DNA from: Psychrobacter frigidicola | Lineage (GTDB): Bacteria; Pseudomonadota; Gammaproteobacteria; Pseudomonadales; Moraxellaceae | DNA length: 64,000 bases | Assembly (NCBI RefSeq): GCF_007997305.1 | Contig: NZ_VORZ01000001.1 | Span: 1,364,001-1,428,000, forward strand | Reading direction: 5' to 3' | Part shown: one piece after another, positions 1 to 64,000 of the stretch | Layout: each line of letters opens with the position of its first letter | Position numbering within the stretch: position 1 is the stretch's first letter | Position numbers and translations under genes: made by a program | The notes under the pieces: generated by a model | Seen by the model: the letters and a program-made list of their open reading frames with translations, nothing else | What the model was told of the DNA's origin: nothing | The model's database searches: none

Positions 1-66
1 GATTCGCATCATAGCATAAAACCCATAAAACATCGCCCATCTTAATGCGAACCATTATGGATTAAG

Positions 67-2412
67 TTAAGCTTTAATAGTGCTATTTTTATTGGCGTCA
101 GGTTCAGTCGTTGTGACGGTATTATTTAATTCTACAGCCGTTTTAAAAGTAGTCAAACGCAGTGCATTCATCAATACGGAGATGGAACTGAGCGCCATCG
201 CTGCTGCTGCAATCATCGGATTTAAGAAACCAAAAGCAGCGAGCGGAATACCAAGACAGTTATAAATAAAAGCAAAGAACAGATTCTGTTTAATATTGCG
301 CACAGTTGCATAAGCAATTTTTTGCGCAGCATCGATATGCATTAAGGACTCGCCCATTAAGCGCGCAGAGGCGCTATGTTGCGCAACATCCGTACCTTCA
401 AACATCGCAAAACTGGCATCAGCTGTTGCCATTGCAGGTGCATCATTAACACCGTCGCCTGCCATCGCTACTTTATGACCTGCCGTTTGCAACTTAGCAA
501 TTTGGCTGGCTTTATCACGCGGGCTCATCCTACCGTAAGCAGCTGTGATGCCTAACTGTTCAGCGACATGGTCAACAACCGATTGTTTATCGCCACTCAT
601 TAAAATCACATTAAGACCTGCATCTTGCAGCGCAGTAATTGCTTGCGGCGTATCCGCTTTTAAATCATCTGCTAATGCGAAAGCACCTAATGCTTCATCG
701 TTAATACTAACGGCAACAGTACTGGCAATCTGCCATACCTTGGGCATAAATTTCGGTAGGGTTAAGTTCGCAAATTCAGCAGTACCGACTTTTACAATAC
801 CAAGACCTGCAATTTTTGCTTGGATACCAGCGCCTTTAATAACACTGATATCAGTAACTCCTAATAGCGGCAAGCGACGTTCTTTCGCAGCATTGACTAC
901 CGCTGTCGCTAATGGATGACTGGCATGGACCTCGACACTAGCAACCAGCTGTAATACATCATTAATAGCTATTGATTTATCAACCATCATTTGCTCAACG
1001 ATGGCCGGTTTACCAATAGTTAAGGTACCAGTTTTATCCAATACAACCGTATCGATATCGCCTGCAGCCTCCAAGCTTTGCGCGTCTTTAAACCAAACAC
1101 CATGACGCGCCGCCACACCCATACCGGCCATAATAGCAGCAGGTGTCGCTAGCCCAAGGGCACAAGGACAGGCAATTACTAATACTGACACCGCATGCAT
1201 TAAAGCAGTATCGACCATGCCGGTGAGCCACCACGTCAGCCCAAAGGTAAGCAGTGATATGGCAACGACTACGGGCACAAAGATGGCGGTAACTTTATCA
1301 GCAAGGCGTGCCAGCTTCGCTTTTGAGCCTTGAGCATCACTAAGCGCCTGTACCATATCACCAAGCTTAGTATCACTACCTTTAGCACGGACACGATATA
1401 GCAAGCTGCCATTTTCAACCAAAGCACCCGCTAATAACTCATCACCCTCTTCTTTTTTGAGGGGGACTGACTCACCGGTTAAGTGACTCTCAACACACCA
1501 GCCACTACCATCGATGACTGTCCCATCAGTTGCGACACGACTGCCTTGTTTGGCGCGTAAGATATCATCTACTTGTACATCTTGTAGTGAAACATTATGA
1601 AAGTCGCCATTGGGCTGCTGCTGTTCAACCTGATCAGGCGTTAATGACAGCAATAAGTCGATACTATTTAGGCTATGTTTTTTAGTGCGTTCCTCTAAAT
1701 ATTTACCAGTACGCACAAACGCAATGACCATCACCCCTGCTTCAAAATACACTTCAGGGCCATGATTAGCAGCGTCTTGTAGCATGCGACCCATACTACT
1801 GTCACCATGAGTCAACCATATATAAGTCGAATATGCCCAAATAGTCACCGTGCCAAGGACGACCAGTACGTCCATATTGGCCAGACCACCTTTAATTGAT
1901 GCCCATGCGCTTTTGTAAAATGGCAGTGCCAATCCAAATTGAACAATCGTTGCTAATATAAACTGGATCCAAACCGGTGGCATCCACGCCATTCCTTGAC
2001 CAATCAGCATGCCTGCCATACCAACTAAAAATGGCAATAGACAAACCCACAGCGCAATCAGTCGCCACGGCAAACGAGTAGCCGTATCTTCATCCGTTTG
2101 TGCAAACAAACTATCAGCGGCTTGCAGGTTTGCCACAAATCCTGTTTTATCAACCCATTCAGTAATTTGTTCCGGTGTCGTTGTCGTTGGATTATAGTCG
2201 ACATTAGCTGTCTCTCCTGCGAAGTTGACGCTTACCTCATAGATAGCAGGCTTTTTATTGAGCACCTTTTCAATTCGCGACGCACACGCCTGACACGACA
2301 TACCCTCAATTGCTAGTTGCAAATGAGCGCGCTGCGGCTGTAACTGAGTATTGGACTGAATATCAGTTTCTACGTCGTAGGATGGTTCAGTGGTGCGTGA
2401 TACATCATTCAT
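67..2412 (-). CDS. copA: Copper-exporting P1B-type ATPase
   Basis: 781-residue heavy-metal P-type ATPase that should pump Cu+ from the cytoplasm to the periplasm. Visible in order: one N-terminal HMA domain with GMSCQAC (Cys40, Cys43); a membrane domain; the actuator TGES (about 312-315); the ion-site CPC (415-417) that marks the Cu+/Ag+ subgroup; the phosphorylation motif DKTGT (Asp459); an HP motif in the nucleotide-binding domain; and GDGVNDAP near the C-terminus. Having one HMA rather than two is common in proteobacterial CopA. A copZ-like chaperone gene lies upstream on the same strand, 360 bp away, with its own terminator, so the two are probably separate transcripts. No clear CueR operator was found. 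The start has only a weak ribosome site, so the exact N-terminus is less certain. Confidence 0.95.
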   Translation of the reverse strand: MNDVSRTTEPSYDVETDIQSNTQLQPQRAHLQLAIEGMSCQACASRIEKVLNKKPAIYEVSVNFAGETANVDYNPTTTTPEQITEWVDKTGFVANLQAADSLFAQTDEDTATRLPWRLIALWVCLLPFLVGMAGMLIGQGMAWMPPVWIQFILATIVQFGLALPFYKSAWASIKGGLANMDVLVVLGTVTIWAYSTYIWLTHGDSSMGRMLQDAANHGPEVYFEAGVMVIAFVRTGKYLEERTKKHSLNSIDLLLSLTPDQVEQQQPNGDFHNVSLQDVQVDDILRAKQGSRVATDGTVIDGSGWCVESHLTGESVPLKKEEGDELLAGALVENGSLLYRVRAKGSDTKLGDMVQALSDAQGSKAKLARLADKVTAIFVPVVVAISLLTFGLTWWLTGMVDTALMHAVSVLVIACPCALGLATPAAIMAGMGVAARHGVWFKDAQSLEAAGDIDTVVLDKTGTLTIGKPAIVEQMMVDKSIAINDVLQLVASVEVHASHPLATAVVNAAKERRLPLLGVTDISVIKGAGIQAKIAGLGIVKVGTAEFANLTLPKFMPKVWQIASTVAVSINDEALGAFALADDLKADTPQAITALQDAGLNVILMSGDKQSVVDHVAEQLGITAAYGRMSPRDKASQIAKLQTAGHKVAMAGDGVNDAPAMATADASFAMFEGTDVAQHSASARLMGESLMHIDAAQKIAYATVRNIKQNLFFAFIYNCLGIPLAAFGFLNPMIAAAAMALSSISVLMNALRLTTFKTAVELNNTVTTTEPDANKNSTIKA

Positions 2413-2772
2413 AACTAAAACTCGTCATGGTATTTATAAAATCATAGGAGTGTAACAGGATTAGAATATGCCATCGGATTAATTTATTTGTACCGATAAC
2501 AATAAAAGCAAGTCTTACCTTGAGATTAGGCTCTGATTTGAATTTTCAAGTAGGCTCATGTCAAGAATGACATCATTATACTAAAAAACATACTGAAGAG
2601 TCTATTAACAACGATAAGGGTGCTTAATAGTTACAGCTCACTGCATTCACTAACTAAGCCTAGCAGCTTTATTTAGTACTCTTCAACAATGAGTAACCTT
2701 AAAAAACCCCTAAAAATTCCATGAAAAAAAACCAGCTATGATAGCTGGTTTTTTATTTATTACTTACTTAGC
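2413..2772. other. copA-copZ intergenic region
   Basis: 360 bp without a supportable gene. It must hold the copA promoter (minus strand) and contains the copZ terminator at its right edge. I see no convincing MerR/CueR dyad and no small ORF with a ribosome site. Confidence 0.5.
2730..2757 (-). terminator. Rho-independent terminator of copZ
   Basis: A 9-bp stem (AACCAGCTA / TAGCTGGTT, loop TGA) is flanked by A and T runs. It lies 15-45 bp beyond the stop of the copZ-like gene on the minus strand. The T run on the plus side makes it potentially bidirectional. Confidence 0.85.
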
Positions 2773-2997
2773 TTAAGAATTCGCAACGGTTGCATCAAAT
2801 CCAGCATCTTCAATGGCAGCGGCGATTTTATCAGCGCTGGTTAGTTGGTCATCGAAAGTGACGGTTGCTTGATTATCAGTAAGTTCAACAGAGATAGTGT
2901 CTAAACCTTCAATGTCAGCGGTAGCAGTATGGATACTTGCTACGCATCCACCGCAGGTCATACCGTCAATTTTAATAATACGAGTTTGATTGGCCAT
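2773..2997 (-). CDS. copZ: CopZ-like copper chaperone (HMA domain)
   Basis: A 74-residue single HMA domain. The metal site is GMTCGGC near residues 12-18 and the rest fits the beta-alpha-beta-beta-alpha-beta fold. Proteins of this kind bind Cu+ in the cytoplasm and hand it to the HMA domain of CopA, encoded just downstream. I chose the ATG at 2997 (MANQTR...) because AAGGAG sits about 6-10 nt upstream. An in-frame ATG nine codons earlier lies upstream of that ribosome site and is unlikely to be used. A terminator follows directly, so it is probably monocistronic. Confidence 0.9.
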   Translation of the reverse strand: MANQTRIIKIDGMTCGGCVASIHTATADIEGLDTISVELTDNQATVTFDDQLTSADKIAAAIEDAGFDATVANS

Positions 2998-3131
2998 GGT
3001 AGGCTCCTTATTGTTATCTATCAAAGTTTATAGGCTAGCTAACCATTGCTACTAATTAGTAACTGTTGTCAGTTAGCACATCTCCACATTAAGCCATCTC
3101 TATCTTAACATCAAGGCAGCTTAGTAGGGCT

Positions 3132-3386
3132 TTACTCATGGTAACGTGGATTTTGCGGCGCATCAATGGGATATGGCTGCGTAACATAGTCCACCATACT
3201 AATCGCTGCAGTAAATGCATGAATGCTGGTATCAGTATCATCATAGCGTATTAATGCAGTATTAGTAGCAGGATCAAGCTCTATCGCAGTCACCCCTGTA
3301 ATGTTCTTCAATGCCACCATTACACTCTCAAGACCTTCAATATCATCAATATTTTCGATACTTACCTTTGCAGTTTTAATCGCCAT
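3132..3386 (-). CDS. HMA-like protein lacking the metal-binding cysteines
   Basis: 84 residues, preceded by an AAGGAT ribosome site. The sequence has the length and alternating hydrophobic pattern of an HMA/ferredoxin-like domain: a strand with AKVSIENID, a helix with GLESVMVALKNITG, and a strand with AIELDPATNTALIRYD. Where copper chaperones have GMTCxxC it has IENIDDIEGLES, with no cysteine anywhere in the protein. It therefore cannot bind Cu+ in the usual way. It lies directly upstream of the copZ-like gene on the same strand, about 130 bp away, which suggests descent from a chaperone duplication. A regulatory or dimerisation role is possible but is only inference. Confidence 0.7.
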   Translation of the reverse strand: MAIKTAKVSIENIDDIEGLESVMVALKNITGVTAIELDPATNTALIRYDDTDTSIHAFTAAISMVDYVTQPYPIDAPQNPRYHE

Positions 3387-3464
3387 AGTCTTATCCTTTT
3401 ATTGTTGTAGACTGATCAATAAATATAATAAGCTTTAATCATTAATAGAGGTATGACTTTTAAG

Positions 3465-4454
<990 letters not shown>

Positions 4455-4529
4455 TTAACCATTCAGTAGCTTAATTAGCTTAATAGCCAGAGACTAGGTA
4501 TTTCACCCTTATAGCTTTAAAAAGACAAA

Positions 4530-4557
4530 AAAAGACCAATCCGGAGATTGGTCTTTT
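4530..4557 (-). terminator. Rho-independent terminator of pyrG
   Basis: An 11-bp stem (AAAGACCAATC / GATTGGTCTTT, loop CGGA) with A and T runs on both sides. It lies 15-45 bp past the pyrG stop and separates pyrG from kdsA. Confidence 0.9.
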
Positions 4558-4572
4558 TTATTGCTTGGAGTA

Positions 4573-6252
<1,680 letters not shown>

Positions 6253-6431
6253 TTATGAAATATAGAGCAAAAGCTCAAACTCTTTTAAACTATTCGTTTT
6301 TAGTGTCCGACTATCATATCGTACTAAGCCTTTAAAAGGCACTAACAAAAAAACCCATCCCAAAAGATGAGCTTTCTATCGTACTGATTATTGTCATAGG
6401 CTATGTGCCTATTGGTTATTTAGATGGTTAT

Positions 6432-7607
6432 TTAAAACTTATATTCTAGACCACCACCAAATGCAAAGACATCAATGTCTGAATTGATCATGTCATAGCG
6501 CTCAAACTTCTCTTCGCCTTTTTTGTTTATCTTATTAATCTTACTAACAGCGACATAATCTGCTAAATTCCGACCAATATAAGCATGGGCAGTAATATCT
6601 TTCTTAAACTTATATTTACCACCTAGAACGACTTGATCGGAGTTGGAGTTACTAAAGCCATTTAGATTATCTGTTTTGTTGTACTGAAGGTAAACAGAAG
6701 CAGGCTTCGCAAAATTCTTTAGATCCATCTCGCCACTGACCACGAGACCTTTCTCCTTTTTAGCACCAGCAAAGTCATAGTCTGCTTGCTGATACATCAC
6801 CCCGAGCGTTACTGGCGCTTCAATATATTTGTCTAAATCGGCCGTAGCAGTAGCACGGATAACGTTACCACCGTAGTCGACTTTATTTTTTTTCTTTGAA
6901 TCCGTCGTATTTAACAGATTAATATCGTCATTGATATCCATGTCTTTACTATAGGCAAGACCCGCCGTAAAGCCTGTGCCTTTATCAAACAATAATGACG
7001 CGCCAAAGCCATTACTAGCGTTTTCAAAACTCTCATCAGCCGCATACTGTAATGCCAGCTCTAGCGGTAAATCTTTATATTTGGGCGCAATCCAAACGAT
7101 AGAATTACTTTGACGTGAGTCATCTAGCATATTGAGTGCGCGAAGTTCATTCTCACTTTTAAGCTTAGTATTCCCTAGATTGTCCCAATAGCCTTCAGTT
7201 AAGGTGACGTTATTCACATAGCCAAGGACTGATGAGTTACGACCAACGCGGAACTCACCGAAGTCTTTATTGACCACACCCAGATAAGTATCACGGCTTT
7301 TAAAATCTCTTTTGTCCCCATCAACACCAATACCATACTCTAATTTATAGATAAGGTCAGTATCCGCAGATAGCTTTTCAGAACCTTTAATGCCTAAACG
7401 TGAAGAATGCGAGTTAATCTGTACTGTATTTTCATCGTAATCATTCAAAGCGTCGGTTCGCTCATTGTCATTAAGACGAGTTTTAATATCGGCTTCGGCA
7501 TTAACATAGTCAGCGGTAACAAATACTTTACCGTAGAATTTTGGTGCTGCTTGTACTGTTGATACAGATAAAGCCGCGATTGCTGAAGCTAAGATTAGTT
7601 TTTTCAT
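6432..7607 (-). CDS. Outer-membrane porin, downstream copy of a tandem pair
   Basis: 391 residues with an evident signal peptide (MKKLILASAIAALSVS, cleavage after VQA at about residue 21), a mature part beginning APKFYGKVFVTADYV, and the C-terminal phenylalanine (GGGLEYKF) typical of Bam-assembled beta-barrels. It resembles Gram-negative general porins of Moraxellaceae, which allow small solutes through the outer membrane. It is a clear paralogue of the gene just upstream: long blocks such as FRVGRNSSVLGYVNNVTL and NMLDDSRQSNSIVWIAPKY are shared. Loops corresponding to surface regions differ. It has its own promoter-like element and is separated from the sister gene by a terminator. Substrate preference cannot be read from sequence. 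Confidence 0.9.
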   Translation of the reverse strand: MKKLILASAIAALSVSTVQAAPKFYGKVFVTADYVNAEADIKTRLNDNERTDALNDYDENTVQINSHSSRLGIKGSEKLSADTDLIYKLEYGIGVDGDKRDFKSRDTYLGVVNKDFGEFRVGRNSSVLGYVNNVTLTEGYWDNLGNTKLKSENELRALNMLDDSRQSNSIVWIAPKYKDLPLELALQYAADESFENASNGFGASLLFDKGTGFTAGLAYSKDMDINDDINLLNTTDSKKKNKVDYGGNVIRATATADLDKYIEAPVTLGVMYQQADYDFAGAKKEKGLVVSGEMDLKNFAKPASVYLQYNKTDNLNGFSNSNSDQVVLGGKYKFKKDITAHAYIGRNLADYVAVSKINKINKKGEEKFERYDMINSDIDVFAFGGGLEYKF

Positions 7608-7758
7608 GGAAATATCTCAATGTAATGATTTTAGTGAAGGACTGCTTTAAGACATCAGAATTTATAATAATGTTGTCACAAATCCCAAAAGATGTGACAG
7701 CATGGCAAAAATAAAGAAGCGCAAGCATGTTGTATGATTGCTATCAAACTAATATCTT

Positions 7759-7793
7759 AGTTACAATTATAACAATTCTGACATAATTTGGAA
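7759..7793 (-). promoter_or_regulatory. Probable sigma-70 promoter of the downstream porin
   Basis: On the minus strand TTCCAA (7793-7788) and TATAAT (7771-7766) are 16 bp apart. The surrounding 40 bp closely match a block upstream of the sister porin (9411-9450), with AATTATGTCA conserved between the two hexamers. The predicted start of transcription near 7759 gives a leader of about 150 nt. Confidence 0.6.
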
Positions 7794-7898
7794 TATTTCT
7801 ACACATAATTTATATCATTTTCTGAATTAATGGACTATAAAACTTCTAGATCTTAGCGTCTCTATATATTGACGTGCTAAGTATGCAAATAGCGACAA

Positions 7899-7926
7899 TA
7901 AAAAAACTCATCCCTAAGGATGAGTT
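7899..7926 (-). terminator. Rho-independent terminator of the upstream porin
   Basis: A 9-bp stem (AACTCATCC / GGATGAGTT, loop CTAA) followed on the minus strand by a T run. It lies about 30 bp after the stop of the 7959-9152 porin and isolates it from the next porin gene. Confidence 0.85.
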
Positions 7927-7958
7927 CTTTTATCATGATATCTATACAAAGGTTAGGC

Positions 7959-9152
7959 TTAGAATTTATATTCTAGACCGCCACCCACTGCGAAAACATC
8001 GATATCTGACTTATAATTGCCATAACGAGTGTCAGTAACGACTTCTTTGCCATTTACGACAGCTACCGTATCAATTTTACCAGGACGGACGTAGTCAGCT
8101 GAATTTTGACCAACATAGGCATGACCAATCATGTTTTTCTTAAACATGTACTTGCCACCTAGTACGATTTGATCAGATTCTGCATCACCGAAACCGTTCA
8201 AGTTATCTGTTTTGTTGTACTGTAAGTAAACTGAAGCAGGCTTAGCAAAATTAGTTAGACCCATCTCGCCACTAACAACGAGACCTTTTTCTTTATCAGA
8301 ACCGTTAAAGTCATAGTCAGTTTGCTGATACATCACACCTACTTTTACAGGATAAGTGACATACTTGGCTAAATCAGCACTTACCGTACCACGGATAACA
8401 TCGCCACGATAATTTTGATTACCCATAATCTTTGGTAACAATGGATTAGAGTTGTCTAATAAATCAGCTTTTTCTACTCTAACATCCATATCTTTACTAT
8501 AGGCAAGACCTGCTGTGAAGCCAGTACCTTGGTCGAACATTAATGACGCACCATAACCGTTTTTGCTATCAACAAAATTTTCATCAGAAGCATACTGTAA
8601 CGCAAGCTCTAATGGCAGGTTATTATATTTAGGGGCAATCCAAACGATTGAGTTGCTTTGACGTGAGTCATCTAGCATGTTTAGGGCTCTAAGGTCATTT
8701 TCTGACTCAAGCTTACTATTGCCTAGATTGTCCCAATAACCTTCAGTTAAAGTGACGTTATTGACATAACCAAGCACTGATGAGTTACGACCAACGCGGA
8801 ACTGACCAAAATCTTTGTTGACCACACCTAGATAAGTATCACGGCTTTTGAAAGTATTGTTATCACCATCAATGCCAATACCATATTCTAATTGATACAC
8901 TAAATCAGTATTAGCAGATAAGGTTTCAGAACCTTTAAGGCCTAGACGTGAAGCATGTGAGTTAATCTCTACTGTATTCTCGTCATAGTCTATTAAAAAT
9001 TTGTCTGCTCTCTCGTTTGCTCTAAGATTCATGTCTGATTCAGCGTTGACATAGTCAGCAGTAACGAATGCTTTACCATAGAAAGTCGGTGCTGCTTGCG
9101 CCGCAGATACAGATAGAGCAGCGATTGCTGAAGCTAAAAGTAATTTTTTCAT
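7959..9152 (-). CDS. Outer-membrane porin, upstream copy of a tandem pair
   Basis: 397 residues: signal peptide MKKLLLASAIAALSVSAAQA, mature start APTFYGKAFVTADYV, terminal GGGLEYKF. It has the same family and architecture as the porin at 6432-7607. The halves around residues 95-200 are nearly identical in motif content, and the variable stretches sit where extracellular loops would be, for example around residues 230-250 and near residue 360. It lies between its own promoter-like element and its own terminator, so the two copies can be regulated independently. Whether they differ in selectivity or expression is unknown. Confidence 0.9.
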   Translation of the reverse strand: MKKLLLASAIAALSVSAAQAAPTFYGKAFVTADYVNAESDMNLRANERADKFLIDYDENTVEINSHASRLGLKGSETLSANTDLVYQLEYGIGIDGDNNTFKSRDTYLGVVNKDFGQFRVGRNSSVLGYVNNVTLTEGYWDNLGNSKLESENDLRALNMLDDSRQSNSIVWIAPKYNNLPLELALQYASDENFVDSKNGYGASLMFDQGTGFTAGLAYSKDMDVRVEKADLLDNSNPLLPKIMGNQNYRGDVIRGTVSADLAKYVTYPVKVGVMYQQTDYDFNGSDKEKGLVVSGEMGLTNFAKPASVYLQYNKTDNLNGFGDAESDQIVLGGKYMFKKNMIGHAYVGQNSADYVRPGKIDTVAVVNGKEVVTDTRYGNYKSDIDVFAVGGGLEYKF

Positions 9153-9410
9153 GGGAATATCTCCACTTTACAATTTTAGTAAGGGGCTGCTCTCATTTAA
9201 GCTAGAACCCAAAATGGTATCGTCACAAATCTTCAAGGATATAATGTGTAACTGGCTACCGAAATTAGTCAGAAACAAGTGTGGCGAAGTTCTATTACCG
9301 TAAGATGAAAAAACACTGACTTACATAACTAATACTAAGAATGTAACGTTGATGTAAGCTTAGGTCTTATGCACACTACTTTGTAACATTCGTTACCAAA
9401 CTCATACTTC

Positions 9411-9445
9411 GATTACAAGCATAACAACTTTGACATAATTTGCAA
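9411..9445 (-). promoter_or_regulatory. Probable sigma-70 promoter of the upstream porin
   Basis: On the minus strand TTGCAA (9445-9440) and TATGCT (9423-9418) are 16 bp apart, with AATTATGTCA conserved as in the sister gene's promoter. The leader to the start codon would be about 260 nt. Confidence 0.55.
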
Positions 9446-9535
9446 CATTTTTTTTGGTTTTGTATGATACTAATACTGCAGAAATCTTACTAAAGTAGCT
9501 CTAATAGATAATCTCCAAGTCATACCAATAACCAT

Positions 9536-9574
9536 AAAAAAGCACCCCTACCTGCCAAAGCAGATAGGGGTGCT
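9536..9574 (-). terminator. Rho-independent terminator of glcB
   Basis: A 15-bp stem with one mismatch (AGCACCCCTACCTGC / GCAGATAGGGGTGCT), followed on the minus strand by a T run. It lies about 80 bp beyond the malate synthase stop. Confidence 0.88.
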
Positions 9575-9652
9575 AGATTCATCTCAAATATGTGAAATGA
9601 TAGTGATAAGACTATGAAATAGCTAAGCTTCTCTTAATGAACTTGTATTAAT

Positions 9653-11851
9653 TTATAAGCTGCCTTTTAGCGCACGACGCGCATGATGCAACAGTGGCTC
9701 AGTATAGCCACTAGGTTGTTCGCGACCTTTGAAAATCAAGTCGCAAGCAGCTTGAAAAGCAATAGAATTATCAAAATCTGTCGCCATTGGCTGATAACTG
9801 GGGTCATTGGCATTCTGCCCATCAACGACTTTTGCCATGCGTTTCATGACTTCCATCACTTGTGCTTCAGTGACGATGCCATGCAGCAACCAGTTGGCAA
9901 TATGCTGGCTTGAGATACGCAAGGTAGCTCTGTCTTCCATCAGACCGACGTTATTCACATCAGGCACTTTTGAGCAGCCAATGCCTTGGTTTACCCAACG
10001 TACGACATACCCTAGGATACCTTGAGCATTGTTTTCAAGCTCTGTCTGCGCTTCTTCTGCTGTCCACGCGGTGTCTTTTGCCAAAGGAATGGTTAAAATC
10101 TCATCAATATTGGCGCGTTTACGAGATTTCAGACGACTTTGCACCTCTGCAACATCGACCATGTGATAATGCATACTATGCAAGGTGGCACCAGTGGGCG
10201 ACGGCACCCATGCGGTATTAGCACCCTCTTGTGGATGAGCGATTTTTTGCACCATCATCTCTTTCATGTCATCCGGACGCGCCCACATACCTTTACCAAT
10301 CTGACCATGACCCTTAAAACCAGTCTCTAAGCCAATATCTACGTTCCACTGCTCATAAGCGGGCTGCCATTCTTGAGCTTTCATTTTAATCTTACGCACG
10401 AAAGGTCCAGCATTCATACTGGTGTGCATCTCATCCCCAGTACGGTCTAAAAAGCCCGTATTGATAAAAATTACGCGCTCTTTGGCTTGGCGAATGGCTT
10501 CTTTGAGATTCACCGTCATGCGGCGCTCTTCATCCATGATGCCCATTTTAATGGTATAACGTGGTAATCCTAAAACATCTTCAGAGGCGTTAAACAAATC
10601 ATTAGCAAACTTCACCTCATCAGGGCTATGCATTTTTGGCTTAACAATATACATCGAACCAGTACGCGAATTTGCGCGCTCAGTATTTCCTCGAATGTCA
10701 TTCAGTGCCATCAATGGTGTCATGAGCGCATCCATAATGCCTTCAAAGACTTCTTCTTGACCATCCCCTAAATCAACAAGGATAGACGGATTTTGCATCA
10801 AATGACCCACATTACGAATCTGCAATAAGGCGCGACCGGGCAAAATAAGCTTGCCGCCTTCTGGCGTGGTATATTCGCGGTCTGGATTTTGTCGACGCGT
10901 CTGCATCTCGCCATCTTTTTTGAAAGTATCTTGCAAATCACCATTCATCAGACCAAGCCAGTTGCGATATACCGCCACTTTACCATCAGCATCTACCGCC
11001 GCAACAGAATCTTCACAGTCTTGAATCACACTAATTGCCGACTCTAATAAAACATCCTTGATAAATGCCGGATCATCTTTACCGATTGGATTATTGGCAT
11101 CAATCTGAATCTCAACATGCAAGTTATGATTCTTTAACAATATCCCTGATGGGCTGTTCGCATCGCCAACATAACCGACAAACTTACTTAGCACCTGCAA
11201 TTCAGTAGTTGTCTCGCCTTGCTTGATAACAAGTTGACCGTCTACCACATCGAAACCTGTCACCTCAGTATAAGAACCTAATACCAGTGCAAAATGCTCG
11301 TCTAAGAAATTTTTGGCATAAGCCACCACTGCTGCACCACGTTTTGGGTTATAAGCGCGGGTGGTCTCTTGACCATTGTCTTCGCTAATCACATCCGTAC
11401 CATATAGCGCATCGTATAGACTGCCCCAACGCGCATTGGTCGCATTGAGTGCATAACGACCATTTTTTACCGGCACAACCAACTGCGGACCTGCAATCTC
11501 TGTGATTTCTTTATCGACATTTTCAGTGCTGATTTTAAAATCATTACCTTCTGGCAGCAAATAACCGATATCTATCAAGAACTGCTTATAAACAGGGAAA
11601 TCAATCTCACCGTTTTTGGCAGGATGGTCTAAATGCCACTGATCAATTTTGTCTTGTAACTCAGTACGGGTTGCCAACAGAGCCTTATTGCGTGGTGTAA
11701 ATTCCTTGACGACCTTCTCAAAACCTGTCCAATAACTCTCAGAATCGACTCCGACCGTCGGTAGCACTTCATTTTCTACAAAGTTATACATTAGCGGATC
11801 AATGGCAAGAATGCCTTTCTGGATGCGACTAGCGTGAGAATCCTGGCTCAT
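9653..11851 (-). CDS. glcB: Malate synthase G
   Basis: 732 residues, close to the usual 720-730 of the G isoform. Condenses glyoxylate with acetyl-CoA to malate in the cytoplasm. Recognisable blocks include [32 protein letters not shown] near residue 460, [16 protein letters not shown], and the C-terminal [13 protein letters not shown] and [16 protein letters not shown]. It is monocistronic, with a terminator downstream and a long AT-rich gap upstream. A second, decayed malate synthase G remnant lies at 58771-59237 in the allantoin region. This intact copy may therefore be the one that absorbs glyoxylate from purine breakdown as well as from acetate or glycolate metabolism. Confidence 0.96.
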
Positions 11852-12681
11852 AGTGGTGTCCTTATCATGTCGTGAAGGGTTTCAATGTTGGTTTAGCGCG
11901 TCGGCTGCTTAAACCAATCAATGCAAAATATTATATTCAGTCCATACAGCGCTAGCAGACCAAACCGAAAAACGGATATAAAAGTTTCATAGTACATCAT
12001 GCTCAAACTTATATTAAAAACCCTTCAGTCATTTCTAATTTTTAATATAAAAAAATCATGATTCATTAATAAGCGTAAAAATAATAATGCTTACCACAAA
12101 AACAAAGTACCAACAGCGGCTAGATTATGCTTTATCATCAGTGCATCTTATAAAAAATAGAGTTGTACGTTATAGTAATATAATGATAGAAAAATGGTCG
12201 CATAAAGCTATAAATGGCTATTTTATCTGAGCAAAAATCACTCTATTGGATGATAAAAAATCAGATAATGAGCTAAAATCCGCCTTCTCAGCACTATCAT
12301 ACTCGAAGCACTATCAATAGTAAGACAAAACGTCTCAAAAACAAAATGCATCCTACTATCAAAAAATAAAATAAACAGTAAATTACCATTTATTAAATAA
12401 ATAGTGAAGTTTTATAATAATGATACTCTATAGCACTCATACCTTTAACAGTACAATCTATCTCATTATAGTAAATGGTTAATAGTTGTTTATAAAGTGT
12501 AAGTAATCATTACAAAATTTGTTTATGCTTAAATGCTATCTACTACAGTAATTTTTTCTTTACTATTACCAACTCTCCTCATTTAAAATACTATCCAGTG
12601 AGATAAAAAAATAACGATTTCTATAAATATAGACAGATTTAATAGACTAAATAATGATTTCTAATATAGGCCCATACAATC
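11852..12681. other. Long AT-rich gap between glcB and miaE
   Basis: 830 bp with no supportable ORF, RNA gene or repeat. It must contain the divergent promoters of glcB and miaE. The stretch is strongly AT-rich and stop-dense in all frames. I cannot tell whether it is decayed coding sequence or regulatory DNA. Confidence 0.45.
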
Positions 12682-13371
12682 ATGACTACCCAAAAAACCA
12701 GTATTAGGGAATTAAAATCTCAGCAAGAAGATAGTGTGGATATTACTCAGCTACGTGTACCAATAAAAGTGGATCTCACACCTATATATGAATTTTTGGG
12801 CAGCAGAACCTCACAAGTATGGGTAGACACCGCACTCGCTAATTTGCCACTGATTATCCAAGACCATGCTAACTGCGAAAAAAAAGCCGCAGGTACGGCA
12901 ATGAACTTAATTTTTCGCTATGAGTTTTCTTATGAATTGCAATGTAAGCTTGCTCAGTTAATCCGTGAGGAGATGCTGCATTATGAGCAAGTACTCGGCA
13001 TCATGAATGAGCGTGGGCAGGATTGGGAATATCTGAGTGCGGGGCGTTATGCTAAAGGCATGCTAAAACAAAAACGCACCCATGAACCTGCGGCAATGAT
13101 AGACGTATTGATTATTGGCGCATTTATTGAAGCGCGCTCTTGTGAACGCTTTGCGGCGTTGGCAGCGGAAATTAATGATACACGTTTGGCTAAATATTAC
13201 CGTTACCTACTTAAGTCGGAAAGTCGCCATTTTGAGGATTACTTGGCGCTAGCACAATCGTTGTCTGAGGATAGTATTGATGAGCGAGTGGCGTTCTTTA
13301 AAGGTATAGAATCTGAGCTAATAACGAGTCCTGATAGTGAGCTTCGTTTTCATAGTGGAATGCCAGCTTAG
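12682..13371 (+). CDS. miaE: tRNA-(ms2io6A)-hydroxylase
   Basis: 229 residues. Hydroxylates the isopentenyl group of 2-methylthio-N6-isopentenyladenosine-37 in tRNAs reading UNN codons, using O2 and a non-haem di-iron centre. Ferritin-like four-helix motifs carrying the carboxylate and histidine ligands are visible: DHANCEKKAAG (61-71), EEMLHYEQV (Glu97, His100), FIEARSCERF (Glu150), and SESRHFEDY (Glu180, His183). A two-directional terminator follows, facing the convergent acidic-protein cluster. Family resemblance is strong over the whole length. Confidence 0.93.
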   Translation: MTTQKTSIRELKSQQEDSVDITQLRVPIKVDLTPIYEFLGSRTSQVWVDTALANLPLIIQDHANCEKKAAGTAMNLIFRYEFSYELQCKLAQLIREEMLHYEQVLGIMNERGQDWEYLSAGRYAKGMLKQKRTHEPAAMIDVLIIGAFIEARSCERFAALAAEINDTRLAKYYRYLLKSESRHFEDYLALAQSLSEDSIDERVAFFKGIESELITSPDSELRFHSGMPA

Positions 13372-13408
13372 ATTTTTCTCTAAGAGACATTCCACTATGA
13401 TAGCTGTG

Positions 13409-13466
13409 AAAAAAGCCATACTATCGCTTTATGATTAAGGCTAACGATAGTAGGGCTGATTTTTTA
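13409..13466. terminator. Bidirectional terminator between miaE and the acidic-protein cluster
   Basis: A 13-bp imperfect stem (AGCCATACTATCG at 13414-13426, CGATAGTAGGGCT at 13445-13457), with an A run on the left and a T run on the right. It can stop transcription from both convergent sides. Confidence 0.8.
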
Positions 13467-13494
13467 TATCTTAATATTAGATTTAGTATCACTT

Positions 13495-13704
13495 TTACTT
13501 TTTCATATCCGCGCTGTCGTATTGCTTATGATCTTTAGCTACATTATGCAGATCGTGATCCGGTGTAGCCCGTTCAGCCGCTGCTGGATTGACCTTTTGC
13601 AGCGCGTCATCAGGGACGACACCTTTATTGTCAGCAGCATCTCTTAGTTTATAAGTTTTGTTACTATCTTCATGACCACTATTCATATCCTTTGAATTAC
13701 TCAT
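13495..13704 (-). CDS. Small hydrophilic protein of unknown function (cluster gene 4)
   Basis: 69 residues, very hydrophilic, rich in Asp, Lys, Asn and Ala, with no cysteine, no hydrophobic core and no transmembrane segment. It is probably intrinsically disordered. A strong AAGGAGT ribosome site lies 6 nt before the ATG, so it is very likely translated. The segment KVNPAAAERATPDHDLHNVAKDH recalls low-complexity stress proteins, but I cannot assign a family. It is the last of four same-strand genes of similar composition (15120 down to 13495), 85 bp downstream of the repeat protein, and is followed by a terminator. Confidence 0.75.
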   Translation of the reverse strand: MSNSKDMNSGHEDSNKTYKLRDAADNKGVVPDDALQKVNPAAAERATPDHDLHNVAKDHKQYDSADMKK

Positions 13705-13789
13705 AATTACTCCTTATTATGGTTATTATTTGTTGAATATCTTAATAAGTCTAATGAGGTAAAGGTCTCAACATAATTCTTACCTATTC

Positions 13790-14443
13790 TTAATCTTTTT
13801 CGTCAGGGTTTAAAATACGACTCTGCGCATTATCAAGAGTGGCGTAGCGGTTCACATCGTTAATACCTTCGCTTTTCGGCTCCTCGCTACCCACCGTATC
13901 CTCGTTAATACCCTCGTCAAATGGCGTACCACCTTCTTGATCACGGCGATCTGGCTGACGGGCTGACTCATCACCCTCATTAACGTGCTCTGAATGCACT
14001 ACTCCCTCTTTAAAGGTGTCTGTACCTTTATTAACCGTTGTGTAGTCTTCAATATCTTTATCATCAACCTTATGGTTATTGATAGTGTCCCGATTATTGA
14101 TATCATCACCATCAATGTATTCTGAACCTACTACACTTTCTCGAAAAGTCTCTGCACCCTTATCTACATTAGTGTGGTCTTCAATATCATCACCGCTGGA
14201 CATAACATTATAATTATCATGATGGATGTCATCATGATTATGATCGCCATGTGCGGCATCATCACTAACATATCTGGTGCCTATCACTGTTTCTAGCAGC
14301 GCTTTGGTACCTTTTTGTTCAGTGTGGCTTTCAATGTGATTAGTACCCTCAAAATTGTCATGAGCAGGTACACTATTAGTGTCAGTATTAGCATTAGTGT
14401 CAGTAATGCGCGTTTTGGTTAATGCAGGATCTTTGGTTTCCAT
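13790..14443 (-). CDS. Acidic repeat protein of unknown function (cluster gene 3)
   Basis: 217 residues, strongly acidic and polar, rich in Asp, Glu, Asn, His and Thr, with no cysteine and no membrane segment. Three related units of about 28 residues are visible: IESHTEQKGTKALLETVIGT near residue 37, IEDHTNVDKGAETFRESVVG near 87, and IEDYTTVNKGTDTFKEGVVH near 131. Each is followed by a short acidic patch, giving a consensus I-E-x-x-T-x-x-x-K-G-x-x-x-x-x-E-x-V-x-G. A His/Asp-rich stretch (HGDHNHDDIHHDNY) lies between units 1 and 2 and might bind metal. The ribosome site is AAGGAC. Function is unknown; the rest looks disordered. Confidence 0.75.
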   Translation of the reverse strand: METKDPALTKTRITDTNANTDTNSVPAHDNFEGTNHIESHTEQKGTKALLETVIGTRYVSDDAAHGDHNHDDIHHDNYNVMSSGDDIEDHTNVDKGAETFRESVVGSEYIDGDDINNRDTINNHKVDDKDIEDYTTVNKGTDTFKEGVVHSEHVNEGDESARQPDRRDQEGGTPFDEGINEDTVGSEEPKSEGINDVNRYATLDNAQSRILNPDEKD

Positions 14444-14605
14444 GATGTTGTCCTTAAAAAATAGTGTCGTTGAATATCTTAAACTACTACCATTAAAATC
14501 TGAACAATGACTATGATTACTTTTATTTTGCTGGGTGTAATCTTTACTACTTTAGCCACTATTTTTTTAGCAGCCAATTTGATAATTGTTTTTTATCAAT
14601 CGTTC

Positions 14606-14875
14606 TTATATATCATTCCCTTCTTGGCTTAAGTTAAAGGCGCTCAAATCACCAACGTTTTTACCGCCATCAGGAATATCTTCATCTTTACGTGGGTCAG
14701 CATAAATCTCATCGGTTTCTTGAGATTTTTGCTGAGGTCCCTTTATATCTGGATCATTCTTACGCCCTTCATAGCTACCTTCTGGGTTTTCTGGCGCTAA
14801 AGCCGCAGGATCATCAACAAATACTTCTTCTTCGTTGTTCACAGTTTTTTTATTGATTTCTGGCTGAATAGTCAT
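14606..14875 (-). CDS. Small acidic hydrophilic protein of unknown function (cluster gene 2)
   Basis: 89 residues, rich in Glu, Asp, Pro, Asn and Gly, with no cysteine, no signal peptide and no hydrophobic segment. Disorder is likely along its whole length. AAGGAT lies about 7 nt before the ATG. The Pro/Gly/Asp-rich middle (GSYEGRKNDPDIKGPQQK) has a low-complexity look, but I recognise no family. It lies 74 bp after the 56-codon gene and 162 bp before the repeat protein, all on one strand. Confidence 0.72.
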   Translation of the reverse strand: MTIQPEINKKTVNNEEEVFVDDPAALAPENPEGSYEGRKNDPDIKGPQQKSQETDEIYADPRKDEDIPDGGKNVGDLSAFNLSQEGNDI

Positions 14876-14949
14876 AGCAAATCCTTCGCATGTTTAGTAT
14901 TACAGGTCATTTATTTTTTAAATCTATTTAAACTTTATTAGGTACTCAA

Positions 14950-15120
14950 TTAATCGTCAGTACGGACTTCTGCATCGATAAAAGGGGTTGCCTGCTCTTC
15001 GGTTAAGGGTTCTGGTTTATCGGTTTGTTTTTTGTCTTGCAAGTTTTTTTCGATTTGCTGTACGTTTACATTATCAGCTGCTTGTTTAATGTCTGATGTA
15101 TCATCATTATTTGTGCTCAT
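14950..15120 (-). CDS. 56-residue hydrophilic protein (cluster gene 1)
   Basis: An easily missed ORF of 56 residues, starting MSTNNDDTSDIKQAADNVNV and ending PFIDAEVRTDD. An AAAGGC ribosome site stands about 8 nt before the ATG. It is acidic and Gln/Asn/Asp-rich with no hydrophobic core, so similar in character to the three genes downstream on the same strand. It is the first gene of the cluster, and the promoter should lie at 15121-15280. No family was recognised. Confidence 0.65.
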   Translation of the reverse strand: MSTNNDDTSDIKQAADNVNVQQIEKNLQDKKQTDKPEPLTEEQATPFIDAEVRTDD

Positions 15121-15282
15121 CGCAAATGCCTTTCATTATTTATAATTTTAGAGATATGAACTGCTTAAACTTTTCTTGTCTAATCTCGATTATAGATATA
15201 AATTGAACTTATAAGCCAGTGTATTGCAGTATTAATATGTGAGTATGTGTGAGGTTGAAATATAGTTTGTAACCAATAAAAG

Positions 15283-15320
15283 AAAAACCAAGCTCAGACT
15301 GTAGCCTGAGCTTGGTTTTT
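15283..15320 (-). terminator. Rho-independent terminator of ppk1
   Basis: A perfect 15-bp stem (AAAAACCAAGCTCAG / CTGAGCTTGGTTTTT, 8-nt loop). It lies about 90 bp past the ppk1 stop and separates ppk1 from the acidic-protein cluster. It is symmetric, so could act both ways. Confidence 0.9.
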
Positions 15321-15411
15321 GGTGATTAAAAAGTTCTGTATTAGAGATTAGATATGTAGGTTCTATCTATTTAGATAATTCCAGTTAGATCACTCTCATT
15401 CTACTCACTTT

Positions 15412-18021
15412 TTATTCGCCAACGCGGTTGATGACTTTTAATAGGTAATCTTGAGCAATATGTATTGGTTCATTCTCTGCGGGCTGATTTTGCTGCCAGT
15501 ACCCTTTACCATCTAGCGTCCACGATTGCATATTATCTTGTAGATAGTTTATCAATCCGTCCTGATAGATTTGTTTAAATAAGGCTTTATCCTCAATCGG
15601 GAACGCGACTTCAACACGGTGGAACAGATTGCGATCCATCCAGTCGGCACTCGCGCAATACATACGCTCATCACCGCTATTATAAAAATAATAGACGCGG
15701 GTATGCTCTAAGAAACGACCGATAATAGAACGTACGGTGATATTTTCTGATAAGCCTTGCACTTGCGGACGCAGACAACACATAGAGCGAAGAATCAGCT
15801 CAATCTTGACGCCTGCTTGCGAGGCATCATAAAGCTTATCAATCAGGCGACGTTCAGTCAGTGCATTCACCTTAATGATGATATGAGCACGCTTGCCTGC
15901 TTTGGCATGGGCAATTTCTTCATCAATAAAGCTCATGAGCTTGTCATGCAAGGTAAACGGCGCATGCAATAGCTTTTTAAGATTGGCAGGTTTACCCATA
16001 CCCGTCAGCTCTTGGAAGATTTTATGCACGTCCTCTGAGATATCAGGATCGGCTGTGAATAGGCCATAATCGGTATAGACTTTTGCATTGGCTGCGTGAT
16101 AGTTACCAGTGCCCAAATGCACGTAGCGGCGAATACGATTATCTTCACGGCGGACGATGAGCATGAGCTTAGCGTGGGTCTTGTAGCCAACAATGCCATA
16201 CACTACTACTGCGCCGGCTTCCTGCAAGAAGTTGGCGACTGCAATGTTAGACGCTTCATCAAAGCGCGCACGCAGCTCAATAACCGCGGTGACTTCTTTA
16301 CCATTACGAGCAGCTGCAGCAAGCGCTTTAACAATCTCTGAGTTGGTACCAGAGCGGTATAAGGTTTGTTTAATCGCTAAGACTTTTGGATCGTTTGCCG
16401 CTTGCCACAATAAATTGATGACTGGAGTGAACGAATCAAAAGGATGATGTACTAGCACATCGCGCTTGCGCATAGCGGCAAACATACTCGTGGTTTTATC
16501 CAGCTTATCAATATCACGACGAAATGCTTTAGGGACAATGTGCGTAAAAGGCTGATAGCGCAGTTCTGGAATATTAAAGTCAAACAATAGACGCGTTAAA
16601 TTCACCGGGCCATTGACACGGTAGAGCTGGTTATTATGCAGGCCAAACTCATTCAATAAGTAATCGCTGATGGGCGTTGGGCAATCGGTAGTCACCTCTA
16701 AACGTACTTTGTCACCAAAGCGGCGGTTTTCAAGCTCGCCCTCTAATGCCTTGGCAATATCATCCACATCATCCGCTAAATCTAAATCCGCATTACGCGT
16801 CAGTCTAAATTGATGACAACCAGTAACATTCATGCCCGGAAATAACTCACCGATGTGCTCATGTATAACGGCTGAGAGCATGACATGGTGCTCTTTACCG
16901 CCAGTTAACTCATCTGGCAGACGAATCACGCGCGGTAGACTGCGCGGTGCAGGAACGATAGCCAGATTAATATCACGACCAAAGGCATCTTTGCCTTCTA
17001 ACGTCGCAATAAAGTTTAAACTTTTATTAACCAATCGTGGAAATGGATGCGCCGGATCAATGCTAATCGGAGTCAATACAGGGGAGACTTGCTCAATAAA
17101 GTAGCGCTTCATCCATGCTGACTGTTCCGCATTAAGCTCATCGCGCTTCAGATAACGAATATCTTGTTTCGCTAACGCTGGCAGGATATCTTCATTAAGA
17201 ATACGGTATTGCTCAGCAATAGCCTTGTGAGTGATTGCTGATATCTCATTAAGGACTTCACTTGGGCGCATACCGTGCGGGGTATCAGCAACGTTGCCAA
17301 GATTCAGCTTTTGCATGATTCCAGCCACACGGATTTCAAAAAATTCGTCCATATTGGAGGAGAAAATAATCAAAAAGAATAAGCGTTCTAGTAATGGATG
17401 ACGTGGACTGGCCGCTTGCGCTAAAACCCGCAGATGAAACTGCAGTAAGGACAAGTCACGGTTGATATAACTGTTTGGCGAATAAGTGCCATCTTCTGAA
17501 CGCTGCCATCCAATCTGAGTCAGCGTGGTCGTACTATCTTTTGCTTTTATTGACACTGACTTTGATATGGTAGGCGTTGAAGTTTTTGGAGTGGCTTTTG
17601 TTGATACCGTTGCTAATGTTGTTGATGCCTCCTTGACTGAGGCCTTTGGTGCTTTAGCTGCTGGTGTAGTCTTGACAGTAGAGGATCTTGGTTTTCTGAC
17701 AGTTTTAGATTTTTCAGGCGTGGTCAGTGCAGTAATCGACATATCAGTAACCTGAGTGTGGGCGTTAATGCTTGCAGAGTCGCTGTCTTTAGCATCACTG
17801 TCTTTTAAGGCGCTGTTTGTAGAAACATTAACATTGTCAGTAGGTCTATTCTTATCAATTTGCGTTTCTATATTGTTTTGAGCGACAATTTGAGTGTCTT
17901 TTTTTTGCATGATTTTTTCTTGATTAGGTTTTTCCTGAATGTTACTTTTTTCTTGATTGTTCTCTTTTTCAGAATAGCTATTTTTAACACTTGTACTCTG
18001 GTCATTATTTGCGCTGGTCAT
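15412..18021 (-). CDS. ppk1: Polyphosphate kinase 1 with a long disordered N-terminal extension
   Basis: 869 residues. Reversibly polymerises the gamma-phosphate of ATP into inorganic polyphosphate. The catalytic core starts near residue 175 ([16 protein letters not shown]) and contains the typical [32 protein letters not shown] and the phosphohistidine region YKTHAKLML. The core alone matches the usual length of about 690. The first 170 or so residues are an extra low-complexity segment, first Asn/Gln/Glu/Lys-rich, then Thr/Ala/Lys/Ser-rich ([23 protein letters not shown]). The start at 18021 is supported by a GGGGAGAAG ribosome site, so the extension is probably made. Its role is unknown. 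Polyphosphate synthesis fits general stress and phosphate storage. Confidence 0.93.
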
Positions 18022-18190
18022 GCAACTTCTCCCCTAATAGCGTAACGATATTACTCATATTGGCATTAATAATTGTTTTTTAGCAAGTTACTTTCAGAAA
18101 AGCAGCTTATTAAAACTTGTTTATTTTAGTCCTAACGGCCTGCTTTGTCTTTTATTAAGATAAAAATAAGTGCAGCTCGCGCTCAATATC

Positions 18191-18868
18191 TTATGGTAGC
18201 ACCGCATTATTCATGCGTTTTTTAATAATACGTTGTTTATTACGCAGACCCCTGTCGCTCTGATTGTCTCCGTAATATTTTGGATTGGTCAACATTCCTA
18301 TAAGTAGTGCTGACTCGTCACGGTTCAGCTTAGCGGCAGACTTATTAAAATAATGATGGGCCGCGGCGTCAATACCATAGATACCCTTGCCAAATTCTGC
18401 CACATTCAGATAAGCAGTTAGAATGCGTTGTTTGTCCCATAACTTTTCAATCATGACGGTAATAACTGCTTCCTCACCTTTACGCACATAAGAGCGATGC
18501 GAGGTCAAAAACAGATTTTTTGCCAGCTGCTGCGTAATAGTTGAGCCACCTGCTGACATCGTACCAGACGCTTCATTCTTTTTCCTTGCCGCCTCAATAC
18601 CATCAAAATCAAAACCATTATGTTGGCTAAACTTAGAGTCTTCACTGACAATGGCAGCTTGCTTAGCCGACTGAGCAATAGCGTCGTAGTCCGCCCAAGT
18701 TTGAGTAACACTGCCCCCCGTCAACCTATGAGTGAGCATAAACATACTGTTATTAATTGGCTGTGTTTTCCATATTAAAAGCAATCCCGCTACCAACACA
18801 TGAAAGGCCACTACCAGCAGTAGCACTGCCCATAATAGCCGTTTTATAAATTTGCCAATACTTGTCAT
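18191..18868 (-). CDS. mtgA: Monofunctional peptidoglycan transglycosylase
   Basis: 225 residues from the ATG at 18868. A GT51 glycosyltransferase that polymerises lipid II into glycan strands at the outer face of the inner membrane. One N-terminal transmembrane helix (LLWAVLLLVVAFHVLVAGLLL) anchors it. Catalytic-site motifs are visible: the EDSKFSQHNGFDFDGI block with the catalytic Glu, and GGSTITQQLAKNLFL. No transpeptidase domain follows, which separates it from class A penicillin-binding proteins. A TTG five codons upstream is an alternative start; neither has a good ribosome site. It is on the same strand as ppk1, 170 bp upstream. Confidence 0.93.
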   Translation of the reverse strand: MTSIGKFIKRLLWAVLLLVVAFHVLVAGLLLIWKTQPINNSMFMLTHRLTGGSVTQTWADYDAIAQSAKQAAIVSEDSKFSQHNGFDFDGIEAARKKNEASGTMSAGGSTITQQLAKNLFLTSHRSYVRKGEEAVITVMIEKLWDKQRILTAYLNVAEFGKGIYGIDAAAHHYFNKSAAKLNRDESALLIGMLTNPKYYGDNQSDRGLRNKQRIIKKRMNNAVLP

Positions 18869-19144
18869 GCGTGCAATATCCAAGTGATTAAAGAATAAAT
18901 AAACTGAAGAAGACAGGGTAGCGCATATCAGTGTTCAGATATGAGTATGTAGCTATTGTGGTAAACAGCAGGCTATCTTACCTAATCTCACAATCGCTGT
19001 CATTATTTGCCCGCTTTCTTTATGATAGAAATCATAGCAAACCCTATTAAGAATCCTAATTTCTTAACATTTAGAATAAAGTCTAAAACAGCAAGGTTTC
19101 AAATAAAAATTATTAACTGTCCTAATAAAAACAAGAGTATAAGC

Positions 19145-19483
19145 ATGAATAAAAGTACGAACAATAACGACACTATAAATAAGCTACGAACACATATCCT
19201 AACGTCTATCCCTACTCTTACTCATGCTGAACTTCAAGACGAATGGTGGTTATTGGGGACGTCTGGCTGTCATTTATGTACGATTGCTGAGCAGCTGCTA
19301 ACAAATTTTCAAGCGGTGCAACCGGTTACTTATCAGCATATCGATATTGCGAATTTCGATGAAACTCTTATGATGCAATTTGCTACCACTATCCCCGTAC
19401 TGCTCACCAAAACCCAGCGGTTAAACTATCCATTTTCGGTATTAGATTTGCAGCGGTTAGTTGAGGAGCATAATAACTATTAA
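19145..19483 (+). CDS. Glutaredoxin-like protein (DUF836 type)
   Basis: 112 residues from the ATG at 19145. Thioredoxin-fold protein with the redox motif GTSGCHLCTIAEQLL (CxxC) after a first beta strand and a cis-proline-type TTIPVLL further on. This is the arrangement of the short glutaredoxin-like DUF836 family. Its likely role is thiol-disulfide exchange in the cytoplasm; the partner is unknown. An open frame extends 46 codons upstream (19007), but its Lys/Asn/Ile-rich content looks non-coding and lacks family similarity. The ribosome site at 19145 is weak (AAGAG). Confidence 0.75.
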   Translation: MNKSTNNNDTINKLRTHILTSIPTLTHAELQDEWWLLGTSGCHLCTIAEQLLTNFQAVQPVTYQHIDIANFDETLMMQFATTIPVLLTKTQRLNYPFSVLDLQRLVEEHNNY

Positions 19484-19801
19484 TAGTTTCCTACATTGAT
19501 GCCAACCTTTGAATATAATTTGCTAGTAATGTGTTGATAACTTTAAGCTTTGTAGCCCTACTTTCCTTCACTTCTATTTTAATTTTTCACGCGCTCATTA
19601 TTTGCTAGTAAAACCAATCATCTTTTGCTATGTTGATTTTATAGTCATCATAGCAAGTTGACTATGCGAACTTACTATTTGTGCCATCCTTGGAGTTTAA
19701 ATTAATTACCAATCTAATGTAAAAAATATCAGTTTATAGAAAACTAATAACAATAAGTCGATTAATACCTAAAAGACATTTACTAACAAGGATTGTTAAT
19801 A
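19484..19801. other. Region upstream of the lactate genes
   Basis: About 320 bp without a gene. It should hold the lldP promoter. I looked for an LldR-type GntR operator and found no convincing dyad, and no lldR gene is nearby. Confidence 0.4.
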
Positions 19802-21577
19802 ATGTATACCTTTCTGGCCTTAGCGCCCATTCTCGTCGTTCTCGTATTACTCGTGGTCATGCGCTTACCTGCCAAAATATCGATGGGCGTCGCCTATTTA
19901 GTAACCGCACTTTTAGCATTGTTCGTCTGGCAAGCGAGTGGTGCTCAAGTAGCGGCGGCTACTGCAAATGGTATTATTGTCGCGCTCACCCTGTTATTCA
20001 TTGTCTTTGCTGCCATTTTATTATTGAATACGCTAAAAGAAGGCGGGGCTATTGTCGCCATTCGTAAAGGCTTTATGGATATCTCACCCGATAGACGCAT
20101 TCAAGTGATTATTGTGGCGTGGTTATTCTGCTCAATGGTGGAAGGCTCATCAGGATTTGGTACTCCATCTGCTATCGGTGCACCGCTGTTATTGGCATTA
20201 GGCTTCCCAGCGATGGCCTCCGTTATGGCGGTGCTAATCATCCAATCAACACCTGTATCATTTGGCGCGGTTGGTACGCCAGTACTGCTTGGCGTTTGGA
20301 CGGGTATCAATGATAAACAGGATATAACGCAGGCCATTGCGCCCCTTTCTGCTGAAAATTACCTACTACAAATTACGGGTAATATTGGTCTGATACATGC
20401 GCTAGTTGGTTTTTTAATACCATTAATTTTGAGTGCATTTTTGACCCGATTCTTTGGCGCAAGACGGTCTTTTATGGAAGGGCTTAAAGTATGGCCATTC
20501 GCCATCTTTGCTGGTCTTAGCTTTACCATTCCCTACTTCTTAGTTGCCAAGTATCTAGGCCCTGAATTCCCATCATTGGTAGGCGGTTTTATTGGTCTCA
20601 TGATTGTCGTTCCTGCGGCAAAGCGCGGCTTTTTAATGCCCAAAGATATCTTTGATTTTGCGCCTCGCGCCAAATGGGACAAAGACTGGCTAGGGTCACT
20701 TCCAGAAGAGAAATATGATGATACAGTGGCACCGAAGTTTTCTTTAATGCGGGCGTTTTCCCCTTACATCATAATCATTGCCCTATTAATCATAACTCGG
20801 ACTATTGCACCACTAAAAGCTTTTTTAACGGGAAATTTAACCACGTTAGAATTCAGTAATCTTTTTGGTACCACTATTTCTAGTAAAGTACAGCTTGCCT
20901 ACTCTCCCGGCTCCATTTTAATTGTCACCTCATTACTGTGTATCTTATTGTTTAAAATGAACGGGAAAGCTGTAAAACGCAGTTGGAGCAGCTCGGCAAA
21001 GACCATGGTCGACGCTGCACCTGCTCTACTATTTTCAGTGCCTATGGTACAAGTGTTTATCAACTCTGGTTCAGCTGCTGAAGTCGCTAATGCATTACCT
21101 GCGATGCCAATATTGCTGGCTGAGAGTGCCGCTGGTGCTTTCCAAAACGCATGGCCTTTAGTGTCACCGTGGATTGGCGCAATGGGTGCGTTCATTGCAG
21201 GCTCAAACACGGTCAGTAATATGATGTTCTCCTATTTCCAATGGTCAACGGCCAGTCAAATTGGCCTTGATGGTAATCTTGCAGGTCAAGTAGTCGCATT
21301 ACAAGCAGTGGGCGGCGCAGCGGGTAATATGATTTCAGTGCACAACGTAGTTGCTGCCTGTGCGGTAGTCGGTCTGATGGATAAAGAAGGGTATGTCATA
21401 CGTAAGACACTGCTAGCAATGACCTATTATGTTATTCAGACCGGACTAATCGGTATGGGTATTATCTTCGGTGACATGTGGTGGTGGATATTGGCTGTCA
21501 TTTGGCCCATAACATTCTTTGGAATTTTGGCACTTAGCGATAAAAAAAATGCTTCTAAATCAATATCAAACGGCTAA
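19802..21577 (+). CDS. lldP: L-lactate permease
   Basis: 591 residues, a polytopic inner-membrane protein of the LctP family that imports L-lactate (often also D-lactate and glycolate) with protons. About a dozen hydrophobic segments are visible, with family signatures such as VEGSSGFGTPSAIGAPLL, STPVSFGAVGTPVLLG and GSNTVSNMMFSYFQW. I chose the ATG at 19802 because AAGGA at 19788-19792 is well spaced for it; an in-frame TTG three codons earlier is not. lldD follows 107 bp downstream with a hairpin in the gap. Together they allow growth on lactate. Confidence 0.95.
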   Translation: MYTFLALAPILVVLVLLVVMRLPAKISMGVAYLVTALLALFVWQASGAQVAAATANGIIVALTLLFIVFAAILLLNTLKEGGAIVAIRKGFMDISPDRRIQVIIVAWLFCSMVEGSSGFGTPSAIGAPLLLALGFPAMASVMAVLIIQSTPVSFGAVGTPVLLGVWTGINDKQDITQAIAPLSAENYLLQITGNIGLIHALVGFLIPLILSAFLTRFFGARRSFMEGLKVWPFAIFAGLSFTIPYFLVAKYLGPEFPSLVGGFIGLMIVVPAAKRGFLMPKDIFDFAPRAKWDKDWLGSLPEEKYDDTVAPKFSLMRAFSPYIIIIALLIITRTIAPLKAFLTGNLTTLEFSNLFGTTISSKVQLAYSPGSILIVTSLLCILLFKMNGKAVKRSWSSSAKTMVDAAPALLFSVPMVQVFINSGSAAEVANALPAMPILLAESAAGAFQNAWPLVSPWIGAMGAFIAGSNTVSNMMFSYFQWSTASQIGLDGNLAGQVVALQAVGGAAGNMISVHNVVAACAVVGLMDKEGYVIRKTLLAMTYYVIQTGLIGMGIIFGDMWWWILAVIWPITFFGILALSDKKNASKSISNG

Positions 21578-21621
21578 ATTGGATAACGAATCACTTATTA
21601 TGAATGAATCACAAGCCCTTG

Positions 21622-21658
21622 ATCTGACGCTATTATATTAATTATACTAGCGTCAGAT
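21622..21658 (+). promoter_or_regulatory. Hairpin between lldP and lldD
   Basis: A perfect 10-bp inverted repeat (ATCTGACGCT / AGCGTCAGAT) with a 17-nt AT-rich loop, between two genes expected to be co-transcribed. The following ATTTATATTT is a poor U tract. It may attenuate, or protect mRNA ends, rather than fully terminate. Confidence 0.5.
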
Positions 21659-21684
21659 TTATATTTGGTTACCAAGGAAAATCC

Positions 21685-22893
21685 ATGAAAGATTTAAGTA
21701 AAATTACTGAAATTGAAGACCTGCGCCAAGTCGCTCAGCGTAAAATACCGCGCATGTTTTATGATTATGTAGATTCAGGTTCATGGACTGAGACCACTTA
21801 TCGTAATAACGAAACCGACTTTGACCGTATTAAATTACGTCAACGGGTACTGGTTGATATGGAAGGGCGCTCGCTTGCTACTGATATGCTAGGCTCACCA
21901 GTAAAAATGCCAGTGGCTATTGCACCGACTGGCTTTACCGGCATGATGTGGGCAGATGGGGAGATTCATGCCGCACGGGCAGCAGAGAAGTTTGGCGTGC
22001 CTTTCTCTTTATCAACGATGAGTATTTGCTCGATTGAAGATGTCGCAGAAAATACCAGTGCGCCGTTTTGGTTTCAGCTATATATGATGCGCGATCAAGA
22101 CTTTATAGCCAATCTCATTCGCCGTGCCAAAGCCGCCAATTGCTCAGCGCTTATCTTAACGGCCGATTTGCAGGTATTAGGCCAACGTCATAAAGACATT
22201 AAAAATGGTTTATCCGCGCCGCCAAAACCTACCCTAGCCAATATCCTAAACCTGATGACCAAGCCAGAATGGTGCCTGAATATGCTTGGCACCAAACGCC
22301 GAACCTTTGGTAATATCGTCGGTCACGCCAAAAATGTTGAAGACCTTTCCTCCTTATCAGCATGGACAGCAGAGCAGTTTGACCCTGCGCTAAGCTGGGA
22401 CGATGTATCCCGTATTAAGGACATGTGGGGCGGCAAGCTTATTATCAAAGGTATCATGGAGCCAGAAGATGCGATATTAGCAGCGCGTAGTGGTGCCGAT
22501 GCGCTAGTAGTCTCGAATCATGGCGGTCGTCAGCTTGATGGCGCGCCCTCCTCTATTGCTTCCCTTGCTGATATCGTGCAAGCGGTACGTGCTGAGAACA
22601 GTCAAATCGAGATTTGGCTCGATAGTGGTATTCGCTCTGGCCAAGATGTGCTCAAAGCAATGGCCTTAGGCGCTAATGGCACTATGATTGGACGGGCGTT
22701 TTTATACGGCTTGGGTGCGTATGGTGAAGACGGCGTGCGCCGTGCGCTTGAGCTTATTTATAACGAGTGTGATATCACCATGGCATTTTGCGGTCATACG
22801 GATATCAATCAAGTAACCGATGATATTTTAGTTAAAGGCACTTACGAACATCTCAAAACCGCGCTACCGTATGTCGCGCCGATGCGCTGGTAA
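21685..22893 (+). CDS. lldD: FMN-dependent L-lactate dehydrogenase
   Basis: 402 residues of the alpha-hydroxyacid oxidase/dehydrogenase TIM-barrel family. Oxidises L-lactate to pyruvate and passes electrons to the respiratory quinone pool at the inner membrane. Visible: the N-terminal ARRKIPRMFYDYVDSGS-like segment (RKIPRMFYDYVDSGSWTE), the FMN-binding APTGF, and the catalytic SNHGGRQLDGAPSS with the active-site His. The glycine-rich GANGTMIGRAFLYG lies after it. An AAGGAA ribosome site lies 8 nt before the ATG. It is the second gene of the lactate pair. Confidence 0.95.
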   Translation: MKDLSKITEIEDLRQVAQRKIPRMFYDYVDSGSWTETTYRNNETDFDRIKLRQRVLVDMEGRSLATDMLGSPVKMPVAIAPTGFTGMMWADGEIHAARAAEKFGVPFSLSTMSICSIEDVAENTSAPFWFQLYMMRDQDFIANLIRRAKAANCSALILTADLQVLGQRHKDIKNGLSAPPKPTLANILNLMTKPEWCLNMLGTKRRTFGNIVGHAKNVEDLSSLSAWTAEQFDPALSWDDVSRIKDMWGGKLIIKGIMEPEDAILAARSGADALVVSNHGGRQLDGAPSSIASLADIVQAVRAENSQIEIWLDSGIRSGQDVLKAMALGANGTMIGRAFLYGLGAYGEDGVRRALELIYNECDITMAFCGHTDINQVTDDILVKGTYEHLKTALPYVAPMRW

Positions 22894-23020
22894 ACGATAT
22901 AAGTATGGATAGGAGCAAATAAGATAGAGCACTGATAAGTGTTGGTGGAGCTGAACGCTTTCTTTATACCTATCATACCCTTTATACTCTACCCATACCT
23001 TTTGATTACTATAGCGCTTT

Positions 23021-23944
23021 ATGACTATTCAACAACTGTTAAAAACGGCTCCGGTCACCACTATCCTACTAGTCTGCTTCATTGGCTTGTATGTACTACA
23101 AGTGTTGTCAGGCGTTGATGCCAATAACCCTTCAACTGAGCAACTGCTACATTGGGGCGCAAATGCCCTTCCTTACACTATGGGTGATGATCCATGGCGC
23201 TTGGTCAGTAGTGCTTTTTTACATATTGGCTTTATGCATTTATTGTTTAATAGCTTTGCCATGTACTTTTTTGGCCAGATTGCAGAGCCCATGTTTGGTT
23301 CAGCTAAATTCTTACTGCTATTTTTACTAGCCGCCGTTGGCGGTAACCTGCTGAATAATCATATTACTTGGCAAGGTATTTTGGACGCGACTGCACAGCC
23401 GGGATTATCCGCTGGTGCGTCTGGTGGTATTATGGGTATCGGGGCGGCATTATTGATAGCTGCCCTGTTTAAAATATCCGTGAATAACATGGTGCTGAAT
23501 CTTAAAAGCTTAGTATTTATCATGGGCATTAACTTAGTCTACGGTTTTGCGGTACCGGGTATTGATAATGCCGGACATATTGGCGGCGCGCTGACTGGCT
23601 TAGTGATTGCACTAGCAATAGGCATTGCGCATCGCCAACGTTCGGCTGCACTTGTACCATTGCCAACTCCTCCCCCTAATTATCAGATGGACTATCAAAG
23701 TAATCACTCTAATGACCAGACGGGCTATCAAAACAATTATAATGACTCAAACGGCAATGACCAAACCACTACTATAAATCCTGATATTTATTCCAGCACT
23801 CCTCCTGCTATACCTATTCATACTAAGCCCGCTATCATTTGGCAGATATTACCGTGGATAGTGATATTACTGGTGACCATTGGTTTCGTCTGGTGGTGGC
23901 AAGATATTCATAATCAAATATTACAAGTATTAGCCGCCGTATAA
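23021..23944 (+). CDS. Rhomboid intramembrane serine protease
   Basis: 307 residues. Six-helix rhomboid core with HLLFNSFAMYFFG (Asn77 oxyanion), the nucleophile motif GASGGIMG (Ser134) and GHIGGALTG (His186), which form the Ser-His dyad. It cleaves transmembrane substrates within the inner membrane; substrates are not deducible. After the core comes a polar linker of about 50 residues rich in Asn, Gln, Asp and Tyr (215-265), then an additional hydrophobic segment (WQILPWIVILLVTIGFVWWW), so the protein probably has seven membrane segments. A MipA/OmpV-family gene follows 45 bp downstream and may be co-transcribed. Confidence 0.9.
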   Translation: MTIQQLLKTAPVTTILLVCFIGLYVLQVLSGVDANNPSTEQLLHWGANALPYTMGDDPWRLVSSAFLHIGFMHLLFNSFAMYFFGQIAEPMFGSAKFLLLFLLAAVGGNLLNNHITWQGILDATAQPGLSAGASGGIMGIGAALLIAALFKISVNNMVLNLKSLVFIMGINLVYGFAVPGIDNAGHIGGALTGLVIALAIGIAHRQRSAALVPLPTPPPNYQMDYQSNHSNDQTGYQNNYNDSNGNDQTTTINPDIYSSTPPAIPIHTKPAIIWQILPWIVILLVTIGFVWWWQDIHNQILQVLAAV

Positions 23945-23989
23945 ATACTATTTAATTCAATCTTACCTAATTGCTAATGAGAGCCGACT

Positions 23990-24829
23990 ATGTCAAAACT
24001 TCCTACGTTAACTGTTTCTGCATTAAAAGAAAATGCAACCTCTATCGTTAGCACGCGCACCTTGGTTAATGCTTTAACAGCAACCGCGCTATTTAGCGTA
24101 GCAGGTATGGCAAATGCGGCGTTCTTTAATAACCTACCAGCGGATCAAGATGCGGTATTAAGCGTGGGCGTGAATGTCTTAGTCAACAATTCAGCTTATG
24201 ATTTGGATGACAATAATAAAGTCCGCGTATTGCCCGGTGTCTTTTATGACAATAATAAGTTCTATGCGCGCGGTGCCCAAGCCGGCGCCTATTTAATTAA
24301 TGATGGCACCAATCAGCTCGCGGCCTACGCGCAACTTGATGGCAATTCATTTGATCCTGATGATGCTAACGGTGCACTATCTGGTCTTGATAAGCGTAAG
24401 TTATCAGCAGCGGCAGGCCTTAGCTACATGCGCCTTACCCCTGTCGGTGGCTTCCGTGCACAAGTCGCTACTGATATCTTAGATCATAGTGGTGGCAATA
24501 GCGCCCGCTTGAGTTATCTTGCTAAAATCACTAAAAACAAGCTAACGGTCTATCCGAGCGTTGGCTTTGAGTTTTATGATGATGATTACAACAATTATTA
24601 TTATGGCGTTAGTGATGAAGAGTCAGCACGTACAGGGGTTGACGCTTATGAGTCTAATCAAAGCTTGAATCCTTATGTGAATGTTAGTGCCAATTATGAC
24701 TTTAATGATAAGTGGGCAGGATTTGCCAATCAAAGCTTGAGCTTTTTACCGAATGAGCAAAATGACAGTCCAATGGTGAACTCACGTACGGATTCAACGA
24801 CGACACTTGGGTTGTTGTATAAGTTTTAA
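23990..24829 (+). CDS. MipA/OmpV-family outer-membrane protein
   Basis: 279 residues. It has a long signal peptide (hydrophobic TALFSVAGMANA, cleavage near residue 43), a beta-strand-rich mature part and a C-terminal Phe (GLLYKF), as in Bam-assembled barrels. The segment NNYYYGVSDEESARTG followed by Y-E-S-N is characteristic of MipA/OmpV proteins. Some of these scaffold murein hydrolases and others act as small porins; the role here is not known. It lies 45 bp after the rhomboid gene with a terminator immediately behind, so the two may form an operon. Confidence 0.82.
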   Translation: MSKLPTLTVSALKENATSIVSTRTLVNALTATALFSVAGMANAAFFNNLPADQDAVLSVGVNVLVNNSAYDLDDNNKVRVLPGVFYDNNKFYARGAQAGAYLINDGTNQLAAYAQLDGNSFDPDDANGALSGLDKRKLSAAAGLSYMRLTPVGGFRAQVATDILDHSGGNSARLSYLAKITKNKLTVYPSVGFEFYDDDYNNYYYGVSDEESARTGVDAYESNQSLNPYVNVSANYDFNDKWAGFANQSLSFLPNEQNDSPMVNSRTDSTTTLGLLYKF

Positions 24830-24853
24830 AGTATTTTTAGAAGTTTGATATAA

Positions 24854-24893
24854 AAAAAGACCTTAACGCATTATGTGGTGAGGTCTTTTTTTT
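24854..24893 (+). terminator. Rho-independent terminator of the MipA/OmpV gene
   Basis: A 10-bp stem (AAAAAGACCT / AGGTCTTTTT, 17-nt loop) ending in a long T run, 25 bp after the stop. The minus-strand gene at 24986 may use the same structure. Confidence 0.85.
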
Positions 24894-24985
24894 GCACTAG
24901 CCATAATTTGGGTTAGTTTTATCAAGGTCTGACAGAAAGTGCAGGCTAAACGTAATCCATCCCGCAAATATTATGATTATAGAAA

Positions 24986-25864
24986 TTAAGTATTAATTTT
25001 TGAGACATTTTCGCTAATCTCTTGGATAGCCGCCTTTAATACATGCAAACATATTTTTGCGGTATGTTCTCTTGGATTAAACCCAAAACTCATTTGCTGA
25101 TATGGATGAGTATAATTGCGAAAGTCTCTAAGCGTATGGCTAAATCTCTGAATATCATGTTGTACCAGTCCCAGCTCATACGCAACATCAATAAATGAGC
25201 TTAGCGACCATTTGGAAAGTTCGTACACTTTACCTGATTTATCCTTGGGAGAAGATTTTGCAGTATTAAAATGTCTGGGGTATTGATTAGCCAGACCTAA
25301 TAAAACCCCTTCGAGAGTACTACCTGCAATAATAATTACAGATAAATATGCATCTGAAGAATAACACCTTTCGATTTCTTTTATTCTCCCTTCAATTACC
25401 TCAGAGACCATCCCTTCTAATCCAATTTTCTGTACTGAAATATTTGAAAATTCTCGACTTAGAAATTGGTTTTCAGTAGTAGCATGATTAGATTTTGAAG
25501 GCTCTTTAACCTCAACTTTATCTAATCGTTGAAAATTAATATCAGCGCTGTTACGAATTACCTTCCATTTATCGAAAGCAATATATTTATTTAGGGTTTC
25601 TATACACTCATCAAGATGTTCTAATTTATCTATAAAACTTGCAGGGTATAACACTGCCTTAATGCATTGCTCCATCCTAGGCGTGCCATTGATGATCTCT
25701 AACTTTTGATTAGTATATATCGAACGAGATGGAAAACCCTGTCCATAAATATCGTTAAATCCTAGACTATTGAAGAAATCAACCAGCTGGAAACCTTTTC
25801 TATAACTTGTTTCCTCGTTAATCAGCATACGTAGTTTTTCAAGCGACTTTGTATTTAAATTCAT
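24986..25864 (-). CDS. Abi/HEPN-like protein, possible abortive-infection factor
   Basis: 292 residues from the ATG at 25864, chosen because GGAGG lies 7 nt upstream; an ATG ten codons earlier lies before that site. The C-terminal half (from about residue 165) is helical, with SSDAYLSVIIIAGSTLEGVLL and RDFRNYTHPYQ. The latter contains an R-x(n)-H arrangement like the catalytic motif of HEPN RNases, in a layout like the C-terminal domain of abortive-infection proteins. The N-terminal part (LVDFFNSLGFNDIYGQGFPSR) resembles domains seen at the front of such proteins. The gene is AT-rich and has codon use unlike fumC next door, which suggests horizontal acquisition. Role in phage defence is inference. 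Confidence 0.65.
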   Translation of the reverse strand: MNLNTKSLEKLRMLINEETSYRKGFQLVDFFNSLGFNDIYGQGFPSRSIYTNQKLEIINGTPRMEQCIKAVLYPASFIDKLEHLDECIETLNKYIAFDKWKVIRNSADINFQRLDKVEVKEPSKSNHATTENQFLSREFSNISVQKIGLEGMVSEVIEGRIKEIERCYSSDAYLSVIIIAGSTLEGVLLGLANQYPRHFNTAKSSPKDKSGKVYELSKWSLSSFIDVAYELGLVQHDIQRFSHTLRDFRNYTHPYQQMSFGFNPREHTAKICLHVLKAAIQEISENVSKINT

Positions 25865-25977
25865 AGACAACCTCCAGATATATCTATGCATCATAGCATG
25901 AACATTTACACCTATAACTAGCTATAAACTTTATGGAGAAAGGGTATGATTTAACGAAGCATTTGCATTTTTAATAA

Positions 25978-26014
25978 AAAAAGACCTTGCCACATTACAT
26001 GACAAGGTTTTTTT
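25978..26014 (-). terminator. Rho-independent terminator of fumC
   Basis: A stem AAAAAGACCTTG / CAAGGTTTTTTT with one G-T pair and a 13-nt loop, about 30 bp past the fumC stop. It closely resembles the terminator at 24854. Confidence 0.85.
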
Positions 26015-26042
26015 ATTAAACTGCAAAAACCGCTTCTTTTTC

Positions 26043-27446
26043 TTAAGAAGGATGCACCATATCTTCAGGGGTTACCCACTCATCAAACTGAGCTTCAGTT
26101 AGCAGCTGAAGTTCAACCGCAACTTGCTTAAGGGTTTTATCTTCCTTATAAGCCGTCTTTGCAATTTTCGCGGCATTCTCATAACCGACATGACGGTTCA
26201 ATGCGGTCACTAGCATTAAAGAGTTATGTAAGTAATAGTCGATTTTCTCTTTTACTGGCTCAATACCGGCAGCACAGTGTTCGTTGAAGCTATTGCACGC
26301 ATCGCCTAACAGCTTAATAGACTGCAATAAATTGAAGGCAATCACCGGTTTAAAGACGTTTAGCTCAAAGTTACCAGACGCGCCAGCCATATTAATAGTG
26401 GTATCGTTACCCATGACTTGAGCGACAACCATCGTCATCGCTTCTGACTGAGTGGGATTCACTTTGCCCGGCATGATAGAGGAGCCCGGCTCATTTTCTG
26501 GAATAGTAATCTCACCGATACCGCAGCGTGGACCTGACGCCAACCAACGCACATCATTAGCAATTTTATTTAAGCTACCCGCTAACGTTTTTAGTGCACC
26601 TGAGGCAAACACTTCAGCATCACGCGCCGCTAAAGCTTCAAACTTATTCGGTGAAGTGACAAATGGTAAATCCGTCAATGTTGCTAATTGCTCAGCTGCT
26701 TTTACCGCATAATCAGGATGAGCGTTTAGACCCGTACCAACCGCTGTACCACCCAGTGGCAATTCATATAAGCCTTGTAGCGCATTATCAATACGGACAA
26801 GTGAGTGATCAAGTTGGCTCACATAACCGCTGAATTCTTGGCCTAAAGTTAATGGCGTGGCATCTTGCAAATGCGTACGACCAATTTTCACAATGCTATC
26901 GAATTCTTTGGCTTTTTTATCCAAAGTATCGCGTAGTGCATTTATCGCAGGAATCAATAAGCTATTAATCTCACGCGCAGCAGCCACACGAATAGCGGTT
27001 GGGAAGCTGTCATTGGTTGATTGCGCATGGTTGACATGGTCATTCGGGTGAATCGGCTGATAAGTGCCACGCTCAGAACCCGCAATCTCATTCGCACGGT
27101 TGGCCAATACTTCGTTCATGTTCATGTTTGACTGGGTGCCAGAACCCGTCTGCCAGACCACTAACGGAAACTGGTCGGTTAAGCCACCATTAATCACTTC
27201 ATCAGCGGCTTGGATGATTAAATCACGCTTGTCAGTATCTAAACGCTCTAAGCTCGCATTGGTAATCGCAGCGGCTTTTTTGACCATTGCCATCGCTTCG
27301 ATCATCGGACGCGGTAAAGTCTCACCACCAATCTTAAAGTTCTCGCGGCTACGCTGTGTTTGGGCGCCCCAATAAGCATCTACCGGCACTTCTACGTTGC
27401 CCATGGTATCTTTTTCGGTACGAGTTGCCTGATTCTGTGTCGACAT
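26043..27446 (-). CDS. fumC: Fumarate hydratase class II
   Basis: 467 residues. Iron-independent, oxygen-stable homotetrameric fumarase of the TCA cycle, interconverting fumarate and malate. Signature [15 protein letters not shown] lies near residue 325, with [13 protein letters not shown] near 105 and [10 protein letters not shown] near 190. Length is typical. An AGAGGAC ribosome site lies 6 nt before the ATG. It is divergent from the 5-formyl-THF cyclo-ligase gene, with 228 bp between them. Confidence 0.96.
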
Positions 27447-27674
27447 AACTGTCCTCTTTAATGATTGATTGCGAGAAGAAAGAGCCTAAACTGTGACTCA
27501 TTTGACTAACCATGCATGTCATTTACAATATAATAGCACGACTTATCACAAATATCTCAAGGACGGCTTAAGGTTGCGATGACATATTTACAATCATAAT
27601 AATAGATACTGTATCGCTAAAGCCAATTATTTATAGTAAAAATTAAATTTTAAATTAAAAAAGGTAATCAAAAT

Positions 27675-28337
27675 ATGATCACCAACATCAACACTTGTGA
27701 TGATAAAAAGTTGCAGGCTCAGTCGGAGCAGCAACCAGTCATTAGCAATCCACCCAGACGCCAGTTTACCCGCCAGCGTCGTCAATTAACTGACAATCAG
27801 CGCCAACACTTTGCCCGTAATGCCAGTTTGCACTTAACTAAACTACAGCAGCGCTTGCCTACCAACGCCCGTATTGGTTTATATTACGACGGCTTTGGTG
27901 AGCTTCCGACTCAGCCATTAGTAGATTGGTGTAAACGCTTAGACTATCGGCCTTATTTGCCAGTGGTTGGGTCATTAGGCAATGATGATAAACGCCTGCG
28001 TTTTGTGGCTATTCACCAATCAAAATTATTAAACATACCAACGCGCATACATAGGCTTGGTATGAAGCAAAATCACCATCGCCGATTATTGTGGGCGCGG
28101 GAATTGGATGTGATTATCTGCCCCTTAACAGCGGTTGATAATTTTGGTAATCGCATGGGTATGGGCGGTGGTTTTTATGATACGACTCTTGCTAAGAGCT
28201 ATCAATCCGGCTCGAAAAAACCATTAAAGATAGGCTGGTGCTATGACTTTCAGGTGGTTGAGCAACTTGCACGCCAATCTTGGGATGTGCCGCTTGATGG
28301 GTTGATTACGCCTAGTGGCCTGAGATGGTTTAAATGA
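27675..28337 (+). CDS. 5-formyltetrahydrofolate cyclo-ligase
   Basis: 220 residues. ATP-dependent conversion of 5-formyl-THF to 5,10-methenyl-THF, clearing an inhibitory folate. The family signature is GNRMGMGGGFYDTTLA, followed by KIGWCYDFQVVEQLARQSWD and VPLDGLITPSG. The basic N-terminus (RRQFTRQRRQLTDNQRQ) matches the phosphate-binding Arg/Lys region. The ribosome site is AAGGT. In enterobacteria the 6S RNA gene precedes this gene; I see no 6S-like structure here. The small gene at 28356 starts 18 bp after its stop and is probably co-transcribed. Confidence 0.9.
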   Translation: MITNINTCDDKKLQAQSEQQPVISNPPRRQFTRQRRQLTDNQRQHFARNASLHLTKLQQRLPTNARIGLYYDGFGELPTQPLVDWCKRLDYRPYLPVVGSLGNDDKRLRFVAIHQSKLLNIPTRIHRLGMKQNHHRRLLWARELDVIICPLTAVDNFGNRMGMGGGFYDTTLAKSYQSGSKKPLKIGWCYDFQVVEQLARQSWDVPLDGLITPSGLRWFK

Positions 28338-28355
28338 TTATTAAAAAAGCTAACC

Positions 28356-28598
28356 ATGACGACAAATAAATCAGTTGCTGACTATCTCGCGGCACATTTA
28401 TCAGCTGATGATGATACCAATACGCAGGCTTATAATGATAAGTTTAGTGAGTCAGAATTAGCGGCGACACTGAATGCTGAACGCTTAGAGGCGCTACTGC
28501 AAGAATGTGATAACTTTTTAGCATTCACTGAACAGGATATAGCAGACTTTGAAGATAAACCTATTAAAATTACGGATAAAACGAATGATAAAAAATAA
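28356..28598 (+). CDS. Small acidic protein downstream of the folate gene
   Basis: 80 residues, acidic, mostly predicted helical (LAATLNAERLEALLQECDNFL), no signal peptide or membrane segment. It starts 18 bp after the cyclo-ligase stop, which supports co-transcription, although the ribosome site is poor. I recognise no family. Confidence 0.6.
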   Translation: MTTNKSVADYLAAHLSADDDTNTQAYNDKFSESELAATLNAERLEALLQECDNFLAFTEQDIADFEDKPIKITDKTNDKK

Positions 28599-28630
28599 AA
28601 ACGGCAGTAAGTGATAAGCCTACAGCCGTT
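28597..28630 (-). terminator. Terminator of the antiporter-family gene
   Basis: On the minus strand an outer AACGGC / GCCGTT pairing plus an imperfect inner stem precedes TTTTATTTTTT. It lies 45 bp beyond the stop of the 28674-30035 gene and overlaps the end of the converging small gene. Confidence 0.65.
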
Positions 28631-28673
28631 AATAATGATTAATTTAACTATTTTTAATGTTTAGAGGCCGTCT

Positions 28674-30035
28674 TTATAACACCATTGCCGCAATCCAACC
28701 AAACACCAATAATGGAATATTGTAATGAATAAAGGTCGGTATCACGCTGTCCTTGATATGGTCGTGTTGTCCATCGACGTTGAGACCAGACGTTGGACCA
28801 AGGGTCGAATCTGACGCGGGAGAACCAGCATCGCCAAGCGCACCAGCCGTACCAATAATCGCAACGGTAGCTAATGGCGAAAATCCAAGGGAAATACACA
28901 GTGGCACATAAATCGCAGCTAAAATCGGAATGGTGGAGAATGACGAGCCAATACCCATCGTCACAATTAGCCCCAGCAATAGCATAACAAAAGCGGCCAT
29001 CGCTTTATTGCCTGCAAAAATGGACGTCGCGCCATCAACTAAAGGTTGGATTTGCTCGGTTGCTTTCATGACTTCGGCAAAACCCTGCGCAGTAATCATA
29101 ATAAAGCCAATCATGGCCATCAGCTTAATACCGTCGTTAAAGACCGTATCCGCATCACGCCATTTGACCACACCGGTGGCCATAAAGACGCCAAAGCCAA
29201 ACATAGAACCAAGTAATAACGAGTCGGTATAAAGCTGAACCACGAAAGCGGTGACAATGGCTGCTAGTGCCACGAGCGTTTTGAGCTTACTTTGCGCTTG
29301 GGCATCCGCAGCCGTTTTACTTAAAGCGTCGCCATCTACCACGGCATCACGCGCGTCTTTATCAATGGTCAGCTGTTGATACTGACGCGGCTTGCGATAA
29401 CTAACAAAGACTGCAATTAATAAACCTACGAACATGCCTAATGCTGGAATTGCCATTGCTTTAGTGACTGAGATATTACTGACATCTATACCCGCTTCAC
29501 CGACGTTTTTGAGCATTATTTGGTTGAGATAAATATCCCCAAAACCATAAGGAATAAACATGTACGTGGTCACCAAACCAAAGGTAATCAGACAAGCTAT
29601 TAGCCGTCTATCAATGTGCATGCGATTAAATGCCAATAGCAATGGTGGTACAAGCAGGGGAATAAAGGCAATATGAATCGGGATTAAGTTTTGGCTAAAG
29701 CAGCTCATCATGACCAGACCAGCAAACAGCATATACTTAATCATTCCACTCGTACCACCAGCGTCAATACGCTTGATGACAGCACCTGCCAGCGACTGTG
29801 GCAATCCTGAATGGGCAATCGCTACCGCAAACGCCCCAAGTAAGGCATAAGAGAGTGCAATTTGTGCCCCATTTTTGATACCTTCTTGAAAGGCCGTTAA
29901 GGTATCAGTCATACCGAGACCCGCTATCAGCCCGCCAGCCATAGCCCCAATAAGTAAACTCAGTACCACATGTACTCGCGCCAGTGACAGCCCCAGCATA
30001 ATGACTACCGCGAGTAGCACTGCATTGATGGTCAT
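28674..30035 (-). CDS. Na+/H+ antiporter-family (NhaC/YuiF-like) membrane transporter
   Basis: 453 residues with about 11-12 hydrophobic segments. The N-terminal part (ARVHVVLSLLIGAMAGGLIAG) and the conserved FSTIPILAAIYVPLC and GALGDAGSPASDSTLGPTSG are those of the YuiF-like branch of the Na+/H+ antiporter family. Members have variously been called antiporters and amino acid permeases. The ion or substrate is not deducible from sequence. A central polar loop (residues 215-250) sits between the two halves. It is monocistronic by its spacing and terminator. Confidence 0.8.
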   Translation of the reverse strand: MTINAVLLAVVIMLGLSLARVHVVLSLLIGAMAGGLIAGLGMTDTLTAFQEGIKNGAQIALSYALLGAFAVAIAHSGLPQSLAGAVIKRIDAGGTSGMIKYMLFAGLVMMSCFSQNLIPIHIAFIPLLVPPLLLAFNRMHIDRRLIACLITFGLVTTYMFIPYGFGDIYLNQIMLKNVGEAGIDVSNISVTKAMAIPALGMFVGLLIAVFVSYRKPRQYQQLTIDKDARDAVVDGDALSKTAADAQAQSKLKTLVALAAIVTAFVVQLYTDSLLLGSMFGFGVFMATGVVKWRDADTVFNDGIKLMAMIGFIMITAQGFAEVMKATEQIQPLVDGATSIFAGNKAMAAFVMLLLGLIVTMGIGSSFSTIPILAAIYVPLCISLGFSPLATVAIIGTAGALGDAGSPASDSTLGPTSGLNVDGQHDHIKDSVIPTFIHYNIPLLVFGWIAAMVL

Positions 30036-30247
30036 GTTTTAGTCCCTTTACCTTTGTAATGTATTACCTAATTTTCAGCCAATTTTTTAATGCTGTTGTC
30101 TTAAACACTTATGCTCATTTTTTATAATGCTTCCGCACGTATTTAAGACGCGCGCCAGTTTACCTTATTTTGGCTTTAAAACCTACGCGCAGAACCTCGC
30201 AGACAGCAAGCCGACCCACACTATTTTTATTCTCTTAAACCATAAGC

Positions 30248-30275
30248 CTTGCAATTTTTTCTGGGGTCACCATTT
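30248..30275 (+). promoter_or_regulatory. Sigma-32-like heat-shock promoter of lon
   Basis: CTTGCAA (30248-30254), 13 bp, CACCATTT (30268-30275). The heat-shock consensus is CTTGAAA, 11-15 bp, CCCCATNT, so each box has a single mismatch. lon is a classical sigma-32 target. Transcription would start near 30283. Confidence 0.6.
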
Positions 30276-30334
30276 ATTTAAACATGAACCACCAACTTGA
30301 CTTTACAAGTCTGGTTAATAAGGAAATAGAAGAT

Positions 30335-32887
30335 ATGACTGACTATAATATTGATAAAGACAACGTTGACATTGAGATCGACACTGAAATTGATACTGAG
30401 ACTGGCGCTGAGAGCGAGATTGATACCGTAAGCGAAGAAAGCGAGTCTGTAACCACAGACGATACCAAGCCGGATACCTACTTACCGCTGCTTGCCCTTA
30501 GAGATGTCGTCGTCTACCCACATATGCAAATTGCGCTATTCGTTGGTCGTGCGCCATCGGTTAAAGCGGTTGAATTGGCACAAGCCAAATATGGCGATAA
30601 AGTACTGGTCGTTGCGCAAAAAGATTCATTAACCGAAGATATTGACCAAGACAACTTGTACCAATATGGTACCGTGTGCCGCATCGTTAGCACCATGCCA
30701 CATGACAGCGATGAAAATTGCATTAAAGTCCTTATCGAAGGTCAATACCGCGCGCGAGTCGATGCATTAGAAGAGCACGACGACGTTTTAATGGCAACCT
30801 TTGAGCGTGCTGACCTTGACGTGCAAATGGATGACAGTCAACAAAAAAACACCATGAAAGCGTTAACTGGCCTTTTTGAAAGTTATGCTGATGCCCGTTT
30901 GCGCAATGCTCGTGAGCTTACTCGCGTGGCCAAACGTATCGACGATTTACTTGAGCTGGTGTATTTCATCTCCACCCGTGTATCGATGGACTTGGATGTT
31001 AAACAGTCGTTTTTGGAAAAAGACGATCTTAAAGCACACATTAATACGTTGACTGAATACTTAGTTAAACAAAGCGCTGAGCAAAATATCGAACAAGATA
31101 TTCAAGATGCGGTCCGTCAGCAGATGGAAGACAATCAGCGCGAATACTTCTTAAATGAAAAAATGAAAGCCATTAAGAATGAGCTGTCAGATATGAATGA
31201 CGGTGCATTTGATAGCGATGACGATGTCGGTGAGCTTGAGCAGCGCCTTGAAGATGCTGACTTGCCAGAAGATGTGCGCAAAAAAGCCGATCAAGAAATG
31301 AAAAAGCTCAAAATGATGCCACCAGCGTCTTCTGAGTCTTCAGTCGTCCGCAATTATATTGAGTGGATTTTAGACACGCCGTGGAACGCAACGACTAAAG
31401 TATCGATTAATCTAGATAAAGCAAAAACCATCTTGGATGAAGACCATTATGGCTTGCAAGATGTGAAAGACCGCATCTTAGAATACTTAGCGGTTCAGTC
31501 ACGCGTGAAAAAACTTCGTGGCCCGATTCTATGCCTCGTCGGTCCTCCTGGTGTTGGTAAAACCTCTCTTGGTGAATCAATCGCACGCGCAACGGGTCGT
31601 AAGTTTGTGCGTATGGCGCTTGGTGGTGTCCGTGACGAAGCTGAGATTCGTGGTCACCGCCGTACTTATATCGGTGCTATGCCTGGTAAAATCGTGCAGT
31701 CACTGGCAAAAGTTGAGGTTAAAAACCCGCTATTCTTGTTAGATGAAATTGATAAAATGGCGCAAGACTTCCGTGGTGATCCGGCATCAGCATTATTAGA
31801 AGTATTAGATCCGTCACAAAACCATAGCTTTAACGACCATTATCTAGATATGGATCTGGATTTATCGCAAGTGATGTTTATCTGTACTGCTAATAGTATG
31901 GATATTCCAGCAGCGCTTCTTGACCGGATGGAAGTTATTCGTCTACCGGGTTATACCGAAGCAGAAAAAGTCAGTATCGCGAAGAAATATCTGGTGCCAA
32001 AAGCCATTAAGAATAATGGTTTAAAAGAAGGCGAAATTGAGATTGTTGAAGCGGCATTGCATAGCATCGTGCAGAGTTACACCCGTGAAGCCGGCGTGCG
32101 TAACCTTGAGCGTGAAGTCAATAAAATCTGCCGTAAAGTCGTTCGCGGCTCGGTTGAAGCTCATGGCGCACGCGCACCGAAAAAAGATGAGCGTCAGCTG
32201 GTCGTCGTTGATGATACGAATATTGACGACTATCTCGGTGTGCATCAGTATGACTATGGGCTTGCCGAAGAAGAGCCTGAGGTTGGTCGCATTACTGGAT
32301 TGGCATGGACTCAAGTGGGCGGCGAGCTGCTGACTATTGAAGCTGTGGCTATGAAAGGCAAAGGCGAGCTTATCTTCACCGGCTCCCTAGGCGATGTCAT
32401 GAAAGAGTCTATTCGCGCAGCGATGAGCGTGGTTCGGGCGCGTGGTGACAGCTTGGGTATCGATTATGAAACCTTTAAAACGACCGATGTCCACGTCCAC
32501 ATGCCAGAAGGTGCCACACCAAAAGATGGTCCATCTGCTGGTGGCGCACTAACGACAGCATTAGTCTCAGCCATGACGGGCATTGCCATTCGCCCAGAGA
32601 TTGCTATGACTGGTGAGATTACCTTACGCGGTAAAATCCTGCGCATCGGTGGTCTTAAAGAGAAACTCTTAGCAGCGCATCGCGGTGGTATCAAGCATGT
32701 CTTGATTCCAGCGACCAACGAGCGTGATTTGGCTGATATTCCGGATAACGTAAAAGCTGGCCTGACCATTCAGCCAGTAGCAACGATTGATGAGATATTA
32801 AAAGTGGCCTTGGTCAGTATGCCAAAGCCACTAAAGCCCGCTAAAGTTACGGTTGATAAAACCAAAGGCAAAGTCTTACATAACTAA
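30335..32887 (+). CDS. lon: ATP-dependent protease Lon
   Basis: 850 residues from the ATG at 30335. Cytoplasmic AAA+ serine protease that degrades misfolded and regulatory proteins. Order: an acidic Asp/Glu/Ile/Thr-rich leader of about 45 residues, the N-terminal substrate-binding domain (LPLLALRDVVVYPHMQIALFVGR), the AAA+ module with Walker A GPPGVGKTS and Walker B FLLDEIDK, and the protease domain with the nucleophile Ser in PKDGPSAGGA and the Lys in GGLKEKLLAAHRGG. I prefer 30335 to an ATG at 30284: 30335 has AAGGAA upstream, while 30284 has none and would almost coincide with the transcript start of the sigma-32-like promoter. The acidic leader is longer than in E. coli Lon. Confidence 0.95.
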   Translation: MTDYNIDKDNVDIEIDTEIDTETGAESEIDTVSEESESVTTDDTKPDTYLPLLALRDVVVYPHMQIALFVGRAPSVKAVELAQAKYGDKVLVVAQKDSLTEDIDQDNLYQYGTVCRIVSTMPHDSDENCIKVLIEGQYRARVDALEEHDDVLMATFERADLDVQMDDSQQKNTMKALTGLFESYADARLRNARELTRVAKRIDDLLELVYFISTRVSMDLDVKQSFLEKDDLKAHINTLTEYLVKQSAEQNIEQDIQDAVRQQMEDNQREYFLNEKMKAIKNELSDMNDGAFDSDDDVGELEQRLEDADLPEDVRKKADQEMKKLKMMPPASSESSVVRNYIEWILDTPWNATTKVSINLDKAKTILDEDHYGLQDVKDRILEYLAVQSRVKKLRGPILCLVGPPGVGKTSLGESIARATGRKFVRMALGGVRDEAEIRGHRRTYIGAMPGKIVQSLAKVEVKNPLFLLDEIDKMAQDFRGDPASALLEVLDPSQNHSFNDHYLDMDLDLSQVMFICTANSMDIPAALLDRMEVIRLPGYTEAEKVSIAKKYLVPKAIKNNGLKEGEIEIVEAALHSIVQSYTREAGVRNLEREVNKICRKVVRGSVEAHGARAPKKDERQLVVVDDTNIDDYLGVHQYDYGLAEEEPEVGRITGLAWTQVGGELLTIEAVAMKGKGELIFTGSLGDVMKESIRAAMSVVRARGDSLGIDYETFKTTDVHVHMPEGATPKDGPSAGGALTTALVSAMTGIAIRPEIAMTGEITLRGKILRIGGLKEKLLAAHRGGIKHVLIPATNERDLADIPDNVKAGLTIQPVATIDEILKVALVSMPKPLKPAKVTVDKTKGKVLHN

Positions 32888-32933
32888 GCTAAGCGCTAAT
32901 CAATAGCGTCTGAATAAAACCATAAGTTAATCA

Positions 32934-32967
32934 AAGCCGTTCACTATTATAGTGGGCGGCTTTTTTG
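32934..32967 (+). terminator. Rho-independent terminator of lon
   Basis: A 12-bp stem (AAGCCGTTCACT / AGTGGGCGGCTT) with mismatched or wobble pairs in the middle, a 5-nt loop and a T run, about 50 bp past the stop. Confidence 0.88.
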
Positions 32968-33044
32968 TGCGGTAAATAATTCTATAGTCGTGCTCATTAA
33001 GTGACTGTGCTATATTTTAGACAAATGTTTGTTTGGTGAAAAAT

Positions 33045-34136
33045 ATGACTTCATATCGTTTAACTATCCCATTCCTGATTATGAGCTTACTGCCTTCAGT
33101 CGTTTTGCTTGGTTGTCAGACAACTGAAGGTAATCAGATTAAACCCCTAACTGTTGAAAGTTCGGCTTTAGTAAACGATAAAGAGATGGAAGCGCTGATT
33201 GAGCGAATCTATAGCGAACCAAATGAACATATAAGATCATGGAAATTACCAGAGCTTCCGGTAAGCACGCTCAACCGTTATGACTGGCAATTGATTGAAT
33301 GGCTAGATAAAACAGGCAGAATTATTAACCTTGATGCTGAACGACCAGTACTAATGGATGTGCGACCAAGCAACTTGATATTTGACTATGATTGTCAGCG
33401 TTATCGTGTCGACCATAGCGATTACAATGATTATAAGTACAGCCCTTATCTTGTCTCTACCCTTACTCCGCCTTCTTGTTTAACAACCCCTGTACCATCA
33501 TCAAGCCATTCACTTTCATCAGAGCAGAAACAACAGCGCTACAAAATAGTTGAGAACTTAACAGCACTATTCCCTCGTTACGGTAGAGGGAGTTTTAGCT
33601 TCCAGCTGATATCACAAAAACCGTCAACCTATCAACTGGTCTTAAAAGCTCAAGATGATACGCTGACTTTTAAAGGTAGTGTAAAAACGATAAAGCCAAC
33701 GTCTGGATTACCTATTACCAAAGAATTTCTTGAGAGTCATAAATGGCGACTCGTAAGCGCTATTAACAGTAATCAGCAGCCCATTACTGAGCTTAACTAT
33801 CGTGGCATTCCAATTTATAGTGGTTTTTATACTAGTAATGAGCGCAGCAATGCTGGCTTTAGCGCCAACTGTAATGGTGTTGGTGGACCGTATATTTTGA
33901 CGCCTGACCATATATTGTTAATTGGTTCTGGCGCACAGTCAATGATGGGCTGTGGTCCAAAGCGTGAGGCGGCAGAAGATAAGATTAGAGAGGTCGAACA
34001 ACTGAGCCGTGGCCAGCTATCGCTTAAACAGTATCCAGACAGTGATGAAAGTGTTGCTAAGATTCCTTATTACCTACTCACTCAAAAGCTTGATTCAGGT
34101 GACACTTTAATTTGGAAGAATGAGAAAAAAGAGTAA
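33045..34136 (+). CDS. META/HslJ-like lipoprotein, first of a tandem pair
   Basis: 363 residues from the ATG at 33045 (GGTGA ribosome site). The lipoprotein signal ends in VVLLGC, so it is lipid-anchored, probably at the outer membrane. Two segments look like META/HslJ domains: one near residue 85 (YDWQLIEWLDKTGRI ... DYDCQRYRVD), and one from about 230 (HKWRLVSAINSNQQPITEL ... SANCNGVGGPYILTPD ... MMGCGPKREAAEDK). The second has the family pattern of a Cys-Asn motif, a Gly-Gly-Tyr strand and a late M-x-C-G. HslJ-type proteins are linked to stress and antibiotic tolerance, but the function here is unknown. A paralogue follows 36 bp downstream. Confidence 0.72.
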   Translation: MTSYRLTIPFLIMSLLPSVVLLGCQTTEGNQIKPLTVESSALVNDKEMEALIERIYSEPNEHIRSWKLPELPVSTLNRYDWQLIEWLDKTGRIINLDAERPVLMDVRPSNLIFDYDCQRYRVDHSDYNDYKYSPYLVSTLTPPSCLTTPVPSSSHSLSSEQKQQRYKIVENLTALFPRYGRGSFSFQLISQKPSTYQLVLKAQDDTLTFKGSVKTIKPTSGLPITKEFLESHKWRLVSAINSNQQPITELNYRGIPIYSGFYTSNERSNAGFSANCNGVGGPYILTPDHILLIGSGAQSMMGCGPKREAAEDKIREVEQLSRGQLSLKQYPDSDESVAKIPYYLLTQKLDSGDTLIWKNEKKE

Positions 34137-34172
34137 CGCTAAGCTTTTTATAATCATTTTGAGAGGTTTGTT

Positions 34173-35336
34173 ATGACAATTTTAAATAGCTCTATTCTCC
34201 CGATTATTTTTATAAGTTTGTTTGGGGTGGTTGGTTTGGTAGGCTGTCAGTCCGCTCCTATCAAAAGCTCAAAGCCGCCACCCACAGTCAATATTCCGAC
34301 TATGGATACGCCTGCCCCTACTAAAGAGATTGTCGTAAAAGAAGCTCAAGTGATTCAATGGGCTAATGGGTATGACTGGCAGTTACAACAAGTCGTTGAT
34401 GCTCAAGGCAATACTATTACCATACCCACTTCGCCACCTATAAAGCTTGAGGTAGCGCCTGATATTATTAATTTATATCAAGGCTGTCAAAATTATAGCC
34501 TTGAATTCATGACATTATTAGCGCCACCTTTTCCCTATCATACCTCTGGTACTCCTCAACCGCAGTCGGACTGTATAGAGAGTGGTTCCGATAATGTTAT
34601 TAACAATAGTGGCAGTATTATAGAAACATTATTTCCTAAATATCCGTATTTTAACTTTAATATTCAATTGATATCGCAAGCTCAACCTACGAAGACTACC
34701 CAAACTGCGCCCAAACGACTGGCGCTTGTTATCGAACATGGCAATACCTTTATCTTTCAAGGGACGCCCAAAATTCTGCCCAAACCGGCTGGACTACCCA
34801 TTACCGATGAGCTATTGGCGGATTATCAATGGCGACTTGTTAATGCTGTGAAGAATAAATATGACAACAATGGGAAATTAGTGTCGAAAGCCCTGATCAG
34901 TGATTTTTACCACCCCGACTTTCCGATTTCGCTGAGCTTCCCTGACTATAATAACAATCAGTATGCTTCTTTTTATTCAAACTGTAATTATGGTGTTGGT
35001 GGAAGTTATGCCTTATTGGAAGATAACACCCTACTGGTGGGCAGGGGTGCTCAAACTGCGATGAGCTGTGGTTTAAATGGTGATAGAGTTGAGGCAAGAC
35101 TCTCCAAGCTGATGACCCGTAGTAAAAGTCAGCTAACTTTAAGTCTGCAACCTGCAAAACCAGCGTTAGAAACCCAAGCTGACTTTCCACACTACAACTT
35201 ACTACAAACGATGGAGACGGGCGAAACCTTATTATGGCAAAACGAGCCTATCCCCACACCTAAGCCTTATCCTAATTCAAGTTTGAATAGTGACTTAGTA
35301 GATAAGGTTGAAACAGAAGCTGCAAATACTGACTAA
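34173..35336 (+). CDS. META/HslJ-like lipoprotein, second of a tandem pair
   Basis: 387 residues with lipobox VGLVGC and a Pro/Thr-rich linker after the lipidated Cys. It shares the layout of the upstream gene: YDWQLQQVVDAQGN and CQNYSLEF near residue 75, then GLPITDELLADYQWRLVNA, SNCNYGVGGSYALLED and TAMSCGLNGDRVEARLS. The two are clear but divergent paralogues from a tandem duplication. The C-terminus carries an extra Pro/Ser/Asn-rich tail. A GAGAGG ribosome site precedes the ATG, and the 36-bp spacing suggests one transcript. Confidence 0.72.
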   Translation: MTILNSSILPIIFISLFGVVGLVGCQSAPIKSSKPPPTVNIPTMDTPAPTKEIVVKEAQVIQWANGYDWQLQQVVDAQGNTITIPTSPPIKLEVAPDIINLYQGCQNYSLEFMTLLAPPFPYHTSGTPQPQSDCIESGSDNVINNSGSIIETLFPKYPYFNFNIQLISQAQPTKTTQTAPKRLALVIEHGNTFIFQGTPKILPKPAGLPITDELLADYQWRLVNAVKNKYDNNGKLVSKALISDFYHPDFPISLSFPDYNNNQYASFYSNCNYGVGGSYALLEDNTLLVGRGAQTAMSCGLNGDRVEARLSKLMTRSKSQLTLSLQPAKPALETQADFPHYNLLQTMETGETLLWQNEPIPTPKPYPNSSLNSDLVDKVETEAANTD

Positions 35337-35396
35337 AATTTTTGTGATACTAATCCCAAAAAAATTAACTTTATAGAGAATAGAAACATAACCAAT

Positions 35397-35428
35397 AAAA
35401 AGGCCAAGCAATCAATACTCGGCCTTTT
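35397..35428. terminator. Terminator between the META pair and the PliG-like gene
   Basis: An 8-bp stem (AAAAGGCC / GGCCTTTT, 15-nt loop) lying between convergent genes. The T run is stronger on the minus strand, so it best serves the 35457-35879 gene, but it could act both ways. Confidence 0.7.
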
Positions 35429-35456
35429 AAGTCACGAATTAAATGCTAAAAACCAG

Positions 35457-35879
35457 CTATTTAACAGTTACCGTCATATAGTAAGGCTTAGGCGTGTTAC
35501 CTTCACGAGCTTGATTGCGCGGCTGTAATACACGAATCGTATGCTCGCCTGTTTTATCAAGTGTGACCGTTTGATTGCTTAAATCTGGTGAATTAGCACC
35601 ATAAAGTATAGGATATAAGTCATCATTGCCAACGATAGTAGCGCTTATACTTTGACCTTTTTTGGCATAGATTTGGTATTCACAATAGTTACTTCCTTTA
35701 ATAGCACCCGCTCGGCTCACATCATAGCTGCCCTTTGCCATGCGCAATTCTTTGACACCGCAATCTGCTGTGTAATGCATGTCACCACTTTGGCTAGCAG
35801 CTGAGGCGGTAGTCATACCTGTACCTATCATGCCCACAAGTAGCGCAGTTGATCCTGCTAATTTAATCAATGTTTTCAT
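35457..35879 (-). CDS. Exported PliG-like protein (possible g-type lysozyme inhibitor)
   Basis: 140 residues: signal peptide (LAGSTALLVGMIGTGMTTASA, cleavage near 28) and a small beta-rich domain. The segments AGAIKGSNYCEYQIYAKKGQ and GEHTIRVLQPRNQAREGN recall the KGTIKGY...Y.L.AKAGQ and YTIRVYMMRNAARR pattern of periplasmic g-type lysozyme inhibitors (PliG). Two cysteines (C40 and C66) could form a disulfide. The resemblance is modest, and other small secreted beta-sandwich proteins share it. It should be periplasmic. It is divergent from sodC. Confidence 0.55.
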   Translation of the reverse strand: MKTLIKLAGSTALLVGMIGTGMTTASAASQSGDMHYTADCGVKELRMAKGSYDVSRAGAIKGSNYCEYQIYAKKGQSISATIVGNDDLYPILYGANSPDLSNQTVTLDKTGEHTIRVLQPRNQAREGNTPKPYYMTVTVK

Positions 35880-36318
35880 ATTAATCCCTTATAGTAGTTA
35901 TAGAGAATAGTCGTTATACATAAGCTATTTCTATTGAAAGTTATATATTATTATTGATAGTTCGCATTTCTTATAATGCACTATTTTGCCTCACGACTAG
36001 TCATTTGACCATTTCATTTCGTGAGCTTTTCTTAAGCGTTTGTTAAGGGCTCTCTTTCTATACTATAGATGATGTGTTATCAGCAGCTTACATATATTAA
36101 CGCTTTGTTGCGCATCTAATGAATATCTATTATCTGCGCTTGGCTATACTGGTTGCAATCTTAAGGAAAGAACATAGCGAATTTAGATATAGCTATATTC
36201 ATAAACTATATTAATAGATTAAATCAGATACGTTGATGCCTTAATATACATTGAATGATAATTAAGAAATCTAAATATAACCGTTAACGATAACGGCAAC
36301 TTATTAATGGAGATAACA
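35880..36318. other. Divergent promoter region between the PliG-like gene and sodC
   Basis: About 440 bp without a gene. It holds both promoters, a short CTTAA/TTAAG dyad near 36030, and the inverted repeat at 36281-36296 just before sodC. Confidence 0.45.
36281..36296. promoter_or_regulatory. Inverted repeat just upstream of sodC
   Basis: A perfect 6-bp dyad CCGTTA-ACGA-TAACGG, 22 bp before the sodC start codon. Its position would suit an operator or a leader hairpin near the ribosome site; no known regulator matches it. Confidence 0.4.
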
Positions 36319-36876
36319 ATGAAAAAGATGATGCTTGCGAGTGCCTTATTATGTGGTTCTGCTTTAGCAATGACCGGTTGCCAAAGTACCGAAGGACAGC
36401 TAAAAACAGGTAATCCGCTCAATCAGCCGGTACTAAAATCTACGCTAAAAGCAGTTGATGGTAGCAATCAAGAAGTCGGTCAAATCTTCTTACGTCCTGT
36501 CGATGGCGGTGTGCAAGTATATGGTAAGCTTATGAATATGACGCCAGGATCAACGGTTGCACTGCATATTCATGAAACAGGCAGCTGCGCCGATATGGGT
36601 AAAGCAGCCGGTGGTCACTTTAATCCAGACAACAAACCCCATGCTCATCCAGATGATATGAATGGTCATGCCGGTGACTTACCAAACTTAACCGCTAATG
36701 ATAATGGTGTTGCAACCATCAACTATGTAAATAAGAAAATCTCTGCTGCAGAAGCGGGTAAATACAGCGTTTATCGTCGCGCCTTTATCGTTCATGCCAG
36801 TGCGGATGACTATACCAGCCAGCCAGCAGGCGCGTCAGGTGACCGTATTGCTTGTGGTATCATTGAAAAGAACTAA
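36319..36876 (+). CDS. sodC: Cu/Zn superoxide dismutase, lipoprotein form
   Basis: 185 residues from the ATG at 36319 (GGAG upstream, overlapping an earlier in-frame ATG). It dismutates superoxide in the cell envelope. The signal peptide ends in a lipobox-like AMTGC, so the enzyme is probably lipid-anchored. Metal ligands are visible: HIHETGSC (copper His pair and the disulfide Cys), GGHFNP, HAHPDDMNGHAGDLPN (zinc/bridging His and Asp), IVHASAD (copper His), and the second disulfide Cys in GDRIACGII. Convergent with topA, sharing a bidirectional terminator. Confidence 0.95.
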   Translation: MKKMMLASALLCGSALAMTGCQSTEGQLKTGNPLNQPVLKSTLKAVDGSNQEVGQIFLRPVDGGVQVYGKLMNMTPGSTVALHIHETGSCADMGKAAGGHFNPDNKPHAHPDDMNGHAGDLPNLTANDNGVATINYVNKKISAAEAGKYSVYRRAFIVHASADDYTSQPAGASGDRIACGIIEKN

Positions 36877-36910
36877 TAATCTGTACCAATAATATTGAAT
36901 TTGGCCAATA

Positions 36911-36942
36911 AAAAAACCTCTTAAGATATAAGAGGTTTTTTT
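36911..36942. terminator. Bidirectional terminator between sodC and topA
   Basis: A 13-bp stem (AAAAAACCTCTTA / TAAGAGGTTTTTT, 5-nt loop) between converging genes, with A and T runs on both flanks. Confidence 0.88.
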
Positions 36943-36981
36943 ATTGGTCGCTTGTTTAAGTCGAATTGAAGAATAGTTTTA

Positions 36982-39654
36982 TTACTCTTCAACCCATTCA
37001 CCTTTACGCCAGTACACTCCCCAACGCGAGGCTTTACCATTTTTCTCAGAGCCAATATATTGCTCTTTTTTCTTACGTGACCAACGCAAGATAGTTGGGT
37101 TGCCTTCAGGGTCTTCATCTGGCCCCTCAAACAGATACTGGAACTTATCTTCCATCTGATTTTTGATAGCCCGTAGCTCAGCCAGTTTAGGCGCACGTGT
37201 CTCACGGACTTTGGGGAACTTAGACGCTGCTAAGAACATGCCAGCTGCTCCTTCACGTAGGATAAAGTAATCCTCATGCTTAACTGATTTTAGCTCCGGC
37301 ATGTGTATGGGATCCATACGGGGCGGCGCAGCCTCGCCGGTTTTGAGTACTTTACGCGTGTTATCACATTTTTGACAAGCAAAGTAAGGGCCAAAGCGAC
37401 CAGTCTTAAGCTCCATCTGTCCATCGCACTTGTTACAGTCGATGGTTGGCGAGTCAGAGCCCGGAACTTCAAATTTACCTTCTTCTAAGATATAACCATC
37501 ACAATCAGGATTATTACCACAAACATGCAGCTTAAGGCCACCGTCAACGATATACCCATTCATTGCCGTACCGCATTTTGGGCAACGCTTTTTCTCCATC
37601 AAATCTCTGACTTCAGCTGCTTCGTCATCCCCTTCCGCCTCATCAAGATTAGCAAAAGCTTCGACTGGCATGAGGTTTTTTGTACCTTTACATCGCTCTT
37701 TCGGTGGTAAGTTATAACCGGTACAGCCTAGAAATACCCCAGTTGAGCCAGTACGTAGCTGCATTGGACGATCACACAAGTCACAATGGACATCAGGTAC
37801 ATCAGTTGGATCATTGGGACGCATGCCATCTTTATCTTTAGCATGCTCAAGCTTAACTTTAAAGTCACCATAGAAGTTATCTAGAACATCTTTCCAGTCT
37901 TTTTCGCCTTCAGCGACGTCATCCAGCTTGTCTTCTAACGCGGCAGTAAAGGTATAATCCATCAAGTCTGGGAAGCTAGCTGTCAGCCTGTCGGTGACAA
38001 TATCACCCATTTTTTCAGCAAATAAGCGCTTATTCTCTAACTTCACATAACCGCGATCTTGAATAGTTGAGATGATTGAGGCATAAGTTGATGGACGACC
38101 GATACCTTTTTTCTCCATCTCTTTAACCAAACTCGCTTCAGTATAACGCGGAGCAGGTTTAGTAAAGTGTTGGCTCGGATCTAGCTTGTCTAAAATAAGC
38201 TCATCGCCTTTTTTAACATCAGGTAACAAGCTATCGTCCGTTTTTGCGGGCGCTTGTACTCTAGTATAACCATCGAAGGTCATTGTACGACCGCGAGCTT
38301 TTAACTCAACATCATCGGCAGTTACGAATAAATTCACCGATAGATATTTTGCTGGGGGCATCTGACAAGCGACAAATTGCCGCCAAATCAGCTCATAAAG
38401 ACGAATAGCATCACGCTCCACTCCTTTCATCTGAGTCGATTTCATATTGACGTCAGACGGACGGATAGCCTCATGCGCTTCTTGTGCGTTTTGTTTGTTA
38501 CCGTAGAAGTTCGGCTTTTCTGGCACATATTTAGCACCAAAACTGTCCTCTAGATAGCCACGAACTGCCGCCAATGCATCACCAGATAAAAAGGTGGAAT
38601 CGGTACGCATATAAGTAATATGACCCGCTTCATATAGACGTTGCGCCAAAATCATAGTTTTCTTTACCGAAAAACCCAAACGTGTACTGGCTGCTTGTTG
38701 CAAAGTCGAGGTGATATAGGGCGCACTTGGTTTTGATTGAGTCGGCTTTTCTTCACGCTCTTTGACCAGATAGCTGGCTGATTTTAGAACGTCCAAAACT
38801 TTATCAGTTTGCTCTTTATTAACCAGCTTAAGCGTTTTACCGCCTTGTTTGGTTGCCTCTAGGCGAATACCTATTTGCTCGGCGGCTTTTGTGCCAGCGG
38901 CGATATGAGTATCTGCAAAAATCTGCCAGTATTCTTCAGGAATAAAAGCACGGATTTCATGTTCACGCTCAACTACCAAACGCATAGCAACCGACTGTAC
39001 ACGGCCTGCAGACAGACCACGAGCAACCTTTTGCCAAAGTAGTGGCGACACCATAAAGCCAACAACACGGTCTAAAAAGCGCCGGGCTTGTTGCGCATTA
39101 ACGCGGTCAATATCCAGTTTGGAGGGTTGCTTAAAGGCATTTTGAATGGCAGTTTTGGTAATCTCGTTAAAGACTACACGCTCATATTTGCTGTCTGGGC
39201 CGCCAATCACTTCTTTGAGATGCCACGCGATTGCCTCCCCCTCTCTATCCATATCCGTTGCCAGATAGATTTTATCCGCATCTTTAGCTAAAGCTTTTAG
39301 CTCTTTAATAACTTTAGTTTTATTCGGTAGCACTTCATAGACGGCAGCCCAATCATGCTCAGGGTCGACACCCATACGCCGCACTAAGGCTTGCTGCGTT
39401 TTCTCTTCTTTAGTTAAAGTCTCATCTTTTTTAGTGCTGGTCGCTTTCTTGGCACCTTTACTTGCGCCCACCGGTAAATCTCGCACATGCCCAATACTGG
39501 AGCGTACGATAAAATCATTACCAAGGTATTTATTAATCGTTTTTGCCTTGGCAGGTGATTCGACAATCACCAACGATTTACCATTGGAGCTTGAGCTAGC
39601 GGCCGCAGAGTCAGCAGCAGGAGTTGAGCTTTTTTTACTTGTGGTTTTTGCCAT
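36982..39654 (-). CDS. topA: DNA topoisomerase I
   Basis: 890 residues from the ATG at 39654. Type IA topoisomerase that relaxes negative supercoils. The Toprim domain starts at [15 protein letters not shown]; the catalytic Tyr is in [13 protein letters not shown]. The C-terminal part carries cysteine-rich zinc-ribbon repeats ([42 protein letters not shown]). A short Ser/Ala-rich leader precedes the Toprim domain. An ATG five codons upstream (39669) is the alternative start; the chosen one has a GGTG spaced about 9 nt. Convergent with sodC. Confidence 0.95.
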
Positions 39655-39991
39655 GTTTGACGACACCATATAAATGGATTAAAGATAAATAAAATTTAAC
39701 AGCGTTGCCATTTGTTGTCGCTAATTTATTTATTATAACGGCAGCTGCCAATAAAAGTGGTCTTAAAAAAACAATAACTATTCTATAATAGTAGAATAAT
39801 TAAAAAATAGCGGTAAACTTAGCAAGACGTTACACTGCTAGGAGTTGAGATGTCAACCGTAAATAAATATGGATGCCGCAAGATAGGATCCGATAATCTA
39901 ATAAAGGCATCCTAAATAGAAGCTTATCTTTTTTTAAAAACATACTATCAAGTTTTATTTTTACAACTACGTTATGATTAGCTCACTATAC
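39655..39991. other. topA upstream region
   Basis: About 340 bp without an established gene. It holds the topA promoter and, on the plus strand, a TAGGAG-led 21-codon frame (39850-39915) overlapping a 7-bp inverted repeat (GGATGCC 39871-39877, GGCATCC 39906-39912). Confidence 0.4.
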
Positions 39992-40669
39992 TCAAAAGCT
40001 TTTATTAAGCATTCTACTACCAACGCCACTATTATAATGAGCCGTACCATTACTAATATCAGTGCTCTTATTAGTGCGACTACCGTTAGAGCTGTTGGCT
40101 TGGCTGGTTTGCATCTGCAGGGCCCACTGCTCCATCTGTGCTTTGAGCGCCAGTAAGTCAGGTTCAATCTTAAAAGACTTATAATGTGGGTTGGTCAATG
40201 GACGCACGTAGGCAATATCTTCCCAATACACCACAATGCTATTGGCTTTGACCAATAACGCTTTTACAAACGGTTCAATCGTTGCTGGCAGTTCCAACGC
40301 TACTTTGTCCAGATTAAAACTAGCAGACGACATGGCTATGTTAGCAGTAGTTTTATCAACTACAGTCTTAGCTGTTGTAATTATCGTACCCTCGCCTTCC
40401 GGACGCCATTGTCCATCAATAACTTTATAGCGCGTGTGGGGCAGCTGTACATTGTCTAGCACTAGACCATATTGACCCAGCATGCCACGACCATATTCAT
40501 TGTCACGGCCACGCACCCAGTCCGGACAAGCAACCAGCTTTGGATTGAGTTGTAACCGGCGCGCCGTCATACGCAGCTTGTCCAAGCGCTGGTCAATGCC
40601 GCTAGGTTTGAGCGCCATCATACTGCCATATACGAATAGTACAATGGCAACGGCTATCCATACACCCAT
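39992..40669 (-). CDS. Membrane-anchored protein of unknown function
   Basis: 225 residues. One N-terminal transmembrane helix (GVWIAVAIVLFVYGSMMAL), then a soluble domain of about 150 residues (DQRLDKLRMTARRLQLNPKL, CPDWVRGRDNEYGRGMLGQYG) and a Ser/Asn/Gly-rich C-terminal tail of about 40 residues. The positive charges after the helix suggest the soluble part is cytoplasmic. AAAGGT precedes the ATG. I recognise no characterised family. Neighbours (topA, a DUF2799 lipoprotein) give no functional hint. Confidence 0.65.
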   Translation of the reverse strand: MGVWIAVAIVLFVYGSMMALKPSGIDQRLDKLRMTARRLQLNPKLVACPDWVRGRDNEYGRGMLGQYGLVLDNVQLPHTRYKVIDGQWRPEGEGTIITTAKTVVDKTTANIAMSSASFNLDKVALELPATIEPFVKALLVKANSIVVYWEDIAYVRPLTNPHYKSFKIEPDLLALKAQMEQWALQMQTSQANSSNGSRTNKSTDISNGTAHYNSGVGSRMLNKSF

Positions 40670-40916
40670 GATAGTGTGACCTTTTAACTGGATTAAAATT
40701 TAACGGATAAAAGAAGACATTAGGTACTCATAATGAGCACGAACGCTTATAAATCAAGCGCTCCTGTCCAACTCATAATAAAAAAAGCGCTATTAACAGT
40801 TCAATATCAGCCACTTAGGTAATACAAATAATTTATCAGGCTAACGAGATACAGAAAGTTGCGACGCACAAAAAGTGCTATGATAAACCATAATTTTAAA
40901 CGCACGCAGGTTTATT

Positions 40917-41444
40917 ATGACTTATATTGTCAAACTAATCTCATCGTTCAAGCCGTTAATAACAAAACCAGCTGTCAAAGCAACGTCTACATTGACTTTG
41001 ATAATGGCAGCAATGGTGACGTTATCAGGCTGTGCTACCACTCAAAGCTTAACACCGCAGCAGTGTCAGGCTAGTGATTGGCAGCAAGTCGGCTATAGCG
41101 ATGGCTCGCGTGGACGTTCAGGCGCATATTTCGGTCACTATACCAATAGCTGTGCCAGCGTAGTCGGTGCAACGCCTAACCGCATGCTATGGGAACAAGG
41201 TCGCCAGCAAGGGCTCAAAAACTACTGTACTGAGCTGAGTGCTTATAAACATGGCCGCGAAGGCTATGATTGGCAGCCAGTCTGCCCCCTCGAAGGCATT
41301 GATAAATTAGAAGAAGCTTATTCGCAAGGGCGCTACTATTATATCCGTCAGCGCGACCTCGATAGCTTACGCTCTCCTTATTACTCGCCATTTGGTTATG
41401 GGCGATTGGGTTACGGCTATCGCCCCTTTGGTTATGGCTGGTAA
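40917..41444 (+). CDS. DUF2799-type lipoprotein
   Basis: 175 residues. The signal peptide ends in a lipobox (MVTLSGC). The mature part follows the DUF2799 pattern: QQCQASDWQQVGYSDGSRGR, then a glycine-led turn, a Cys (NSCASV), WEQGRQQGLKNYC and VCPLEG. Paired Cys residues suggest disulfides in the periplasm. The C-terminal 25 residues are Tyr/Gly/Pro-rich (FGYGRLGYGYRPFGYGW). The family has no known function. AGG is well spaced before the ATG. Confidence 0.8.
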   Translation: MTYIVKLISSFKPLITKPAVKATSTLTLIMAAMVTLSGCATTQSLTPQQCQASDWQQVGYSDGSRGRSGAYFGHYTNSCASVVGATPNRMLWEQGRQQGLKNYCTELSAYKHGREGYDWQPVCPLEGIDKLEEAYSQGRYYYIRQRDLDSLRSPYYSPFGYGRLGYGYRPFGYGW

Positions 41445-41670
41445 AAGCCCTTGCCTCAATTTAGAAAGTGGTAAATAAAGGAAACCCCGCAAAGTAGACC
41501 TTGCGAGGCTGGAGGTAAGTTTTATTATTTTATTTGTTCTTCTTATTATCTTAGTTATTTTTTTATTAATAGCAGGGCTGGTCTATGTGACTGGCTTATT
41601 ATTTTAGTTAATTTGTTTATTACGGCCAGCTTACTCGTATAAATAATAACGCCTCTATTTATACAAACTG

Positions 41671-42072
41671 CTATTCATTTACAAAGGCAATTTTGCTGAG
41701 TCCTGCTTGACTGGCAGAGGCCAACACTTGCGCCACTGTATCATATTTACTTTCTTTATCCGCTCGCAGCTGAATAGCAGGGTCGCTACCACTAGCACTT
41801 TCTTGCTGCAAGCGGCTGTCTAACTCCTCGATACTAATAGGATCGCTATCCCAAAAGATACCGGCATCTTTATCAATGCTGATTTGAATCACTTCTGGCG
41901 GCTGCTCGTTAACTACTGCACTGGTCTTAGGTAAATCTAACTGCACGGTAGGATTTAGAACCGTCGCGGTCAATAGAAATATAATCATCAATACCAACAT
42001 GACATCGATAAGCGGAATGAGGTTCATCTCATTCATACTTTGTGCGTCATCATCACCTAACTGAAATGCCAT
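41671..42072 (-). CDS. exbD: Biopolymer transport protein ExbD
   Basis: 133 residues. A single N-terminal membrane helix carries the conserved Asp (NLIPLIDVMLVLMIIFLL), followed by a periplasmic domain. With ExbB it makes the proton-driven motor that energises TonB for outer-membrane transport. It is the last gene of the tonB-exbB-exbD set on the minus strand, 154 bp after exbB, next to siderophore-uptake genes that would depend on it. Confidence 0.92.
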   Translation of the reverse strand: MAFQLGDDDAQSMNEMNLIPLIDVMLVLMIIFLLTATVLNPTVQLDLPKTSAVVNEQPPEVIQISIDKDAGIFWDSDPISIEELDSRLQQESASGSDPAIQLRADKESKYDTVAQVLASASQAGLSKIAFVNE

Positions 42073-42226
42073 AATAGTCTCAATTGTGGGTCATTTTTCT
42101 ATATGAATTTAAAATTGTATAGAGGTTTGGTTTGCTTGTATAAAAAGGTTGCTTATATAAAAAGCTGCTCATAAAACCACCAATTTATAATAGCTTATAA
42201 CAGGCTACAATAGCCCTAAACCAGTG

Positions 42227-42931
42227 CTATGAGCGGGAAGTTGCTGAGTTCTGATAGCCGGTGTTTTGGTTAGCAACGTTTTGTTTGCCAGTATTCACAT
42301 TAGTCGCTGCTACATTACTATTAGCACTGGTATTGGCTGCCATTTGTGATTTAACAACTGGCTGCTGATAATCCGTTGACTCGGCAGTCTTGGCCAACAG
42401 CTCATGGGCTCTATCATTAGCATGGTACATGACAGTGCGATTAGTACGCACCGCAAGGTTATAAAACACTACGGCTGGAATAGCCACAGCAATCCCCAAA
42501 CCCGTCATAATAAGGGCTTCGCCAACTGGCCCTGCTACTTGTCCAAGTCCTGCTTGTCCGCTAACACCAATATTATGTAGCGCATGAAAAATACCCCACA
42601 CCGTACCAAACAGTCCGATGAATGGCGCAATGGCAGCAGTCGTCCCTAAAATAGGCAAACCACGCTCACTATTATAGCGATAACGGCCAATATGTTGCAG
42701 TAACGCTTGCTCGGTAACCAAACGCCGAGCTGCCGCATCTAATCCTGCTAGTGCTGAACGCTTTTGCTGGATAGCCTGACTCAAGTCATCAGCCACTTGG
42801 TTTGCAAGCGTGCGGCTTTGTAATACACGGATAATACCCGTCACCCAAGAGAGTAACGACAATACCAGCAGTATAAAAAACAGCCCTTTGGTCACCATAT
42901 CGCTCAATTGCCAGTAGCTTGCAAAGTCCAT
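42227..42931 (-). CDS. exbB: Biopolymer transport protein ExbB
   Basis: 234 residues from the ATG at 42931, chosen for the AAGGAG 7 nt upstream; an earlier in-frame ATG (42985) has no such site. MotA/TolQ/ExbB family with three membrane helices: near residue 15 (GLFFILLVLSLLSWVTGII), near 110 (GLPILGTTAAIAPFIGLFGTVWGIFHAL) and near 155 (GEALIMTGLGIAVAIPAVVFYN). The C-terminal Asn/Gln/Ala-rich tail (last 45 residues) is low complexity. It partners ExbD and TonB. Confidence 0.92.
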   Translation of the reverse strand: MDFASYWQLSDMVTKGLFFILLVLSLLSWVTGIIRVLQSRTLANQVADDLSQAIQQKRSALAGLDAAARRLVTEQALLQHIGRYRYNSERGLPILGTTAAIAPFIGLFGTVWGIFHALHNIGVSGQAGLGQVAGPVGEALIMTGLGIAVAIPAVVFYNLAVRTNRTVMYHANDRAHELLAKTAESTDYQQPVVKSQMAANTSANSNVAATNVNTGKQNVANQNTGYQNSATSRS

Positions 42932-43072
42932 GTCAGACTCCTTAATAAGTTGTGCAATCACATGAAGACGTTGCGACTGGCGCATCTGCTCTTATCATGA
43001 AAAAGTTATAAATGAATGTTTTATAATAAAGGTGCTAAAAAATGAATACGATAAAACGTCTATAAACAGCTT

Positions 43073-44200
43073 TTAGGGCATCGCATAGCTAATCGGCAAA
43101 GTAACATTACCAACAACAGGCACCCCATTTTGCTGAAAAGGTCTAAACTTACCAGAGCGAACTTGACGCTGCGCTTCCCTATCTAAGACGGAATTGCCAG
43201 AAGATTTTGCCAAACTGACGCTATCGATGCCACCTTGCTTGTTCACTCGTAGTAACAATACCAAGTTAAAGGTATCGCCCGAACGTGCACCACGTTTGGC
43301 ACGGTCAGGAAAACTAAAGCTTGGCGCAGCGGCCCAATTGGCATTGCTGGCGTTAAAGTTGACCGGTGCATTGCTAGCAGCTGCTGCCGCTTTAGCCTCT
43401 GCATCGGCTTTCGCTCTAGCATCCGAATCGGCTTTCGCTCTAGCATCTGAATCGGCTTTTGCTCTGGCATCTGAATCGGCTTTTGCTCTGGCATCTGAAT
43501 CAGCTTTCGCTCTGGCATCTGAATCAGCTTTCGCCTCACGAGCATGTTTTCTAGCAGCATTTCTAGCATTATCTTGCTCTTGTTCTGCTAAGTATCTAAG
43601 TTGATCATCAGCCGTAGTATTCCCAACTCTCGGTTCTTGCGAAAACTTCTGACTGGGTTGATTCTGATTGATGTAAGGCTCTGGCTCTACTTTTTTCGGC
43701 TTAGTTTTTGTCACTACTGTTTTTGTTGTGGTGTTTACAACAGGCTCTGTTTGTAGTTTAGGCTTAGCGTCAACTATTGGTTCAGGCTGGGATTGGGGTT
43801 CTGATTTAGGCTGTGGTTCTAGTGTAGGCTCGACTATTGGTTTTAACTTAATGGTAGGTTCAGGCTCAGCTTTAGGTTCTGGACTAATCTTAGATTCAGG
43901 CTCAGATATAGAGAGAGGTTCGGGTTCTGTATTTTCTTGAACCTCTTCAACATTTTCTTCAACCTTAGCAACCTCAATCTCTACCGGTTCAAGTTCGATT
44001 TGCTCAGGTTGTGCTACGTCAGTAGGTAGCGTCACCATTTGTATTTCAATAGGGGGCGGCGTATCGCGGACTTCGTCTATAGGGGCTGGTGGCTTCATGG
44101 CCACTAGTGCCATCGCGGTAAGTACATGCAGCCCCACAACGGCACCAATCGCTATCAGTGTTAATTTACGTGGTGGCGCGTTAAAATCGGTTGAGCCCAT
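43073..44200 (-). CDS. tonB: Energy transducer TonB with Pro/Glu and Ala-Lys-Asp repeat regions
   Basis: 375 residues, longer than the E. coli protein (239). An N-terminal helix (LIAIGAVVGLHVLTAMALVAM) anchors it in the inner membrane. It is followed by a Pro/Glu/Lys-rich spacer (about 60-170), a charged region with five copies of the octapeptide KADSDARA (about 222-265), and a C-terminal TonB domain (FSFPDRAKRGARSGDTFNLV ... GKFRPFQQNGVPV) that contacts the TonB box of receptors. The spacer and repeats span the periplasm. It is the first of tonB-exbB-exbD; a Fur-box-like site lies about 50 bp upstream of the start. Confidence 0.93.
   Translation of the reverse strand: MGSTDFNAPPRKLTLIAIGAVVGLHVLTAMALVAMKPPAPIDEVRDTPPPIEIQMVTLPTDVAQPEQIELEPVEIEVAKVEENVEEVQENTEPEPLSISEPESKISPEPKAEPEPTIKLKPIVEPTLEPQPKSEPQSQPEPIVDAKPKLQTEPVVNTTTKTVVTKTKPKKVEPEPYINQNQPSQKFSQEPRVGNTTADDQLRYLAEQEQDNARNAARKHAREAKADSDARAKADSDARAKADSDARAKADSDARAKADSDARAKADAEAKAAAAASNAPVNFNASNANWAAAPSFSFPDRAKRGARSGDTFNLVLLLRVNKQGGIDSVSLAKSSGNSVLDREAQRQVRSGKFRPFQQNGVPVVGNVTLPISYAMP
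43407..43526 (-). repeat. Five tandem 24-bp repeats in tonB
   Basis: Five consecutive 24-bp units (43407, 43431, 43455, 43479, 43503) differing by a few third-position changes, followed by a partial sixth. In frame they encode KADSDARA units. The 24-bp length keeps the frame whatever the copy number, so it is likely to vary between strains. Confidence 0.92.
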
Positions 44201-44249
44201 AACACCCTAATATTTCGCTGAAATCAAAGTGGCTTAATATTAATACAAA

Positions 44250-44264
44250 CGATAACTATTATCA
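44250..44264. promoter_or_regulatory. Fur-box-like site upstream of tonB
   Basis: CGATAACTATTATCA matches the 7-1-7 Fur consensus TGATAATNATTATCA at 12 of 14 informative positions. It lies about 50 bp upstream of the tonB start, as expected for iron repression. Confidence 0.6.
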
Positions 44265-44420
44265 ATAAAATAATAGAAACTTTACTGATCTCTGTCCTTA
44301 CTTACCTCTAAAAAATACGCTTGAAAGAATGCGTAAAGCCTTAAATAATGCCCAGCACAGCGTTTATCTACCCTACAAAATATTATTTTATAATAAACAC
44401 AAACCTTATTATTAATGGCA

Positions 44421-44442
44421 ATCGTTATCATTATCATTGATA
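44421..44442. promoter_or_regulatory. Fur-box-like site between tonB and the siderophore operon
   Basis: ATCGTTATCATTATCATTGATA, with overlapping NAT-type hexamers (rc TATCAATGATAATGATAACGAT), resembles the classical GATAATGATAATCATTATC. It lies about 210 bp upstream of the siderophore-binding protein gene. Confidence 0.6.
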
Positions 44443-44652
44443 AAACACCTTAATTCCTATATTATAATCTCAGTTTATTTTTATCCATTTTGTTAAAACA
44501 ATTTTCAAATTAAAAATAAAGTTAAGAACCTTGATCGATGAGCATTGTTTTAGCACATTTATGTAAATGGCTGAACGCGCTCTTTTTCTTTTTATACCTT
44601 GCCGACGTTTTATAAACGTACTGCTTATCACCTGTAATATACCGAGTGTTTT

Positions 44653-45705
44653 ATGTTTACTAGTACTTTAGCCACGGCTAATTCTGCAAGCCCTTCGTTA
44701 TTCAAACGTCCTCTACTAGCGGCAATGACCGCGGCATTATTCGCAAGCATTAGCTTAGCAGGCTGCTCATCGCCGAATGACTCTGAGTTGGATGACACTA
44801 AAAAAGAAAACAAAACGGCTGATACCGCGTCGAACGTTGCTGATAATGATGCGGTCTCTGTTGCTACTGTCGATATCGATACAGTTAAAGGTAAAGTAAG
44901 CTTACCGATGAATCCATCACCTATTGTGGTGTATGACATGACGATAATGCAGGACTTGGCAGCGCTGGATGTGGCTATTGATGGTAAGCCAAGCGGTCTA
45001 CATTTAGATAATTTGCAATCAAAAGTACAGCCCGATCCAAAAGAAGTGGGAACTGTATTTGAGCCGGATCTTGAAACATTAAATGCGATGCAACCGCAAG
45101 CGATTCTAGTCGGTTCACGTATGGCTGAAAAATATAACGAGCTCTCAAACATTGCCCCAACGCTGGATATGAGCATCGATACCGCCAATATTTATGAATC
45201 TAGTAAGCAACGTTTACATGACTTAGGTGCCCTATTTGGCAAAAGTGACCAAGCGTTGAAACTACAACAAAATATTGATGGATTAATCGAGCAGACTCAA
45301 GGGTTAACCAAAGGTAAAGGCAATGGCTTAGTGGTTATGGTTAATGGCAATAAGCTGTCAGCCTACGGTGATAAGTCACGCTTTGGTTTTGTCCATACCG
45401 TACTTGGTGTGCCTATGGTCGATAGTAAAATTGAAGATGCCCGTCATGGTCAGCCCGTATCGTTTGAGTATTTACAAAAAACCAATCCAGACTGGTTATT
45501 CGTGATTGACCGCAGTGCGGCTATCGGTGAAGACAGTGCAGGTGCTAAAGCGGTATTAGATAATCCATTGGTCGCACAAACCACGGCTTGGAAAAAAGAC
45601 CAAGTGGTTTATCTTAGCCCAGATTCTTATTTAGCCTTTGGTGGTTATAATCAATGGATGCAAGATTTGACGTCTATCAAAGCTGCCTTTAGCGCTGCTA
45701 AATAG
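44653..45705 (+). CDS. Siderophore ABC transporter, substrate-binding lipoprotein
   Basis: 350 residues. The lipoprotein signal ends SISLAGC, followed by an acidic linker (to about residue 75) and a two-lobe helical-backbone binding domain of the FatB/CeuE/YclQ type (MNPSPIVVYDMTIMQDLAAL ... EPDLETLNAMQPQAILVGSRMAEKY ... NPDWLFVIDR). It captures an Fe3+-siderophore in the periplasm for the two permeases encoded next. This family usually takes catecholate-type or anguibactin/petrobactin-like chelates; the exact one cannot be read. First gene of a four-gene operon ordered binding protein, permease, permease, ATPase, downstream of a Fur-box-like site. Confidence 0.9.
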   Translation: MFTSTLATANSASPSLFKRPLLAAMTAALFASISLAGCSSPNDSELDDTKKENKTADTASNVADNDAVSVATVDIDTVKGKVSLPMNPSPIVVYDMTIMQDLAALDVAIDGKPSGLHLDNLQSKVQPDPKEVGTVFEPDLETLNAMQPQAILVGSRMAEKYNELSNIAPTLDMSIDTANIYESSKQRLHDLGALFGKSDQALKLQQNIDGLIEQTQGLTKGKGNGLVVMVNGNKLSAYGDKSRFGFVHTVLGVPMVDSKIEDARHGQPVSFEYLQKTNPDWLFVIDRSAAIGEDSAGAKAVLDNPLVAQTTAWKKDQVVYLSPDSYLAFGGYNQWMQDLTSIKAAFSAAK

Positions 45706-45742
45706 TGGTCATAGTAGTAAATTATGTAGGCCATAAATAGTT

Positions 45743-46849
45743 ATGTCGTTATTTTCTAATCGTAGCAATAATAGTGTTATAGCTGAGCCTAGCGATAACT
45801 TGCCAGCGCTTCCAACATGGCGGCAGCGGGGCATTAGCAGCATAGGCGCTAATAAAAATCGCCGAGCTGCACTACCGCCATGGTTGATAAACACAGGGAG
45901 CCTCATTATCATGGGGCTTTTGGTGTTACTGAGCCTATCTATTGGGGTAGCAGACTTTTCTTGGTCAGGCATATTCCATAGTCTTATTAACCATAGCGCT
46001 AACTCAGATAGCTCGCTGATGCTGGTCAGTCGCTTGCCTCGGACGACTGCCATTATTTTGACCGGTATTGCAATGGCCGTTGCTGGCATGATTATCCAAG
46101 TAGTGCTCAAAAACCGTTTCGTTGAGCCTTCTATGGTTGGTGCAACTCAGAGCGCAGCACTGGGATTATTAGTAGTCAGCCTCTTCTTTCCTGCCAGCGC
46201 GCTTATCATAAAAATGGGTGTGGCAACCATCGCTGCGGTGTTCGGCATGATGCTATTTATGCTGCTTATCCACCGTATTCCGCCGACTGACTTCTTAATG
46301 ATTCCACTTATCGGTATTGTCTTTGGCGGCATTATTACTGCTATTACCACCTTTATTGCTTATCAAACTGAGACCTTACAGATGCTCAGCGTTTGGCAAT
46401 TTGGCGACTTTTCAGCCGTATTAGCAGGCCGTTACGAGCTGCTGTGGTTAACGGGTGGTCTATGCGTTATTGCTTATATTATTGCTGATAAGCTGACTAT
46501 CATTGGCTTAGGTGACAATATTGCTTTGAACTTAGGTATCAGTAAGCGCCATGTGACGTGGATTGGCGTTGGAATGGTAGCGATAATGAGTGCAGTGGTG
46601 GTGGTTACGGTTGGGGTCATTCCTTTTATCGGTTTGATTGTTCCTAATATCGTCAGTCGCATCATGGGTGATAAGCTCAGACGTAGCTTGCCAGCGGTTG
46701 CCTTGCTTGGTGCTTCAGCAGTTTTACTGTGCGATATTATCGGGCGCTCTATTCGCTATCCGTTCGAAGTGCCCGTTGCTACTGTATTCGGGGTGGTAGG
46801 TACGGTGGTATTTTTATGGCTATTATTACGTGCCCCTGCTCAGTCTTAA
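45743..46849 (+). CDS. Siderophore ABC transporter permease 1 (FecCD family)
   Basis: 368 residues. About nine hydrophobic segments after a polar N-terminal stretch of about 45 residues (QRGISSIGANKNRRAALPPW). FecCD features visible: RLPRTTAIILTGIAMAVAGMIIQ, GNIALNLGISKRHVTW (the cytoplasmic coupling region) and GVIPFIGLIVPNIVSRIMGD. It resembles YclN/FatD/CeuB, the first of the two permeases of this type of system. It lies 37 bp after the binding protein. Confidence 0.9.
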   Translation: MSLFSNRSNNSVIAEPSDNLPALPTWRQRGISSIGANKNRRAALPPWLINTGSLIIMGLLVLLSLSIGVADFSWSGIFHSLINHSANSDSSLMLVSRLPRTTAIILTGIAMAVAGMIIQVVLKNRFVEPSMVGATQSAALGLLVVSLFFPASALIIKMGVATIAAVFGMMLFMLLIHRIPPTDFLMIPLIGIVFGGIITAITTFIAYQTETLQMLSVWQFGDFSAVLAGRYELLWLTGGLCVIAYIIADKLTIIGLGDNIALNLGISKRHVTWIGVGMVAIMSAVVVVTVGVIPFIGLIVPNIVSRIMGDKLRRSLPAVALLGASAVLLCDIIGRSIRYPFEVPVATVFGVVGTVVFLWLLLRAPAQS

Positions 46850-46875
46850 CATCTATACAGTAGGCACTAAATAAA

Positions 46876-47940
46876 ATGGATACCCACATGCGCTCACCTT
46901 CTGCCTCTACCACCACAGATACGGATCCTCATACTCATACTGAATCATCTGAGCATGGCAAGTTATTAGGATTTTGGGCAAGGCTGTGGGAAACAATTAC
47001 TCAACATCCAAAATCAATTGCCAGTATTATTTTATTAATCTCAGCCATTTTATTTTTAACGGTTAATGTTCATGGTCATTGGGATTTTGCATTGCCATTA
47101 CGTGGCAAAAAACTACTAGCGCTGATGGTAGTCGGCTATGCAATTGGGGTGTCAACCTTACTGTTTCAAACCTTAACCCATAACCCTATTTTGACGCCAT
47201 CATTACTGGGCTTTGATTCGCTTTATGTCTTACTACAAAGCTTGTTGGTGTTTTTCTTAGGGTCAATAAGTTATACCAGTATCAACCCGATAACCAAATT
47301 CGGGCTTGAGATTGTATTGATGTTCGGCGCCTCACTACTCTTGTTTCGATTGTTGTTTTCGAAGAGTAGCCAAGATTTAACGCGGCTTATTTTAGTCGGT
47401 GTTATCTTTGGGGTGTTGTTTCGTAGCTTATCCGCATTGATTGCGCGGCTGATTAATCCAGATGACTTTGTAGTAGTGCAGTCGGCCAGTTACGCACAGT
47501 TCAACACGGTGAATCCTGATCTCCTAAGCATTAGCATTATCGTTTGTGCGATTAGCGCAGTATTTATCTGGCGCTGGCGGTATCAATGTGATGTCTTAAT
47601 GCTCGGTAAAGACCAAGCGATTAACTTAGGTATAAACTATCAGCGTTTGGCTTTTGGCCTATTAACCGTTATCGCTATTTTGGTAGCAACCGCGACGGCT
47701 TTGGTTGGTCCAGTAACCTTTTTTGGACTATTAGTCTGTGCCTTAACCAATCGTCTTGCCCGCAATATGGCTCATAGCGAGCGCTTAATATTAGTCAGTT
47801 TAGTGGCAATGATTTGCTTGGTTTTGGGTCAAACGGTATTCGAGCAAGTATTAGGTATGGCTGGGGTGTTATCGGTAGTCATTGAGTTGGCTGGTGGTTT
47901 GGTATTTTTAGTATTAATATTTATGACCCATCGCCGTTAA
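46876..47940 (+). CDS. Siderophore ABC transporter permease 2 (FecCD family)
   Basis: 354 residues. A polar, Thr/His/Ser-rich N-terminus (about 45 residues) precedes about nine hydrophobic segments. Typical parts are QTLTHNPILTPSLLGFDSLYVLLQ, GKDQAINLGINYQRL (coupling region) and ALVGPVTFFGLLVCALTNRLARN. It resembles YclO/FatC/CeuC and should form a heterodimeric channel with the upstream permease. The two genes are 26 bp apart. Confidence 0.9.
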   Translation: MDTHMRSPSASTTTDTDPHTHTESSEHGKLLGFWARLWETITQHPKSIASIILLISAILFLTVNVHGHWDFALPLRGKKLLALMVVGYAIGVSTLLFQTLTHNPILTPSLLGFDSLYVLLQSLLVFFLGSISYTSINPITKFGLEIVLMFGASLLLFRLLFSKSSQDLTRLILVGVIFGVLFRSLSALIARLINPDDFVVVQSASYAQFNTVNPDLLSISIIVCAISAVFIWRWRYQCDVLMLGKDQAINLGINYQRLAFGLLTVIAILVATATALVGPVTFFGLLVCALTNRLARNMAHSERLILVSLVAMICLVLGQTVFEQVLGMAGVLSVVIELAGGLVFLVLIFMTHRR

Positions 47941-48018
47941 AGGTGACTTAATTGCTTTTAGGCTTATAGATAAAAAAATTGAAGTGTATTAAAAAACGAT
48001 TTTAAAATAAGAACGACT

Positions 48019-48777
48019 ATGATTAAAATAAGTAACGTCTCGCATCATATCGGTAAGCAGCAAATTCTGCATGACATTAGCTTATCTTTACCAAGCTCAC
48101 AGGTCATTGCCCTTATTGGCCCTAATGGCGCAGGTAAATCGACTTTATTTTCGGTGATGTCCCGCCTGCAACCATTACAAGCGGGGAAAGTTAGCTTTGC
48201 TGAGCATGATATTGTTAGCTGTAATTCGCGTACCCTTGCCACTACAGTCGCTACCCTGAGCCAAGACAATCAAGTCCAAGGGCGACTGCGCGTTCACGAG
48301 CTATTAATGTTTGGGCGCTATCCTTATCATCAAGGCCGCCCAACAGCCAACGACCATCAAAAGGTCGATGAGATTATTGAGCGCTTTGAGCTAAAGCTAT
48401 TAGCCGATCGTTTCTTATCGGCGCTATCGGGTGGACAACGCCAGCGCGTGCTGATTGCGATGATTGTCTGTCAAGATACCCCATATCTATTGCTAGATGA
48501 GCCGCTTAATAGTTTGGATATGTATCACGCTGGGCGGCTAATGCGTGAGCTTCGCGCATTAAGTCATAGCCAACAAAAAACGGTGGTAATAGTGCTGCAT
48601 GATATTAATCAAGCCGCGCAGTTTGCGGATACGGTAGTCACTATGAAAGACGGACGAGTGATGGCAACTGGGCGTCCCGTTGATGTTATCACCCAAGAAA
48701 CTATGAAAGAGCTGTATAACGTTGACGTCACCGTGCTTAAGCATCAGGGCCGTCCAGTTATTATCGATAGTTTTTAA
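48019..48777 (+). CDS. Siderophore ABC transporter ATPase
   Basis: 252 residues, cytoplasmic ATP-binding subunit: Walker A GPNGAGKST (near residue 34), Q-loop TLSQDNQ, signature LSGGQRQRVLIA (near 138), Walker B YLLLDEPLNSLD and switch His HDIN. It is of the FepC/YclP type. Last gene of the four-gene transporter, 78 bp after permease 2 and followed by a shared terminator. Confidence 0.93.
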   Translation: MIKISNVSHHIGKQQILHDISLSLPSSQVIALIGPNGAGKSTLFSVMSRLQPLQAGKVSFAEHDIVSCNSRTLATTVATLSQDNQVQGRLRVHELLMFGRYPYHQGRPTANDHQKVDEIIERFELKLLADRFLSALSGGQRQRVLIAMIVCQDTPYLLLDEPLNSLDMYHAGRLMRELRALSHSQQKTVVIVLHDINQAAQFADTVVTMKDGRVMATGRPVDVITQETMKELYNVDVTVLKHQGRPVIIDSF

Positions 48778-48828
48778 ACCCTAATATAATAAGAAAAGAC
48801 CAAATTCATTCTAAAATATAGCCCATAA

Positions 48829-48862
48829 AAAAAGACCGCCTATAAAACATAAGTGGTCTTTT
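48829..48862. terminator. Bidirectional terminator between siderophore ATPase and receptor
   Basis: Stem AAAGACCGC / GTGGTCTTT (one G-T pair, 13-nt loop) with an A run on the left and T run on the right, between converging genes. Confidence 0.82.
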
Positions 48863-48916
48863 TATTATCAATAATTAGAGTATAAACAATAATGGTGTCG
48901 TTTAAACCAATACTTT

Positions 48917-50983
48917 TTAGAACTGATACGTCAATGACGCTTTAATATTACGACCTGGTTCAAAATCAGTGCTCTCATCTTCTAGCGGATTGTATCTTGA
49001 AGCATGACTGGCATAGGTGTTATCAAAGATATTATACACTCCGACAGTGGCTTTTAGGCCATCAACTTGTGTTGGCGAATAGCTCATAAAGATATCATGA
49101 ACATCATAACTTGCTTTTTTGATGTCATCACCACCTGTGTTTGGCGTTACTGAAGCAACATAGGTGCTGCGCCAGCCAAGATCTGTCGTCTCTGTTGGTT
49201 CATAAGCCAAATTGACCATGTATTTATCACCAGTATCTGAGCTACTGCCAGTTTGTGAATAGATACTATGACCCGTGTCTTTACCTTTACTACGCGCATG
49301 AGCATAGCTCAAACCCATAATAAAATCATTCATTTTATAATCAGCGGCAAGCTCAACACCCTTGATCTTATAATCTTCATCTTTATTGATAGCGCCTTGG
49401 CAATCACCGCCTAACGCGCCGGTCACACAATCTAAACCTGAATGCCTACCACCACTGCGCACGTATTCAATATAGTTTTCGATATTGGTTTCAAAGTATT
49501 TACCGCTTAACTGTAGGGCATCATTAGCAGTGGTTAGACCGCGTAAAGTTGTCGCAATACCTACTTCCGCATTGTCACCTTCTTCAGCCTTTAAGTCTTT
49601 ATTGACATAGGTGCCAGCACCATCTCGATTGAAAATAGCTTGGCTTAAGTCTGGTCCGTTAAATAATTGAGTATAGCTGGCAAATACTTGTGTACGCGGC
49701 GCGATCTCATAGCTGGCCGCCAGTGCACCAACGACATTATCGTAAGTTTTGCCAGCAGACACAAATTCAGGGGACTCATAGCGGTCATAACGTACGCCAG
49801 GGGTTAAAGTTAATTTACCCATTTGCCATTGGTCTTCTAGATATACTGAAGTATTTTTGGCTTCATCATTACCTGTTACGGGTAGTTTGGTTTTACGATC
49901 AAGAGCGCCATAATCTGACTGCTTTTTGTAATGCTCTAGCCCTGTAATCAGTTTATGGCTTCCTAACGTTGAGTCAATCACACTGGTGTTTTCAATTTTC
50001 CCACCTGTGGTTTTTACTTTAGCATTCCAATCATACCCTGGCGATGTTTTGGGATCGTTATCACGCGAAATCTGTGTTTCGGTTTGATAAATGGTGGTAT
50101 CAACATCAATGAGCGAGTTTAATGGATTGAAATTGTAATCGACTGTATAAGTATCTCGCTTTACTTTTTGTGGGATTGGATCATCGCCTAGACTTGGAAA
50201 ATCTGGACGGAACGGAAAGACACCTTCTTTATCAGTACGGCTAAAGCTAGCCCCTATACGGTGATCATCTGCGATATAAGCACCAGCCTTTAGAAGGATG
50301 TTCTCGCCTTTACTGTCTTCAAACAACTCTCGACCGCTACCATCTTCACCAGAGCTTGTATCACGCTTGCCATAATAAGCCAGCAAATCAACATTGTCCG
50401 TTGGCGCTGCAAAAACGGTCGCTGAGGTTAGTAGCTCATCATTATTACTGGCATAGCCGACATGTACCTTAGCACCAATTTTCTGACCGGGTTTAAGTAG
50501 GTCTGCGGCATCAACGGTTTTAAAAGCAACCGCACCGCCAATAGCATCATTACCTAAAGTGACTGAGTTATTACCGACAGAGACATCCGCTTGTTTCAAT
50601 AAATCTGGGTCGATAGTCACGTCACCCATATGGTAGAACAGCTTGCCTTCTTGGCGCGCCCCATCAATGGTCACTTTTAAGTTACTGTCTTCAAGACCAC
50701 GAATACGAATGCGCTGGTTGATGGACGAGGTGCCACCTATGGTAACGCCTGGAATCACATTTAAAAAATCGCTCAAATGACTGGCTTGCTGCGCCGGCGT
50801 ATAGTCATCAATATAGACCTTACCTTCTTGTGCCTCTTTTCTAGCTGACTTATTGGCTGTGACTGTAATGGTCTGTAATGAGGTCTGCATTACCTCTTCA
50901 GCACTGGCTACTTGTGACCCTAGAACAGCAGCTATACCTACTGACAGCACCGTTAATCGACTAGAAAATATTGATTCACGCAT
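48917..50983 (-). CDS. TonB-dependent outer-membrane receptor
   Basis: 688 residues. Signal peptide (cleavage near VASA, about 28), TonB-box-like QTITVTA (about 37-43), plug domain (HLSDFLNVIPGVTIGG ... RIRIRGLEDSNLKVTIDGARQ) and a 22-strand barrel with terminal Phe (ASLTYQF). The plug and barrel style resembles haem/transferrin-type receptors more than classical catecholate ones. A Cys pair (LDCVTGALGGDCQ) could form a loop disulfide. It lies convergent to the siderophore ABC operon, so a siderophore substrate is also plausible. A Fur-box-like site stands about 130 bp upstream. Confidence 0.88.
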   Translation of the reverse strand: MRESIFSSRLTVLSVGIAAVLGSQVASAEEVMQTSLQTITVTANKSARKEAQEGKVYIDDYTPAQQASHLSDFLNVIPGVTIGGTSSINQRIRIRGLEDSNLKVTIDGARQEGKLFYHMGDVTIDPDLLKQADVSVGNNSVTLGNDAIGGAVAFKTVDAADLLKPGQKIGAKVHVGYASNNDELLTSATVFAAPTDNVDLLAYYGKRDTSSGEDGSGRELFEDSKGENILLKAGAYIADDHRIGASFSRTDKEGVFPFRPDFPSLGDDPIPQKVKRDTYTVDYNFNPLNSLIDVDTTIYQTETQISRDNDPKTSPGYDWNAKVKTTGGKIENTSVIDSTLGSHKLITGLEHYKKQSDYGALDRKTKLPVTGNDEAKNTSVYLEDQWQMGKLTLTPGVRYDRYESPEFVSAGKTYDNVVGALAASYEIAPRTQVFASYTQLFNGPDLSQAIFNRDGAGTYVNKDLKAEEGDNAEVGIATTLRGLTTANDALQLSGKYFETNIENYIEYVRSGGRHSGLDCVTGALGGDCQGAINKDEDYKIKGVELAADYKMNDFIMGLSYAHARSKGKDTGHSIYSQTGSSSDTGDKYMVNLAYEPTETTDLGWRSTYVASVTPNTGGDDIKKASYDVHDIFMSYSPTQVDGLKATVGVYNIFDNTYASHASRYNPLEDESTDFEPGRNIKASLTYQF

Positions 50984-51110
50984 AACGCACTCACTTTATA
51001 AAACTTAAGAATTATTGATAACGAGGCTACTCAATAAAAAATATTAGTTGAGTAATAGCCTACAAATTAAGAGATGAAATTAAAACTGTAAATGCTATTA
51101 GAAATGTAAA

Positions 51111-51125
51111 TGATAATAGTTAACA
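51111..51125. promoter_or_regulatory. Fur-box-like site upstream of the TonB-dependent receptor
   Basis: TGATAATAGTTAACA matches TGATAATNATTATCA at 12 of 14 informative positions, about 130 bp before the receptor start. Confidence 0.55.
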
Positions 51126-51317
51126 TTTGAGAACGAAAGTATAATAACGAATTGTTAATAATTAAGCAACATTTGAAATAAAAAATATTTTTATGTTCTA
51201 AATGACCACTGATTTAGGAACAGCGGTCACTTAGTAGGCGTTAAAAAAGAGAATAGTTTATCTTAAGAACTACATAAAGAAAAGCTCATGAAAAGTTAAC
51301 TTACTTGTATATTAAAA

Positions 51318-51341
51318 AAACCTGACCAGTTGGTCAGGTTT
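51318..51341. promoter_or_regulatory. RutR-type palindrome, possibly also the regulator's terminator
   Basis: Perfect palindrome AAACCTGACCA-GT-TGGTCAGGTTT. Its core CTGACCANNTGGTCAG matches the RutR consensus TTGACCANNTGGTCAA except at the outermost bases. It lies 130 bp past the TetR-family stop and is A/T-flanked, so it may also terminate transcription. Confidence 0.6.
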
Positions 51342-51470
51342 TAATCTGCATTAACGAACAAAATGATTGATAATAGCTGATACCTATTGTCAGCCGTTAG
51401 TACTAGAAAATAAATATATTTTTGCTGTTTACCAAAACCATTTTACCATTGAGTGGGTTTAACTTAATTA

Positions 51471-52145
51471 TCATCCAAGTCCGCAACCACGTAAGATAAA
51501 GGGCACTAAGAAGTCAGCAGCACGGGCTTCATCTTCTTCATCGTAAGCCTTTTTCCCCATTAAGCCGACGATTTCAGTTTCAAATTCAGCATAACGTTGC
51601 GTCGTTGCCCAAATTAAAATTAATAATTGCAAGGGATCCTCAATACCGATTTTGCCTTGTTGATGCCATATTTTCATGACTTGTATCTTATCAAGCGCCC
51701 ATTCTTGCATCGTTGTGGACATGAAGTCATGCAAGTGCGGTGCACCGCCGATCACTTCAACAGCAAATAGTTTATGACGATTAGGGTGCACAAAGGCTTG
51801 ATGAAGCTTGGTACGGACGAACTTTTCGATGACCGTTTTTGGATCACTGTCCACGGTCATGGTCACTAAGCCCTCGTTCCATTCTTGAATAATAGAGCGC
51901 AGTACCACCCTGTATAGATTTTTCTTGTTTTTAAAGTAGTAATGAATATTGGCTTTAGGAAGTCCTGCTCGATCGGCGATACCTTGCATAGTGGCACCGC
52001 GGTAGCTTTTGAGGACGAACTCCTCTTCAGCCGCCATTAAAATCAGTTCCTGGTTGCGCGCACGGATATCTTGCTGACTGCGCGGGGTAGGTGCTTCCGA
52101 TGCACACGAATTATCTTTGTGATTATTTTGAGTCATAATGGTCAT
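51471..52145 (-). CDS. RutR-like TetR-family regulator
   Basis: 224 residues. N-terminal helix-turn-helix (YRGATMQGIADRAGLPKANIHYYFKNKKNLYRVVL) and a C-terminal domain matching RutR over its length: IIQEWNEGL, HKLFAVEVIGGAPHLHDFM, DPLQLLILIWATTQRYAEFE and GLMGKKAY. RutR binds uracil and related bases and controls pyrimidine and purine breakdown. Here the divergent neighbour is the urate/allantoin gene set, and a near-perfect RutR-type operator lies between them at 52264-52279. The ligand is probably a nucleobase or a pathway intermediate (inference). An alternative start is the ATG at 52136. Confidence 0.85.
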   Translation of the reverse strand: MTIMTQNNHKDNSCASEAPTPRSQQDIRARNQELILMAAEEEFVLKSYRGATMQGIADRAGLPKANIHYYFKNKKNLYRVVLRSIIQEWNEGLVTMTVDSDPKTVIEKFVRTKLHQAFVHPNRHKLFAVEVIGGAPHLHDFMSTTMQEWALDKIQVMKIWHQQGKIGIEDPLQLLILIWATTQRYAEFETEIVGLMGKKAYDEEDEARAADFLVPFILRGCGLG

Positions 52146-52263
52146 AACTTAGGCCATACGGCATTTTTGTTAGAAAAAACGTTATATTCTGGTTAGCAGT
52201 TACAATAAATACTACTATTTATGGAACATAACACTACAAATTGAAAGTTTTTGTATAAAATAG

Positions 52264-52279
52264 TTGACCAAATGGTCAG
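52264..52279. promoter_or_regulatory. RutR-type operator between regulator and purine genes
   Basis: TTGACCAAATGGTCAG matches TTGACCANNTGGTCAA at 13 of 14 informative positions. It lies 119 bp upstream of the TetR-family gene and about 180 bp upstream of uraD, well placed to control both. Confidence 0.75.
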
Positions 52280-52457
52280 GTTTTTGCACAATAGACAATA
52301 TAAACCAATTACGTTTTAATTAGTATCCCTTTAGCAAACGATTTATGGGGTTACGCCTTATAGAGTTATAAAATTTAAGCGTTATGCAAAGGGATTGCTA
52401 TATCATCGTTGCCTGATAGACTATCGGGCTTCCCTATTAAAAGAAAAGGATGTCATC

Positions 52458-52979
52458 ATGAGCTTAACCCTGTCAGAATTTAACGACCTATCCCAAGAAG
52501 ATGCTACAGCACAACTGTTAACCTGTTGTACTAGCACTAGCTGGGCACAAACCCTTGCCAGCGCCCGCCCTTTTGCAGATATTGATGCCATGCTTGTCGC
52601 TAATGATGACGCTTGGAATAAAGCGCAAACCAGCGAAGCCAATTTAATTGAAGCTTTTGACGGTCATCCGCAAATTGGCAACGTCGACTCATTAAAAGAA
52701 AAATATCGTAACACCCAAGACAGCGCAGCGCATGAACAATCAGGCGCGAATGATGCTGAAGACCAAGTGCTTGAGGCACTCGCCCAAGGCAATCAAGACT
52801 ATCTTGATAAGTTTGGTTTTATTTTTATTGTATTCGCAACGGGCAAAAGTGCCCAGCAAATGCTTGACTTACTATTAGCGCGTCTACCCAATGACCGTGA
52901 AACTGAACTGGCGAACGCTGCTGCTGAGCAAAATAAAATTACGCGTCTACGTATCCAAAAGCTATTAGGCGCCGCATAA
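52458..52979 (+). CDS. uraD: 2-oxo-4-hydroxy-4-carboxy-5-ureidoimidazoline (OHCU) decarboxylase
   Basis: 173 residues from the ATG at 52458 (AAGGAT ribosome site); the 21 codons upstream in frame are not family-like. Decarboxylates OHCU to S-(+)-allantoin, the last step of ureide formation from urate. Family features: LIEAFDGHPQIGNVDSLKEKY (with the conserved HPxIG) and the C-terminal ELANAAAEQNKITRLRIQKL. Length is typical. First gene of the purine set, downstream of the RutR-type operator. Confidence 0.92.
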   Translation: MSLTLSEFNDLSQEDATAQLLTCCTSTSWAQTLASARPFADIDAMLVANDDAWNKAQTSEANLIEAFDGHPQIGNVDSLKEKYRNTQDSAAHEQSGANDAEDQVLEALAQGNQDYLDKFGFIFIVFATGKSAQQMLDLLLARLPNDRETELANAAAEQNKITRLRIQKLLGAA

Positions 52980-53081
52980 ACTATCAGATTAATAACACAC
53001 GCTTGATATCTAATAAACGATGTCAGCATAAAATTTATACGATAAGACTCTATCGTTATTTACCTATAATAAGGAAGCATT

Positions 53082-53441
53082 ATGTCAGCCACCCTATCAT
53101 CACACATTTTAGACACTCATCTTGGTAAACCTGCTGCTGATATCGCAGTTACCTTACATCGCATCAAAGACAGTGGCGATGCTACATTACTAGCCAATGG
53201 TACGACCAACAATGATGGCCGCGTTGCACCAGATAGCTGGGCTGCTGTTGATGGTGCTGATTGCGACTTAAGTGCTGGTCGTTATACCTTGACCTTTGAT
53301 ACCCAATCTTATTTTGACGCGCAAAAGCTGACAGCGTTCTATCCGCAAGTTGTGATTGACTTTGTGGTAAGCGATGCCAGTCATTATCATGTGCCGCTAT
53401 TACTTAGCGCCCATGGCTATGGCACGTATCGCGGTTCGTAA
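53082..53441 (+). CDS. uraH: 5-hydroxyisourate hydrolase
   Basis: 119 residues, transthyretin-fold protein. Hydrolyses 5-hydroxyisourate to OHCU. The start SSHILDTHLGKPAADIAVTL and the C-terminal tetrapeptide YRGS (CxxxGTYRGS-type ending, here YGTYRGS) are diagnostic of HIU hydrolases rather than true transthyretins; HYHVPLLLS is also typical. Ribosome site AAGGAAG. It lies 102 bp after uraD and is followed by a hairpin. Confidence 0.93.
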   Translation: MSATLSSHILDTHLGKPAADIAVTLHRIKDSGDATLLANGTTNNDGRVAPDSWAAVDGADCDLSAGRYTLTFDTQSYFDAQKLTAFYPQVVIDFVVSDASHYHVPLLLSAHGYGTYRGS

Positions 53442-53794
53442 GTTTATAAGGGCTATCAAGTTCTTAAGACTTGGTTTCTAGGATTTGATAGCCCCATTAA
53501 ATACGAATATTATTTTTATTATCCAAGAACATCACAAATCGCTAACTCTGGTAGTTTGATTCGTTGTTTTGATTAATGTATTCAAATCAATTCAACGAAT
53601 TGCTTATTGATATAACGTCGTTTAATTCTAGCTACTCCTATGGATGGTATCGTAGCAATTAGACATCAGATATCTAAGCCGGCCTTTCTACTCTTGGTTT
53701 CATTATGTTGGTATCACTAGATTGTTATACCAACATGATGCGCCGCCGCCGTTAACACCTACTAAGACATAGCAATACAAAAGGACACTCGTGC
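53442..53794. promoter_or_regulatory. Structured uraH-puuD intergenic region
   Basis: 353 bp holding three inverted repeats. GGGCTATCAA / TTGATAGCCC (53450-53459, 53485-53494) is perhaps the uraH terminator. A 14-of-16 dyad lies at 53559-53574 / 53585-53600. A perfect ATGTTGGTAT / ATACCAACAT lies at 53705-53714 / 53727-53736. puuD may have its own promoter here. Confidence 0.5.
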
Positions 53795-55057
53795 ATGGGC
53801 GCATATTATCTCGATTGGTTAAACTTATTCTTCCGCTGGTTTCACGTCATTGCTGGTGTGGCATGGATTGGCGCCTCATTCTACTTCGTATGGCTCGATA
53901 TGAGCTTACAGAAGCCGCCCAAATGGAAAGCTGATAAAGGCATTTCAGGTGACCTTTGGGCGGTTCATGGTGGTGGTTTCTATGAAATTGCTAAATATAA
54001 GCTTGAACCTGAAGAGATGCCAAAAACGCTACATTGGTTCAAATGGGAAGCTTACACCACATGGCTAACCGGTATGGCCATGATCTCTATCGTCTATTAT
54101 GCCAATGCAACGGCATACTTAGTTGATACCAGAAAGTTTGCTTTTACAAATTTAGAAGCTATTTTTGTAAGCTTAGCGTTCCTATTTGGTAGCTACTTAA
54201 TTTATGAATTAGTTGTACGCAGCCGTATCGGCAAAAATAAAATGGTTTTTAGTATTACTATCTTTATACTAATAATTATTGCGACGTGGGGCTCTTATCA
54301 GTTATTTAGTGATCGTGCGTCCTTTATCCACGTCGGTGCCATTTTAGGTACTATCATGGCGGGTAACGTATTCTTTGGTATTATGCCTGCTCAGCGCGCA
54401 CTCGTAGATTGCGTACGCCGCGGTGTCAAACCGGGTCCAGAAGTAGCAGATTTAGCATTGATGGCCAGAAACCGCTCAGTGATGAATAACTACTTTACCC
54501 TACCCCTAATCTTTACCATGATTAGTAATCACTATCCAATGATGTATTCATTTGGAAATGGTAAGGGTTGGTTGGTACTAGTATTCGTTGGTATCATCAC
54601 TGCGACTGCTCGTCATTACTTTAACCTGAAACATTTGGGTCACAACAAACCAGGTTACTTAATCGTTCCTGCAATTGCGACGCTTGCGTTAATTTTCTGG
54701 ATGCGTCCTGCCCCAATTGAAGCAGCACCTGTCACTCAACCAGTAGCTTCTGCTACCACTGATAACGCAGGCGAGTCAACAACTGCTGAAGCCGTTCCTG
54801 TTTCTGCCTCAGGTGATGATGATGCCATTATGGCTGTTGTACATGAGCGCTGTAGCGTTTGTCATGCTGAGAAGCCTACGAATGCGACGGTTAATGCGCC
54901 ACCATTAGGTATTATTCTTGCTACAACAGCGGACTTAAAAACACACAAAGCTAAAATCGTAACGTCATTACAGACTAATTATATGCCATTGGGCAATATT
55001 ACTGAGATGACTGATGAAGAGCGTCAGCAAGTTCTAGTATATACTTCGGCTTTATAA
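53795..55057 (+). CDS. puuD: Membrane-bound urate hydroxylase with cytochrome c domain
   Basis: 420 residues. Oxidises urate to 5-hydroxyisourate and passes electrons to the respiratory chain through its haem. About 8 hydrophobic segments occupy residues 10-310 (WFHVIAGVAWIGASFYFVWLD at the start). A Ala/Thr/Ser-rich linker follows (about 315-345), then a cytochrome c domain with haem motif CSVCH and axial-Met region NYMPLGNITEMTDEE. It replaces the soluble cofactorless uricase of other organisms. AAGGACA precedes the start. A strong terminator follows, so the downstream genes are not on the same transcript. Confidence 0.93.
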   Translation: MGAYYLDWLNLFFRWFHVIAGVAWIGASFYFVWLDMSLQKPPKWKADKGISGDLWAVHGGGFYEIAKYKLEPEEMPKTLHWFKWEAYTTWLTGMAMISIVYYANATAYLVDTRKFAFTNLEAIFVSLAFLFGSYLIYELVVRSRIGKNKMVFSITIFILIIIATWGSYQLFSDRASFIHVGAILGTIMAGNVFFGIMPAQRALVDCVRRGVKPGPEVADLALMARNRSVMNNYFTLPLIFTMISNHYPMMYSFGNGKGWLVLVFVGIITATARHYFNLKHLGHNKPGYLIVPAIATLALIFWMRPAPIEAAPVTQPVASATTDNAGESTTAEAVPVSASGDDDAIMAVVHERCSVCHAEKPTNATVNAPPLGIILATTADLKTHKAKIVTSLQTNYMPLGNITEMTDEERQQVLVYTSAL

Positions 55058-55092
55058 TCTAATAGCAGCGGTAACTGTATAATAAGTATATT

Positions 55093-55125
55093 AAAAATAG
55101 CCGGTCTAAATGACCGGCTATTTTT
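55093..55125 (+). terminator. Rho-independent terminator of puuD
   Basis: A perfect 14-bp stem (AAAAATAGCCGGTC / GACCGGCTATTTTT, loop TAAAT), 35 bp past the stop. Confidence 0.93.
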
Positions 55126-55252
55126 ATGTAGGATTTTTTATGATCTAGATGTTTCTACATAAAAATAGCTTCGTAACGTTTTAGCATATCGCCTCTTATC
55201 CCCTTTTTTATCATATTTTAAAGAGGTAAATTAATAATTATCTTGACCGAAC

Positions 55253-55284
55253 TGTCCGATGCCCTTAATGTCCGATGTCCTTAA
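55253..55284. repeat. 16-bp tandem direct repeat before the permease remnant
   Basis: TGTCCGATGCCCTTAA and TGTCCGATGTCCTTAA are adjacent (15 of 16 identical). They follow a TTGACCG half-site-like sequence at 55243. Probably slippage; possible regulatory element. Confidence 0.6.
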
Positions 55285-55351
55285 AGTAAAGCGGACTTAA
55301 ATTTAGCCGCAATCCTCTAAAAGAAATTACGGATATCTGACAAACGGTAGC

Positions 55352-56190
55352 AAACACAACAGTATCAAAGTATTTGTAATCACAGTCAGCTTGATCCGGC
55401 TATTAAAAACTTAAGACTATATAATGAAGGTTTAGCACCACTCAAGCCAGAAAATCGTACGTGGGGCTGGTTTGCTATATTTAACGTCTGGTCCAATGGT
55501 ATACAGAGCTTATTGGGCTATACCCTGCAGCCTTGTTATTTTTAAGTTATAGCTTGATTGGCTGGTGGGTAATGGCAGCGATTATATGTACCGGCTTTGT
55601 CGCGATGTTTATGGTCAATCTGACTGGTAGGCCTAGCGTCAAATACGGTATCCCGTTTCCAGTATTGATACGGGCAAGCCTTAGTGTTAGTGGCGCAAAC
55701 TTACCAGCAGTACTACGTGCCATCATTAGTATTTTTTGGTACGGGGTGCAAACTTATTTTGCATCGATCGCAGTCGCGCTTTTGATGGCGGTGGTATGGT
55801 ATCAATCAGGGTCTGAGTTGCTGCCAGCAATCAGCTCTATTTTTACCGGCACCAATAATTATAACGATAATCAATTGCAAGCATTTACGGCTATAATGAG
55901 TGGGTACGATGGTTGCTTATTTTGCCGCCGTAGTAATTAACTTTAGCGACTTCTCGCGCTTTTTGCGCAGTGAACGAGATATGAAGATCGGTTACTTAAT
56001 TGATTTACCCATCAATATGTTTTTCTTATCATTTATCGCCTTAGTGATTACTGAGGGTACACTCGTATTGTTTAGCGAGGCGCTGCCTAACCCTTCAGAT
56101 ATCGTTGAGAAAATAAATGCACTCCCTTTGACTAAGTTTGAAGCTTGTAGCTTCTTATTATGTTCAGCTATTGGAAGTCATATCTATTAG
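55352..56190 (+). pseudogene. Decayed NCS1-family allantoin/nucleobase permease
   Basis: Reading three frames in succession gives one NCS1 permease: HSQLDPAIKNLRLYNEGLAP and RTWGWFAIFNVWSNGIQSLL (from 55381), then LIGWWVMAAIICTGFVAMFM to AISSIFTG (from about 55548), then YFAAVVINFSDFSRFLRSER to SEALPNPSDIVEKINALPLT (to 56150). Frameshifts are near 55545 and 55905-55920. No in-frame start codon precedes the first part, and the C-terminal portion after about residue 290 is missing. It would have imported allantoin or a related ureide and sits in the right place, between puuD and puuE. It cannot be functional as it stands. Another importer must be used if the pathway still takes up allantoin. 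Confidence 0.88.
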
Positions 56191-56930
56191 ATGTTACTGC
56201 GCCAATAAACAATAAAGCCAAACTCAATAAATAATAAAAAAAACGACAATATAAAGTGTTAAGTCAGTACAAATAGCATTACTTTTGTACTGCCTCTCTC
56301 TTTATTATTAGTTTTTATAAATATAAAGCAAAATTATCTTGACCAAAGCATCAGATACACATACAGTAATACAGAATTAGTAATGATTGCCATTTGTCAG
56401 AATGTAGAACGACTGGTTAATAATCATTTCTAGATCCTACAAACTAGACGCTACAAAATAATAGTAAAAAATGGCATTCGCTAGTATTTCAAGTAAGTGG
56501 TTATGATGCTTAGCTTGATGGTGTTATAATTCTTATAACGCTCTAATTGACAACGTATTACTATCTAAAATACTCAGCCTAAAACATTCAGCACTATCAC
56601 AGCCCCAACGCTGTACCTAGGTCTGCTAGATTTTATCTCTAGCCTGACCGAACAATATCTAAAACTTATTCAGCGATACCTGCGCCTCTACCCTATTGAG
56701 TAGCTACTCATAAGTTAAAATGGTGGCTTACTCTAAAGCACGCGCTCATCACATTGACCATCAAGTCCAGCTTGCTGATTGATTTGCGTGTGGCTAGCTT
56801 GTTTATATCAAATAACCAGTTTGTTTATATCAAATAAGTTAGGTCTGTCCAGTTAGTTTTTAGCCAAGGATTAGGCGCATGATTGCTGCTAGACAAACAA
56901 TCACTCTGTTTTTATAAAGGACTCTCTACG
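56191..56930. other. Gene-free stretch between the permease remnant and puuE
   Basis: About 740 bp without a gene. It has a 9-bp hairpin (CAGTACAAA 56265-56273 / TTTGTACTG 56284-56292), TTGACCA half-sites at 56338 and 56754, and two 17-bp direct repeats before puuE. No recognisable C-terminal permease remnant was found; it may be further decayed. Confidence 0.5.
56799..56837. repeat. 17-bp direct repeats upstream of puuE
   Basis: TTGTTTATATCAAATAA occurs at 56799-56815 and again at 56821-56837, a 22-bp period (two turns of DNA). It lies about 95-130 bp before puuE and may be a paired regulator site or a duplication. Confidence 0.6.
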
Positions 56931-57911
56931 ATGACAAAAAAAATCACTAGCGACTTTGATCAGGACGCCTATCCTCGTGACCTAAAAGGCTATGGTGGCA
57001 ATCCACCAAAAGCCAATTGGCCAGGTGGCGCAAAAATCGCTGTTCAATTCGTACTGAATATTGAAGAGGGCGCAGAAAACAGTGTCATTCATGGCGATGG
57101 TCAGTCTGAGCGCTTTTTATCTGATGTCTTAGGGACACCAGAATTTAACAATCGTCATCAGTCTATTGAGTCAGCCTTTGAATATGGTAGCCGCGTTGGC
57201 GTTTGGCGTGTACTCGATGTGTTCAAAGAGTACGGTCTACCTATCACCACCTTTACCTGTGCCGCAGCAGCTGAGAAGACCCCGCATATCATTGAGCGCG
57301 TCTTAGAAGATGGCCATGAAATTGCAAGCCACGGCCTGCGCTGGATTACTTATCAGGACATGTACCGCGAGACGGAACGTGCGCATGTACAAGCCGCCAC
57401 TAAAATATTTGATCGGATGCTGGGCGGACAGCCATTAGGCTGGTACACTGGCCGCGATAGCCCTAACACGCGTGAATTGGTCGCTGAGCAAGGCGGTTAT
57501 ATTTATGACTCCGATTCTTACGCAGATGAGCTTCCGTATTGGCTCAATGTCAAAGTAGAAGACGGTAGCAGCATCGTCCGTAAGCCGCATTTGGTTATCC
57601 CTTATACCCTTGAAACCAATGACATGCGTTTTACCTCAAGCCCAGGCTTTACTAATGCTGAACCTTTTTACCAATACCTAAAAGACAGCTTTGATACCTT
57701 ATATGAAGAAGGCGCAGACACGCCAAAAATGCTGACGATCGGTCTGCATTGCCGTATCATCGGCCGTGCTGGTCGCATTACTGCACTCAAGCAATTTTTA
57801 AAGTATATCACCAGCAAGCCTGACGTTTGGGTATGCCGCCGCGATGAAATTGCTAAGCACTGGTATGAAAATCATCCAGCCACTGCAGACAACAGCGCAG
57901 ACTGGATGTAA
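56931..57911 (+). CDS. puuE: Allantoinase PuuE (polysaccharide-deacetylase type)
   Basis: 326 residues from the ATG at 56931 (AAGGACT ribosome site); an upstream in-frame extension has no site. Metal-independent allantoinase of the polysaccharide deacetylase superfamily, opening allantoin to allantoate. Visible are YPRDLKGYGGNPPKANWPGGAKIAVQ at the start, FEYGSRVGVWRVLDVFKE, the HEIASHGLRW motif, and GRDSPNTRELVAEQGGYIYDS. The family is distinct from the dihydroorotase-like AllB. It follows the gap with direct repeats and probably has its own promoter. Confidence 0.93.
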   Translation: MTKKITSDFDQDAYPRDLKGYGGNPPKANWPGGAKIAVQFVLNIEEGAENSVIHGDGQSERFLSDVLGTPEFNNRHQSIESAFEYGSRVGVWRVLDVFKEYGLPITTFTCAAAAEKTPHIIERVLEDGHEIASHGLRWITYQDMYRETERAHVQAATKIFDRMLGGQPLGWYTGRDSPNTRELVAEQGGYIYDSDSYADELPYWLNVKVEDGSSIVRKPHLVIPYTLETNDMRFTSSPGFTNAEPFYQYLKDSFDTLYEEGADTPKMLTIGLHCRIIGRAGRITALKQFLKYITSKPDVWVCRRDEIAKHWYENHPATADNSADWM

Positions 57912-58150
57912 TCCTAGACAGTTTATTATCTCAGTTATACATCTGCTTTAATCTTAAATTGGGCGTTCTATATTTATTTACTCAAACAAATATTGGTGAC
58001 GCTCGGTCTAAACTTCTAACAAGATAAGCAGCTAACAACCGTGCAGCGTAAGCAGAAAAGCTCACGAAAAAAAACAATAAGATAAAATATAGTTATCGAC
58101 TTCTGAAAATCTATAACTTAATGAACTATATCATGAATAAAGGCCACGTT

Positions 58151-58711
58151 ATGAAAACCACAATAATTGCTCAACCTTTAACTAAAGCTGCTTTTGCGCC
58201 CTATGGCTCAGTTATTGAGCCTTATAATGATCAAGAAAAATGTCCTGAAAACAGTTGGGATATCAACCGTGGCTTTGCCTGTCGCCATGATTCTATCTCA
58301 AAAGTTGAGCATGACGGCGGCGAAGTTGGTTTTAGCATTTTCCGTACCAAAAGACGCGATTGCCCCATTACGTTATCAGTGATGGAATACCATCCGTTTG
58401 GCAGCCAAGCCTTCTTTTCTATGAATAGCACAGACTATATCGTCGTTGTGGCCAAAGCTGGCGAGCCACCAAAATCAGCGGATGATTTAGAGGTTTTTTA
58501 TGCCCGTTCGTATCAAGGTGTACAGTATGATGCCAATGTTTGGCATCATCCACTACTGGCGCTAAAAGCTGATTGTGACTTTTTAGTGGTCGACCGCATC
58601 AATGGTGATGGTAATAACTGCCATGAGTTCGAAATTGACGATTGGGAAGTTTGCGTTGATGTCGCCACTGAGGAAGCTAAGTCAAATAGAGCAAAGGCTA
58701 ATGCTGTTTAG
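58151..58711 (+). CDS. allA: Ureidoglycolate lyase
   Basis: 186 residues from the ATG at 58151 (AAAGG 8 nt upstream); two earlier in-frame ATGs at 58121 and 58133 are less well placed. Splits ureidoglycolate to glyoxylate and urea. It has the short beta-barrel AllA fold, with recognisable FAPYGSVIEPYND, MEYHPFGSQAFFSM and NVWHHPLLAL. The glyoxylate made would feed malate synthase. It lies 240 bp after puuE. Confidence 0.92.
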   Translation: MKTTIIAQPLTKAAFAPYGSVIEPYNDQEKCPENSWDINRGFACRHDSISKVEHDGGEVGFSIFRTKRRDCPITLSVMEYHPFGSQAFFSMNSTDYIVVVAKAGEPPKSADDLEVFYARSYQGVQYDANVWHHPLLALKADCDFLVVDRINGDGNNCHEFEIDDWEVCVDVATEEAKSNRAKANAV

Positions 58712-58770
58712 AAGTTATGCTAGTGTTCTAAAAAGCATACTAGCATCAGATATAACAATACGGACCTCAT

Positions 58771-59237
58771 GCACACATTGATGATATTCTAATGGTCCCT
58801 TTATTAAAGGTTCCTGAGGCATTAAGCGCACAAGAACTTGAAAATGAATTAAAATATAGGTGCGCAAGGAATGTTAGTTTACGTGGTTCGGTAGGTTGAT
58901 TCAGGCATGAGCGCTTTTAAGGTGCCTGATATCAATGACATTGGATTCATGGAAGACAGGGCAACTTTACGTATTTTTAGTCAGCATATCAACAACAGAT
59001 TAGAGCGTTGAATTTTCGATGAGTCATTAAAAAAATGGCATCAGTTGTCGATCAACAAAATGAAAACGATCCAAGCTATCAGGTTATGTCTAACGTCTAA
59101 CGATTTTGACAATAGCTTAGCCTTCCAAGCTGCACTTGATTTAGTGTTTTGATTTAGTGTTTAAAGGGAAATCCCAGCCAAACGGGGTTACCGAACCTTT
59201 GCTCCATGATTTCAGATACGAATTTATCGCGGCATAA
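58771..59237 (+). pseudogene. Remnant of a second malate synthase G (C-terminal part)
   Basis: Successive frames match the C-terminal 150 or so residues of malate synthase G: AHIDDILMVPLLKVPEAL, then (frameshift near 58860) GAQGMLVYVVR-stop, [20 protein letters not shown] and SQHIN, a stop, QNENDPSYQVMSNV, FDNSLAFQAALDLVF and KGKSQPNGVTEPLLH. Internal stops, frameshifts and a 13-bp tandem duplication (59137-59149 / 59150-59162) break it. Divergence from the glcB at 9653 is high, so it is an independent old copy, not a recent duplicate. It lies between allA and the ureidoglycine gene, where it would have consumed the glyoxylate. Confidence 0.9.
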
Positions 59238-59258
59238 AACCACTAAGGAACATCAAAA

Positions 59259-60095
59259 ATGTCAACAAAAAGTACTTATTACGCACCAACTGGCGGATTG
59301 CCGCCACAAACACAATTACTATCTGACCGCGCTATCTTTACCGAAGCTTATGCGATTATCCCTAAACGTGTACTAACCGACATTGTGATTAGCTATTTAC
59401 CTTTTTGGACAGGCATGCGCATGTGGGTGCTTGCGCGTCCACTATCAGGTTTCTCTGAAACATTCTCACAGTATATCGTCGAAGTTGAGCCTAATGGTGG
59501 CTCAGAAAAGCCTGAGCTAGATGCAAATGCTGAAGGTGTTATATTCATCGTCGAAGGCGAAATGGATATCACTATTGAAGGTGAGTCGCATCATCTTGAA
59601 TCAGGTGGTTATGCATTCTTACCACCTGGCTGCAAATGGACGCTAAAAAACAATAGCGACAAGCATGTTAAATTTCATTGGATTCGTAAAGCTTATCAAC
59701 ATTGTGAAGGTGTTGATGTGCCGGAAGCGTTTGTAACTAGCGACCATGATGTTGAAGCGATTGAAATGCCGGGTACTGGTGGCGTATGGACAACTACCAG
59801 ATTTACAGAGCAGTCGGATATGCGTCACGACATGCATGTAAATATTGTTACATTCCAGCCAGGTGGCGTCATTCCATTTGATGAAACTCATGTTATGGAA
59901 CATGGTTTGTATGTACTAGAAGGTAAAGCAGTTTATCACTTAAACGGTGAATGGGTAGAAGTTGAAGCAGGTGACTTTATGTGGCTGCGCGCATTCTGCC
60001 CACAATCTTGCTATGCTGGTGGACCTGGTCCATTCAGATATTTACTGTATAAAGACGTGAATAGACATATGCCGTTTATTCGTCCAGTAAAATAA
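59259..60095 (+). CDS. allE: (S)-ureidoglycine aminohydrolase
   Basis: 278 residues, bicupin. Releases ammonia from (S)-ureidoglycine to give (S)-ureidoglycolate, the substrate of AllA. Start STKSTYYAPTGGLPPQ; first cupin GVIFIVEGEMDITIEGESHHLESGGYAFLPPG; second cupin with HVMEHGLYVLEGKAVYHLNGEW and the Mn-type GDFMWLRAFCPQSCYAGGPG; C-terminal RYLLYKDVNRHMPF. Family similarity is strong. It lies only 21 bp past the malate synthase remnant. The preceding allantoate-hydrolysing enzyme is not in the window. Strong terminator downstream. Confidence 0.92.
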   Translation: MSTKSTYYAPTGGLPPQTQLLSDRAIFTEAYAIIPKRVLTDIVISYLPFWTGMRMWVLARPLSGFSETFSQYIVEVEPNGGSEKPELDANAEGVIFIVEGEMDITIEGESHHLESGGYAFLPPGCKWTLKNNSDKHVKFHWIRKAYQHCEGVDVPEAFVTSDHDVEAIEMPGTGGVWTTTRFTEQSDMRHDMHVNIVTFQPGGVIPFDETHVMEHGLYVLEGKAVYHLNGEWVEVEAGDFMWLRAFCPQSCYAGGPGPFRYLLYKDVNRHMPFIRPVK

Positions 60096-60145
60096 GTAAT
60101 ATGAAGGCATAATCGTTCATTCGAATATGTCATTGATTACTTTTT

Positions 60146-60186
60146 AAAACTGCGCTATCGATGCAATTGATAGCGCAGTTTTTTAT
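60146..60186 (+). terminator. Rho-independent terminator of allE
   Basis: A perfect 14-bp stem (AAAACTGCGCTATC / GATAGCGCAGTTTT, 9-nt loop), about 50 bp past the stop, ending in a T run. Confidence 0.92.
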
Positions 60187-60493
60187 GAAAAGGAATAAAT
60201 CTCTCAAGGTAAACTTCAACCTGCATTAACTATCGTTTCAAACCCCAATAATGGCAACATCACCTAAGAAAAAAATCAACCTTCTCACGTATCGCTTAGT
60301 GATTTATGTTTAATACTATTGTTTAAACTTTAGTAATTATTATATCAGCCAGTTAATTTCGATTAGCTGGTTTTTTTGTGTCTCATTTTTAAGAGTAATC
60401 ATCTAAAACTTTAGACATAAAAAGCCCCTTATCTTAATGAGAGACAAAGAGCCTTTTGTTGTTTATCATCAGTTAAATAAGTAGCTGTCTAAT
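60187..60493. other. Gap between allE and the amino acid ABC operon
   Basis: About 300 bp without a gene. It carries an orphan terminator-like hairpin (60349-60377, plus strand) and, at its right edge, a weak inverted structure near 60420-60460 that could end the minus-strand ABC operon. Confidence 0.45.
60349..60377 (+). terminator. Orphan plus-strand terminator-like hairpin
   Basis: CCAGTTAAT / ATTAGCTGG (one G-T pair, loop about TTCG) followed by TTTTTTT, about 165 bp after the allE terminator. No plus-strand gene in between explains it. Confidence 0.65.
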
Positions 60494-61237
60494 TTACTCA
60501 CTAATACGCTGCAAAAATGCCTGCGTACGTGGATGGGTGGACAGCTCAAACATTTGCTCCGCGCTACCCTCTTCAACCACATAGCCATCTTCAATCAGTA
60601 CCACGTGATCAGCTACTTCACGAGCAAAGTTAATTTCATGGGTGACGACAACCATCGTCCAGCCTTCTGAGGCCAGCTGCTTCATAGTCGCTAATACCTC
60701 TTTTACCAATTCTGGATCTAGCGCAGAAGTTGGCTCATCAAATAATAATAAAGACGGCTCAATAGCGAGCGCACGAGCAATGCCAATCCGTTGTTGTTGA
60801 CCACCAGATAATTGAAACGGATATAAGTCTGCCTTACCAGATAGCCCTACTTTAGCAAGGAGTGTTAAGGCTTGCGTACGTGCTACCGCTTTGCTTGTGC
60901 CTTGAACAACAACGGGTCCAAGCATTAAATTTTCGATAGCTGTTTTATGCGGAAATAAATTGTAAGACTGAAACACCATACCTGACTTACGTTGTAGTGC
61001 GAGCAAAGTCTTTTTATTAGGCTTAGTAGCAAAGTCTACGGTTAAACTACCGTCATCAAAAGCAATCACCCCTTGATCAGGAATCTCAAGCGCGTTGATA
61101 CAGCGTAAAAAAGTTGTTTTTCCTGAGCCTGATGGTCCTAATATCACCACCACATTGCCTTTATGGATGGTCAAGTCAATACCTTTGAGCACCTGATTAC
61201 TACCAAAGGCTTTATGAATATTAGTGACTTGAATCAT
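60494..61237 (-). CDS. Polar amino acid ABC transporter ATPase
   Basis: 247 residues, cytoplasmic ATPase of the GlnQ/TcyC group: Walker A GPSGSGKTTFLRCINALE (near residue 33), signature LSGGQQQRIGIARALA (near 142), Walker B LLLFDEPTSALDPE and switch VTHEINFA. It energises the permease at 61292. The final gene of the three-gene operon on this strand. The substrate is not fixed by the ATPase; cystine or another polar amino acid is likely. Confidence 0.92.
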   Translation of the reverse strand: MIQVTNIHKAFGSNQVLKGIDLTIHKGNVVVILGPSGSGKTTFLRCINALEIPDQGVIAFDDGSLTVDFATKPNKKTLLALQRKSGMVFQSYNLFPHKTAIENLMLGPVVVQGTSKAVARTQALTLLAKVGLSGKADLYPFQLSGGQQQRIGIARALAIEPSLLLFDEPTSALDPELVKEVLATMKQLASEGWTMVVVTHEINFAREVADHVVLIEDGYVVEEGSAEQMFELSTHPRTQAFLQRISE

Positions 61238-61291
61238 AATTTTTCCTGTTGTGCGGGAATTAATAACTGTTTATAAAATTTAATCAATGGT

Positions 61292-62029
61292 TTATTTGGC
61301 AACATAGCGATCCAAGCGCTGCTCAAGCCTACCTTGGATAAAGGTTAAGAATAAACAAATACCCCAATAAATAATCGCCGCTTCGGTATAGACCAACATG
61401 AATTCATAATTACGCGCGGTGATAATCTGCGCCTGTTTAAATAGCTCGGTGACTAAAACTAAAGACGCTAAAGACGTGTCTTTTACCAAGCTGATAAAAG
61501 TGTTGGACAACGGCGGTACCGATACCCTCAGTGCTTGTGGCAAAATTACATGGCGAAAGGTTTGCAGATAAGTCAGGCCAACCGTTGCCCCTGCTTCCCA
61601 CTGCCCTTTTGGAATAGACAAAATGGACGCGCGCACCGTCTCTGACGCATAAGCACCAATATTAAGCGAAAAAGCAATGATAGCGGAGGGAAAGGGATCT
61701 AACTTAATACCAATACTGGGCAGACCATAAAAAATAATGAACAGCTGCACCAGCATTGGTGTACCACGAATAGCGGACACATAAATACGAGCCAGACGAT
61801 AAACAATTTCGTGCATCCAGCCAGCACGCGGCACAATACGGATAAGCGCTACGCTCAGAGCAATCGTCATGCCTATCGTAAAAGAAATCAATGCGAGCGG
61901 TATCGAATAATAGATACCGCCTTTCAACATAGGCCAAAACGAGGTAATAACGATATGCGCCCGTTCAGGCGTCATGAACGGCAATAAGGCTAATAGATCA
62001 GCAAAAACTGACATTATAGATGCGAGCAT
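61292..62029 (-). CDS. Polar amino acid ABC transporter permease
   Basis: 245 residues. About five membrane helices of the HisM/TcyB type ([46 protein letters not shown]), with the EAA-type loop [20 protein letters not shown] that contacts the ATPase. Its ATG overlaps the stop of the binding-protein gene by one base (TAATG), so translation is coupled. Similarity is closest to cystine-type permeases, but the ligand is unproven. Confidence 0.9.
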
Positions 62030-62859
62030 TAGTTTTGTTTGCTTATATCAGCACCAAAGAATTCTTGGCTAATTTTAGTCAATGTGCCATCAGCTTGTAA
62101 AGTTGCCATCGCTTCGTCTATTTTTGCGACAACCGCATCATCACCTTTACGTAGTATTAAACCTGAACCACGCTGTTCACTCGCTGGCGCAACCAGTTTA
62201 ATCTCAAGGCCACTGTCTGGAAACTTCTTCAAATAGTCCAATATGGCAAGGTTATCATTCATGGTAAAGTCAGCGCGGTCTTGTTTAACCAATTGCACCG
62301 CTTGCGCCATGCCATCAACAGGAACGATTTCTGCTTGGTAACGCTCTGCCAGCTCACCGTAGTTACTACTCAGTGATTGAGCAGTACGAAGCCCTTTCAG
62401 CCCTTCCCACGAGCTATAACGATTGTCATCTGTCGGTGCTAATACCACCGCACCTGACCAGCTGTAAGCCGTCGCCTTATCATACTTTGCCATACGTTCA
62501 GGCGTGGTCAGGCTTACCTGGTTCGCGACCATATCAAAGCGTTTAGAATCAAGACCTGCCAGCATCGCGTCCCACTGAGTTTCTTTAAACTCTACGCTTA
62601 CGCCCAATTTATCAGCAACGGCACGCGTTACTTCAACATCATAGCCGGTAAGCTTACCGCTCTCATCATGATAAGTGAATGGTGGATAAGTGCCCTCAGT
62701 ACCAACGTTAATGGTGCCGCCACTATTGATACGTTGAAGCAGCTCTGAGCCGCTATCTACCGCATTGCTAGTCGTATCAGCATCGTTATTATTAGATTGG
62801 CTACAGGCAGCAAGCAGTATTGTGCTGGCAGCAAGGGTTAATAAAGCGCGACGTTTCAT
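62029..62859 (-). CDS. Amino acid ABC transporter, substrate-binding lipoprotein
   Basis: 276 residues. Lipoprotein signal [19 protein letters not shown] (lipobox LLAAC), Asn/Asp/Thr-rich linker, then a family 3 solute-binding domain: [40 protein letters not shown] and [20 protein letters not shown]. It captures a polar amino acid in the periplasm. The pattern of cystine-binding proteins fits, but ligand identity is only inferred. First gene of the operon, with its promoter in the gap to the right. Confidence 0.9.
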
Positions 62860-63359
62860 AAGTGGTCCTTATGCAAATGAATAAGCAAATCATAATCAAA
62901 AACAGACGGCTTATAATATATAAAGTATAAACTTGGTTGTCCGATTTGAGGATTCGGGAAATGATTTTCAATGTAGATATTGGTTTTAATACTGATTTTA
63001 AGGTTACTTTTAATATTAATTTTAGCATTGAGCTTAATATTGATCATAATATCGTTTGTCGTACTGGCTTTATTTTAATATAGTTTTTGAGAGTTTAATG
63101 TACTTTTTGAGAGTAAAGGTACTCAGCTATATCTATACTAACGCGCCTCGGTTAGATTAACCGTACATAAACAGTGTCCATGCGTAAGATTGTTAGTATT
63201 TTGCTGTAAATTATCTTACTTATTGCATTCTTAACGGTCTGTCATCCTTACTGTAGGCAGCAAAATAATCCCCGATCATGACTGTCATAATCGTAGACTC
63301 TCAATCGAAATACATTTCTTCGCGTCATTGATAACAATTTGTATATTATTAATATCAGA
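62860..63359. other. AT-rich gap upstream of the ABC operon
   Basis: 500 bp with no supportable gene. The part at 62970-63050 is a degenerate series of TTTTAATATT-like units whose minus-strand reading is Ile/Lys/Asn-rich; I judge it non-coding. The operon promoter must be here. Confidence 0.45.
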
Positions 63360-63845
63360 AGCGCATAGGCTATGAATGTCAGTCATAGAAATCTGAGACA
63401 ATGACGTTTTGATAGTCGCCTTCATTGCTAGTGTCCGCTCCATCAATACTGTCATTAACTTTTAAATGCGTCTAGCAGTTATAAGTCTGAACGCGCAGTC
63501 TCAATCGTAATCATGTCAGCATCCACAGCTAGGATATGAGGCAAGCAATTATGGAGGCTTGAATAATTATATATGGCTATGAATCTGATTTTCAGGATTC
63601 ATATAGCTGACAGAATGCTTAAAGCTATCCACTGCTTGCTTCTAGTAATGCACATGTTCCGCTTTTCTCAGAGGTAAGCCTTCACGGAATGCTGGCTCAT
63701 CAATCTGAATAACACTAATACCAGTGTGTTGTACATCCCTAACTTCTTGATTAATGGCTGCAGCAATATGTAGACGCAAGATATCACGAGTCGCAGTATC
63801 ACTTGTGGCAAGCGACCAATTCAAAATCGTTACCGATTTAGCCTT
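63360..63845 (-). pseudogene. metE: Decayed metE (cobalamin-independent methionine synthase) fragment
   Basis: Minus-strand readings match the C-terminal catalytic domain of MetE. First VTILNWSLATSDTATRD and GISVIQIDEPAFREGLPLRK (63842-63645), then after a stop AVDSFKHSVSYMNPENQIHS and ILAVDADMITIETARSDL (about 63627-63480). Last comes FYD-stop-HS (about 63388-63370), corresponding to the family's YDIHSP. Stops, frameshifts and deletions occur throughout, and the N-terminal two-thirds are missing. It is a dead remnant. Confidence 0.85.
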
Positions 63846-63874
63846 AGTCGTGTTATTTAACTTGTGTTACACGT

Positions 63875-63911
63875 AAAAAAGCACCCGCTAACCTTAATCA
63901 GCAAATGCTTT
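63875..63911 (-). terminator. Terminator of the PepSY-like gene
   Basis: On the minus strand AAAGCA ... TGCTTT outer stem with an inner GCT / AGC pairing, followed by TTTTTT. It lies about 30 bp past the stop of the partial gene at the window edge. Confidence 0.6.
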
Positions 63912-63939
63912 ATTGTTCAAACTATTTTTCTTTGACAGT

Positions 63940-64000
63940 TTATTTTTTAACCTTGCTGTTAAATACTTTGCCTGTCGTAGCATCGATATTTAACTCAACA
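63940..64000 (-). CDS. C-terminal end of a PepSY-like protein (partial)
   Basis: Only the last 19 or so codons are in the window. On the minus strand they read VELNIDATTGKVFNSKVKK and stop. V-E-x-x-I-D-A-x-T-G-K-V is the closing strand of PepSY domains, which occur in small exported proteins. The rest of the gene lies beyond the right edge. Confidence 0.55.
   Translation of the reverse strand, partial: VELNIDATTGKVFNSKVKK

Follow-up and report, generated by a model that had tools for sequence, protein, structure and literature searches.

The window analysed here, a stretch of 64,000 nucleotides from Psychrobacter frigidicola, carries four consecutive small genes, P1 to P4, on the minus strand between ppk, which encodes polyphosphate kinase, and miaE, which encodes tRNA-(ms[2]io[6]A)-hydroxylase. 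P1 (positions 14950 to 15120, 56 aa), P2 (14606 to 14875, 89 aa), P3 (13790 to 14443, 217 aa) and P4 (13495 to 13704, 69 aa) are each preceded in the window by a Shine-Dalgarno-like stretch that is kept in relatives, which confirms the original prediction of four same-strand reading frames with good ribosome sites. The conserved upstream neighbour is ppk (15412 to 18021, minus strand; Pfam PF17941, PF13090, PF02503 and PF13089), and miaE (12682 to 13371, plus strand; PF06175, E 5.2e-69) lies downstream in convergent orientation. Between ppk and P1 lies a strongly conserved promoter block of 58 bp (15216 to 15273, minus strand), running from GTTACAAACT... to ...ACACTGG, followed by a −10 element, TATAAT (15189 to 15194, minus strand), at a fixed distance from the block and without a consensus −35.

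The terminators that had been predicted to bound the four genes were found on both sides. Just 5′ of the promoter block, an intrinsic terminator of ppk (15283 to 15320, minus strand) forms a 17-pair stem; its evidence is the length of this stem and not the number of sites, because the scan gave 4 terminator-like sites versus 3.9 in shuffled sequences. In the convergent P4/miaE gap, a hairpin at about 13414 to 13457, assigned to neither strand, folds well (z −4.2 for the whole 100-nt stretch) and is absent from the terminator pattern scan; from its modelled fold it is probably a terminator for both convergent genes. A structured RNA at the locus was rejected, there being no Rfam match in window positions 12000 to 16500 at E 1.

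Cysteine is absent from all four window proteins, as had been stated, and their GRAVY values are −1.37 (P1), −1.24 (P2), −1.26 (P3) and −1.36 (P4). The description of the set as acidic holds for P1 to P3 (pI 4.1 to 4.4) and fails for P4, which is near neutral in the window strain (pI 6.0). Among 51 non-overlapping window reading frames of at least 80 aa, P3 and P2 take the top two places for hydrophilicity, a ranking that excludes P1 and P4 by their length. The apparent disorder of the proteins is upheld by prediction: on a charge-hydropathy plot P1 to P4 of the window all fall on the disordered side of the line, as do all orthologues computed from a hand-picked set of 40 loci (36 of P1, 35 of P2, 38 of P3 and 27 of P4). 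AlphaFold runs, which covered P2 and P3, predicted no fold for either protein, with a mean pLDDT of 63.9 and pTM of 0.16 for P2 (alignment n = 37; no helix of four or more residues and no strand) and 54.1 and 0.14 for P3 (n = 43; two 4-residue helices and nothing longer).

No family had been recognised for any of the four, and none emerged here. A scan of window P1 to P4 against Pfam and NCBIfam found no family above its cut-off, the best Pfam matches (SWIB, DUF4295 and ABC1) lying far under threshold; PHROGs gave no match for P1 to P4 at E 0.1, and profiles of P2, P3 and P4 gave none among solved structures at E 0.1. Weak Pfam matches of P4 orthologues at E 0.1 include PF02201 (SWIB) in 9 of 37 (best E 0.0053), a match that is under the cut-off in window P4. 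Homologues in an annotated known system, which were looked for, did not appear within the libraries scanned. Profile comparisons of P2 with P3 and of P3 with P4 showed no similarity, and a common origin of the four is not supported in these compared pairs. A phage or mobile origin was rejected on the lack of a PHROGs match and on the fixed chromosomal position.

Relatives were searched for in 57 genomes, comprising 36 of the window's genus (its own included) and 21 of other families. Orthologues are present in 32 (P1), 34 (P2), 34 (P3) and 30 (P4) of the 36 genus genomes, own genome included, and conservation thus extends well beyond one strain; none was found in the 21 genomes of other families. 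The median dN/dS is 0.106 for P1, 0.092 for P2, 0.062 for P3 and 0.068 for P4 (117 to 127 pairs per gene, dS 0.15 to 1.0). P1 to P4 are real genes under purifying selection, and spurious reading frames are ruled out by dN/dS and the orthologues. A P3 profile scan of an 84,980-species collection, made by a short-pattern method, returned at least 78 loci; among the matches listed, 76 are titled Psychrobacter, one Moraxella atlantae and one Streptomyces cinereus. These 78 were collected by way of P3, which is therefore present by construction. The order P1-P2-P3-P4 is seen in 58 of the 78 matches listed, the others being P1-P2-P3 (10), P2-P3-P4 (6), P1-P3 (2), P1-P3-P4 (1) and P3 alone (1).

Several individual loci stand out. 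The record titled Streptomyces cinereus JCM 3040 (L252, BMPS01000004.1) carries a locus of Moraxellaceae type, groups with Moraxella atlantae on a ppk tree and is probably mislabelled or contaminated. At L098 (G098:C1:2031500-2040500), P1 and P2 are fused in a 104-aa frame without the C-terminal motif of P1, and P4 was not found. At L100 (G135:C1:1401000-1410000), P4 is a short remnant, and between it and miaE lies a 176-aa protein, which we take to resemble secreted proteins of a haem-binding type.

Among the matches listed, both ppk and miaE flank the locus in 75 of 78, and the locus lies downstream of ppk in 77 of 78, the exception (L225) being on a contig that ends 60 bases before P2. This position would suit proteins that work with ppk by organising or binding polyphosphate granules or Ppk itself. 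We regard such a partnership as improbable: in the window a strong terminator and a separate promoter split ppk from P1, acidic proteins should bind polyphosphate poorly, and the fixed position may reflect vertical inheritance, the gene order of mtg, ppk, miaE and malate synthase being kept as well.

Each of the four proteins contains short, near-invariant segments. P1 carries AA(E/D)..(D/N)..QI.KNL and, in most orthologues, a C-terminal motif, T(P/S)FI....RTD. P2 has the constrained core YEGRK..P.I.GPQQ.SQETDE(I/V)Y.DPRK, and the core of P4 reads DA.DN.G(I/V)VPDDALQKVNPAAAER.T.DHD.HNVAK, within which DDALQKVNPAAAER.T.DHD.H is almost fixed. P3 is conserved at its start, METKDPALTKT, and at its C-terminal end, HVN...ARQPDRRDQ.G..FD..IN...NRYA..DNAQ.R.LNPDEKD; the two ends are joined by a hypervariable linker that in the window holds three repeat units and a His/Asp-rich stretch. 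With the window sequence as reference and gaps scored as differences, mean identity is 74% over the first ten residues of P3, 56 to 93% over the last 87 (means by ten) and 3 to 16% over residues 21 to 130. The repeat unit, KG(T/A)..(F/L).E.V, is present in three copies in window P3; counted with the search pattern, a single copy is present in 61 of 79 P3 proteins, none in 14, two in 3 and three in that of the window only.

The His/Asp-rich stretch at residues 65 to 82 of P3 (HGDHNHDDIHHDNYNVMS), which recurs in a few other P3 proteins, could bind metal ions. A metal-buffering function of this linker in P3 and its kin is nonetheless very improbable: the five histidines that window P3 holds within 20 residues from residue 65 speak for it, as do 5 of 79 P3 proteins that reach this density, but the remaining 74 of 79 lie below it, and no such stretch is apparent by eye in window P1, P2 or P4.

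Judged from the alignments, the near-invariant segments in each of P1 to P4 represent a constraint beyond what bulk hydrophilicity needs, and they suggest specific binding over general protection. Specific binding as the main function is accordingly the chief rival to a role as protectants, one that we take seriously while doubting it. On this rival account the four are specific binders whose segments each fold on a defined partner, for instance RNA polymerase, the ribosome, an enzyme or one of the other three proteins, and they would make up a regulatory or hibernation module. It draws on the near-invariant blocks, on the low dN/dS values and on the retention by P3 of its two ends and not of its middle; against it, the Pfam, NCBIfam, PHROGs and structure searches and the AlphaFold models of P2 and P3 revealed neither a partner nor a fold or catalytic motif, and the composition of the proteins is that of protective hydrophilic proteins.

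Specific binding also gains from the recurrence of the P1 segment in otherwise different proteins of another genus of the family (g36), which from its size within the family is probably Acinetobacter. The P1 profile found five weak matches in g36 (E 1.4e-4 to 4.5e-3 in a search of 249 genomes), all in Cys-free proteins of 119 to 134 aa (L309 to L313; GRAVY −1.37 to −1.45) that sit in two different chromosomal settings and share a PAPFI ending outside the profile-matched stretch. These same proteins also have (F/L)S.(Q/E)Q(L/V)EGLT(D/N)S as a second conserved segment. Comparison of the P1 profile with the g36 proteins gave a probability of 88.5 and an E-value of 2.7e-6 that flatters, because the g36 proteins had been preselected by the first P1 search. 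A combined profile hit 11 of 390 genomes drawn from the order, every one belonging to the window's genus, with no match in G098 (also of that genus) or in two g36 genomes listed, so that the P1-like module was not seen outside the family in these 390 genomes. A P4 match in g36 (G249, E 0.0026) was taken as chance; it contains a stop, and its region holds genes that are presumably antiporter- or NADH-dehydrogenase-like.

The promoter block upstream of P1, the constrained segments and the restriction of the set to one clade of Moraxellaceae had all been missed in the original prediction. The block has the consensus GTTACAAACTGTCTTGTAACCTCACATTTATTCACATATTGATACGGCAGTACACTGG. A pattern-free sliding scan of the ppk–P1 gap returned the same 58-mer as its best stretch, with 94% mean identity (29 loci against one reference locus) versus a gap median of 53%; the 30 loci were a non-redundant pick from the 78 matches listed and were all chosen with the block, so the 94% figure describes carriers only. 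The core pattern used to collect the sequences biases its own columns of the block, but invariance is just as high in the GTTACAAA end and the −10, which lie beyond that core. In the same loci the best 58-mer reaches 85% in the miaE/malate synthase gap, 60% upstream of ppk, 44% between P2 and P3 and 41% between P3 and P4, the last two gaps being short; no element comparable to the block was seen on scanning these two. That the four genes form a co-regulated set, as originally proposed, is supported by inference from the fixed gene order, the single conserved promoter and the want of a comparable element in the P2–P3 and P3–P4 gaps. The 85% stretch is a second conserved intergenic element, a 58-mer within window positions 11852 to 12681 in the gap between miaE and malate synthase G (mean over 28 loci). 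Because this element upstream of malate synthase G reaches such a value, the block is not the only element of its kind.

The −10 (TATAAT or TATACT) stands at an identical distance from the block in 46 of 48 non-redundant sequences, and the distance from the block interior to the annotated P1 start varies from 27 to 373 nt, some annotated starts being uncertain. Since the one distance is fixed and the other variable, the block's behaviour is that of a promoter, not of a leader RNA. A consensus −35 is absent: the consensus reads GGTGAA at the hexamer lying 17 bp upstream of the −10, and the block stops at the position expected for a −35. A layout that lacks a −35 and has an upstream site is typical of activator-dependent promoters. 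When split every 10 bp, the block can be read as a series of TTACA/TCACA-like half-sites, which are known from OmpR-family arrays. The periodicity z-scores are 2.4 at lag 10, 0.2 at lag 11, 3.2 at lag 12, 1.8 at lag 20 and 2.7 at lag 30, and the 10-bp phasing signal thus appears modest, with lag 12 above lag 10. An identity as a DnaA box was rejected, as TTATTCACA fits the DnaA box consensus used for comparison in many species and the window has ATACTCACA. For BfmR, a candidate regulator, no published binding site was found with which to compare the block, the available part of PMC4888885 included.

The block is a single-copy element. With at most 3 mismatches allowed, 67 of 80 genus genomes contain a single copy of its 29-bp inner pattern and the other 13 contain none, and a reversed control pattern had zero occurrences in the same 80. 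A 92-position sequence model run on 149 genomes of the family with strict filters, which lose weak matches, found 36 sites of at least 41 bits, all among the 41 genus genomes, and the next-best score was 20.4 bits; a dispersed repeat or regulon site was rejected on these grounds. Fourteen weaker block-like sites were inspected, and several of them lie inside genes. Weak echoes of the block (CACATAATGACACGG...) stand upstream of a gene of the same type in two genomes (L275 and L285), a gene we take to be ribonuclease-G-like, and another weak site (L281) is upstream of what is presumably a solute-binding-protein-like gene; all of these are treated as putative sites.

A quick tree of ppk, with 77 rows and weak support at many forks, explains the present distribution with two changes for the block, five for P4 and four for P1. 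In the main clade of 68 rows, which includes the window, the block occurs in 68 of 68 (called with up to 9 substitutions in 38) and P4 in 63 of 68. The nine rows outside this clade comprise seven Psychrobacter, P. phenylpyruvicus among them, and two that are Moraxella-like. Among the nine, P. pygoscelis alone carries P4, together with a block that has diverged by 7 substitutions. The remaining eight, basal or Moraxella-like, are without block and P4, but all of them retain P3 and seven retain P1, so that the block is not needed for persistence of the genes. In four Moraxella-like genomes of genus g28 (L086 to L089) a different reading frame of 116 to 207 aa takes the place of P2; its product plots as disordered, is less hydrophilic (GRAVY −0.61 to −0.78) and is missed by the P2 profile. 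About 1.5 kb past ppk at 16 loci of genera g36 and g31, of the same family, held no reading frame matching P1 to P4. By sequence comparison, the P1–P4 set is restricted to one clade of Moraxellaceae. The available part of PMC8546975 places Psychrobacter in one clade with M. atlantae, M. osloensis, M. boevrei and M. lincolnii and describes derived Psychrobacter as having left warm-host ancestors; the distribution of the block and P4 fits this published picture of the Psychrobacter–Moraxella clade.

The reading that we tentatively prefer, and which falls somewhat short of being probable, is that P1 to P4 constitute a stress-induced operon of hydrophilin-like protectants equipped with specific docking segments. 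The four intrinsically disordered proteins would be expressed from one transcript, which RNA polymerase would begin at a promoter of sigma-70 type whose −10 is TATAAT and which lacks a good −35. In place of the −35 contact, a regulator, possibly of the OmpR type, would occupy the 58-bp block and induce the operon in response to stress; the likeliest triggers are osmotic stress, desiccation, freezing or stationary phase. The proteins would then accumulate in the cytosol, where their charged, non-folding linkers may hold hydration and stop aggregation and their short constrained segments may dock on particular partners. A search of the open-access literature by titles and the starts of abstracts found no paper on P1 to P4 and no expression, proteomic or mutant data for them. 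Protection of the cell against drying, salt or freezing is their probable role. A more far-reaching version, which we consider unlikely, would have four unrelated disordered proteins form a clade-specific stress operon of client-specific chaperones, each with its own docking segments, and would have the single-copy, near-immutable promoter arise with P4 at about the time when the main lineage of Psychrobacter parted from its host-associated basal relatives, helping the genus to colonise habitats that are cold, salty and dry.

The usual view of disordered protective proteins is that they conserve their composition and not their sequence. P1 to P4, four adjacent disordered families served by a single promoter, conserve both, and among five intergenic stretches tested in this region the promoter is the most conserved. 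The set allows a direct test of whether bacterial disordered protectants act by bulk hydration or by specific docking, and the promoter block could serve as a regulatory handle on survival under stress in this genus, whose tolerance of cold and salt is well known. Desiccation of Acinetobacter, of the same family, is a medical concern.

Comparison with known systems places P1 to P4 near several of them. OmpR/PhoB-type promoters likewise have TTACA/TCACA-like half-sites reaching the −35 position, no −35 hexamer and a fixed distance to the −10, the spacing seen here in 46 of 48 sequences; the block differs in its modest 10-bp phasing (lag 10 z 2.4, lag 12 z 3.2). LEA and other Pfam stress families are similarly hydrophilic and disordered with internal repeats, of which window P3 has three units, whereas window P1 to P4 have no Pfam match above cut-off. 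Hydrophilins, as defined after Garay-Arroyo et al. in the available part of PMC7448490, have a hydrophilicity index above 1, applied here as GRAVY below −1, and more than 6% glycine. All four window proteins are hydrophilic enough (−1.24 to −1.37), and P2 and P3 also exceed 6% glycine (7.9% and 7.4%); the proposed analogy with hydrophilins therefore holds for these two small, predicted disordered proteins. It fails on glycine for P1 (0%) and P4 (2.9%), which are for that reason not filed as hydrophilins, and more than 6% glycine is reached by 0 of 36 P1 orthologues (maximum 5.8%) and 0 of 27 P4 orthologues (maximum 5.3%). The full rule is satisfied by 20 of 35 P2 and 11 of 38 P3 orthologues. 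The set further differs from hydrophilins in having four families per operon and a sequence constraint that exceeds bulk hydrophilicity. DtpA and DtpB of Acinetobacter baumannii are described in the available parts of PMC13232832 and PMC12742793 as hydrophilins supporting desiccation tolerance, encoded in a cluster that holds katE and dtpC, whereas the neighbours of P1 to P4 are ppk and miaE. By this description they resemble the products of the present locus as disordered protective proteins of the same bacterial family encoded in a stress-gene cluster, and because they support desiccation tolerance in Acinetobacter, disordered protectants are in use within Moraxellaceae.
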